Assembly: GCA_026874595.1 (NCBI GenBank)
Contig: CM049309.1
Span: 10,875,076-10,939,075, forward strand
Length of the DNA stretch: 64,000 nt
Origin: Sipunculus nudus
Lineage: Eukaryota; Annelida; Sipuncula; Golfingiida; Sipunculidae
Direction of reading: 5' to 3'
The translations under genes and the position numbers were made by a program. Below are positions 1 to 64,000 of the stretch, piece by piece. Each line of letters begins with the position of its first letter. Position 1 is the first letter of the stretch. The notes under the pieces are model-generated. The model saw only the letters and a list, made by a program, of their open reading frames with translations, was not told where the DNA came from and ran no database searches.

Positions 1-1903
1 TTTTGTAAGGAAAAAACTCATTTGAACTATCTTCTTTCCAGCATGTTTTGAAATATTTCACCAGGTGGCACTGGCTATTAAGGCCAGACTTTTTTAATTC
101 TTTGGTTTACGAACATGATTGACAAAAGTGATAGGTAGGAGGTAGGAAAAAAAAAAAAAAAAAAATGGAACAAACCTGGATACTGGTGTACATGAATCCT
201 GTATTGTACAGTTGGATTATAAAATTCATATTTAAATGGCTGTATATAAACCTGTATAAAATATATGAAATAATATATAAAAATTAAAATATTTTCATCA
301 TCCTCTTGAGTTTTACACATGAATCTTGCGTGTGCCATGTTATTTCAAGCCATTCATATGTAATTGAAGGTAAATCAATGACAAATAAAAGTTTAAACAG
401 TAAAACTTATGATTTCATACACACCTGAAATAAAAATTCAGTCACTGTCCCTGCCAAGTGAACTGCCTTTTTTGTAAAGTTTTACAAGTTAAAGACCAGT
501 CAAACACTTGTACAAATACAAATAATATATTTTTTGTCAGATATGCAAGGAGAAAACTAAATATTCACTGCTAGCATGATAGACTGCAGATTTTATTTTT
601 CAGTCTAAAATGACAATGTGCGACTTGCAGCTATTCGCCTATTGTTTATCAAATGTCAACAACATGAAACACGAGTTGTTTGATTCATGACCATGACCTT
701 TCCTTTTTGGTGTTGCGCATGATTGACAGTCCTTTGAATTTACAACAACTGCTAATAAAGTGAGGTTTCCATTGGAGATCACATTGAATTATTCAACTAT
801 TTTAAAATTTTAAAAAGTATTAATAATCTTTATTTATTCATCTGCATTTCTTACCACGGCCGTGACAGTACATACCGTACTCAGTTTAATATGGCCAGCG
901 GACTTGGCCACTGTCAGTCCGGAATTGCTTTTCGGCATCCATACACATCAAAGCTTCCATCACATCCGTTTGGAACAATTAAATGAATCCTTTCAAAGTT
1001 TCTGCATTTTAAATGGCTTTCATTTTAGCTTGCTTTTGTTTTGACTATAAAAATATTGGCAAAGCCAACAACGCTTCACATAAAACTGCGCCACTAAGAC
1101 TACAGATAGTCGGAAATACTGCAGAAACCCTGAGAATTCCTGGAGTTTTCAAAGAGTACATGACGACCTCATGCAGTATTTAATTTCACCTGTTCAGTAA
1201 TTTTCTTTTAAGCGTTACAAGACTACGTTTTTAAGTTTTGACAAGTTATAATATTTTTTAAGAGTAAACCTGTGAAACTTAGCCAATTTGCAGTAATAAA
1301 TAGCGTCTGACTTTGAGTGCAATAATTAGTCTTAAGAAGTAAACTTGTTTGTATATCCAGCGAGTTATTAACTGTGGCAAGCTGGTAAAGCCGCGATGCA
1401 ACCAAACTTATTTTCTTTTCTAATTCACATCTATCTATAACAAATATGTTTAACATATATGACCTAAACGCTGGTTTGAAAATGTACTGTAGTGCGAAAA
1501 CGAACTTTGAAAACTCTGCAAGAATTCTCAATTTCCCTGCTGAATCTTTTGACTACGGTACTTGATGACCAATCAATTGCATTTATGGCCCAATTGTGAT
1601 TGGCTTAAACCCTCCATCTGTCATTAAGAAAGTGACCTTATTAGCCAATCATAAGAGTTCTAACGTTTGAGGTGATCTTATACACATGGTCACCAATCAA
1701 TTCATTTGTCAAACACCGTGCTGGATTCGGCGACAAAATATAAAAGGAAAAAAACGTCAAAATGCCAATTTTATTTTTTTTCTAAAAATGAGGAAATCGG
1801 AGGTCGGCGGGTTTGTAAACCGAAAAATTAAAAAGTCTGGCCTAATCAAGGTACCTGTTACTATAGATAAACAGTGGGTTTATCAATACCAAGCCGTCCT
1901 CAC
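1..1903. other. Non-coding sequence, no gene recognised
   Basis: No ORF in this stretch resembles a known protein. It lies downstream of the last recognised exon of the minus-strand C19orf44-like gene and should be an intron or 3' region of it. The vertebrate protein continues about 25-30 residues past the last exon seen here, and I could not find that piece on the minus strand, so the terminal exon probably lies left of the window. A/T homopolymers (for example 149-166) are present. Confidence 0.5.
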
Positions 1904-2067
1904 CTGTTTTGTTTCCTCTAGTGTAGTATATGTGAAGTCAGGCTGTAGACTGCTGGTAAATGACTGGTACAGACGCTGCTGGGAAGCCATGAAGCTGGTG
2001 GTCAGCTCCAGTTGCTGACGCAGCATGTCATTCAGTGCTATCACACTCGGGCTATAACCCGTCATCA
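1904..2067 (-). CDS. C19orf44: C19orf44-like protein, exon 7 of those seen (helical C-terminal region)
   Basis: The exon is bounded by an acceptor ending TTACAG and a donor GTGAGG. It is 164 nt, entering in phase 1 and leaving in phase 0. It encodes VMTGYSPSVIALNDMLRQ and continues through QLELTTSFMASQQRLYQSF to YTTLEETKQ. From memory of the family, vertebrate C19orf44 has the same order here: a YSPAVLALHDVLKQQL-like helix, a histidine/leucine-rich helix, and a TLEEAKEYI-like end. This is the most conserved part of DUF4614. The protein's function is unknown and no catalytic motif is visible. The following C-terminal exon was not found in the window, so the gene is partial at this end. Confidence 0.88.
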
Positions 2068-2326
2068 CTGTAACATAAAACACAATACAGCACTGAAAAA
2101 ATTTTAATGAGAGAGTTCAACTGAAAAGTTGTTGATTTTGGTACACTTTTCATGCAGTGGGTAATACACTGTAGTCGTTCCAGAACATTTTAGTTTTAAC
2201 CTTTTGAAAAATTTTTTAAAGATATTATGATGCATATGATATGTTTATGGAGAAAAAACAAATGATGGGAGGAGGATGGAGCATTATTATAAAAGCATCA
2301 TGGTAGTGTCATTTTTAGTGACTTAC

Positions 2327-2520
2327 CTTCTAAAGCATCTGGACTGACCACATGGGTGGCTACTGGAGTTGGATCCACAAACCCAAGTCCATGCTCAGCT
2401 CCTGGTACAGCAAAGCCCCCTGCTAGGTTCCATTGGTAAACCAGTGATCCCAGATCCAGGCCGGTCTGGACCTCAGTGGTGCGTGTGTGGATGGATTTCC
2501 TCTGTTTACTTCTGCTCTGT
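2327..2520 (-). CDS. C19orf44: C19orf44-like protein, exon 6 (DUF4614 core)
   Basis: The exon is 194 nt with acceptor ATAACAG and donor GTAAGT, entering in phase 2 and leaving in phase 1. It encodes a basic start (QSRSKQRKSIHTRTTEVQTG), then YQWNLAGGFAVPGAEHG and FVDPTPVATHVVSPDALE. The FVDPTPxAxHVxSxDAxE block is what convinced me of orthology with vertebrate C19orf44, which carries an almost identical block (YVDPTPIANHVISADAIE) directly before the YSPAV helix. The order matches the next exon exactly. Confidence 0.9.
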
Positions 2521-3264
2521 CTGTTATTAAAATATAATTAAGTACTGTAAATTCTCTATTAGCTGCATGTGTATTATAAACCATATCTGTTTAAGGGATT
2601 TACAGTTCTAGTTTTCTAATTTAAGCCACGGCCTAAGATGGAGAATATACAGTATTCCTATTGACTAAAAGTGTAATAATAAACTGCAATTTAGTTATCA
2701 CTTCCCACAAGTGACTTACGACAGCCACTTTTAAGTCTGTACACAAATGGCAGCCCCTAAAAGTGCTAACAAAAGATTTGTTTGGTCAAGGCTTGATCAA
2801 GGCATGAAAATACAACAGGAAAGTACTCTGAGGACGTTTTCAAGGTGGAAATTTTTCTGCGGAGAGAGTTTGTTGGCCATTAGACTTGTATCTTCCTAGT
2901 AAAAGCCAAAGGAATGAACTGGGGACTGAATCATTAACAAATTATAGGTTTACAACTCTGATATCATGATTCTACTCAAATCTATTTATCGCCTGTATTT
3001 GTAATATTGGTGTACACAGATATCCAGATAAAAGAAATGGAAATTTATATGTCAGAGCACATTGAAAAACTGAAAATCTCCTAAGTTAAAAATTTCATTA
3101 AGTGGTAGTTTTCACTTTTGCAGCTGTCACAGGTTTGAACTATGTACTTTTATATGTGAAGTCCAGTGTTCACAGCACTAAGCAATCTCCACCATGTTAT
3201 ATTTAATTTAGTAAGCAATTAAGATAGGAAGCAGGTAGAAACTCAAACTAACAGTAAGACTGAC

Positions 3265-3982
3265 CTTGACGTCCACGTTTCACTGTACGACGTGTAACTA
3301 TCACTGTAGGTGGCAGTGTCATCTGAATCCCTGCTCGAACTCCGACTTAATCGACGGCTCGTTCTTGTGGGAGCTGTTTCTGTGGCACTTGTGAAATCAT
3401 CAGAATATTCGCTCTCAGATCGTTGTCTTCGTCTACTTGGTGAACTATGAACAGAATCAAGAGCTGTCCGTATGCTATCCTCCTCATCAGTATCAGGTGG
3501 CTGCTCAGTTTGTATTGACTGAGTAGCATCGTCAAAATCCTCCGTATAAACAGCACTGGCTGAACCTCTGGCAGTTGAAATTGGGTCAGGGCTTGGTGAC
3601 CTTGACCTTACATCAGTAAGTGACAGACGCACACGTCCTCTGCTGGACTTAGGAGTTCTCGGTGTTGAAAGAATTGATTTAAGCTGAGGTGTGGGAGATG
3701 TGTTAAATTTATTACGTCTTTCATTAACTTCATACACTTCTTCAATTTCTGATTTTTCTTCGCTGACCTCTGACACTTCACTGATCTCATTATCAAGGTC
3801 AAGTTCATCAACAGTGTGCATCCCAAGGTTATGGAAAAAGTCAATTTCTTTTCTTTTATTACTTGCAGGTTTCCCAGATTTCTTTTTCTGTGGCTTTTTC
3901 TTGGATTTTTTGCTGCCTGTTTCACTTTTCCCTGTCACTGCTGGCTCAAGTGAATCCAAGTCCATCAGCATTACCACTGGTC
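3265..3982 (-). CDS. C19orf44: C19orf44-like protein, exon 5 (large disordered exon)
   Basis: This is the largest exon, 718 nt, with acceptor TTTAAG, donor GTCAGT, and phases 1 in and 2 out. It starts GPVVMLMDLDSLEPAVTG, matching the SLDDLAPAVSE-like patch of the vertebrate protein. A lysine-rich tract (SKKSKKKPQKKKSGK) follows, then an acidic stretch, then serine/arginine-rich low-complexity sequence (SRSPSPDP) and SAVYTEDFDDATQS, matching the vertebrate SAYSEDFE motif. The end is Ser/Thr/Tyr-rich (SYTSYSETWTSR). Most of the exon looks intrinsically disordered. The lysine tract could act as a nuclear localisation signal, but that is inference only. Confidence 0.9.
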
Positions 3983-4657
3983 CTTAAACAGAAAAAATGT
4001 AAAACATTACTAATTCTTACCATCCGGTAAACTGTAAATATAAAATATAAAAGTATATGTTTCAAAACTAATAGTAAAAAACTGATTATAAAATGGCTTA
4101 AATTGCTGGTACATGTAAAATTATGTTCAATTTATCACACCAAAAGAACTTGAAAGCATTCACAACAGCATTCTCCACCAACATCCGTATTTGCATCCAG
4201 GCCCACCTCAAAATTTAAGCAGCCAATATCACTAGATTTACTTTCATTCACCGATATAAATTGAAAATATTAGGTATATATTCCCTATTTTTGAATAAAT
4301 GTCCAACAAATCATTCAGAACTTTTTGAGATTTTGCAATGTGAAAAAAACTTAATAAAGATGTAAAGTGTCTACTATTTTGTACTTGCTCCAGTTGACTG
4401 ATGCATTAGTAAACAAGTGGCATTAGGAAATGATTAGGCTGTGACATTATGTGGGGGAGAGGGTTGTATTGTTCTGAGCCTGCAACCCGCTCAGCTTCCT
4501 CTAAACAACTAACCTGAGAAATTAAGGTAACAGAGGCCATAAGTCTCACATCCCCTCCTCCCTTTCTTAACCAGAAAAGTGTGGACCTAGGTATTACCCA
4601 GACCAAATTACTAGGAATACTCCAATATAGCCTGAATCATATAATAGTACACATTAC

Positions 4658-4772
4658 CATCACTAGAGGGCGGGCTTTCTTCCCCAGAGTCTATTCCCAT
4701 GTGGCATTCCTCTTTTTCTGATATATCTTCCAGAGGAGTTGGTGTTCGTCTTGGTGGTGGTGACCTGGACTT
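4658..4772 (-). CDS. C19orf44: C19orf44-like protein, exon 4
   Basis: A 115-nt exon with acceptor TTTTCAG and donor GTAATG, entering in phase 0 and leaving in phase 1. It encodes KSRSPPPRRTPTPLEDISEK and then an acidic EECHMGIDSGEESPPSSD. It is too short to be caught as an ORF, but both splice sites and both phases fit the neighbouring exons. The intron upstream of it (4773-13640) is almost 9 kb. It holds the splice-donor minisatellite and the nested mobile elements. Confidence 0.8.
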
Positions 4773-4850
4773 CTGAAAAGACAACATACAAAATGCTGAT
4801 TACTGAAAAACATGCATGTCATTCTAAAAGTTTTACATGATAACATGTGA

Positions 4851-4898
4851 AACTAGAATACCGGTAGTCGACAAGTGACAACGTGTATTCACCAAAAT
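4851..4898 (+). mobile_element. Element Q, 5' fragment, split by element L
   Basis: Starts with ACTAGAATACCGGTAGTCG and includes GTATTCACCAAAAT. The same 5' end is seen at 10120 and 57000 in the two intact Q copies. Here it stops after AAAAT. The continuation (CAGAGTGGGACGGGTGA) resumes at 11724, after element L. The 5-bp AAAAT is present on both sides (4894-4898 and 11719-11723), as expected of a target-site duplication made by L. Confidence 0.75.
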
Positions 4899-7800
4899 AG
4901 TGTGGGGGCATATGTCACAGAGTACTTTTTCCCTATAAAAAGTGGACACCCTACATTTTTGTGATCCTTAGACCTTAAACTTTACAAAAAAATATGGTGC
5001 CAATTTTTCTATAGTGGTTTTGTCATATTTTCAGGTCAAATTTGATTTTAGAGCAAAAATTGAGGACCATTATATAAATATTTCATACAGAGAGATATTT
5101 AGTAATAAAACACCTCAAAATGGTTAGTAAGATATATTGCATCACAATAACTTAGACTAGACACTAAAATACTGTGTTAAGACGTTTATTACAATATTAG
5201 AGAGCACCCGTAGAGCGCAAACCTCCGCCAACACATGGATCCGCATCAAGATCCATCGGACTAATCATGAAAATTAATCAGCTGTTGTTTGTCCACCAGT
5301 ATTTTGTTCTACAAAATTTCATTGATGAATTCATTAAAAAAATTTATATAGAGACAACAAGGTATCCTTGGGTAGTTTGTGGAATGTACATATGGCGGAC
5401 CACTTGCTGATTTCAGGCAACCTGTATCGTATACGGTATGGCTCCACTTTCCTTGGTTTTAACCAGTGACTAAATATTTGCTTCATTTATACATAACATA
5501 TGAAAATGGCCCTGTTATCCTTCCATTTGATATGATTTTGTTATTGCGTCATCCTATTGTTCCATTATTACATCACCAACATCACTATCCGCTCGCTGAT
5601 AGTGAAGGTATAGAAACCCGTCTCTTACGGTTAGTTCATCCAAAGTATATTTAAAGGTTCCTATGGAATTCTAGGGAGCATTTTTATGTTTTGGTCATAA
5701 TCAAAAAAATAATTTGTAAAATTTTAAGGCGGATGACTAAATTTTTTTTACATATTTTGTGAAGAATAAACAACAGAAAAAGAACAACTTTTGACTGGAT
5801 TTAGTGCCAGATCCTCACTAACCCAACCAAAAGGTTTAGGAAATTCTACCTGGTCCACCATTCAGAGTGAAATGGAGTACATGTTAAGAAGCAAAATAAT
5901 AATAATAATCATAATAATAATAAAAACATTGTTCATATCATTTGGGAGCAATTATACCTTCTGTGGAGTAGCTATTTTCATTGGTTATTTACAGACATTT
6001 ACAGTAGAATGAGACATGTAAAGGACAGATAATCAACAATGAATGAAATGCATGTTTTGCTGCAGAATTGATTAAGGAGAGTGTACTGAAAAACAAAACA
6101 AAGGGACCTTAAAAATTTAGAATTTTAGAAAAGTCCTGTTGAAGGAATCAAACTTGAAGTAAATATCAAATCATAACAAAAAAAGTGTCATCATTAGTCA
6201 TAATGTTATCGAACGTGTTTACAGTTGTTCTTCTATCCCATCTTTAACACCCCCCCTGATGGTCTATTTTTTAATCTAATTTGTTTGGTGGGCCAATTTC
6301 TTTTATACATTTATGAGAATATGAAACCAAGGCATTCAGGGTATACCAGTACAATAACAAAAACGGACAAATCTTAACAGAAACTATGGTAAAACCAATG
6401 GTAAAGTTTAAATATAACAATGGTAAAGTTAAATGCTGGTTATTGTTGAATTCTTGTCGCTTTTTCATTATCCTTAAATGACTTGTGATGGCACAGTGGC
6501 TACATAGGCTGTTCCATCCGTTAGAGCAAGATCACAGGTACAACATTAATTTTTTTTTTTATGAAAATAGTAATCTGAAGACAATGAGTAGCACCCAGCT
6601 TGTACTATCTATATATAATGCGAATTATGAAATAAAGAATAAAGAAAAGTCTATTCTTATATTTTATAAAATCTGACTGGTTATGTCATTAAATGCAGGG
6701 TATGTCGGATGCAACAGCGGAATGTACATCTTTGACTGGAGCCCATGTTTTTTTTTTATCATTTTATACCAAATAACTCCAGACAAAAACTTATGCATTT
6801 TATACCTGCTTAACTAATACTCATTTTCCCTTAAATCGTGACCAAGAACAATTTTGATTTATTGCACAAGCTAACAAAATGACACGTGCCTTATACAATA
6901 CACAAATGCCTTGAATGTAATTAAAGGTTTTTGCATTTCTTTTTGGTTATTGTAATTTTAATAAAGGCCATAAAAACAATAACAAAATTGTTTGGGTTAT
7001 AATATGGGGACTGGTATAGAGGAAGTCAACATTAAGGTTGTTGTGTGTGTGTCTGTCATTCATTTTTACCTCAATGTATAGGAAAATTAAGTGTCTAAGA
7101 AACTACATGGGTGGGAGCTACCTTATGGGATAGCTTAAATGACTAGAGATTACCATTGCTTTTAGAAAAAAATTCACACTTATCCCCTGAAGAAAAAATT
7201 TGTCAAGGTACATAAACATTTGCAACAGTATGTAAATTATCTCATGCCCTTTGTTCATTAGTTTGGCGAAACCATCCCTGTACACGGACTTACAATATTC
7301 AATTCACCTTTTTCCTTCATTGTTATGGTTCTGTGTGTGAGTAAACACAGTCCACGTGTGTCTGTGTACCATAAAAAGACCGTCTGTTCTTGCGCGTGCA
7401 CAACTCCCAAACAAGGAAAAATGATATGGAAGATTAAAAAAAAAAGATACACCATTGGGATGCTTGAGAAAATCTTGATTTGTAAAGTAGCGCGGTTTGG
7501 CTGCCAGGTGCCATGCGCGTTATGTTTATATTTGTACCACTGATCTCGCAAACCTAACATCACTTGTGTACAGGAGAACTCAAATGGTTTACGATGAAAT
7601 ATTAGCAGATACCATAATATTTTAAGGAAAAAAAAACAAGCTATGTGTGTTAAGCATTTAACACTATATATGTTTATCAAATATACTTGGTATGTGAATA
7701 GGTACATTTAATATAACCGAAAAATAATTTTAGACAATCCCAAACTAGTCAGAGAACTAAGTTTGTGTGTTTAGTATGTAAATACATTCAAAAAAGAACC

Positions 7801-7915
7801 TTTCCTATCCTCTTGTCCCAGCTTACTTTGTTTATGTTTCGGTCAAAGTTTATTAATTTAACATTTTAAATACTATTTTAATACAAGCTGAAAGACATGT
7901 CAAAACTGAATAAAA

Positions 7916-9890
7916 CTAGATGTGTCGGAACGACACGAATGCCCCCGCCTGGGGCAAATTAGAAACATTTGTTAAATTTTGTAAAAATTTTTTAAGTTCA
8001 GGAGGTGTCATATGGTCAAAAGTAGGTCAACAGGGGCAAAATGCAAACTCGATCTATAACGGGTCATTATCAAGCAACACACCAAAAATCAGGCTAGTAT
8101 CTGCAGGCATTGTGAAAAAAAGTCCATACGTGCATTTTCATAAAAATTTCTGTCTTTCATGAAATTTTCTATGTTCAGGATCTGTCATCTGGTCAAAAAT
8201 AAGTCAACTGGGACGAAACGCGAACTTGATCTGTAAGTGGTCATTATGCGCCAACAGACCAAACATTAGGCTAGTATCTGTAAGCACTGCATTGCAAAAC
8301 TAGAATATTAACAAAAGCTGATAATCAGTTATAAATTTAAATTGGAGAGGTATGTACCATGTTTCATAACAATCCACCAAATGCTTCCTGAGAAATAAGC
8401 TCCTAAGTTTTTATCTATACTAAGCTCTGTGACCTTGAAAAGTAGGTCAAGATCACCCATCTTTGAACTTGACCAAAATTTTGTAAATATCATGCATTAG
8501 CACTGAAGAAATTAAGTTCCTGTGTTGAATACCTTTGGAGATATCCTGCACAAAAGGCCAATATTGAAAAATCGGATAAAAATTCATTTAAAAATCAGAA
8601 ATTGTAGGTGGTGCCACCAAAATTGTGCAGCACGCACAGAGCATCATTCCAAATGATCATAGTAAGTTTTGTGAAAATCCACACAATGGTTCCTGAGATA
8701 TAAGCTTCTGAGTGTTTTTGTATAATCAGCTCTAAAACAAAGAAAAATAGGTCAAGGTCACCCATCTTTGCACTTGACCAAGATTTTGTTGATATACATC
8801 TTCACTGATGAAATAAAATTCCAACGGTGAATCCTTTTAGAGATATCCCGCTCACAAGGCCAAAATTTAAAAATCCGATAAAAATTGATTAAATAATCAG
8901 AAATTGCAGGTTGGGCCACCAAAATTGTGCAGCACGTACAGACCATCAGTCCCAATGATCATAGTAAGTTTTGTGAAAATCCACACAATGGTTCCCGAGA
9001 TATAAGCTTCTGAGTATTTTTCTATAATCAGCTCTAAAATGTAGAAAAATGGGTCAAGGTCCCCATCTTCGAACTTGACTGAGATTTTATCGATATACAT
9101 CTTCACTGATGAAATAAAATTTCAACCGTGAATCCTTTTAGAGAAATCCTCCTCACAAGGTAAAAGTTCACAGACGCGGACAGACGGACGTCAGACGGAC
9201 GGACAGACGGCAGCAAGACAGACGGACAGACGGACAGCTTGGGTGACGACAATAGCCCATCAGCCTATGAGCTGAGGGCTAAAAACGGCTGTACATGTAC
9301 ATTTGTCATGAAATTTATATTTTTCATACAATTTTCTATGTTTAGGAGCCGTAAAACAATCAAAAGTAGGTCAACCGTGAGGAAACGCGAACTCGATGTG
9401 TAACTGGTCATTATCCTTCACACCAAAAATCAGGCCAATATCTGCAGCCATTGCGAAAAAAAGTCCATACATGTGTATTTGTCATGATAATTTCTATTTT
9501 TCATGAAATTTTCTAAGTTAATGAGCAGTTAAATGGTCAAAAGTAGGTCAACTGGGACGAAATGCAAACTCAATCTGTAACTGGTCATTATCTACCTTCA
9601 CACCAAAAATCAGGCCAATATCTGCAGGCATTGCGAAAAAAAGTCCGTACATGTGTATTTGTCATGAAAATTTCTATTTTTCATGAAATTTTCTAAGTTT
9701 AGGAGCCGTAAAACAGTCAAAAGTAGGTCAACCGGGAGGAAACGCAAACTTCATCTGTAACTGGTCATTATCTGTCCACACACCAAAAATCAGGCCAATA
9801 TCTGCAGGCATTGCGAAAAAAAGTCTATACAACTGTTTGATTTCGGAATGACGGAAGGACGGACATGGGTAAAACTATATGCCTGGGGCA
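7916..9890 (+). mobile_element. Tandem-core element E1 inside L
   Basis: Inserted into L with TAAAA on both sides (7911-7915 and 9891-9895). The empty site is seen in L copy 2 near 33930. It starts CTAGATGTGTCGGAACGACA, passes CCCCCGCCTGGGGC, and ends near TATGCCTGGGGCA. The interior consists of about 175-bp tandem units, recognisable by AAAGTAGGTCAAC, ACTGGTCATTAT and CACCAAAAATCAGGC, starting near 7960, 8130, 9300, 9470 and 9650. The array is split by a further insertion at about 8295-9285. The ends and tandem core resemble bivalve pearl-type non-autonomous elements. Confidence 0.65.
8295..9285 (+). mobile_element. Element N nested in E1, 303-bp tandem core
   Basis: It interrupts a 175-bp E1 unit at the GCATTGC position. 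It begins AAAACTAGAATATTAAC, similar to the 5' end of Q. Its core repeats at 8444, 8748 and 9051 (period about 303 bp), recognisable by AGGTCAAGGTCACCCATC and TGATCATAGTAAGTTTTGTG. It ends with a GACGGACAGACGGACAG tract (9175-9240) and GAGCTGAGGGCTAAAA. Confidence 0.6.
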
Positions 9891-9937
9891 TAAAAATTGG
9901 CACCATGTTTTTAAGGCTTCATAGAAAGGTGAAGAAC

Positions 9938-11657
9938 AACAAGTGACCCACGGGTCATGACGCTCAGCTGACTGGGAAGAGATTTGCAAAAGGAAATTTT
10001 ATCATCAGAATGGTAGTATATACCCATTCAACTGAAGCATCAAACAGATTAACCAACAGGCAAAAATTTAATCTGTATTTATATATCTCAAAAATAGAGA
10101 TAAAATGTGTAAACTTTAAAAACTAGAATATGGGTAGCCGACAAGTGACTACGTGTATCCGCCAAAATCAGAGTGGAAGGGGTGAAGTGAGGCATGGATT
10201 GAGTGGCAAGGGGAAATAGAGTGAGGTATGTTGCATATAAGCATGGATGTCTGCAGCCTAAATGTGTATGTAGGTTGTGCCACCTACCACAAATCCAGAA
10301 AGCTGTCCAAGTTGTATACATGTGCAAAATTTTAGGCAGAAAAGTCAAATCACTACATGTATATGAGTGATTTTAGCCCACGGCAGACAAACAGACAGAT
10401 AATGTGCAAAAATGGTTGCAGGTGGCCCCTCCAGTTTTGTGTATGATAAAGACCTATGTGAGATCTAAACACATGCACAATTTTGGCCCAATCGGTCATA
10501 TGGTTCCTGAGATATGAGCTTGGATTTCTGCAGCGTTAACTAGAATGTAGGTGGCTCCACCTGTCATAAAATCAAGAAAGCTGTCCAGGATGTATAGACC
10601 TGCAAAATTTAAGGCAGTTATGTCAAACCACTACAGAGAAATGAGTGATTTTAGGCCACGGCAGACAAACAGACAGATGCTGTGCAAAATGTGCAAAAAT
10701 GGTTGCAGGTGGCCCCTCCAGTTTTGCCTATGATAAAGAGCTATGTGAGATCTATACACATGCAAAATTTTGGCCCAATCGGTCAAACGGTTCCAGAGAT
10801 ATAAGCTTGGATGTCATCAGCGTGAACCTGAATGTAGGTGGCACCACCTGTCATAAAATTAAGAAAGCTATCCTGGATGTATACGCATGCCGAGTCAATT
10901 CACTGCAGATATATGAGTGATTTTAACCCAAGGCAGATTAACAGATGGCAATGTGCAAATATGGTTATAGGTGGCGCAACCATTTTTTGTGTATGTTATA
11001 AAGCAATCCAAGGGCTACATTTGTATAAATTTTATTTCCTGATTGGTCAAACGGTTCCCGAGATATGAGGGATTATGTGTGGAAACAGACGTACAAATGG
11101 AAGCTGGATAGAGAGGAAAGGTCAGAGGTCAACGCAAATTGGTTAGGCACCAGTTCACATGTGACCCGATAATTGGTGTAAGTTTCGGAAAAATCGGTCC
11201 TATCGTCTCAGAGGAGCTCTCTGGAAATGAAGGTGGTGGCGGTGTAGGAACCCGGTCAAAACATAGTATCCGCAAAACTTCGTTTTGGCGGATACAAAAT
11301 ACAGGTGGCTCCACCAGTCTGCAGAAACTAATAAAAACACTTAATGGTCAATGTCTCCACATTAGTTGTTCAGATACTTCAGCTTTTGTATAAAAATGTC
11401 CATTATTCTGAGGTATACTTCGGAGTCCTATAGCTTGAAGGATATGGGAAACAGAGACCTAATTTCTGGTTTCCATGGAGACTTTTCATAGGTCTCTCAG
11501 TGTGTCAAGAATTAAGATTCTAGGTCCAGTCTTAACGATTTGTGCCTTGTTAACAGATGTTCACATTTTTAAAGGTCTCAAAAATAGAGAAAAAAATTCA
11601 TAAAAAAATCGAAAAATACAGGTGGCGCCACCAGTCTGCTTTCAGTCAGCTGAGCTA
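9938..11657 (+). mobile_element. P/Q composite element, copy 1
   Basis: The outer element P starts AACAAGTGACCCACGGGTC, followed by GCTCAGCTGACT, and ends AGTCAGCTGAGCTAAAA. The 12-bp GCTCAGCTGACT is inverted at the 3' end. The empty site in L copy 2 reads GAAGAACATAAATGC near 33974. Element Q (10120 to about 11300) is inserted inside P at the same place as in the copy at 56816. Helentron-type rolling-circle elements are known for short subterminal inverted repeats and a 3' hairpin. That family assignment is inference. Confidence 0.65.
10120..11300 (+). mobile_element. Element Q with tandem core and 3' hairpin
   Basis: The 5' end reads ACTAGAATATGGGTAGCCG and then GTATCCGCCAAAAT. The core is tandem units of about 285 bp, made of two related halves; the starts near 10256, 10547 and 10834 read GTAGGTGGCNCCACCTGTC or similar. 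The 3' end has a hairpin at 11267-11294: TATCCGCAAAAC, loop TTC, GTTTTGGCGGATA. The right arm is also inverted relative to the 5' GTATCCGCCAAAA. It is non-coding. Confidence 0.65.
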
Positions 11658-11718
11658 AAAATGCAAGGGGTGTCACATTTTTACAAACAAAATTTACTCA
11701 GGACGAATTTGCTACACT

Positions 11719-12370
11719 AAAATCAGAGTGGGACGGGTGAGAGAGGCATGGATTGAGTGGCAAGGGGAAATAGAGTGAGGTGTGAATATTACCATGGATG
11801 TCTGCAGCCGAAATGTGTATGTAGGTTGTGCCAACTACCACAAAATCAGAAAGCTGTTAAAGTTGTATACATATGCAAAAAGTCAAACCACTGCCGAGAT
11901 ATGAGTGATTTTATCCCATGGTAGACAAACAGACAGATGCTGTGCAAAATGGTTGCAGGTGGTGCCACCAGTTTTGCCAATGATAAAGAGCTATATGAGA
12001 TCTATACACATGCAAAATTTTGGCCCAATCCGTCAATTGGTTCCGAGATATGAGCTTGGATGTCTGCAGCGTGAACATGAATGTAGGTTGCACCACCTGT
12101 CATAAAATTGAGAAAGCTATCCAAGATGTATAAACATGCAATATTTTAGGCAGATAAGTCAAATCACTGCCGAGATATGAGTGATTTTATCCCATGGCAG
12201 ACAAACAGACGGACGCAGTGCAAAAATGGTTGCAGGTTGTGCCACCAGTTTTGCGTATGATAAAGAGCTATGTGAGATCTATACACATGCAAAATTTTGG
12301 CCCAATCGATCAAACGGTTTCCGAGTTATGAGCTTGGATGTCTGCAGCGTAAACAATGATGGCTATGGTG
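11719..12370 (+). mobile_element. Element Q, continuation after element L
   Basis: Resumes AAAATCAGAGTGGGACGGG directly after L and follows the Q consensus seen at 10160 and 57040: a GAGTGAGG block, then the GTAGGTTGTGCC and GCAGGTTGTGCCACCAG half-units. It ends near 12370 without the 3' hairpin, so it is truncated. Together with 4851-4898 it forms the outer layer of the nest. Confidence 0.7.
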
Positions 12371-12914
12371 AAGCTTTATAAGTTGTTTATTTATCATATT
12401 AAATATAACTTTATTTAAATAAAAAGTTTGCTAATTACATATGATGTCTTACAATAGTCACTAAGACAGTTCTAAAATCCTGGATAATGTGAGCTCCACT
12501 GACATGAAAAACATGCCATCTAGTCAGGCAAGGACCCACATATCCTAAATCATCAAATAAAATGTCGAGACTAACAAGCCTGCAATGCTAATTTCAAATC
12601 TAAAGTTAAAACAATTTTAGTCAGAGTTCTTTCCTTTCTTTGTCACCCAGCACAAAAAAAAAATCTATCTGGTAGCTGATGAATCAGATTGTTGAAACAC
12701 CACTCCATGATCCTTTTCTTGTAATTTAAAAAAAGAACATCATCTGATAGGAAAGTACTGCACAACATTAAATTAATATTGGTTAAAGGATAATGTGGGA
12801 TCAAAAGCTTTGGGTGATTTAGATCAAGAAGATAATGACAACACGAATACTAGTGTCAAGGCAAATATTTAGCACATGTATAGCGGCTGGGTTTGTGTGT
12901 CTGCATCTAGAGTT

Positions 12915-13640
12915 GGAGTGTACTTACCTAGAGCCTGGGTTAAGGTGTGCCTGTTTGGAGCATACTTACCTGGAACCTGGGTTTAGTGTGGCCGTTTGGA
13001 GCATAATTACCTGAAGCCTGGGTTTAGGTGTGGCCGTTTGGAGCATACTTACCTGAAGCCTGGGTTTAGGTGTGGCCGTTAGGAGCATACTTACCTTGAG
13101 CCTGGGTTTAGGTGTGGCTGTTTGGAGCATAATTACCTTGAGCCTGGGTTTAGGTGTAGCCGTTTGGAGCATACTTACCTGAAGCCTGGGTTTAGGTGTG
13201 GCTGTTTGGAGGATTATTACCTTGAGCCTGGGTTTAGGTGTGGTCGTTTGGAGCATACTTACCTTGAGCCTGGGTTTAGGTGTGGGTGTTTGGAGCATAC
13301 TTACCTTGAGCCTGGGTTTAGGTGTGGCTGTTTGGAGCATACTTACCTTGAGCCTGGGTTTAGGTGTGGGTGTTTGGAGCATACTTACCTTGAGCCTGGG
13401 TTTAGGTGTGGCCGTTTGGAGCATACTTACCTTGAGCCTGGGTTTAGGTGTGGCCGTTTGGAGCATACTTACCTTGATCCTGGGTTTAGGTGTGGGTGTT
13501 TGGAGCATACTTACCTTGAGCCTGGGTTTAGGTGTGGGTGTTTGGAGCATACTTACCTTGATCCATGGTTTAGGTGTGGGTGTTTGGAGCATACTTACCT
13601 TGAGCCTGGGTTAAGGTGTGGGTGTTTGGAGCATACATAC
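12915..13640 (-). repeat. 42-bp minisatellite, 17 units, each with a 5' splice site
   Basis: On the minus strand each unit reads GTAAGTATGCTCCAAAC, then ACCCACACCTAAACCC and AGGCTCAAG. The unit is the last 27 nt of the adjacent exon (ending 13641) plus the first 15 nt of its intron. The period is 42 bp throughout, except for one unit with a 1-bp deletion near 12986. Many units carry CAG or AAG followed by GTAAGTATG, a better match to the U1 consensus than the exon's own CAG/GTATGTATG. Because 42 is a multiple of 3, the frame stays open through about 15 units. A T-to-A change in the unit nearest the exon (TTAACC near 13611) creates an in-frame TAA. On the opposite strand the array also gives long but meaningless ORFs. 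Confidence 0.9.
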
Positions 13641-13825
13641 CTGTAGTCTGGGTTTAGGTGTGGGTGGTGATCTGGGAGCTCTGGGTGTTGCTGATGAGCT
13701 GATTTCATCAGAACTGTTCAGACCATGTATGAAACCCTGCATGGATTCTTCATCAGAGTCCAGTGCTAACTTGGTGTTGATTTTCTGGGCACTTGGTAAC
13801 TGGTACATAGATCTCTCATTACTTG
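13641..13825 (-). CDS. C19orf44: C19orf44-like protein, exon 3 (adjoins donor array)
   Basis: A 185-nt exon with acceptor CATTGCAG, entering in phase 1 and leaving in phase 0 at donor GTATGT. It encodes ASNERSMYQLPSAQKINTKL, then an acidic patch (DSDEESMQ), then SSSATPRAPRSPPTPKPRLQ. The proline-rich end, TPKPRLQ, is the sequence amplified in the downstream array. The first donor is the only one that avoids an in-frame stop, so I place the exon end there. Transcripts are needed to show which donor is used. Confidence 0.8.
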
Positions 13826-14190
13826 CTGCAATGACAATAACACATTGCATGTCTGTGCAGTCTCACAAAGTGATACATAAAAATGACAGAAACAAAAATG
13901 CATATCTAGAACACATTATGGTGTTCTGAATGATACTGATATTTCAAACTGAATCTGTATTCCTCAAAATATCACAGGGTAAAATTATTTTTCATAACAG
14001 TTCATATCAGTTACATTCAATTGACAGTTTAATTATCTAATCAGGACTGGATACTTTTTTTGTAAACATATTGGGTCATGTTTGTTACTTTCTTCAGGGC
14101 CAGATGTACACTTTTTTTACATATTGCAAAATTATGTGATCATGCTGTTTGTACAACAACCAGATGATATGAAATACAAAAAATATTTAC

Positions 14191-14797
14191 CAGGCTTTGT
14201 CTCTTGTGTTTTAACTTGTGGCTCTGTAAAATCAGTGCTGGTTGCGGGTTTCTTTATAAATCGATTCCCAGCTTTTCCTAAGTTTCCAAATTCTGAGTCA
14301 CTGCTGGATTGCAACTCTGGTGCCCTGCTTTTGTTAACTCTACCTGCTGTGGATGGTTCATATACATTATGGGAACCAAACGCAGTTTTCGGTGGAGGTT
14401 TTTGTGCTGGTTGCTGTTTCTTAACTGGAAGTACCTCAGAATCCATGCTCATATCAAAATCAATATCACTGTCACTTGTGAGTGATAATCGGGGCTGTGG
14501 CTTTGGTTTAGTCACCTGCCGAGTCTTTTCGGCGACCTTTGAAAGGACACCACTTTCTCTCTTGGTAAATTTGTTAAACGACTGTGATTTAATTGGCTCT
14601 GCTGCTGAGGTGCATGGTTTCTGCGCTGCTGGGGATGTTTCCTGTTCTGTCTTTTTCTTCAGGAACTTATTGACTGGTTTCTTTTCTGCTGCTACTGGGT
14701 TATAGTTCTCAGTATCGGAATCTTCATCTTTATCCAGCATCTCACTCCAGTTTATCTGATGAGGGTTTGTCTTATGGCTAAGAGCACTCAGATAAGC
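14191..14797 (-). CDS. C19orf44: C19orf44-like protein, exon 2
   Basis: A 607-nt exon with acceptor GATTCCAG and donor GTAAAT, entering in phase 0 and leaving in phase 1. It encodes AYLSALSHKTNPHQINWSEM, then LDKDEDSDTENYN, then KKPVNKFLKKKTEQETSPA, which matches the KVSRFLKKKQ...ISPE patch of vertebrate C19orf44. The remainder is polar and disordered with acidic DSDIDFDMSMDSE and DSEFGNLG patches. No folded domain is recognised. Confidence 0.87.
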
Positions 14798-15374
14798 CTG
14801 GAATCAAAAAGAGAAAAAGATCACAAATGATAATTCCATAAACGTCTGTCTTCTATCACCAGTTATCTAAAAATTAACATTGCTTCACTTGTACTAAATC
14901 TAGTTCATCCCCATCAAGTGTGGGCTTGATAATCACAAGATAAAACTTAAAGATACCAATTCAATTCATTTTTTTAAATTCAAATTCAATGTGCCATTCT
15001 GATGGGTTGCAGTCTAGTGATAAAACATTTCACAGTCATTAGTGAATAAATATGCTGATATACAAAAAGTGTAAAACAGACAAAACAGCATTTTCAATGG
15101 TTCACCATGCTCCTTCTGACACCCATTAAAAATATTTGTTTTTGTTTTAGGTCAAACACTGTATGACTGTGCTATAAAATAAAAAAAATAAAAACTCCCA
15201 GAAAAGAGCAAGTTCTCATGAGCAATAATTGGAAAATCTTGAGAGCTGGAACATTTGTTCATTGGTTCAGCTCTATTCAATTTGACTGTAGGTTTTAATT
15301 CCATCTCATTTTCAATTTAATTCCAATTCATATAATTTCATCCTCAATTCAAATTAAATTCCAAATCAATATTG

Positions 15375-15834
15375 AAGGTGCCTATTCACCTACTTTGAAA
15401 AAGAATTTATTCGATTTCTGGCTTCCTCTGTTTATATATTGATGATCTAAGGGTAATTTTGGTTGTGAAAAGTTCTTATTATGCCTTCATGAAGGATGTG
15501 GGAACTTATTTATCAACAATATGTTTGTAAGCACAGTAATGTTGACAAACGGGAAAAACATGTAACCTAAGGTGGTAGTTTGCATATATGCGTAGGTAGA
15601 AAGGTCACTCGTTGCAAAATGCCATTTGCAAAGCTCTAGCTTATCTGACTTGCTGCCAGATGCCCTTTATGAATTTGTTTTATTTTGGCAAGCCCCAACA
15701 TATAATAAACTTATAGATATAAACAAAACAAGCTGCCTGTGTGCAGTGATATCCACGTTTACAGGCCTAATTTTATAAAAGCTCCCAGGGATGAACTTTA
15801 GCTGATAAAGGTAAGATAGGTGATTTGGCCCCTT
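15375..15834. mobile_element. 460-bp MITE-like element with terminal inverted repeats
   Basis: The left end reads AAGGTGCCTATTCACCTAC. The right end is GATAGGTGATTTGGCCCCTT, whose complement is AAGGGGCCAAATCACCTATC. The ends pair over about 18 bp with a few mismatches. It is non-coding, lies in an intron of the C19orf44-like gene, and ends about 48 bp from the donor of the exon at 15882. No clear target-site duplication was found. Confidence 0.55.
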
Positions 15835-15881
15835 TAACCCCTGGTCTGACCCTGGGGTTGACCTGCTTAGCCAAAACTTAC

Positions 15882-16052
15882 CCCAACCCCTTCATCATCC
15901 CCTCTGTTAGACTTGCTGACTCGTTCACCGCGTAGTTGTGATGAAGCTCTCTGCAGCACTGAGTCTGCTTTAAATCTCCCACCAGGGGGAACTGCTCTCA
16001 CTCCACCTCCATACATGGTGACACTTTGGTGATCTAGTTCCTCATAAAGCAC
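15882..16052 (-). CDS. C19orf44: C19orf44-like protein, most 5' exon recognised
   Basis: A 171-nt phase-0 exon with acceptor TCCTTACAG and donor GTAAGT. It encodes VLYEELDHQSVTMYGGGVRA, then VPPGGRFKADSVLQRASSQL and RGERVSKSNRGDDEGVG. Its ends and phase fit the exon at 14797. Similarity to the vertebrate protein is weak here, as expected for the divergent N-terminal half. The methionine inside this exon is not a convincing start, because the frame is open to the acceptor. The true start must be in an upstream exon that I could not identify. Confidence 0.7.
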
Positions 16053-16118
16053 CTGTAAGGAATTGTGTGGAGGTTATAATTATAAATTCAAGCATATAAT
16101 CCAGTTTTCACATCATTA

Positions 16119-17135
16119 TAGTCCATTTCATCCATTCATGTTCACCTGTTTTTGTTGTAAAATTATTAGTTTCATTCAGGGGAAAAATGGAAAGTGTAGT
16201 TTTTCAACAAGGTTAATCAATACTTGCCTTACATTTTTAATGAGCAAGCTAATTATTTAAAAATATGAAAAAAATTAGTCTACATTTTACAATATAACAG
16301 ACCCACTTGCAGAGGTCAAGGCCATTGGTCACATGGAAATACAGCCTCAACTGACAGCTGCAGACATGCTGGCTACCTCATTACTAGCTGCTGTTAATAC
16401 ACAACTACATATTAAGTCCTAGCTGATTAAACCTTAAATGAGAATTTAATCATTGGAAGATATAAAAATTGAGATGATTTGCTTAAAATACGTCACAACA
16501 ACTGAAACCTGGTTTTCTATCCTATTATATACATTTGTTAATTAAGTTACAGGACAAAGTAATGTTCAGTATTATTATTTGCAAGTACGTGCATTGAAAT
16601 TTGAGATTTTTTCTTAAGCATTTTTCTTCTAAATATGCCAATAAATATGACATATTTTGAATAAATATATATTTTTATTAAGTCCAACATATTTCTGGTT
16701 GAACAAGCTAGTTCTAATTATGATGTAACCGTGATTGTGGTAATGAGGTAGCCTGGCAATCAATGAAGCCCAATTTGCGGCCGATATGGTTGACTGGCAA
16801 GAGTCAGGGCCAGGCAGTGGCTCTATCGGTTTGCGGCCTAAATGGTTGCCTGCTGGGCACCTGCGTCCGATATGGTTGACCTAATTCGATTGGATTATGT
16901 CATGCAAATACTCTAAAAAATATAACTAGTCAACACAAATATGGCTACTTATGCAGGGACACATCATATCTGCCAGATCATTGTGAAGAGACAAAAAGTT
17001 GTGGAAAATTAACTTGACATTTATTGTAAAATTCTTGATTGCCAAATTAGGCTGTCACTTCATCATGCAGTTTTCGAGGAATATATTATATAATATAAAA
17101 TTTTAAGAAAATTCTCTTAAATAACAGATGGACAC
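16119..17135. mobile_element. TA-flanked MITE, copy 1, interrupted and right-end truncated
   Basis: Left end TAGTCCATTTCATCCATTC, preceded by TA. It aligns with the intact copy at 18856-19395, including the shared block CAGACCCACTTGCAG and the right part AGATCATTGTGAAGAGAC. Alignment breaks off near 16376 and resumes near 16895, so about 520 bp is inserted. The right terminal repeat decays after AACAGATGGACAC near 17135. Confidence 0.65.
16376..16895. mobile_element. About 520-bp insertion inside the MITE copy
   Basis: Absent from the sister MITE copy at 18856. It is locally GC-richer than its surroundings at 16770-16880. It carries three versions of a GCGGCCTAAATGGTTG / GCGGCCGATATGGTTG / CGTCCGATATGGTTG motif. 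Its own ends are not clear. Confidence 0.45.
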
Positions 17136-18755
17136 AAATTCAAGAAACAGCATACAAATTCCAATAGGAGCATCATTCATGTGCATTGTGTTGTTTTCAG
17201 AATTACCAGTAATTAGGTTTTATATTAACGAGGCTAATTTTTCATGAATTTCATTATTTCATTGTTTCATGAGGTTTCCATTTTAGACAACAAATGTCAT
17301 CTCACATATACTCGCCCCACAACGTGGGCCACGTTTTCATGTAACTAGCTAGACATAGTAATCTCGTGCCAAAATGGCAATGTGATAGGCAAATGTTTTC
17401 CTGTTGTATTTGGTGTTAGCCAGATTCCAAATATTGGAATATTATTGGCCCATTTTCAGCAGAACTATAGAAACTGGGCTGCAGCCTACCGCCGGTACCT
17501 TATGCACAACAGGTGTTGCATAATAAACTGTTTCCTGAAAAAGGCCCATACATATTATTTTCCTGAGAATTCCCGTATTTAATTTTGCTCATAACTGGAG
17601 TTTATTATATTAGAGGAGTATGTTCCCCGTCTGAACAGGGGTGTGGGGGCGGAGCCCCCACCTTAAGCTTCATTCTCCTGTTTAAATAGTAAATGGTTTC
17701 CCATTTTAGCGAAAGATGGTGCTTCAATCGCAGATATAAATGAACAAAACTTGCTCCTGCTGGTATCTTGTCTTCACGGGACACTTAGAAGCATGTAGGG
17801 CTCTTAGTCTAAGAGATCGTAGGTTCAATTCCCGATTCAGGGGACTTCTGATGTTAAGTAGTTGTTAATGTTAGAAGAGTTGAGTGTAGGGAAATCTACA
17901 GGGAAAAGTAGGAGTTAAAATAGGGAATGAGAGGAGACAGTTTTATTTATATTTTCCTCAATAGAAGCAAAGCCCGCGTTCTATAAGGGCTCCCCATTTT
18001 CTTTAGTTAGACGAGCTGTCCAGTCTGATCTTATGTCTGGATTAACCTGTCATTCGTGCTGGATGCTGACAAGCCGAAGAGTTTGGAGAGTGGGGGGGGG
18101 GGGGGGGGGGGGGTAAGGCCAGTTCTTGATAAAGCGGATCCCCTGTCACTACTAGTGTCAGGCTGTCTGGATTTAAAACAAGTGGGTACGAGTCTAGAAT
18201 TCAGGCTGCTGTTCTGGACACGTTAAGACACCACGGATGTCATGTGAAATGTTGTAATAATATATCCAGTTTACTCCTTTGTAAGTTAATGGTATCCTAT
18301 ATCCTTCCCAAGTACCTCTTACCCTGTAATAATATACAATTTATCCTTCCTTCACGCAATTTAACATGCTCGTATCAGTCATGATTCCTCCCTCTTGCTT
18401 GTTTACACCACTTGGCTTATGTGTACATGTCCTGCCTACGTCATTCATATCCGTTGCCTTGCGCCCTCCAGGCATTTGTACGCACACACATCATGGATAT
18501 ATTTGGTGTATTTCAAGGGTTAGGGTTCACAAATAACAGTGACTCCACCTTGTCCGCGCGTAGCGTGAGACAGAGTATGGTTTAGTGGCAGGCAGTTAAC
18601 AAACGGCTGAGGGTTAATTTTTCCAAGCTTTTGCGATGTCCGGGAGCGAAGCACTCGGACGACACATATTCTTGCCAAAATTAACCCTCATTTTAACAAC
18701 GACCAATTCTGAAAAGTAGATTTAAATATCCCCACTCGACTCCTCACACCCAACT
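17136..18755. other. Intergenic or 5' intron sequence, no gene recognised
   Basis: No ORF resembling a known protein. A 22-G tract lies at 18092-18113. A B-box-like GGTTCAATTCC with a nearby 6-bp stem occurs at about 17800-17840, but no full tRNA fold is visible. Confidence 0.4.
18092..18113 (+). repeat. Poly-G tract
   Basis: 22 consecutive G. Comparable tracts are at 27184-27203 and 38418-38440, with shorter ones at 20802-20815 and 27451-27460. All are on the plus strand and could form G-quadruplexes. Confidence 0.95.
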
Positions 18756-18757
18756 TG

Positions 18758-18832
18758 TCTTGCATGGCGCAGTGGTAGCGCATAGGACTTGTTAAACCAT
18801 GATTGCTGGTTCGAGGCCTGATGCAGAGCTTC
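18758..18832 (+). repeat. tRNA-like sequence, probably a SINE head or pseudo-tRNA
   Basis: Has a good A box (TGGCGCAGTGGTAGCGC), a TTGTTAA loop in the anticodon position (GTT, as in tRNA-Asn), and a B box GGTTCGAGGCC at the expected distance. The acceptor stem does not pair and the anticodon stem is imperfect, so I do not call a functional tRNA. Confidence 0.4.
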
Positions 18833-18855
18833 ACAATTGCATGTTATGTGTACTA

Positions 18856-19395
18856 TAGTCCGTTTCATCCCCTTATGTCCACCTGTTTTTTGCTATGAAA
18901 ATTTTTATTAGGTACATTTCAAAGGAAACAATTATAGAGTAGAGGAGAGGATTACAGAACCTAATTTTCAACTAGGTAACTAAATTCCTACCTTATATCA
19001 TATTTGAGTAACATAATTTTCTGAAAATATGAGAAATCAGTCAACATTTTACAACACATCAGACCCACTTATGGCGGTCAAGGTCATTGGTCACATGCAA
19101 AAACAGCCTCAACTGACAGCTGCTGATAGGATGATCTCATGTAAACACTCTAAAAAAATATAACCAGCTAAAACAAAGATGGCTACTTATGGAGGGACAC
19201 ACAATATCTGCCAGATCATGATAAAGAGACTAAAATGTTGTGAAACATGAACGGGGGATTTATTGTAAAATTTTTAACTGCCATATTAGGTTGTCACTTC
19301 CATATTTTGTATTGGAAAATATTGAAAAATATAAACTTTTAAGTAAATCATCTACACTGAAAAAACAGGTGGACAGCAGGTGATGAAATGGACTA
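18856..19395. mobile_element. 540-bp MITE, intact copy with TA duplication
   Basis: Left end TAGTCCGTTTCATC and TGTCCACCTGTTTTTT; right end AAAAAACAGGTGGACA and GATGAAATGGACTA. The inverted repeat is about 37 bp with few mismatches and is flanked by TA on each side, as made by Tc1/mariner-type transposases. It is non-coding. Confidence 0.8.
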
Positions 19396-19754
19396 TAATA
19401 ATTGCATTTCTCATTACAGGTTCGCCACTAGACGGAGACACAGATACATACGGCAGACATACGAACAAGATACTAGAAACCATAAACATAGACATCAGAA
19501 GTTTTATTCATTGACTCAAACTCGATGGCTCAAACAGCAGCCTGAATCATAGACTCGCTCCAGAAAGTGATTCAAGTTGTGACAGGCCGGGCTATAATGT
19601 TAATGGAACCCTGACATTTTCTGAATACATGCGTAAATATAAACATATAATATGAATAAGTCATCGAATATATAAGGTTATTATTATGTCTACAAACGTA
19701 AATTGAGTCTTCATTCGGCAAAAGTCTCACTTTTCTTCAAACTTGCCTGTCAGT

Positions 19755-19835
19755 TTTCAGTTTCCAGAGCGCTAGCCGCCATGATGTAAACAAACTGCCA
19801 TTTCCGGTGTAGCGGTAAAAATGGACCGTGTTAGG
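19755..19835 (-). promoter_or_regulatory. Candidate TATA-less promoter on the minus strand
   Basis: On the minus strand this reads ACACCGGAAATGGCAG (an ETS-type CCGGAAAT site), followed by CATCATGGCGGCTAGCG (a YY1-like ATGGCGGC). It is locally GC-richer than its surroundings. It points toward the C19orf44-like gene, 3.7 kb upstream of the first recognised exon. The short ORF from this ATG stops after ten codons, so any exon here would be 5' UTR. Confidence 0.3.
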
Positions 19836-21730
19836 AATAAACAGTTATTTTGTCAATCTGATCAAAGAGATCAGGGTGATTCAATGGTATATGGAATAAA
19901 TCGATTTTATTCCCCCCACCCCACCCCAACACATAGCACAAAACATTATCAAAACATTTTGGATATGGCGGTAAAGATGTTTTAACAGAAATTTATCAAA
20001 ACATTTAAGAAAAGTTTCCAAAACATTTCACAAATGAAATAAATTACAGAAACGTTTTTAAAATGAGACTGATTTTACAAAAAAAAAAAAAAAAAAAAAA
20101 AGTAAGTCGAAAAAAATCATTAATATAATTTATAACAATATCTTTAACTTTTCGTTACATCTCTGTAAAAATAATGTCTAAAGGAAAAACGATACTTCAA
20201 TTACATTCTAAGAATGAGAGGTGAAAAGGATTACATATGAAATTTTCAAAATGTAACAATTAAACGAAATTGAAAATATATATATTTTCTGACAAAGTGT
20301 AATAGGTCTTGGATAAAGCATTTTTTTTAATTTCTGTAGGACGTCTTCAAAATGTTTTTCACACAATACGCTTTAATGTTTTTAAAATGTTTTTGGAAAC
20401 ATTTTAAACGCATTTTCATATTATTCCTGTGCTAACATGGTTTTCAATTGTAACATAAAAATCGTCTTTCAAATACAGTGTTGAATTGGGCGGAAAATCA
20501 TTCATTTCATGTCAGAGTATAAATCTTGTATTAAGAAGTCCCGTCTCGATCAAGCCTAAATTCCATTGTTACAATTGTGATGTCATAATGGCAATCGTAG
20601 TGACACACATATGACCCTGAGCTTAAGTCACTAAAACGAGTTGCCTTAAAACCCCTGTTTCCATTGAATCAGTTTCTCGCCACCTACATACACGAACGTT
20701 ACGTTGCAAGTGAATTACAATGGATCAACCGATAAAGTAATTCCGATCACGACCGAGCGAGCTGTTTATAATCAAACAATAAGGGTTGTCAATTTATCTA
20801 GGGGGGGGGGGGGGGTCGGAGTGGGAGGGTCATCAAAGTATCTTATAAACAGACATACACACAGATACATTGACCCCTCCCCCCCCGCCGCCGCTTGGTA
20901 AAAACTGGAGGGGGGGGGGGGATATACCCCCATCCTCTCTGTATTGACGCCTCTGTAAATGCTCATGTAATAATATAAACTTAATGGTTTTCAAGAAAAT
21001 TTCATATGTACTATATAATTCTGCTGTTTTTTATGCGCAAATAACAAAAATCAACCATAATCGAATAAAAACCACTTTTTTCATGTTTCAATATTTTCTA
21101 TTGATTTTTTTCCTTTTGACTTTTCATTTACCTGTAACATTTGTAACTACCTTTTTTATACACATCACTACACTTTATGCTTACAGATTTTTTCTGCATT
21201 TTCGCCCTAACTACTTTATCAAAAAGGCACAGCAACTTGAACGGTTAATTAGTAAGAATTCTGAATTCATCATTAAAGAAATAATATTTAAGCAAGACAA
21301 TTAGTTATATACTTTGTCGCTAGATGGCAGCACCTGGGAATAGCAATTCGGATTCTGTTCGTTTTCTCTCCGAGCAGTGGGTTGAGTTTTTTTTTAGTAT
21401 GTTGGTGACATTTTTTTTTAATCGTGGACGGCCTTTTGTCTCTTATGATTTACTGCACGTTGCGGGTTATAAAGGTTGTTTAATTATGGCCTACTTTACA
21501 TTTTTTACCTTAACTGCTGTCCTGAATTTACTAACATTGGAAATGTAGATACGAAAGTGGAATGTGGATGATATGCAACAAAAGAATTGAGAGCGTGCTA
21601 TTAAAAGCTTTTCTATACCTTTTGCCACAATGGCGTCAATTTATCTTCAAGCGGGGGGGGGGGTTTACTCACAAGCGTGGGAGGATAATCAAAGTGATCA
21701 AACTTTTTTTTTAATTATAACAAATATGTA

Positions 21731-21793
<63 letters not shown>

Positions 21794-22970
21794 GAAATTT
21801 CTTTGTGCCACAAATACATTAAAATTACGTTCATAGCTTTAAAATGTAAGGTATAACGTTTCCACTCTAAACCAGGTTAAGATATATACTATTTCACAGT
21901 AAACCCAGAAATAGAACCAAAGTTTTTAATTATAGTTATTAGCATATTTCATTTCCAATTAAAAAATATTATCCTCTGAATATCAGCGGGGAATGATAAC
22001 ATTGACCATCCTCCCTTGGTATTTCTCAGTTGTTTTCTAAAACTGATTCAAGATTTAAGTATTAAAATATATTGGATGATATTCATAATGGAGTACAACG
22101 TGTAACTTAGGGAGTGTGACATGTGTTAAGTGAGCGAAAGTTACTTTTTATAAGTTTAAGGATGGTTGGTTGGGATTTTTTTCACCGCTATGCGAAGATT
22201 CCAATATACATATAAAGATAGAAAAATTGCATTCTAATCAAGATAAACAAAAATAAAGAACAGCATATAGAAAGGGTCGGACTATTGAGAGAAAACCACA
22301 GAAAACTCAATCCAAAATCACCCAAGAGCACTTGGATGCAACAAGCTTTTTGCATTCCTGAATATTTTAGTTGTTTTTACTGATAACTAGTATAAAAAGT
22401 ATTATTCACTATAAAAAACACATATATTCCTTTCACAATTTGAAGGTTTAACCTACTAATGACTAACTTTTTAAATATTATAAAACACAGGAATACATTC
22501 AAGTGAATATTAAAAATTATAATTCAAAAGTATGATTTTTACATTGACCGGGGAACCCGACGCTGTTCATGATCAGTGAGTGCTCGGTGACCATCGGACT
22601 TTGACTTAGAGAAAGATATCGCCACCTGTTGGCCAAATCGGTTACTAACATTACCGACAGCAGTTTGGCAGGAGAGAAGTAAAGGTCAAATTAAGTAAAG
22701 TATTCATTTATATATATTAATCTTATTATTTTAAGTTTTTAATCTGTTCAAACAATTAAAATTATATTTATTTATTGTAGATTCTAATACAACCATGCAA
22801 AATCCAGTAGCATGGAGAGAATCAATTTTAAATAGATGACCGCGCAATATAAGAAGACCAAATGCATTTACATAAATTTATAATTAAATGAATAACATTT
22901 CAACAACAATTTAAAATTTTAAGGAGGAGACGATCAGGGTTATTGTACACTTAGTATAACGCGGGTAATG
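19836..22970. other. Intergenic, simple repeats, no gene recognised
   Basis: Contains a long A tract (20079-20101), G tracts (20802-20815 and 21652-21663), a pyrimidine/purine-biased patch near 20880-20925 and a (TA)n array at 21737-21789. Many AAAACATTT and complementary AAATGTTTT motifs at 19945-20075 and 20340-20420 suggest a decayed inverted-repeat element. ORFs on the plus strand at 20984 and 21324 have biased, unrecognisable content. Confidence 0.45.
21737..21789. repeat. (TA)n microsatellite
   Basis: Uninterrupted TA dinucleotides. Similar arrays occur at 28772-28800, 29079-29138, 32752-32811, 32978-33012 and 41138-41230. ORFs of alternating Ile-Tyr across them are artefacts. Confidence 0.95.
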
Positions 22971-22975
22971 TTTAC

Positions 22976-23370
22976 CACAGTGTTGTTTTGGAATGAAATA
23001 CTGCTGTATCTTGACTCTGTTTACTCAGACGACCGGCTTTGGAATACAAGTTGCACTTGAAACTACGTTTCAATGATCTTAGGCATAAATGTACCCTTTG
23101 ATTAAAATCAAACAAAATCGTTAGGTCACTGTACCATTTAAGGGACTAAATAACACGCAAGTGGTTGGCGCAATCAAACATTTATAAACCCGAGAGGTCT
23201 ATATACTCATTCCTAACAGACCAGAGTTTTCAAGTCTGCATGTGGAAGTTTATTAACTGCTTTTACTAGAACATCGATTAAAATGCAAACATGTCGACAG
23301 TTTGAATAAAGTGATTGTTAATTAATTATTGCAAGAGCATTTGAACTAAGCAGTCAAACGAATACCAGAT
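22976..23370. repeat. Local repeat S, copy 1
   Basis: One of four diverged non-coding copies surrounding the small gene at 25-26 kb. Landmarks are ACCGGCTTTGGAATACAAG, TTGCACTTG, GTCACTGTACCA, then AAACATGTCGACAGTTTG, AATAAAGTGATTGTTAAT and AGCAGTC. Others are at about 24400, 26215 and 27470. Confidence 0.6.
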
Positions 23371-24399
23371 CCCCGTAAAAACAATGCCAAGAACGTCAAT
23401 ATTTCAAGGGGATAATATTTATTATTATTATATGTATTACTATTGTTATGATTATTATCATTATTAGCATAAGCTGTGTTAGTATTTGTCCTAGTAGCAG
23501 CAGTAGTATTGTTATTGTTATGATGTTAATTCGCTGCTGCTTTATGTAGATGTATTAACAGCTGTTATAAACAAATGTGAAATACAAATGTGAAAATATT
23601 GATTAAATTCTGACGCAATCTTAGCTTATCCCATACAGATAAATACCCTTAAACATGAAACTTATACGGACTATAAAGTACACCATAAAGGAATAGGTTG
23701 TTGGTCCTCTAATCTCAGGTACTTCTTTGCACCCATACATTCTTGATTAAATAAATAATATCAACCATGATTTTAAAATTTGATTTTAAGCAAGAAAGAT
23801 TCTTGGTAGATGGGCAAACAGAATACCTCTGAGGGTATTGTCATTTAGTTTCACATGCTCACACTTAAAAGTGGCTCGTTCTTCCAGTGTTCTCGGGATA
23901 ACTCAGTTATAAAATGTTTATCTTTTACTAACGTTAGAATATATAAAAATAATCAAAGAGGAAAGTTCATTTAAATATATACCATTCTTTATAGAATACT
24001 GTGTCAGGTTCAAATTAATATACACTTGACAAGACTAAGAGTGGGGAAATTCCAAACCTTGTTCACGGAGGACTTGCGTGACAACGGTTTATTGGAAATA
24101 CCATCAAGTATTTTATATTCATAATATAATATACTATAATTCATAACTTGAAGAACTTGTGGAGCAGGCAGGTCAAGATTTTCCTTGCAGGTTCAGGTGT
24201 TACAGGGAGTTCGTTTAACTGTAGGGAAAATGTATTGAGGGTTTATATTACGACATGACTATCCTGCAAAAGTTTGTCAACTAATAAAGCACACTTATTT
24301 CGTATCGAGGCTGGTTTATACAACTTGGTTAAGTCAGGACCTATTATGGGACAGTATGTCCCTGGAGTTTATAAATGTCATCTTTATTTGCCAACTGTT

Positions 24400-24610
24400 T
24401 GCGCCTTGTTTTAGAATCTTTACGGTACAGGATAACGTCGGTGCAACATAGAGGTAAATATAATTATCACTGTCCAAACAACTCACCAAAACGCAAACTG
24501 TGAGAGGGTTGGCACCGGTAAGTTAATCAACTAATCCTACCGTAAAAAGGGTTAAATATAAATTAATGTTGAGCATTTCAGCTTAGCAGTCGAGTACCAG
24601 TTGTTTTGCT
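24400..24610. repeat. Local repeat S, copy 2 (partial)
   Basis: Shares TTTACGGTACAG, CCAAACAACTCACCAA, GTAAGTTAATCAAC and AGCAGTCGAGTACC with the copies at 26215 and 27470. It lacks the left part seen at 22976. Confidence 0.55.
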
Positions 24611-24909
24611 ATATATATATTAGAAGAATTAATATCGGTATTTGAAATGTGTGAACATTCTGAAGGATTTTTGCATTATAATATATTTGATTTTGGGTCC
24701 CCTACAATGGTGAATTGGTCCGATATACTAATATTTGTTTTTTTTTTCTAAGATGATTCAACTTATTATCAAAACAAACCTTTCGAAAGCGGCATACTTT
24801 TGTATTATATCTAAGAGAGAACAGTCAAATATATGTGTGCACTCAAAGAAAACTCCCCAAAGAGATTTGAATAAATAAAAAAAGTCTCGGATTTTGTCAG
24901 ATTATGTTA

Positions 24910-24915
24910 TTTATT
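24910..24915 (-). promoter_or_regulatory. Candidate polyadenylation signal of the 25-kb gene
   Basis: AATAAA on the minus strand, about 310 nt after the stop codon at 25228-25230, followed by a T/G-rich stretch in the minus-strand direction. It is a plausible 3' end, but AATAAA is frequent in such AT-rich DNA. Confidence 0.35.
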
Positions 24916-25227
24916 TACAATAAATATACATTGTACATGTAACAACCACATGACATACATGATTAAGGCCAGTAATGAAATTTCACTGACCAAATATAAC
25001 TGATATTTATCACTGAGCTATCAAGCACTGATAAGTAATATTAAGCACAGAGTCCATGTAACAAGTTTATACAGAACAGAAAAATCAGTATATAACTATT
25101 ATCTATTATTATGAGTAAAAAAACTTCAGGTTGAAACATGTTGTGCCGAGTTGGCACAGTGTCCACCTTGTCTTTATAGCAGTTATGGCCCTTAACATTC
25201 CATATTTCAAGTGATGAAGTCACGATT

Positions 25228-25694
25228 TCAGAACGCCGTGTGCTGCACACCATCCGTGTCAATGAACCGAAGTCCACATCTATGGTCATTCCTGTATCCC
25301 TGGTTACACATCAAATCCTCTATCAACATCCTGGCTGCGATGCTAGACCTGGCTGGGTGATGGGGGATCTTTTCTCGTCGATTGACGGCCAATTCTTTTT
25401 CTGACTCTTCAAAAGAACAACTCTCCTCATCAGAGCTTTGCATGCTGTAGTCGTTCCATGATATGTACTTTTCTTCAAATGTTTCAGGAATACGGCTGGA
25501 CCAAGTACCACTTGTGTTAGTTTCGTCAATGTCCGACAGAGGGCTCAGTGGTGGCAACATCTCCAGTACCGGCGCATCTTCCTCTGACGATGAAGACGTG
25601 TTTGTTGTGTCCATCTCTGAGAAGAACATGAATTCTCCCTGCCAGTCTTCCTCCTCACTCTCACCATCAGACAGCATCGCCCAGTCCTGAGAAT
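25228..25694 (-). CDS. Unrecognised acidic Ser-rich protein, exon 2
   Basis: A 467-nt exon with acceptor GGTTGACAG, entered in phase 1, ending at TAA/TGA-bounded ...GVQHTAF. It encodes 154 residues plus one split codon. It starts DSQDWAMLSDGESEEEDW and is strongly acidic and serine-rich for about 100 residues (SSSSEEDAP, SSDEESCSFEESEKE). It ends in a more ordered, basic segment (ARSSIAARMLIEDLMCNQG, then HRCGLRFIDTDGVQ). Acidic linkers with a conserved-looking tail suggest a regulatory or adaptor protein. I do not recognise the family and propose no function. No signal peptide or membrane segment is visible. Confidence 0.7.
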
Positions 25695-25950
25695 CTGTCA
25701 ACCAAATAAATTAAATATATTTAAATAAATATATATATATAATTTCTTTACATGTAAGATATCTTTACCAGTGACATTAACTCAGCCTGTATGTTTCGAA
25801 ATTAAAATAATGTTATTTTTATATTATTTTGTAGGGAAACCATAAGTAAATAGCATTATTATCAGCATAAAAACATGTTACAATATATACATTCGGTACC
25901 TGATATATAACAAGAATAGCTCTATAAATTAAAGAGGGCATAATGTATAC

Positions 25951-26143
25951 CTAGAGCTTGGAAAATCTGTTCTTGACATGCACGCAGAGCGTCTCCTTCT
26001 CTAGCAAACATCAGGGCTGGTTGGGGTTTCTTCAGACCATGGAGCTCCTCCCGAAGTCCAGGGAACTTGCTGTAGTCCAGACGATATTGCAAGTGGACTT
26101 CAACTGTTAGTGGCTCTGTCACAGGTAGTCTTACGTCATCCAT
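25951..26143 (-). CDS. Unrecognised acidic Ser-rich protein, exon 1 with start codon
   Basis: The start is ATG at 26143. It opens MDDVRLPVTEPLTVEVHLQY, then RLDYSKFPGLREELHGLKKP and REGDALRACQEQIFQALG, looking like a compact folded segment of about 65 residues. The donor GTATAC at 25950 leaves in phase 1 and joins the acceptor at 25694 across a 256-bp intron with an exact frame fit, giving a 219-residue protein. CRE-like TGACG motifs lie just upstream (about 26155). The gene sits between the C19orf44-like gene and Gq-alpha on the same strand and is flanked by local repeat S. Codon use and clean splice sites argue for a real gene. Its identity is unknown. Confidence 0.7.
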
Positions 26144-26214
26144 AGTTTTTTCTTGTGACGTCTATGCCTTCCCGTGATGCAATGTATAGTACTCCTGTTG
26201 TTTAACTTTTTTTA

Positions 26215-26690
26215 GTATGAAAAACTTCTGTATCTTGCAGTATCTTGTGGTTACAAAATCTTTTTACTCTGACGATCAGCTTTGGAAAACAAGTTGCACT
26301 CCAGGAAACTCTGGTCTGTAATGAATGGGCATTATACGACAAGTGGTTTATATATCTTTAATCCGCGCAAAGTGCTTGCATGTTGTTTTAGGGCTTTTAC
26401 GGTACAGTGACCAAACGATGTTGATTGTTCATAATTAGAGGGGTAGAGTTATTCTTTGATCAGTGAAACATGGACGAAATCATACTTATTAAAGTCCAAA
26501 CAACTCACCAACCCGCAATCCGTGAAGACATCCGCGCCAGGAAGTTAATTTACCAATCTTACCAACCCATGATGAAAAAGCAAACATGTCAACAGTATGA
26601 ATAAAGTAATTGTTGTATCGTCAATCAATTGTTGGGTACTTAAATTGAGCAGTCGGTTAAATATAAATTCCTGTGAATCCTAAACAGAAC
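26215..26690. repeat. Local repeat S, copy 3, directly upstream of the small gene
   Basis: The fullest copy. It carries both the left block (ATCAGCTTTGGAAAACAAG, TTGCACTCC) shared with 22976 and the right block (GGTACAGTGACCAAAC, CAAACAACTCACCAA, AAACATGTCAACAGTATG, GAGCAGTC) shared with 24400 and 27470. It begins about 70 bp upstream of the start codon at 26143 and so may overlap the promoter. Confidence 0.6.
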
Positions 26691-26939
26691 ATAAAGAAAC
26701 ATATTTCGAAGGGATGATGATATGGTTATTATAACAGCACATAATTTCTTTAAATATGGCTTTTCGGGTAATTCATGACTTTAAGGCCAAAACATAGTGG
26801 TATGCATTTATAAAAATGATGAACCATGATCAAGATTATTTAAACTATTTATTTATATCATTAATGATTTAGATAGGTTATCTTAAGACAATCTTAACTA
26901 TAGTCATGGACCACTGTATGTGGTCTGTCCGTTCTTTTA

Positions 26940-27160
26940 AGATATGTTTTCTGATTTTATTTGAAATAAAATTAGCGCATTTTGGCTGAATACAAAAGTT
27001 TATCAGCAAAAGCATTTCGGCACACGGGCTCAATATCTCCACTTCACCAATTTTATTCGCTGTTATGGTTCTGAGCATGAAAAAACACATATTGCTTCCA
27101 CGTGTGTGTCTCTATTCCTTGCGCATGCGCAACAATTCCTAAACAAGGAGGAGAAACACG
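26940..27160. mobile_element. Fragment of element L
   Basis: Resembles 7255-7430 and 33235-33440 within the two L copies. Landmarks are CGCTGTTATGGTTCTG, CCACGTGTGTGTCT, CTTGCGCATGCGCA and AATTCCTAAACAAGGAG. No ends are visible. Confidence 0.5.
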
Positions 27161-27469
27161 ATTTGCACGTATGTGTGCATGATGGGGGGGGGGGGGGGGG
27201 GGGTAGGGATGGGGGTGGTGGTTAGCTCTATCGGAGTATGTTGGCTGTAAACTGTTTCAGGAATGGAAAAAAAAACATACTTTAACCCAAACGGACGTGT
27301 ATTAAATTGTTTATAAATATTTCACTCACTCTCTTACAAATTAGCAGCTATGTGTGCAGATATATGCCAGTTAAAAAAAATAAAATTAACAGGAGACAAA
27401 TGTTTTACGGGGCTCAGGTAAAGTTGTTTTAAAAATAGTAAAGCTAACAAGGGGGGGGGGCGGGGTTAG

Positions 27470-27750
27470 CTCGAAAGGTACAGTGACCAAACCATGTTGT
27501 TTGATATTTATCAGAGGGGACAGTTATGTCTATGATCAGTGAAACATAGACGTAAAGAAACTAATTATCAGGTCAAACAACTCCCCATGAAGCTTACTGT
27601 GACCATGTCTGCACGGCGATGTTAATTAACCAAACTTCCTGGATCACAATTGAAAAGCAAATGTGTCCACAGTTTGAATAAAGTGATTGTTAATCAGTAT
27701 AGTTGAGCACTTCAACTGAGCAGTCAAGAAATAGCAATAAAATGAATATT
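27470..27750. repeat. Local repeat S, copy 4
   Basis: Landmarks GGTACAGTGACCAAACCATG, TCAAACAACTCCCCA, GTTAATTAACCAAAC, GTCCACAGTTTGAATAAAG and GAGCAGTCAAG. It is followed, as at 23400 and 26700, by a G-rich patch and ATTATTATT. Confidence 0.6.
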
Positions 27751-27895
27751 TCAAAGGGGGGGGGGGAATTGGATGATTATGATTGTTATTATTATTAAAA
27801 TTTTCATTATATTGTTTTTATTAATCTTGGGTTTGAATTAGCATGAAAAGGTTCTAATTAGCCAGAGAGCTGTGACATGCATGAATAAAACCAAC

Positions 27896-28000
27896 AAGTT
27901 GCACAGGCATAATGAAAACCCATTATTTGCAAGTTGCACAGGCATAATGAAAACCTATTATTTGCAAGTTGCACAGGCATAATGAAAACCCATTATTTGC
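27896..28000 (+). repeat. 35-bp tandem repeat, three units
   Basis: Unit AAGTTGCACAGGCATAATGA plus AAACCCATTATTTGC. Three copies differ at a single C/T position, so the array is recent. Confidence 0.9.
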
Positions 28001-28767
28001 TCCAGGGAAACTGTTTTTGTGTGCGTGTTTGGTGCGTGTTTGTGGAAGGTGTATACACAGGGCTCCTGATATGAACTTGTTGGCTGTTATCAGAGATAGT
28101 GACAGAAATAAAATACTTTTACCCGCATCTGTCGCTAATCCTCTCCACGGCTTCTCAGCCTGCGAATTGCCATGGAAACATTGAATGATATAGCAGGTCT
28201 TTCCGATCATAAGTCATTTAAGACTTAAGCTCTGTTTCCATGTACGCATATATGCGCATGTGTGTATGTGCGTGAGAAATAGCTGTGTTTCCATGTGCGC
28301 GTATATGCGTGAAAAATAGCTGTTTTCATGTTGAAAGGTCAATAGCTGCTATACGCTATTTGCAAATCTCTGGTTCACCTGATTTGCTACAGATGTCCTT
28401 GTTGTCCTTGTCCATGTTGTCCTTGTTTTGATTATTTTGGCGGACGCTCTATATGTAGAATGAATGTTTTATGCAGGCCCAAAGTTTCATATATGCATAT
28501 ATCACATGTAGTAAAACGAAACATATAACAATATTTAAAAACTTAATAAATAACATTACAAAAACAAAACGAGAAAGAAGAAAAAAAAAAGCAACAGAGT
28601 AGTAAACAAAAGATATATGATATATGCACTCCTAAATGTAAAAAAAAAGAAAATGATCATGTAGAGGTCATTTCAAGCATAATATTTACACATAAGGGTA
28701 ATAAATATAAAAGTCAATAAAAACACATATATGATTTACATATATAAACATTTATAATCATGAAATA

Positions 28768-28807
<40 letters not shown>

Positions 28808-29069
28808 TTGTTTCTATATTAATACAGGTTTAAGTAAAGTTTCCTATATTTAACTCTCTTTATGTGTATAATTTAACTTTTGATATACACATATAATAAT
28901 ATTTAAAAATTGTTCTACTAAGCAATACAAGTACCCGCACTGAACACAGTTTCCCGCAGATAGTCCGCGTTGTGAGACGTTAGACGGGTCCCGGCTGTGC
29001 CAAATAGCATAGTACCTCATTTATTTTTTATCTATTCATACATACACATACGTTTATACACACACACAC

Positions 29070-29141
<72 letters not shown>

Positions 29142-30161
29142 ACATTTTATTCCTTTATTAGGTGCAAAAAATTTAGTATCATTCATATATTGAAAATTAT
29201 AACCAAACAAGACAAGTAAATCCATTTGAATTTACTATTTAACTTTAATATTAATTTACAATTGAATAATTTCCCTTTTTAAAGGTATAGTGTATAAAAT
29301 GCTGTTAGACTATTATTAACAGTAGGATTTTTATGTGACATAAGAGATAAACAGAAGTGGGCTGCCTAGAGCTTGACAATGCAAGTGAAAACAATAGAGC
29401 CTCCAAATAAAAATTCAGTTTTTAGCCCAATCTTTGAGCTTTCTTTTAGATTTGAAAATATATGTTCCTTATTTAAACATGCTGTGAAAAATGAATTAAA
29501 TAGTACTTACGGGAGAAAAATTGTGCCATTGTCAAAGTTGGGCAAAATTTAAGCTACTGATTTTACAAATATGCTAATAACTTAAAAAAATACAAAATTC
29601 TGATCTGATTTCTAGTATAAATTTGAATCTTAATTAAATAAAATTTTATCCTTGGGGAAAAAATTCTCTAGCTTAAAAAATTATCATTTTAAGTGAGTAA
29701 ATATCTTTCCTGATTTTTGACAAAATGCTTTATGTTTACGCAATATTGACATAATTTCTGCCAAATATGTATAAAATATACAGAGGAATATTTTACTGAA
29801 TATGAACAAAAAAGATAAGTGATTTTAATATTAGTCAGTCGTGAAGTGTAACAATAGGTTTTAAATGGAAAAGCGAAGGTTTTGGGTTTGGTAACTGGAC
29901 TTATGAACATCTAACTATGTATAATTTCGGATTCGTAGGTCCAATGATTTCAAAACGTGCCTTGTTAACGGACGTCCGGCAGGCCGGACGGACGCCGCAA
30001 AAAGAACCATCTCTACTGAGCTAAAAATCATTCATTTCATGACACACTTCACACTTTGCGGATTATATACTGTCAGAATATTGGCTACATACACTATGCG
30101 ATTTTACATTTATTTATCAATTATTATTATCATTATTATTATGCACATTTATGTTTATTAA
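28001..30161. other. Intergenic, simple repeats
   Basis: Contains an imperfect duplication with GTGTTTCCATGTGCGCG near 28230-28330 and (TA)n arrays at 28772-28800 and 29079-29138. There is also a truncated P-like 3' end at 29940-30030 (GGACGTCCGGCAGGCCGG, then CTGAGCTAAAAATC). No gene is recognised. Confidence 0.5.
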
Positions 30162-31164
30162 TGTGTGGGGGCATATGTCACCGAATAATTTTTCCCTGTA
30201 AAAAGCGAACAGCCCACATTTTTGTGATCCTTAGACCTTAACCTTTACAAAAAAATATGGTGCCAATTTTTCTATAGTGGTTTTGTCATTTTTTCAGGAC
30301 AAATTTGATTTTAGAGTAGAAATTTAGGGCCAATATATATAAATATTTATTACAGAGAGAAATTTAGCAACAAAACACCTCAAAATGGTTGGTAAGACAT
30401 ATAACATCACAATAAACTAGACTAGATACACAAACACTGCGTTAAGAAATTTATTCCAATATTAGAGAGCACTCGTAGAGCGTATACCTCCGCCTACTCA
30501 TGGATCCGCATCAAGATCCATCAGACTAACCAGGAAAAATTAATCAGCTGTTGTATGGCCACCGGTATATTGTTTTACAAAATTTCATTGATAAATTCAT
30601 TAAAAAATTCGTATAAAGACACCAAGGTATCCTGGGGAAGTTTGTGGAATGTGTTTGGCGGACCACTTGCTCATTTCAGATCTGTATCGTACACAGTATA
30701 TATGGCTTCGTTTTCCCTGGTTTTAACCATTGACTATACAGATTTGCTTCATTCATACATATGAAAATTGCCCTGTTATTCTTCCATTTAATTTGATTTT
30801 GCTATTTGCGCTATCCTATTGTTCGATTATTACATCACAAAATCACTATCCGCACGCTAATGGTGAAGGTATATATAGAATCCCGTCTCTTACGGTTAGT
30901 TTAACCAGAATATATCTAAAGGTTCCTAAGGAATTCTAAGGAGTATTTTTATGTTCCGGTCACGATCAAACACACAATTTATAAAAATTTTTAGGCGGAT
31001 GACTGATTCTTTTTAGATATTTTGTGAGGAATAAACAACAGACAAATAGGACAAATTTGACTTGATTTATTGCCAGATCCTCACTAACCCAAGCCAAAGT
31101 TTTAGGAAATGCTACCTAGTCCAACATTCACACTGAAATGAAGTACATATTAAGAAACAAAATG

Positions 31165-31202
<38 letters not shown>

Positions 31203-32749
31203 CGTGATCATATAACCTCAGCTTTGTGAGGGCAATATCATATCATTTGGAAGCAATTATACCTTCTTTGGAGTAGCTATTCTCATCAGTTATTTTACTA
31301 TTCATTGCAAATCTTTTGTAAACTGGGCACATAAGGCAGTTTACAGCAGACAACTATTAACAGACATTTACAGTAGAAAGAGACATATAAAGGACATAAT
31401 TAACATCGAATGAAATGCATGTTTTGCTGATGAATTCATTAAGGAGAGTGTTTCAAGAAAAAAAAAACCAAAGGGACCTTAGAAAATGTAGAAGTTTGAG
31501 AAAAGTCCTGTTGAAGGAAACAAATTTGAAATTAAATATCAAATCATAACAAAAAAGTGTCATCAAGAGTCATAATGTTATCGTTCGTGTTTCCAAATGT
31601 TCTTTTATCCCATCTCCCCCCCCCAGGTCTATTTTTAAAACGATTTATGGGAATATAAAACCAAGGCATTCAGGATATACCAGTACAATTACAAAAACGG
31701 ACAAATTTTAACATAAACTATGGTAAAACCAATGGTAAAGTTTAAATATAACAACGGTAAAGTTAAATGCTTTTTATAATTGAATTCTTGTCGCTTTTTT
31801 TCATTATCTTAAATTTAAATGACTTGTGATGGCACAATGGCAACAAAGGCTTCATCTTTCCGAACAAGATCACTGGTGCAACATTTTTTAAATGAAAATA
31901 GTAATCAGTAGATAATGATAGTACTCAGTTCGTACTATCTATATATAATGCTAACTATGAAATGAAAAATGAAGAACAGAACTATTCTGCATGATATTTA
32001 TAAAATCTTATTGGTTATGTCATTAAATGCAGGGAATGTCAGATGCAGCAGCGGAATGTACATCTTTGATAGGAGCCCATGTTCTTTTTATCATTTTTAT
32101 AGCAAATAACTCCAGACAAAAACTAAAGAATTGTATGCCTGCTTAACTAATGCTTGTGTCCCTTAAATCGTGATCAAGAACAATTTTATTAAGTGCACAA
32201 GCTAACAAAATGACATGTGCCTTATACAAGAAACAAACGCCTTGCATTTCTTTTTTTTTAATATTAAGTTATTGTAATTTTAATAAAATCCATGAAAACA
32301 ATAACAAATTGTTTGGGCTATATTATGGGGGTCGGTATAGAGGAAGTCAACATTTAGGTTGTTTAAACAGCACATAAAAATTCCATTTTAAGTACATTTA
32401 ACTTGTCAGATATGGCACATTTTAAAGTAATTTTCAAGTACCTAAATCTCAAATAATCTGAACTTAGTTCGGGTTTCTTACTGCTCGTCCAACTTACTAC
32501 TTAATGATCTCACCTTAATAATAAATTGTTAAAAAGTAGAAATAATTGAATTATTATTTTATGTTCATTCTGCAAATGTTAAAATAAAATATTAAAACGT
32601 GTTTTGTTAAACAATATTTTATTTTAAATGATTTTGGAAGAAAATAAAATTTTTGTGTATTAAGATATCGAGGTCATTATCATCTCTCTCTCTATCTCTC
32701 TCTCTCTCTCTTTATATATATCTATATATATATAATATTATATAATATA

Positions 32750-32812
<63 letters not shown>

Positions 32813-32974
32813 TAATATAATGATTAGTGGTATAGCCATATTAGTCTGTAGTCGAAGTGTGGATTTGGAGTAAGCGTGACGCCTTTTAGATATAGACTAA
32901 TATTAATAAACATGTTACTATCTAAAAGGCGTCACTCTTACTCTCTACATATATATATATAAATATATGTGTGT

Positions 32975-33023
<49 letters not shown>

Positions 33024-34052
33024 ATGTGTGTGCATGTGCCAATCATTTTTACCTCAATGTATAGGAAAATAAGTGTCTAGGAAATTATACGGGTGGGAGC
33101 TACCTTCCCGGATAACTTAAATGACTAGAGATTACCACTGCTTATAGAAAAAAATAAGACATCCCCTGAAGAAAACTGTGAAGGTACATACATATTTATA
33201 ACACTTAAACAGTATGTGCATTATCTCACGCCATTAGTTCATTTGTTTGGCTGAATGCATCATTTTCCTGGTGAAACCATCCCTGTACACTGACAATCTC
33301 CAATTCACCTGTGTCATTCATTGTTATGGTTCTGTGTGTGAGTAAATACAGTCCATGTGTGTCTGTATACCATAGCAAGACTGTAGACCATAACTAGAAT
33401 TCTGATCTTGCGCTTGCACAATTCCCAAACTAGGAGAAATTATATGACAGAAAAAAAACTGAGAAACACTGTATTGATGCTTGAAAAAATCTTGATTTGA
33501 AAAGTAGCGCGGTATGGCCACCAATTGGCGTGCGCGCTATGTCTATATTTGTACCACTGATCTCGCAAACCTTACATCACTTATGTAAAGTAGTACTCAA
33601 ACGGCTTACAATGAAATATTTGCAGATATGATCATATTTTAAGGAGAAAAAAATCAAGCTATATATATAAAGCATATAACACCATATGTGTATATTAAAT
33701 ATACTTGGTATGTGAATAGGTACATTTAATATAAAAAAAAAAAAAAAAATAGACGATCCCAAACTGTTCAGAGAACTTAGTTTGTGTGTTTAGTATGTAT
33801 ATACAATTAAAAAATAACCTTTCTTATCCTCTTTTCCCGGCTTACCTTGTTTATGTTTCGGTCACAGTTTATTCATTCAACGTTTTAAATAGCATTTAAA
33901 TATAAGCTGAAAGACATGTCAAAACTGAATAAAAAAATTGGTACCATGTTTTTAAGGCTTCATAGAAAGGTGAAGAACATAAATGCATGGGGTGTCACAT
34001 TTTTACAAACAAAATTTACTCAGGAAGAATTTGCTACATATGCCCCTACACT
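30162..34052 (+). mobile_element. Element L, copy 2
   Basis: Left end TGTGTGGGGGCATATGTCAC, right end GCTACATATGCCCCTACACT, which together show the terminal inverted repeat. It is collinear with copy 1 and carries the empty sites of E1 (near 33930) and of the P/Q composite (near 33974). It has its own extra segment of about 680 bp at 32360-33040, rich in TC and TA repeats. No conserved coding sequence. Confidence 0.75.
32360..33040. repeat. TA/TC-rich insert in L copy 2 with a 25-bp inverted repeat
   Basis: Not present in L copy 1. Contains a (TC)n tract (32685-32710), (TA)n arrays (32752-32811 and 32978-33012) and an inverted repeat with arms 32868-32892 and 32919-32943 (one mismatch in 25). 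The arms contain GTGACGCCTTTTAGATA. Confidence 0.7.
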
Positions 34053-35261
34053 ATATTGTGTTCTGATAAAGTTGGCCCAAGCAATGCTACTGTCAGTTTA
34101 GTATATGTCCGACAGAGGGCTCAACGAAACTGGTACATGGTGCACTTTGGTCACAGGCTCTCGTTTCCGGCAATGAAATTGCTCATAAACTGTCAAAACA
34201 CTAGATATAGGCGATTTACGAGTATTACTCAGGGTGTCGACAACTTCTAAGCAATCTTGGAGTCCATTTTATAAATCAAACATTAAATTCAGACCATTGA
34301 ACTTTACGAGAAACATTGATGGGTCTTTTTATATCATTTAAACAGATTCAGACTAAGGTATAATATAAATGATATATTAAATATGAAAACGTAGGTAGTC
34401 GACTATCGTGGCTCGGTTTGGCAAAAGTCGGCTTTCTTAACATGACTTGAAAGAATTATCGTGCGTTGTTGCACAGTAAAAATATTCAATATAAAGCAAG
34501 CTGGTTATCTGTATATCAAGTATCACAGTGATACATCATATTTTATGCTGACAATAATTAGGATTTTATTACATTCCAGGAACTTTGATGTTTTTTTGGC
34601 AGTTTTGTCGGACTCCCAAGAAGTATTAAAAAATGCTTTCATCGACCAAAAAGTCAGTATTTGTATTATTATAATCAAATAATCCGGCTATTTTCCAAAA
34701 TATTTGAAGTGATGCAGGTTTGTCGTGAATGTCCTAACAAGCCCCTGCAAGATAATCAAGGAAGTGCTTCCAGGAATATTCACAAATTTGCAGTCACATA
34801 TGCATGATTGAGGAATATGGGAATATGGGTCAAATAAGTGAATGCAAACGTTCGTTAGGGAAACTCATGCACCACTAAACCTAGGAACATGGGCTCAATC
34901 ATTGAATGAAAACACAGGATGCGGTGTACCAAACATTCAGGACCGTCCACATGACGGAGGCCTGCATACCTGAGAATGCATTTTTCTAGTAATCTATAAG
35001 ATGGTATTTTTATCAAATAGTTGAACTTTTATGTTAAAAGAAAGGTAAAATGGGCTTGAAACACAAATTTTGGAAACACAGCTTCAGACGTAGAGTAAAG
35101 AAAAATTACAAGTCAAGCGCGCACCCATGAGCGCGCACACACACATTTACGCACACTGCGTAGAATCGGACGCACAAGAGTACACTTCTCCTGTTTAGGG
35201 TTTGTTGGCGGCAGAATCTGAAGTACAAAGAGAACAAAAAAGGGGGTACAGACAAGCATCA

Positions 35262-35455
35262 TAGCTCAAAGGATATTCGTCGCAGTGACCTAATTTCAGG
35301 TTTCCAAGGAGATTTTTTTATCCTCACTGGATGTTCAGTTAGAAGTTTCTAGGTCTAGCGGTTACGATTTGTGCCTTTCTAGAGGCTGGCCGGACGACAT
35401 ACAAAGCGCCATTGCTAGACCTTAGTTGACATTTAAGTCAGCTGAGCTGAAAAGA
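35262..35455 (+). mobile_element. Truncated P-like 3' end
   Basis: Matches the 338-bp P core unit (ATAGCTCAAAGGATAT, GACCTAATTTCAGGTTTCC). It ends in a GGCCGGACGACATAC tract and AAGTCAGCTGAGCTGAAAA. Confidence 0.55.
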
Positions 35456-35479
35456 GCACCACAAGAGTGCATTTATATC

Positions 35480-36008
35480 CGTCGTATGTCTTGTGACCTC
35501 TGACCTCACTAAATATGTGTGAATTTAGCCTAGAATTTACTATAGGGAGAAAATCTATTGATTAAATATTTCAATGATTTTCATTAAAATACATTAGATT
35601 TTATAATTTTTTAGTTATCACGACGCCACGAAAGTATGGTGACCTCTGACCTCATTACATAAGTATGGATTTTGTCGGAAGTCGAAATGAGACGAGATAT
35701 TACATTGGTAAATATTTTATGTCGAGGTTGATCAAATCCATCAAATTCTGGCAAGTTACAGCGGTGACACCACATAGTGGCCTGGTGACCTCGGACCCCA
35801 TTATGTATGCGTGCATGTTGAATAAAATCGAACTCAGGCGAGATCATCCTTTGGTAAGTAGTCATCATTGCGAGTTTCGTCAAAATCAATTAAATCATAG
35901 GGAAATTATCGCGGGGACCTTAAAGTTAACGGACGGAAAACGGGCGGACGGAAGGACAGACGAACAGGCCATGGGTATCCCATAATACGTCAGGTCATAG
36001 AGGGCGTA
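35480..36008 (+). mobile_element. Element R, copy 1
   Basis: Starts near GTATGTCTTGTGACCTCTGA and has tandem units of about 150 bp, each containing GGTGACCTCTGACCTCATTA. It ends with a GGGCGGACGGAAGGACAG tract and GGGTATCCCATAATACGTC. Related copies lie at 44535-45004 and 60670-61055. Confidence 0.6.
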
Positions 36009-37159
36009 TGGAAAGACTGGTCATATTTAAGTTTTACCCGTGGAGAAAACATGTCATTGGCCTCTCATGCTGAAGGAAGGGCGAGGGTATTGCAATCGTC
36101 TGTGTGACTCATTCTACTCAAATACACCTGGAAATTTATACGTATACATAATATTAACATAATATTTTACACAGTATCTCGACCCATTCGAAATGGTCCA
36201 TAATCGAAATCCAGCTATATAATTCATAAGGTAATAACTATTTAATTTTACAACGCCCCTCCCTCCCAGATGGCAGTGGGGTATGTCAGATGTACTCGGT
36301 CTTAAATAATCAGGCAAGCACAAGGGTCAGCAAAGTCCAAGAGATTTTCATGAGCGAAATTGGATATTAGCAGTTTATGAAATTCTTTTTTTTTTAAACC
36401 AGAAACCATAAAATGATGCCGGAAAAGAACCGGTTTAATACTTGGCCCGCACACCCTCTTTCACTATCCGAATCAAATAATAGGTCCGAGTGAGTATTTT
36501 CAGGATCCAGTCATAATTATCATAAAATAATACAGCAGGCTGCGGTGATATTCCATAAACTCGATTATGTCGGGACTCCTTTTTTAAAGGATCCTTATTG
36601 TACTATTACACGAAAGATAGGGGGATATAGGAATTGATTCTGGTGCCCCTCTGATACCTTCTGCGGCCTCCAGGTGGCAGTGCAGTATACCAAGCGTCTC
36701 CAAAGTTGCAACAATTCAGAAAATTAATAACAAGAGAACTTCTCATCAATGCACATGGACCCACGAGCAGCCCGTTATTGATTGGATTATTTTCTAAAAA
36801 ATTAGTTCCAGTAAATGTCGCAGTCTCCACCAGAGGTCTCTGCTCCTATGAAAGTTACTGGAACGCAATGCTCGGACTCGCAAGAGAATGACCCTGCTGC
36901 TTTGGGATTGTCGGAGTCAAAATCTGACCCCCACAATGCATCGGGGCTTATTACTACACCAGCGGCGCAAGTTTCAACGACTTGAAGAGAACAGTGTAGT
37001 CCGTTCAAGCGTGCACGTGTTGGGTGAGAATTTTTTCCATGTAATTTTTTTTGTGGGAAGGATTTTATGGAATAAGCCAAATTTTGTAAGCATGCGCATG
37101 TGAAATGTAAACAGGTGTTTCCTAGAAATGTAACACATTCTGATTTCGAAGTTTGACAA

Positions 37160-37880
37160 TGTGACAAGTATTCCCGGCCGTCCAACAGTGCTTAAACAGG
37201 AGAGATTGTTTCGAGTAGAACTGACCTCTGGCGGATGGGTAGGAACGCACTCGAAACATCTCGCCTCGTCTTCGCATGCCCTCTTTAGACACTCGGTAGG
37301 TTAGAATACGTACTGAGGTTGGCTTCATATTCACGAGGCTGAAATTTCGCAATTTCTTCATATTGAAAGTTTTGCGGGGTTTTATTTTTTCGCGATTGCA
37401 CCAGGATCTATGAAATCGAAGTATATTATCGTTATAGTCATTGTATTATGACCTATATCATAGTCGATGTTCTGACAATTAGCATTACGTGTGTGCATGA
37501 GAAAGTTGCTATACCATCCACAGATTATGTTGTTGATTAACAAACCATGTTTTCAGAGGTGTGATAACTTATCCATTTGTGCAGATACATCCTACCCTAT
37601 TATTCATCCTCGGTAAAAGGGCAGCTTATTCCCGAGGGTTTCATATTCGCGAATTTATCCCATTCGCGAATATCGCGAAAATAAAACCCTCACGAACAAA
37701 AAGGCAACCACAGTATTCGGCCGAGGAGTTCAAAGTGATTGGAGCGATGCGAAGAGACGTCTTACAGAGATTCGTTTCGACTAGAAACGACTTCTGGCTA
37801 ATGGGTAGGAACGCACTCGAAACATCTCGCTACCATCTTCGCATACTATAGAAAATCGGTAGGTTAGAATACCAATTCGG
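37160..37880. repeat. Direct repeat pair flanking a hairpin
   Basis: About 120-bp direct repeats near 37200-37318 and 37755-37876 share GGGTAGGAACGCACTCGAAA, CATCTCGC, TCTTCGCAT and TCGGTAGGTTAGAATAC. Between them, 37634-37693 can fold, with GAGGGTTT, ATATTCGCGAAT, then ATTCGCGAATAT and AAACCCTC. Confidence 0.6.
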
Positions 37881-38577
37881 CCGAGGAGTTCAGAGTGATT
37901 GAAAGATACTTCTAGCGGAGAATGAGAACAACTGTTCAATTAATTTATTCCAGTATTCAGGTCGTGGTTTTCTGCCGGTAGTTCATTTTATTTTATGTTT
38001 CGAGGATAGAGTTCTTTTAATGTTAAAATCTTATTGGTAAAATTTTGAATTTGTTTAGGCGTGTCATATTTTCTTATTTTCTGCAATCAACCCCCCCCCC
38101 CCCACCCATACTTTTTGTTACAAAAATCCTGTGTGGAGAACACCTATAACACAGCCTTTAGCATAGACTACCGGAGCATTTATCCTTGACATTTCCCAGA
38201 AAATCCCCCGTGTGGTGAATGCCTTCATTAACGGTATATCCAACCTCCGTACAGGGTCAAGGTCTATTGAGACAGATCTCATGTGTGGAAAATGCGGTAC
38301 ATCTTGCTTGTCCCGGGCATTCTCCACCAGAGACCGCTACCTCCACACCAAGCGATCGTTGGGTCTACATGTAGCGAAGGGCCCTCTGGCGGAGAATTTT
38401 TTTTTTTTTTTTGGGGAGGGGGGGGGGGGGGGGGGGGGGGTCCCCTGTCCAGTTCCACACTTTAAACAGTTCTGTACAACACATCCACTCAGGCATATGC
38501 ATTTCAACATATACTATATCATCTTGGGGTTCAAAAGGAAACTGAACATTAACTTCATGCTGAATTTCAATAAATAT

Positions 38578-38583
38578 TTTATT
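38578..38583 (-). promoter_or_regulatory. Candidate polyadenylation signal of Gq-alpha
   Basis: AATAAA on the minus strand in GAAAGAATAAAATATTT, 5.4 kb after the Gq-alpha stop. The interval back to the stop lacks the interspersed elements found elsewhere. That is consistent with, but does not prove, a long 3' UTR ending here. Confidence 0.3.
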
Positions 38584-44024
<5,441 letters not shown>

Positions 44025-44107
44025 TCAGACCAAATTGTATTCCTTTAGGTTCAACTGCAAGATGGTGTCCTTGACGGCAGCGAACACAAATCTGATGTTT
44101 TCAGTGT
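44025..44107 (-). CDS. GNAQ: G protein alpha-q, last coding exon (C-terminus)
   Basis: 83 nt, acceptor TTTTTCAG, entered in phase 1. It encodes [26 protein letters not shown] and the stop TGA. This equals human Gq-alpha residues 334-359: the alpha-5 helix that docks into receptors and the EYNLV tail that sets Gq-class receptor specificity. Vertebrates keep this in one exon with the preceding piece; here an intron of 3.9 kb separates them. The acceptor and the first 14 nt lie in a 32-bp sequence repeated exactly at 44212-44243. Confidence 0.97.
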
Positions 44108-44243
44108 CTGAAAAACAGAAAATATTACTTCTTATTACCACAGTGCACGCTGTCATTTATTGCAGTGAAAACCTTAACAAGCAGTTAAGCATTGGTTAAG
44201 TACATGAAAGAGATGTTTTCAGTGTCTGAAAAACAGAAAATAT
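44094..44243 (-). repeat. Perfect 32-bp duplication of a 3' splice junction
   Basis: 44094-44125 and 44212-44243 are identical over 32 bp, and the copies are 118 bp apart. The unit holds the AG acceptor, its upstream CTGTTTTT tract and the first 14 nt of the last Gq-alpha exon. Splicing to the upstream copy would keep DTENI, then diverge and stop about eight residues later. Confidence 0.95.
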
Positions 44244-44534
44244 GATTAAAAAAAAAAAATAAAGCAGTGTATATGGGATTTGTTTATTGCTTTGAAAATA
44301 TGTCCTTTGTATTAATTTTTTGAAAACAAAAGAAATGCCTTGGCTCAGCAAAATTATCAAGTGGGAAATGTTTGTCGCAGGTCATGAAGGCTGACCATCA
44401 GTTACACACTCTTAATTTCTTAGTCATCACAGTAAACAAGCAACAATACCCCACCATAATTGACTTCAGGTTCATGAGGTTTACAGATTCATAATATATA
44501 TTCCCAAGAAATCATCACAAGGGTACATAATATG

Positions 44535-45004
44535 CCTGCTGTATGTCTTGTGACCTCCGACTTTGTTAAATATGCATGAGTTTTGTAGAGAATTTATAAT
44601 GAGTTTCATGATTTTTGTTTAGTCATCAAAATACCACCAAAGTATGGTGACCACATTCAATATGTATGGATTTTGCATGGAACTGGACTAAGACTGAAAT
44701 ATTATTGTGGTTAATATTTCTGTTGAGTTTCATCAAAATACATCATATTCCTGGTAAGTTAGGATGGCAACACCACAAAAAAGCTTACTGACCTCTGATC
44801 TTGTCAAATATGCACAGATTTGCCTATAATTGAACTCAAACGAGATAACCTTAAGGTTAGAAATTATGGCGAATTTCATGAAAATCCATGAAACCCCTGT
44901 TAAGTTATCACAGCCAAAATTGAAATGAACAGATGGACAATACACAGACATGGACAAACCGTGGGTAGACCATAATATGTCTCGTCCTAGATGGACATAT
45001 TATA
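44535..45004 (+). mobile_element. Element R, copy 2
   Basis: GTATGTCTTGTGACCTCCGA at the left, two internal units with GGTGACC or CTGACCTCTGATCTTG, and a right end of GGACAAACCGTGGGTAGACC followed by ATAATATGTCTCGTCC. It lies in the last Gq-alpha intron. Confidence 0.6.
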
Positions 45005-45134
45005 AAGAAATTATTACAAATTGGAGCCTCTATGAAAAAAAAGCCTCTTCCACATAGCTGTTATTTACAGTTATTTACACATACAAATATAGCCTGTCCA
45101 GGTTTTGTGTGGCCCTGTGGAGAGCAGCAATAGA

Positions 45135-45573
45135 ACCAGGGTTTGACATTAACAGTTAACCACTTGCACGGGGCAAGTAAAAGTTCCAGAAAAGTGGTAG
45201 GACAACCAAAAGAGGGTTCTTACTTGCCTGACTGGGCAAATGAGAGCAACATCAACCTTTACACAAAGGCCTGAATCTTTACCCATCTCAAGTTAGCCAA
45301 TTTCTTTTTCATGAGAAGTGAGATCATATTGTAAAACCTCTAGCTTAATTTACCTGCATGTTTTTATCTGTGCAAATGATAAAAAGAATTATTATTAAGA
45401 AACAAACATTTGAATATGTATATTGTTGCAAAATAATCATGTGGATGTTTTGTGGTGTTGGTCAAGATCACTGATTTTTGTGGGCCAAGTAAAAATCCAT
45501 GAAGGGCTAATAAAAGCTAGTTGTCACTTGCCCTACCGGGTAAGCACTTTCAAAAGTAAATGTTGAGCCCTGG
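45135..45573. mobile_element. 440-bp inverted-repeat element, copy 1
   Basis: Left end CCAGGGTTTGACATTAACAG and CACTTGCACGGGGCAAGT. Right end ACTTGCCCTACCGGGTAAGC and AAATGTTGAGCCCTGG. The ends are inverted relative to each other over about 45 bp with mismatches. Confidence 0.6.
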
Positions 45574-46197
45574 GAACCCTTGCAAAACACATTTGAAGTC
45601 AATCATAATATGTGTAATATATCTATCACATACCATGTGTGGTAATGTCAACATATAAGTAAACACCAGCTGGTTCTTTGGCACCAAAAAAATATTTAAC
45701 TTGGCCTGGAGTTCAATAAACTATTTATTATATTATTGTACACCACTGATGTAGTTCTGTCGCCTGCCTGTCCATCTTATCAGGTTAACATCAATCATTT
45801 AAACCAACTAATTCTAATCATTACTGATCTTGTGTATTACTATCACCATAATACTGTCCAGTCTGAAACAATATATAGGGATTGGAGCACTTGATAGTGT
45901 GCACATTGCACACTTAACCATACATAACTCTGCTGCCATTGAAAGTGAAAGTGAGAGAAACTTCAATCTCTGCCTCTATAATACTTGTACATACCCAATA
46001 TCCCTGAAAAAAAAACCCTGCCATAATAAACACCCCCTCATGTTTTGTGGTTCCTGACAAACTGCTCATAGCCACTAACTCAAAGTGCTCATTCCTTTCA
46101 TTCATCAATAATCATATCAGTCTTCTTGTTCATATTAATACCATAAATACATAATTTGAATTTGGCATTCTTCAGTGACAGATATCACTCAAATGGT

Positions 46198-47522
46198 TAC
46201 CGTAAAATCTCCACTTAAAACCTCGGTTTAATCAAGAAATTCAAAATCTTGAAATCAGGTTGATTTCCTGAAAGCACTGTGCGGTTTATACTAGAAGGGT
46301 TTCCTGAATATCTTCCTGACAGACATCGTTTTTGGGCCGGCGCGTGGGCGATAATATTGCAATTTTCGTAGGCTGTTCTTAGCATGCATGGGAGCCGTGT
46401 GTAAATGTATTATTTACGATTATTTGTTATTTATAAATTAAATATTGCTGATTAGTTTTCGTGTGATATATAACTTGTTATAAAATCTTGGTAATTGTCA
46501 CCAAATAATACGTTTAAAACAACCCTGCTGTTACACACAGCGGTCCACTTCGTTGGGCATGGTCAAGCAAAATTGAAATAAAAGCCTATTTTAAACCCAT
46601 TTGCGGCATTATTTAGCAATGATTATTTGTTTAAAACGTAAAATGAATAAAAAGCTGACATCGTAAAGAGTCACACAATGGCAGACGATTGTTTTAAAAT
46701 CAAGTTTGAGTGCCGCCATGTGCTGGAACACCCCGGTATTCTGCTAAGAATATTTTGAACGGCTGTACGCGATGGGTGGTAAATAGAACAGCCACCTATT
46801 TCGTCCCAGCGTGCCTTGCGCGAACACTGCCATGACAAAATGGCTCTCCACACGGAAACTTTCTTCAGGAAAACAACTTGCTAACCCGGACTGGCATATT
46901 TGATATTTAGTTAAGTTGACCAGCGATGTTTTCAAACGCACCAGCAAACTGTGACATGGAGCGATGTCAACTTACGATGTGACGAAGAAAATACCGAAGT
47001 AACCGGTATGAAAATGATTTAAATCTTCCGAGTAATTCCAGAAAATGGAATTTTCATTGAAAATTAAGATTTCAAAATATTACTTTTAGAATTAAAATAT
47101 ACAGTGACTTGAAATGGATCAGCAGAATATTTTTTCCAAAATATAATGACATATCAGTAGCAAACAAGAATACGGCACGGAATATAAAATCTGTATAAAC
47201 AGGCAGAGGTTCACCGGCCCTTACATCTTCCCAAACTTCATGCTTGAGTGACCCTGCAAAAAAGTGTTATGATGTGTTTAAATAAAATGCCCAAGGAATT
47301 TTTAAAGTGGACAGGAATGGCCGAGTCGCAACCTACGTGTGTTCATTTCTAGATGATTGCTTGATTGTGTCTTTTGTCAAATCATTGCGTAGCGAAAGTT
47401 GGTGCGGTTTTAAAGGGGGGTTCTTCGTATTTGAGCTCTTCCCGGTGTCTCGCCTGGAATTTCGGCGAAGTCTTGGTGCGGTTTTAATCGGAAGTGTGGT
47501 TTTAAGTGGAGATTTTATGGTA
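46198..47522. mobile_element. 1.3-kb element with 24-bp terminal inverted repeats
   Basis: Left end TACCGTAAAATCTCCACTT then AAAACC. Right end GGTTTTAAGTGGAGATTTTA then TGGTA. These are inverted copies with one mismatch in about 24. The interior (46310-46990) is clearly richer in G+C than the flanks. It has no transposase-like ORF. A 26-residue ORF at 46678-46758 is too short to call. The element lies in the last Gq-alpha intron. Confidence 0.65.
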
Positions 47523-47674
47523 GTCATTCTAGTCAATGATTTATACTCTGGCAGTTTTGGAATATAAGGCTAGGGCAATAGACCTCTTTTTTTATTGGAA
47601 ATATCACGTAAAATGTTTAGAGCCAAGGGTGCTTATTTGGTAAAATATGGTAAAAGCATACTTAATAACTTTGT

Positions 47675-48000
47675 CAAGTTTTACCTGTTACACAAATGAA
47701 TAGAGAATAGGAAGTTTAGCACCTATTGCAATTACTGGGTCAAACACAGTACTTGCACACTGAATCAAAGTCATTCTAGTTGTTCAGCACCTGTGGTGCT
47801 TTTCACATCGAATAAAGTAACTTTATATTGGAACTCTATCAAGTCATACCTGTTGCATAAGGGACGATAGAACAGGAGGTTCAGCACTTCCAGCAGTTAT
47901 TAAAGCTGGAAAGAGTTACTGCATATTAAAACCATTCCAAGTCTTACCTGATGTTAAGCACCCTCAGCACTTATTAAGGTTAAATAGAGTCTTACCTGTT
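47675..48000 (-). repeat. Degenerate tandem copies of a 5' splice junction
   Basis: Donor-like CAG/GTAAGAC, CAG/GTATGAC and CAG/GTAAAAC occur at 47947, 47849 and 47684, downstream of the true donor at 47995. The flanks are also related: TTATGCAACAG and TTTGTGTAACAG resemble the exon end TTGTGCAACAG, and each is followed by ACTTGR. A GTGCTGAAC-like block recurs between them. Confidence 0.65.
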
Positions 48001-48103
48001 GCACAAGTGAAGTGAGAATAGATGATTTTATCTGGGTCTGGGTTTAGGTCTACGAACATCTTCAGGATGAATTCTCTGGCTGCCTGAGCGTCTTTCTGTG
48101 GAC
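47996..48103 (-). CDS. GNAQ: G protein alpha-q, exon with TCAT motif
   Basis: 108 nt, acceptor CCAACAG, donor GTAAGA, phases 1 in and 1 out. It encodes [35 protein letters not shown], equal to human residues 298-332. TCAT is the G5 guanine-binding motif; the alpha-4/beta-6 region with [12 protein letters not shown] is intact. Acceptor, donor and phase fit both neighbours exactly. Confidence 0.97.
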
Positions 48104-48140
48104 CTGTTGGTTCATACGAAAATCACCATAAATCACAGTT

Positions 48141-49030
48141 CTTGAAACATTAACAGTTAAGTGCTTGCCTAGGGCAAGTAACAGTTTTAAACATGTCACC
48201 CAAGGGTCATGATGGTCTGGTGATGCACTAGCGTGACCTTACATTCAAAAACTTTTTGATGAACTTGTTAGCCAGTTTTGTATAAGAATGAGAGAAATAT
48301 ATGTCTGGTTTAAAGCATATCACTTAAATGGTCCATTAGGCAAAATAATGATTGCTCAGCTGTAACAAGCTAATACTGTGACATGGCTGATATTGACAGT
48401 CTCAAAATAAACTTTACACAAGCCAAAAATTAAAAGAAATTTCAGATAGATTACTGGTGCTTTACCACGGATAACGCTTCCATTAATCACTGACATACTG
48501 GGAGCTTTTCATTGAAATTTTATTCAAAATGGACCAATCACAGTGAAGTGTAACAACATTTTAGTGGCTGGGTGGGTCCATTCTGTAAACATTTTATTTT
48601 TTTATTGTCTTTTAGGATCTCCCTGATTATAAAGTAAGAAGTTTCTAAGTCAGAAAACATGGATTTGTGCCCTGTTATTGGACAGAAAGATGCCCACACG
48701 ACCAACAAAGGGTGATCACTACACTAACAGTTCATGTGAATTTCATTCAGCAGAATTAAAATTATGGTAAGGTAAACTAGAGCCACCTACTACTTACCCA
48801 ACTGAGCAAATGGATTTAACATTAACTGTTATCTTCTATTTTGATAACATTCTCTAATTCTTTGATTCATTCAAATAGGGGTATTTTCAATGAATTGGTC
48901 TTTGCACAAATGCCATTTTTTAAAACAGGCACAAGATTAGTGGCTTTTGTGATGAAAGTAAAATTTATGTAGGGTAAGTGAAAGTGAGATGTCACTTTCA
49001 CTAGTGTGCATTTAAAAAATTTAAACCCTA
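48141..49030. mobile_element. Inverted-repeat element, copy 2, invaded by a P-like element
   Basis: The left part (ACATTAACAGTTAAGTGCTT, GGGCAAGTAACAG) and the middle (CTTACCCAACTGAGCAAATG) match copy 1 at 45135. The right end near 48970-49030 carries GGGTAAGTGAAAG. Between about 48192 and 48745 there is a sequence beginning ATGTCACCCAAGGGTCATGA that resembles the P left end and is absent from copy 1. Confidence 0.5.
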
Positions 49031-49101
49031 TGACATGTACCATACATATAGCAGCCTGGAGTGGACAGTTTTATAACTTGGGGAAAAGTGTTGAAGATAT
49101 A

Positions 49102-49602
49102 AACAAGTGACCCATGGGTCATGACGCTCAGCTGACAAGCATGACCTGTATATAAAGCCTGATGGTATACAATATGGTATCTGACCATACCTGGAAGATG
49201 GAAGGTTTGGGATGAAAAGTCTGACTTGAAATGCATCCACAACTTTTTTCAAGCAGCTGGTCCTGTGACATTGACCTTTGACCCTAAGACCTAAATATCA
49301 AAAGGTTTGTTCCTCTATTGACATGTAAAGTTTAGGATGATTATTTTGGCTATAAGAATTAATTCTGGGAGGTGCAAACACACCCCGTAACTCAGAGAAT
49401 ATAGGTCACAGTGACCTAATTTCAGATCTGCAAGGAGATCTTTTTAGAACCTCTAAGACTTCATGGGGTTCCTGTATCTAGCCCTTACAGTTACAATTTG
49501 TGCCCTGCTAACGGCCGGACGGCTGGCCGGACGGACAGACGGAAAGACGACAGACAAAGACCCATCGCTATAGCACAGCATGACTAAAAGTCAGCTGAGC
49601 TA
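49102..49602 (+). mobile_element. Short P-type element
   Basis: Left end AACAAGTGACCCATGGGTC with GCTCAGCTGAC. One core stretch (GGTCACAGTGACCTAATTTC), a GGCCGGACGGACAGACGG tract at about 49513-49550, and right end AAGTCAGCTGAGCTAAAAA. Complete at both ends but only 0.5 kb. Confidence 0.7.
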
Positions 49603-50339
49603 AAAATCACTGAAACTGCACTGATAAAAGGAATTCTAACGTGGCTAACTGGCAGACATAATGGATTTCTGACAAGTCTGACATTTGATATCACACATCC
49701 TCCAATAAGAGACCAAACTTGTAGCAAATTCTCCAAATGATGTTACGGTAATGAATGTCCAAAACAATTCAAAAGGCATTTTCAGGCCCTCATATTAGAT
49801 TTATAGATATGCAAATGTAAAAAGTGTAAGTCAAATATTTTTTATTATCACTCTGCTTTTCAATGGGATCAGCAGGGTAGGTAAACTGCAAAACCTGAAA
49901 GAAAAGAAATGCAGAAAGCATGACTAAAGGTCTTGTAATAAAAAAAAAAGCCATCCTAAATCCAGGTACACATCCACATATTATGAGAACAAACATTTGC
50001 TTTTATATCTGGTGACTTATATAAAAATATTCAGATATCTAGGAAACTAAGTTTATTGCTTTGATTCCAAAAAATAAACTGCAAAATGTTCCCATCATCT
50101 TATAAATCAGTAGCTAAACCTTAATGCCTGGCTGAAGCATTCTGGCAACAGTGTTTTTGTTATGCAGTAACGAGGTATTTATCACTCAGCCTTATCACTT
50201 AACAGGCTGATACAAAGGAGAGTCATATGTCACCAGCATCACTCACAATTACAGCCACACAGTAAGATGTACCATAACCAATGGTTATATGTACAAGAAA
50301 AATAGAGATGGTCTACAAAATAAGTTATTGTGAACATCC

Positions 50340-51370
50340 CTGACCTATGACCTTGGCCTTTTGCCTGGATTCTTTCTAAATGATGGGTAACTACTAACCA
50401 CTTACATCTGAGTGAATAACTTAGACCTGCAACCTTTAACCTCCTGACCAGCTGACCTCAAAATCAATTAGTTATTTCTCTATGCAAAAAGACCCATAAA
50501 TATGAAGTTTGAATCACATTCAGTGATGCATAGATGTGGCATATGTGAAAGACTGAAGGTTTGGTTGAACAGATTCACTGGAAATATGTTCACAAGCATT
50601 TAGAACAATATTGTGACCTTGACCTTTGACCTTTTGAACTCAACATCAATAGGCTTCTTCCCCTATTGGTAGGTAAGCCATATATGACAGATGGAAAGTA
50701 TAGATTGAAAAGTTTGCCTGAAAATGACTCCACGCAAGAGTAGGGTGCTGTGAACTTGACCTTTGACCTCAAAATCAACAGGTCTTTTCCCCTGTTGGCA
50801 GAGAATCAAAATCAGTGCTGAAAGGTTGGATATGAAAGGTCTAGCTTGAAATATGTCCACAACCTTTTCAAAGAAGTGGATCCTGTGACCCTGACCTTTG
50901 ACCTTGTGCCTCAACATCTATAGGATTCTTCTCCCACTTAGTAGGTGAGCTATATGTGAAGGTAAAAAATTGGGATGAAAGGTTTGGCTTAAAATGCATC
51001 CACAGGCTTTTCAAAGAAGTTGGTTCTGTGACCTTGAACCTTGTGACCTCAAAATAATTATGGTTCTTCCCCTGTTGGGAGGTGAGCTTTATGTGAAAAA
51101 TGGAAGGTTTGGTATGAAAATTTTGGCTAAAAGAATTATTTCTGGGGGGTGCAAACACACCCCATAACTTCGAGAATATAGGTCGCAGTGACCTAATTTC
51201 AGGTTTGCAAGATCTTTTTAGAACCTCTAAGACTGCATAGGGTTCATGGCCCTAGCCCCTACGGTTACGATTTTTGCCCTGCTAACGGACGGCAGGCCGG
51301 ACCTACATAGAAGGACGACAGACAAAGACCCATCGCTATAGCCCAGCATGACTGAAAGTCAGCTGAGCTA
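50340..51370 (+). mobile_element. P-type element with 140-bp tandem core
   Basis: Units near 50614, 50754, 50893 and 51033 each carry TGACCTTGACCTTTGACC or a near form, about 140 bp apart, then GGTGAGCTATATGTGAA-like sequence. The right end has GGACGGCAGGCCGGACC and AAGTCAGCTGAGCTAAAAA at 51358-51372. The left end is not clear. Confidence 0.6.
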
Positions 51371-51700
51371 AAAAAGGATATGAACATGATAACTCAAAAC
51401 ACAACACTGGCTTTAAGGTAGGGAAATGGTCACTTTCAGTTGGAAACAAAGATTATTTTTGGAATATCTGTAAAATTTACCTTATAAACCATCCATCTTT
51501 AACCTGATAAATTCTGAGCACCTGTACTCAAATACAGATCCCCTGTACTGAACAGACAAGAAAATAAGGGAATTTTTTATTAGTATTCTGGGATGGTACT
51601 GTAGAATGGTATATGCATTTTGAAAATCAATGTTGTCAGCTCTGTTTTATTTACAAACTGTTCCATTCTCCAATGTGAATAGAAGTGCACTTAAATTTCA

Positions 51701-52021
<321 letters not shown>

Positions 52022-52481
52022 TCATTGAAAAAAGAGGGCAAAAGAGAGTGCTGCTGAAAGATAAAGAGTATAATAGAAATTCAGGAAATCCTAAAAAAAG
52101 TGACTCTTTTAAGAAAGAGTGTTTTTGCAGGCATGTTAATGTCCAGTTTCAATTACAATCCAGTAGAGATCATCATGATCTTCCCAATATAGATTGGAAT
52201 CCTGATCTCTCCCAGTAGAGATCCCAATTGTGATCTCTCCATAAATGATTTCCAATCTTACAGGCTTGTAATCTCTGATGTGACCTATACTTTGTATGCA
52301 TAGGTAGCCAAAAAACATACACATATTCTCTTGGAGCGATTCATTATTCCATATGAGTGCATATGCAGACATATGCAGCACATTTTGATATTTCTTGACA
52401 CCGAAGATAACTTGATGATTTTCAAGTACATTTTTGTATGCACAAAAACAGTACAAAAATACATGAAACAAGCAGCAGTTA

Positions 52482-53710
<1,229 letters not shown>

Positions 53711-53839
53711 CTAAATATTATACTATCCAAATCAAATGGATATTCTATGATACCAGTTGTGGGAGCTCTGACTCGTAAAATATCCTGAAGTGTTGGTAAA
53801 TAGTCTGGTTCTGCTATACGTTCGATGCTTTCAAGGTAA
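53711..53839 (-). CDS. GNAQ: G protein alpha-q, exon with switch I
   Basis: 129 nt, acceptor CATTTCAG, donor GTAAGT, phases 2 in and 2 out. It encodes [20 protein letters not shown], then [20 protein letters not shown] and IF, equal to human residues 160-201. Arg183 and Thr186 of switch I (the catalytic arginine and the Mg-binding threonine) are in place. Confidence 0.97.
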
Positions 53840-53941
53840 CTGAAATGATAAAGAACACATCGTTAGCTGATCATCTGAAAACATGCATGGTCAATATGTG
53901 ATACTGAATATTTCCTGAACAAGGGCCTGGAGACACAAATT

Positions 53942-54064
53942 GTCCCCTCGCTATATGTTTAACTAGGAAAGTGTGGCATCAGTGAGAGGGCAGGATGGAC
54001 AGACAGAAGGAAGGACAGACAGACACAGACTGTTTTAGTAGTCCCCCTCCTTACAGCGAGGGAC
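53942..54064. mobile_element. 123-bp mini-MITE with GACA-rich centre
   Basis: Left end GTCCCCTCGCTATATG, right end CTTACAGCGAGGGAC. These are inverted repeats of about 14 bp around a short GGACAGACAGAAGGAAGGAC block. Confidence 0.5.
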
Positions 54065-55317
54065 TAACAAAACATAAACATTTAGGGAATAAAAGTAGAT
54101 TGATTATCTTATCATCTGTTTCATATCTGGAGCTGATCAGAGATATTGTGTGCCCATTCTGGTTTGAGACCAAGTGAGCATGAAATTTTTATCTGGACCA
54201 GAAATTTTGATTAAAGATTGATAGCGTCCCTCCATATGCTCAGGGGTAGATGGACTTATACAGGGAAGTCTGTTGAATGGATGACTGGACACTGGAGATT
54301 AGTTCACTATCCAGACACCAGATAGCATAATGGAGCAACAGAAGATTAGTTCACTGTCCTGACACCAGATGGTACACCATGCCAGGTATTCCTCTGGACT
54401 AACCCTCCATCATCCCATTTATGTCCAAGAATCCACTTCCCCTCTCGCTCTCCTAAGGCAATAAATGTTATGAATTATATGTTAATATTGTAATTGGGAG
54501 GATCCACCCTTGAAAAGAATTAAAAGGGGCTGGCTATCTGTACCTAGGTAAACAATTCAGACTACCTGTACTTGGCTGTTCTGATTAGGAAGTACCTGGT
54601 ACCTGAATAATGTACTAAAAGGAACCTAGCTATTTTTTCTTAACTCATTTCTTAACAAAGAATTCATTTTTGATACCTTACATGGCATTAAAGACTATAT
54701 TTAAATGCCAGACACTGCTTTCCATTAGATTTTGAGTATCATCTGTGTATCAATGTATGGAAATCTGATGATACTGTTAGGAATTGATGTTGCACATTAA
54801 GTACTATGCATCAGTGCACTGCTAAATTTTTAAGCCCTCATTTCCACAATTTTTGTTTTTGTTTTTAACTGGGGGTAACCGCCTCCACTTTTTAATGCTT
54901 TCTTAGCTAATTGCTTACTACAGCTTCAGAATTCAACTGCGAATTAGGATCATGTGACAGGGGCTCACATGATTATCCTGGTGTGTCCTTCCCACTGCTG
55001 TGTCATAACACCAAGGACCCCCCTGAAAGGCGCACTTGTTTGTGAGGGAAACAGCTGTTTGGAACAGTCTTCTCATTAAGCCTTCAGACTCACCCGTGGT
55101 GGGGGCTGATAGAGCTATTGTTTTTCATAAAAATCTCTTGATCCTTTCTCATAATTCTTTTTCTTTTGACTCTCTGTATGGTTTCAAATGATTCTCTATG
55201 TTTTAATATCTTTTTTTATCATCTTATAGTTATAACTGCTTTTCATATGATTCTCGTTATTATTTACTTATAATTTCCATACTGTTTTTTAACCACTTTT
55301 GTTTATACCATATTCCC

Positions 55318-55442
55318 CTTGATCAGACGCCAGGCCTTGAATAATTGCCTGCCTTATTTAGTCGGCGGGGCAAAACAGTATCCCAGAAAAATAAACACCG
55401 GTCTTAAATAGACCCCGGCCTTGTTCAGAGGCCTGGTGTCAG
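55318..55442. mobile_element. Small inverted-repeat element
   Basis: CTTGATCAGACGCCAGGCCT at the left and CAGAGGCCTGGTGTCAGA at the right are imperfect inverted copies, with GGTCTTAAATAGACCCCGGC between. A half copy (GCCGGTCTTAAATAGAAGC) lies at 56761, just left of the P/Q composite. Confidence 0.45.
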
Positions 55443-56094
55443 AGTAGTTTCCATGTTTGCTGCCAGATGTCTTTTCCTGTCACTATAATTGGTGCATTTA
55501 CCTGTCAAATATGGACAGAGACTGTTGCATGAATTTCAGATTGTGTATGTGTTGATAATATGTGTAATTCCTCTACAAATCTTTCTTTTTTCTTACATGC
55601 ATGCCTGTTCCCGTAAGGGACACCAAATATTCCCCCTGATTCATCCATTATGATAAAAGCCGATCACAGATCCTAGTAAACAATACATGAATATGTCAGC
55701 AGTGAGACGGCTAACACTATAACTGCCTTCAAGCTAGGTAAAATAGTACAGTTTGTGTCAAACTTGGTACGGTGAGTCTACCTGACAGACGGTTGAACAA
55801 AACTGTTCAAATATGTTTGGGCACATATTTCTTGTATAGCTTGAAGACATTAAATGGTGGTGTCAATTGGTACAATTTGTAGCAACTGTCAAGCCAAATT
55901 ACACACCTTGCTTTCATTTTTGTAAATGTTTTAGGTGCGTCCCCAATGTTCCCAAAGCCACGTTTCTGAGATAATCTTAAAAGTTATAAATAGTATTTAC
56001 TCTTGTTGACATCTATATATTCAGTGGAATATTCCTGGCAGTAATAGTCTTATACCAGTATATACCAGGTCGTAAATGCTTGAATACGCTATGT

Positions 56095-56445
56095 CAAAAC
56101 AAATCAGTTATAAGTCTAGGAAAGTGTTGGGAAAACAAATTACCCAGTGCCATAATATGTACCAACCAACCCTGTATTTTGATGGAACCATATTACCAGT
56201 TGTACACAGTGCACAGTAAATAGAAGAGCCACCATTTGGCAAGTATATAACAGGATGGCAAAGCTTTAATAAAATGTGTCAAGCTGAATCAGTTTTATAC
56301 AAGAGGAAAGTGTCATGAAAATGAATAATGCTATGCAATTATAAGTACCAACCCCCCTATTTTGGTGGATCCAACGTTACCAATTATACATGGTGCACAG
56401 TTTATGGAAGAGCCATCACATGTGCAGAGGAAAACAATGTTACCA
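56095..56445 (+). repeat. Tandem pair of about 185-bp units
   Basis: Units starting near 56095 and 56280 share ATCAGTT, GAGGAAAGTGT or TAGGAAAGTGT, AAGTACCAACC, TGATGGAACC or GGTGGATCC, TACACAGTGCACAGT or ACATGGTGCACAGT, and GAAGAGCCA. Confidence 0.55.
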
Positions 56446-56815
56446 ACTGTAGGTGGTGAAAAATAAATAAACAGCTACATGAACAACGGGTTACCTGGTT
56501 TTTGAGACTGTGCTGACAGATTCTTGTGGCAACTTCAAAATCTCTCTCTGTGAGTCCCCATAAATTCTTATGGTGTGTGATTGTGATGACTGCATGTGTC
56601 CCATATCCCTATGGCATCTAAGGCATTTCGTAAACACAATGTGTATCGGCAATATTTTCAATTATGTCCCTTAGTAGTGACCAGTGGGTTTACTGTTTTG
56701 CATGTTCTTTTTTTTTTAACTTTGTCTGACAAGACTGATAATTTTTTTTTATTAATAAATGCCGGTCTTAAATAGAAGCAGTGCTTGTTTAGAAGCCAGG
56801 TCAAAGCAGGGTCTG

Positions 56816-59800
56816 AACAAGTGACCCATGGGTCATGATGCTCAGCTGACTGGGAAGAGATTCGCAAAAGGAAATTTTATCATCAGAATGGTAGTATATA
56901 CCCATTCAACTGAAGCATCAAACAGATTAACCAACAGGCCAAGATTTAGTCTGTATTTATATATCTCAAAAATTGACAAAAAATGTGTAAACTTTAAAAA
57001 CTAGAATACGGGTAGCTGACAAGTGACTACGTGTATCCGCCAAAATCAGAGTGGAACGGGTGAAGTGAGGCATGGATTGAGTGGCAAGGGGAAACAGAGT
57101 GAGGTATGTTGCATATAAGCATGGATGTCTGCAGCCTAAATGTGTATGTAGGTTGTGCCACCTACCACAAATCCAGAAAGCTGTCCAAGTTGTATACATA
57201 TGCAAAATTTTAGACAGAAAAGTCAAACCACTACATGTATATTAGAGATTTTAGCCCACAGCAAACAAACAGACAGACGCTGTGCAAAAATGGGTGCAGG
57301 TGGCCCCTCCAGTTTTGTGTATGATAAAGACCTATGTGAGATCTATACACATGCAAAATTTTGGCCCAATCGTTCAAACGGTTCCCGAGATATGAGCTTG
57401 GATGTCTGCAGCATAAATTAGAATGAAGGTGGCGCCACCTGTCATAAAATCAAGAAAGCTATCCAGGATGTATAAAACTGCAAAATCTAGGCAGATATGT
57501 CAAACCACTACTGAGATATAAGTGACATTATCCCATGGTAAACAAACAGACAGGCGCTATGCAAAAATGGTTGCAGGTGGCACTACCAGTTTTGTGTATG
57601 ATGAAAAGCTATGTGAGATCTATACACATGCAAAATTTTGGCCCAATCGGTCAAACTGTTCCCGAGATATGAGCTTGGATGTGATCAGCGTGAATGTGAA
57701 TGTAGGTGGCGCCATCTGTCATAAAATCAAGAAAGCTATCCAGGATGTATACGCATGCCGAATTTCAGGTGAATTAGTCAATTCACTGCAGAGATATGAG
57801 TGATTTTAACCAAAGGCAGATGAACAGATGGACACTGTGCAAACATGGTTACAGGTGGCGCCACCATTTTTTGTGTATGTTATAGAGCAATCCAAGGGCT
57901 ACATTTGTATAAATTTTATGTCCTGATCGGTCAAACGGTTCCCGAGATGTGAGGGTTTATGTGTGGAAACAGACGCACAAATGGACGCTGGATAGAGAGT
58001 AAAGGTCAGAGGTCAACGCAAATTGGTTCGCCACTAGTTCACATGTGACCCGATAATTGGTGTAAGTTTCAGAAAAATTGGTCCATTATTCTCAGAGTAG
58101 CTCTCTGGAAATGAACGTGGCGGCGGCGGAGGAACCTGGTCAAAAACATAGTATCCACAAAACTTTGTTTTGGCAGATAAAAAATACAGGTGGCTCCACC
58201 AGTCTGCAGAAACTAATAAAAACACTTAATGGTCAATATCCATGCAAAGAATCATGATGATCTCTGCACTAGTTGTTCAGATACTTCAGCTTTTGTATCA
58301 AATTGTCCATTATTCTGAGAGATACTTCAGAGTCCTATAGCTTGAAGGATATGGGTAACAGAGACCTAATTTCAAGTTTCCACAGGCACTTTTCATGGGC
58401 CTCCTTGCATGACAAGAATGAAAATTCTAGGTCCAGTTGTTGCAATTTGTACCCTGTTGACAGATAACCACATCTTTAAAGGTCTCAAAAAAAGAGAAAA
58501 AAAATCGTAAAAATTTGAAAAAAAAGAGGTGGCGCACCCAGTCTGCAGAAACTGATGAAACAGCTCATGATCAATATGTATGCCGAAAATCATGACCACC
58601 AGTGTTGTAGTTATTGAGATACTGCAGTTTTTGTATCAAATTTTCCATTATTCTTGGGGGTATTTTGGAGCCATACAGCTTAAAGAATATGGGTAACAGA
58701 GACCTAATTTCAGGTTTCCATGGAGAATTTTCATGGTTCTCCCTGTGTGTCAAGAATGAAGATTCTAGGTCCAGTTTTTATGATTTGTGCCCTGTTAACA
58801 GATGTTCATATCTTTAAAGGTCTCAAAAATAGAGAAAAAATTCGTAAAAAACCCGAACAAATACAGGTTGTGCCACCAGTCTGGAGAAACTGATGAAACA
58901 CTCCATGATCAATATCCATGCAAACAATTATGGTGATCTCTGCATTAGCTGTTCAGATACTTCAGCTTTTGTATCAAATTTTCCATTATTCTGTGCTGTA
59001 CTATGGCGTGCCATAGCTCAAAGGATATGGGTAACAGAGACCTAATTTCAGGTTTCGATGGAGACTTATCATGGGTCTCCCTGTGTGTCAGGAATGAAGA
59101 TTCTAGTTCCAGTCGTTACGATTTGTACCCTGTTGACAGATAACTACATCCTTAAAGGTCTCAAAAATAGAGAAAAAAAAAATTGTGAAAATTTGAAAAA
59201 ATACAGGTGGCACCACCAGTCTGCAGAAACTGATGGAACATCTCTTGATCAATATGTATGCCAAAAATCATGACCATCCGTGATGTAGTTAATGAGATAT
59301 TGAAGTTTTTGTATGAAATTCTTGACTATTGTGGGGGGTACTTAGGGGCCCCATAGCTCGAAGGATATGGGTAACAGAGACCAAATCTGGTTTCCAAGGA
59401 GAATTTTTATCGACCTTTCAGAATGTCAAGTTACAAGATTCTAGGTCCAGTCTTTATGATTTGTGCCCTGTTAACAGCTGTTCACATTTTTAAAGGTCTC
59501 AAAAATAGACAAAACAATTCATAACAATTGAAAAATACAGGTGGCGCCACCAGTCTAAAAACTGATGAAACATCTCATGATCAATAAGTATGCCAAAAAT
59601 CATGACCATCAGTCAAGTAGTTAATGAGATGTTGAAGTTTTTGTATGAAATTTTTTACTTTTCTGGCGGGTACTTTGGGGCTCCATAGCTAGAAGGATAT
59701 GGGTAACAGAGACCTAATTTCTGGTTTCTATGGAGACTTTTCATAGGTCTCTCAGTGTGTCGAGAATGAAGATTCTAGGTCCAGTTGTTAAGAGTTGTGC

Positions 59801-60219
59801 CACGTTAACAGATGACAGCATCCTTAGAGGTCTCAAAATTAGAGGGAAAAATCGTAAAAAATTGAACAATACAGGTGGCGCCACCAGTCTGCAGGAACTG
59901 ATGGAACATCTCATGATCAATATGTATGCCAAAAATCATGACCATCAGTGATGTAGTTATTGAGATATTGAAGTTTTTGTATGAAATTTTTTACTTTTCT
60001 GGGGGGTACTTTGGGGCCCCATAGCTCAAAGGATATGGGTAACAGAGACCTAATTTCTGGTTTCCAAGGAGATTTTTCATGGACCTCTCAGAATCCCAAG
60101 TTACAAGGTTCTAGGTCCAGTGGTTACAATTTGTGCCTGGTTACCTGACGGACAGATGGACAGATGACGGACAAAGAGTGATCGCTATAGCTCAGATGAC
60201 TTTCAGTCAGCTGAGCTAA
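56816..60219 (+). mobile_element. P/Q composite element, copy 2 (3.4 kb, both ends present)
   Basis: Left end AACAAGTGACCCATGGGTC, GCTCAGCTGACT; right end hairpin then AAAA. Q lies at 57000 to about 58185 with its hairpin at 58152-58179. P's own core follows as six units starting 58187, 58528, 58863, 59204, 59537 and 59871 (333-341 bp). Each starts AGGTGGCGCCACCAGTCTGC or near, and contains GGATATGGGTAACAGAGACC. The block GACGGACAGATGGACAGATG precedes the end. The structure (subterminal inverted repeats, tandem core, tetranucleotide tract, 3' hairpin) is that of pearl/Helentron-type non-autonomous elements. Confidence 0.75.
60188..60218 (+). other. 3' terminal hairpin of element P
   Basis: Arms TAGCTCAGATGACT and AGTCAGCTGAGCTA with loop TTC; 13 of 14 positions pair. 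It is immediately followed by an A run at the element's end. The equivalent arms at 49583-49602 and 51341-51370 are less perfect. Confidence 0.8.
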
Positions 60220-60282
60220 AAAACATTAACCCCTTGGGGTCTGAGTAAGGAAGTAAGGTATTCACTTTTCAAAATAACTTAC

Positions 60283-60437
60283 TATTTGGCTGAATCTGTG
60301 AGTTGGTATTCCCTTCTCCTGTCGTAGCATTCCTGTATCCCTGCATCACTCCATAAACACTGAATTGCATCCACAAATTGTTTGTCGAAGGTTGTTACTG
60401 TTTCATGGTCTACTTCCCTAATCAATTTTGCATGTTC
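60283..60437 (-). CDS. GNAQ: G protein alpha-q, exon from the helical domain
   Basis: 155 nt, acceptor CATTTCAG, donor GTAAGT, phases 0 in and 2 out. It encodes [20 protein letters not shown], then [31 protein letters not shown], equal to human residues 108-158. [14 protein letters not shown] is typical of Gq/11. It is the most 5' exon in the window: the P-loop (GESGKST) and N-terminus must be encoded right of 64000. Together the six exons give 252 residues with no indel against human numbering. Confidence 0.97.
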
Positions 60438-60669
60438 CTGAAATGAAAACAAATCGTATTACTGCATGATGCAGCATCAGGAATCACTGAATATTTATGT
60501 TACACAGACTTCCCCAGGGATAGAAATAAACACTCCTTTGCCTCTATGCAACCATTTGAATCCTCCACCTGGTACTGATCTGCTGCATTTAGCTCCAGCA
60601 ATGGCTTATTTCCTGGAATCAAGTTCCGATTGAAGGTTAAACTTGTAAAACAAACAAAAATGTAGTGTG

Positions 60670-61055
60670 CATAATAAACCTGTCGTATGTCTTTTGACAT
60701 CTGACGTCATTAAATATGCATGGATTTTGTCCCGAATTTATGTCAGGTAAGAAATTCTGTTGTTAATATTTTAAAATTCATGAAAATCCATCAGATTTTT
60801 GGTAAATCATCTCAGCGAAAAAACAAAGTAGCCTGGTGACCTCTGAGCTCATTAAATATGTGTGGATTTTGCCTTAAATCAAATTAGAGTGGGATCATCT
60901 ATTAGTTGGTAGCTATAGCAAGTTTTGTGAAAATAAATCGGTGCCCTTATAGGTTATCATGGCAAATCTAAAGACAGACAGACGGACGGACGGACAGATG
61001 AACTGTGGGTATTCCACAAAACACATCCAGTCTGAGGTGGGCTTATAATGAAAAG
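60670..61055 (+). mobile_element. Element R, copy 3
   Basis: Left CGTATGTCTTTTGACATCTG, internal GGTGACCTCTGAGCTCATTA, a GACAGACGGACGGACGGAC tract at 60976-61000, and right end GTGGGTATTCCACAAAAC. Confidence 0.6.
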
Positions 61056-64000
61056 GAGCAGATGACTAAACAATATGATCAGACCTAGTACAGAGAGACT
61101 GATGATTTAATATAATCAATTGTCGTCAATGGGAATGATCCGAAGATCAATTGTTTAGTGCAGCAAAAAAGGAAGGTATGCTTTCATATAATTAATGTGA
61201 GCAAACTTGAGAAAATTGTATTTATAAATTTATACCTGAGTAAACTATATATTCATGTAGGTTACAGAATTATTAGATACATCAGCTAATAGTTGGAGCT
61301 ATGTATCAGTTAAGAAGTCTTAATTTGGTCAGTATTTTCATACTCCAAGATGTCAACCAATTTTTACTGATGATTGATCATGAAGTTACATCTGATTCCT
61401 AATTTAACTCAAAAGCCACTAAAAATTGATCATAATCGAGCATCCACAACATATTTCACAACCTCTGATACAAAGTTTCACAAAAGATTTTTTTTTTCGT
61501 TTTGTTTAATTTGTAAATATACTGGGCAGTGGTTCAGGTGTCTGTGACATTAATTACACATTTAGTAACACACTTTGAAAAGACATATATTACAGTTCAA
61601 TTAATAAGCAAACAATGCTTTATTTTATAATAAAACAACTGTAATAGCCAGAACAAATGTGGACCTTGCTAGGTATTTCTTACCCAAGTGGGTCAATGGA
61701 AGGGACCTTGTGTAGCCAAATTCTCAAGATTTCATGGCAAGGCATATGGTCAGGTCTATGAAATACAGGCGAGAGCTAAAGCTAGCATTCTTTATTCGTG
61801 TATGTGGTACATATGTAAAAAGCAGCTAGAAAACGAGGTCTGTGATTCCATTAATATGTATGCCTATGTGGTATGTATGCAGAAAAATCAGGCCTGTATT
61901 ACAGAGCTGCATGATTAGAGAAGCATCTGCCAGAAGAATACCCCATCACTGACCTCAAAGTTTCAAATTTCTCCATCCGTTTCCATGGATATGCGTTTTA
62001 AATTGCTAACCTGAGTGATCAAAACATGCTGCATACACATACATATACATGCATACATACTGCACATGCATTTATGGAATCACTCAAAGAGAACATAATG
62101 TGTCAGATTCCGAGCTGCAAATGTATATGTACAGCATTTGCAAATATGGAATGCCACCTCAAGAGCCATTGCAATGCACTTTATGTATGACTGGTGTAAG
62201 CAATGAAAATACACAGAATAAGTGAAATAACAGCCTACTGGGTCATGTATTCACAGCTAGTACCAGAGAAGAGTAGCTCATGAACAAACAGTCATTCACC
62301 AAACAACAGGCAGCTTAATGGTTTCCTTGAATGATTATGATCTGTATTTGTCGTGATGCTAGTTGAAAGTGGATGAATGGTTATTGGGATGACATGTCAA
62401 CCTAGGACATCCCAGTATTTAACCTATAATTTATTTCACAGTGGTTACAGAGAGGAAGCTGATCCTACAAGAACACATTTTCACAGTGGTTACACAGTTG
62501 TTCATGCAGTTATTACCTGTAAAATTCTGGTATCTTTTTTAGGTTTCACTTGCTCTATGGCCAAGAACCACCTTCTGTCAGTATCAAGCCATTTTAATGT
62601 GGGGTTAGATCTGAGAAGGGTAACAGTCTATTTCTTGTTGCTGTATAAATGATGTTGCTGTGGTGTCATGGAGTTAGGTGTCCCATCATGCCCTGCTTCT
62701 CCCAGGCCATTAACAAGGCATCCCATCAATAATCCTACATACACATGTGTACACAGATGAACAAACTGTGACAGATTAGCAAAAGCATTGACAGTTGCCA
62801 TCATGGAGAAGGTTTTCTGAGCATAACTTTGGTGGAATTAATACAATGCATTAAACACAACCAGGTACCGAGACAGAAGTCTGCATAGCCCTATCTTGAA
62901 TCTCCAAGCAACATGTGGGCAGGCTGTTCCTTAAATAATGATAAAAATGTCTCCCCTGTTCCTACCTAACCATAGGTACACAGTATTACCTTGCCTCTAG
63001 ACAGCCTGTAATGTTGAGCAAATGGTATGATATGGGCTGGTATACATAGCCTTGGTGCAAACAAACAGGTACACAGCATACAGCCAGGACTGCTGATTCC
63101 ACATGAACAAAACAAGTTAGCCCCCATTATAACTGGTCAAACTGGGCATCCCTGGACATGGTAACCCCTGGCACTCTCCACAACAGATGATCAATTATGT
63201 AAATGTGCTGAGAGCTATAGATGTTGTGTATTTGCATGGAGAGTAGACCTCAGCAGAGATGACCTCTCTGGGTTGACCTTTACTGTGGGATATAGGTGTG
63301 GCTATTCAGGAATTACATGCTATGTTCTGCACTACAGTAAACACTGCACCTATTATTAGTATATCTATATTCTCATCTTATTTTTATAATAAAACAGTAC
63401 ATGGAAGGAAACTCCTCCTCCAGCATAGGTGAAGTCAGAGCGTCATCCATAAATCATGCTAACTTCATGAGCTGCCCAGTTGCTTGCTTGCCCACAGCAG
63501 TTCAATCACTGGCCACAGTCCATCAGCCAACAGAGATAAGGAATCATGCACTAGTACTAGTTGTAGGCTTGTTGATTGTGCAGGGCCTTTGAATCAATAC
63601 AATTAATCAATTCTGAACCTTCATTTCAATTTCTGATTCAATAATTACTTCAGTTGTAAATTTCAGAATTTCTTTTAAATAAAATTTAATACTTTTACCA
63701 CGATGGATGTTAGTAAATTTTTGCAAATAAAGGAAAAAGTAGTTTGTCCTCTGTTAATCAATGCCATTTATGTTTCTATGCAAATGGACTGCTATACAGG
63801 CAATAGTTTAAACAATATCTTGAGCACATACACAAAAAATAGTCACAATAAGTAATCTCAAATAAATAGTCTCCACATTACAGTGGGCGCTGTCAAAGTT
63901 GATACCTTACTGAGGGTTGGGGTGGTGATTCTTTAAATAATTAAAGAAACAAATTGATTTGGGAGGTTATGAATTGATTACAGGGGTTGCAAAACAATGC
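61056..64000 (-). other. Gq-alpha intron, no exon recognised
   Basis: I searched the minus strand for the exon that should encode the P-loop and the stretch before residue 108 and did not see it. No mobile element ends are evident. The intron runs past the window edge. Confidence 0.5.

Follow-up and report, generated by a model that had tools for sequence, protein, structure and literature searches.

A minisatellite of tandem candidate 5' splice sites at an exon-intron junction of a DUF4614 gene in Sipunculus nudus

A minisatellite in the human gene IFI6 (6-16, G1P3) is reported to provide multiple splice donor sites (Turri, Cuin and Porter, 1995, Nucleic Acids Res 23:1854). Its unit is reportedly 12 bp long and located at an exon/intron junction. 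Two downstream repeat units of IFI6 serve as donors, giving rise to three mRNA species, and use of the downstream donors results in different protein isoforms (PMC4526556). Internal tandem repeats at exon-intron boundaries have also been described in human segmentally duplicated genes, where their expansion alters gene structure and often yields alternative transcripts (PMC2812944), whilst a new intron in potato arose from a tandem duplication that spanned such a boundary (PMC4974935). Competition among donors for a single acceptor is known from tandem donors of the GYNGYN type (PMC1779574), and intron 4 of DOK7 carries two competing 5' splice sites 11 nt apart, one of which leads to a truncated protein (PMC5585400). 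A repeated junction was not found in the available portion of a fish myostatin paper dealing with intron repeats (PMC3045353).

The 64,000-nucleotide stretch of Sipunculus nudus DNA analysed here (the window) contains a minisatellite that resembles that of IFI6 in carrying multiple splice donors, with donor use reported for IFI6 and the donors of the present locus being candidates identified from sequence. The original prediction knew of no named class for such an array, a view contradicted by the published precedent of human IFI6/6-16. Judged by its sequence, this locus adds another example to the IFI6-type splice-donor minisatellites, with a unit longer than that of IFI6 (42 bp, comprising 27 exonic and 15 intronic bases, versus a reported 12 bp). 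The two also differ in outcome, as downstream donor use leads to protein isoforms in IFI6, whereas here a TAA codon truncates all downstream products. Distinctive of the present locus are an exonic donor that pairs less well with U1 than most array donors and a stop codon within the first unit. Minisatellite expansion at an exon-intron boundary is shared with the segmentally duplicated human genes; there the repeat gave rise to new introns or remained exonic (PMC2812944), whereas here it supplied an intron that was already present with additional donors at its beginning. The potato case likewise involves a boundary-spanning tandem duplication that doubles splice signals, but comprises one duplication and a new intron rather than many copies of a donor boundary (PMC4974935). 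GYNGYN donors and DOK7 both have, like the present locus, multiple candidate donors per acceptor, although DOK7 offers a pair, separated by 11 nt, instead of an array (PMC1779574, PMC5585400).

The host gene was modelled on the minus strand as seven exons, picked by eye, that form one continuous frame with consistent phases and GT/AG ends (Table 1). This model is incomplete at both ends and its joined partial protein comprises 718 residues, of which residues 551-718 matched DUF4614 (PF15391; E = 3.4e-43, 148.3 bits against a cut-off of 25, profile positions 2-173 of 180). The gene therefore matches as a DUF4614 gene, a designation that assigns it no function. In human, the PF15391/DUF4614 family is represented by C19orf44. 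A C19orf44-like gene appears in a table for mussel (PMC11817969). In viral contigs, a collection not expected to hold such genes, three pattern stretches were found for the DUF4614 domain and none was confirmed. The intron following the array exon also contains arrays at 8371-9160 and 9291-9825 (302-bp and 180-bp units, respectively) and one at 10235-10884, and so, with the donor array, holds at least four different arrays. The array at 10235-10884 and another at 57113-57751, some 46 kb apart, have similar units of approximately 280 bp whose consensus sequences start alike, and probably represent one dispersed repeat family.

Table 1. Coordinates of the donor array and of the gene that carries it (positions within the window)
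Feature	Position	Strand	Basis
First exon of the model	16052-15882	-	Frame/phase chain
Exon preceding the array exon	14191..14797	-	Frame continuous into 13825-13641
Array exon, 185 nt; enters in phase 1, leaves in phase 0; 3' end is a parent-like repeat copy	13641..13825	-	Frame continuous with 14797-14191 and 4772-4658
Exon's own donor, CAG/GTATGTAT	13633..13643	-	U1 duplex -10.2 kcal/mol
In-frame TAA in unit 1	13611..13613	-	Read in products of 17/17 downstream donors
Tandem units, n=17 (16 x 42 bp + 1 x 41 bp), each with an AG/GT donor	12913..13625	-	TRF, donor listing and core count
Array donors, last base before cut	13599, 13557, 13515, 13473, 13431, 13389, 13347, 13305, 13263	-	
Array donors (continued), last base before cut	13221, 13179, 13137, 13095, 13053, 13011, 12970, 12928	-	
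Probable decayed partial unit without donor	12865..12912	-	Local alignment score 29, reached by 0/1000 shuffles
Intron holding the array, 8868 nt	4773..13640	-	
Next exon, phase 0 start	4658..4772	-	Frame/phase chain
Exon; DUF4614 begins near its end	3982-3265	-	Frame/phase chain and Pfam profile
Two exons with most of the DUF4614 domain	2520-2327, 2067-1904 (1904..2520)	-	PF15391 profile

TRF delimited the array at 12913-13663 with a period of 42, 17.9 copies, 91% matches and a score of 1194, and the junction at 13641 falls inside its first copy. The minus strand carries 18 AG/GT donors in register, namely the exon's own at 13641 and one in each of 17 units (13599 to 12928), in agreement with the predicted run of about 17 tandem 5' splice sites after a single exon. 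Donor spacing is 42 bp throughout, apart from one 41-bp unit before 12970; an out-of-register AG/GT at 12977, inside this shorter unit, was excluded from the donor counts. A 17-base core containing the donor occurred 18 times at three or fewer mismatches, compared to a mean of 0.17 in shuffles, with all 18 occurrences in the array. By homology, 27 bases of the unit correspond to the exon end and 15 to the intron start, as had been proposed; the correspondence is not exact, however, as the exon's own copy agrees with the consensus of the units in 36 of 42 positions. The 17 units displayed a mean pairwise identity of 91% and comprised 14 distinct sequences, those at 13515, 13347 and 13263 being identical to one another, as were those at 13431 and 13389.

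Units lying farther apart in the array differed more (Mantel r 0.40; 2 of 10,000 permutations as high), and the array appears to be bordered by a decayed partial unit. The case for the latter is one of location, immediately beyond the final unit, since a double-unit query reached a score of 37 at its best match in the far larger remainder of the window, versus 29 for 12865-12912. Similarity between neighbours and a decayed edge would together give the usual look of a minisatellite subject to local duplication, with an older edge. Origin from a dispersed repeat or transposon was rejected, as the donor core (three or fewer mismatches) was absent elsewhere in the 64-kb window and the best gapped match outside the array scored 37, lower than the 45 reached by the end of the array exon. 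A search of viral contigs with the unit yielded no match. Profile matches of the array frame to Bcr-Abl_Oligo (E 1.5e-07, 31.7 bits, cut-off 23.1) and DUF7131 (E 0.0064, below cut-off) were attributed to the repetition itself, with no stretch passing singly in either case. With regard to intron gain by tandem duplication, inspection of the units by eye, unscored, revealed no obvious pyrimidine tract before AG.

Splicing from the downstream donors had been predicted to add multiples of 14 codons in frame, which holds for 15 of the 17; the 41-bp unit comes before the two most distal donors (12970 and 12928), which are out of frame by one base. Also as predicted, the first unit contains a TAA, at 13613-13611, that is read from all 17 downstream donors, leaving only the product of the first donor untruncated. 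The array is a real splice-donor minisatellite, most likely a passive one, and we consider it fairly probable that downstream splicing is unproductive and the array tolerated within this DUF4614 gene. A 42-bp stretch across the exon/intron junction would have been duplicated in tandem, after which the array would have grown and been partly homogenized via local unequal exchange or slippage. Splicing from 13641 to 4772 would then generate the only mRNA able to encode the full protein, whilst the downstream donors resemble strong U1 binding sites. Any of them that was used would give a transcript that stops at the unit-1 TAA and lacks everything after exon 13825-13641, DUF4614 included, and because further introns lie downstream such transcripts would, as a general rule, probably be removed by nonsense-mediated decay. 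On this reading the array is tolerated as a by-product whose cost, if any, falls on expression.

The 18 donors comprised ten AAG/GTAAGT, three CAG/GTAAGT, one TAG/GTAAGT, the exon's own CAG/GTATGT, and three with GTAATA or GTAATT. AG/GT was intact in 18/18 copies and GTAAGT in 14/18, consistent with the expectation that every unit offers a donor, many of them CAG/GTAAGT or AAG/GTAAGT. Donor strength was expressed as a simple duplex energy with the 5' end of U1, with no trained splice-site score behind the figures. By this measure, 14 of the 17 array donors (-11.9 to -14.0 kcal/mol) were stronger than the exon's own, and the remaining three (13221, 13137 and 13011; -6.6 to -8.1 kcal/mol) were weaker. 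The same 14 also surpassed every one of 437 GT sites elsewhere in the intron (from 12900 downstream), the best of which reached -9.9 kcal/mol. The description of the proximal donor as the weaker one holds beside these 14, but this donor is not weak for the gene, whose six other examined donors ranged from -5.3 to -11.6 kcal/mol, three being stronger and three weaker. Ranking fourth of the seven examined, the exon's own donor is of middling strength for the gene, and it is weak only by comparison with the array. One fold of 1101 nt gave a mean predicted pairing per donor of 0.34 to 0.83 across the 18; the proximal donor (0.67) was not singled out, and concealment of donors by RNA structure was rejected. 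Inverted repeats of 12 bases or more were absent within 12700-13900.

Since 14 of the 17 array donors are predicted to pair with U1 more strongly than the proximal donor does, their use may reach a relevant level. The original prediction had envisaged competition or copy-number-dependent isoforms. The array might then function as a copy-number rheostat, in which strong donors compete with the weaker productive one and the proportion of unproductive, TAA-containing mRNA, and hence the level of DUF4614 protein, depends on how many units there are. Minisatellites are expected to vary in copy number between individuals. We regard the rheostat as possible but unlikely, and tuning of DUF4614 protein level between individuals by array length, through the number of decoy donors, as a little more doubtful. 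In its favour are the superior predicted pairing of the 14 donors over both the proximal donor and all other intronic GT sites, the TAA awaiting every downstream product, and DOK7 as a precedent for two competing 5' splice sites of which one leads to a truncated protein (PMC5585400). Besides the ordinary strength of the exon's own donor within its gene, the comparison of units speaks against such a role, as it revealed no donor-specific conservation. Sixteen of 42 columns varied among the 17 units, three of them in the 9-nt donor, which contained 9 of the 40 minor-allele cells; among the 42 circular windows of that length (itself included), 26 held as few or fewer. AGGT was invariant, yet so were 6 of 42 four-base windows, itself included. 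In sum, unit variation gave no positive indication that donors or a peptide are under selection, at the small power that 17 related units provide for detecting weak selection, and the array is probably neutral.

The array could instead be a decayed coding repeat, once exonic and adding 14-residue repeats until it was shut out by the TAA, but we consider this improbable. The unit does amount to 14 codons, the frame beyond the TAA is open for 214 codons, and the peptide pattern of the exon end continues through the array frame. Such openness is to be expected, however, given that only 3 of 126 single changes of the unit consensus make a stop. Distinct in-frame changes comprised 4 synonymous, 13 nonsynonymous and 2 stop changes, versus 4.5, 14.0 and 0.5 expected at random, so that synonymous changes were not in excess (4/19). 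With random-like changes, a TAA in unit 1 and the frameshift of the 41-bp unit, there was no indication, at low power, of a frame kept by selection as in a coding tandem repeat, and this reading, offered in the original prediction, found no support in unit variation.

It is similarly improbable that the array serves as a docking site for U1, with uncut sites binding U1 snRNP and thereby guarding the long intron against premature polyadenylation or strengthening exon definition. Thirteen sites keep GTAAGTAT intact and agree with the U1 complement in 10 or 11 of its 11 positions, and the intron contains 11 AATAAA/ATTAAA hexamers, all downstream of the array. The nearest hexamer, however, lies about 500 nt past the array, the hexamers are putative signals given as a raw count, and the 11-nt U1 site displayed no conservation signal (10 of 40 minor cells; 20 of 42 circular windows equal or lower). 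An assembly artefact in copy number appears very improbable: assemblies often mis-size tandem arrays, but 14 distinct sequences among 17 units with an ordered similarity indicate that the array itself is very probably real, its exact length being less sure.

Given RNA, this locus would make a good natural test of donor competition. Should the downstream donors be used, it would titrate the competition between 5' splice sites naturally, with 17 near-identical donors following one productive donor at regular steps, in which the internal stop marks every misuse and length alleles would reveal the effect of donor number on splicing. Should they be unused, the spliceosome would pass over 14 better-pairing U1 sites within approximately 700 nt, and the locus would bear on how exon ends are chosen.

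Elsewhere in the window, an array at 58180-60137 comprises 5.8 copies of a 338-bp unit that includes the short palindrome GGTGGCGCCACC. Open stretches with protein-like sequence were present on the minus strand at 25228-25710 and 25922-26161, with no Pfam match at E 0.1, and a further minus-strand open stretch at 51701-52021 matched the G-protein alpha subunit (PF00503; E 3.2e-21, residues 39-95 of 107).
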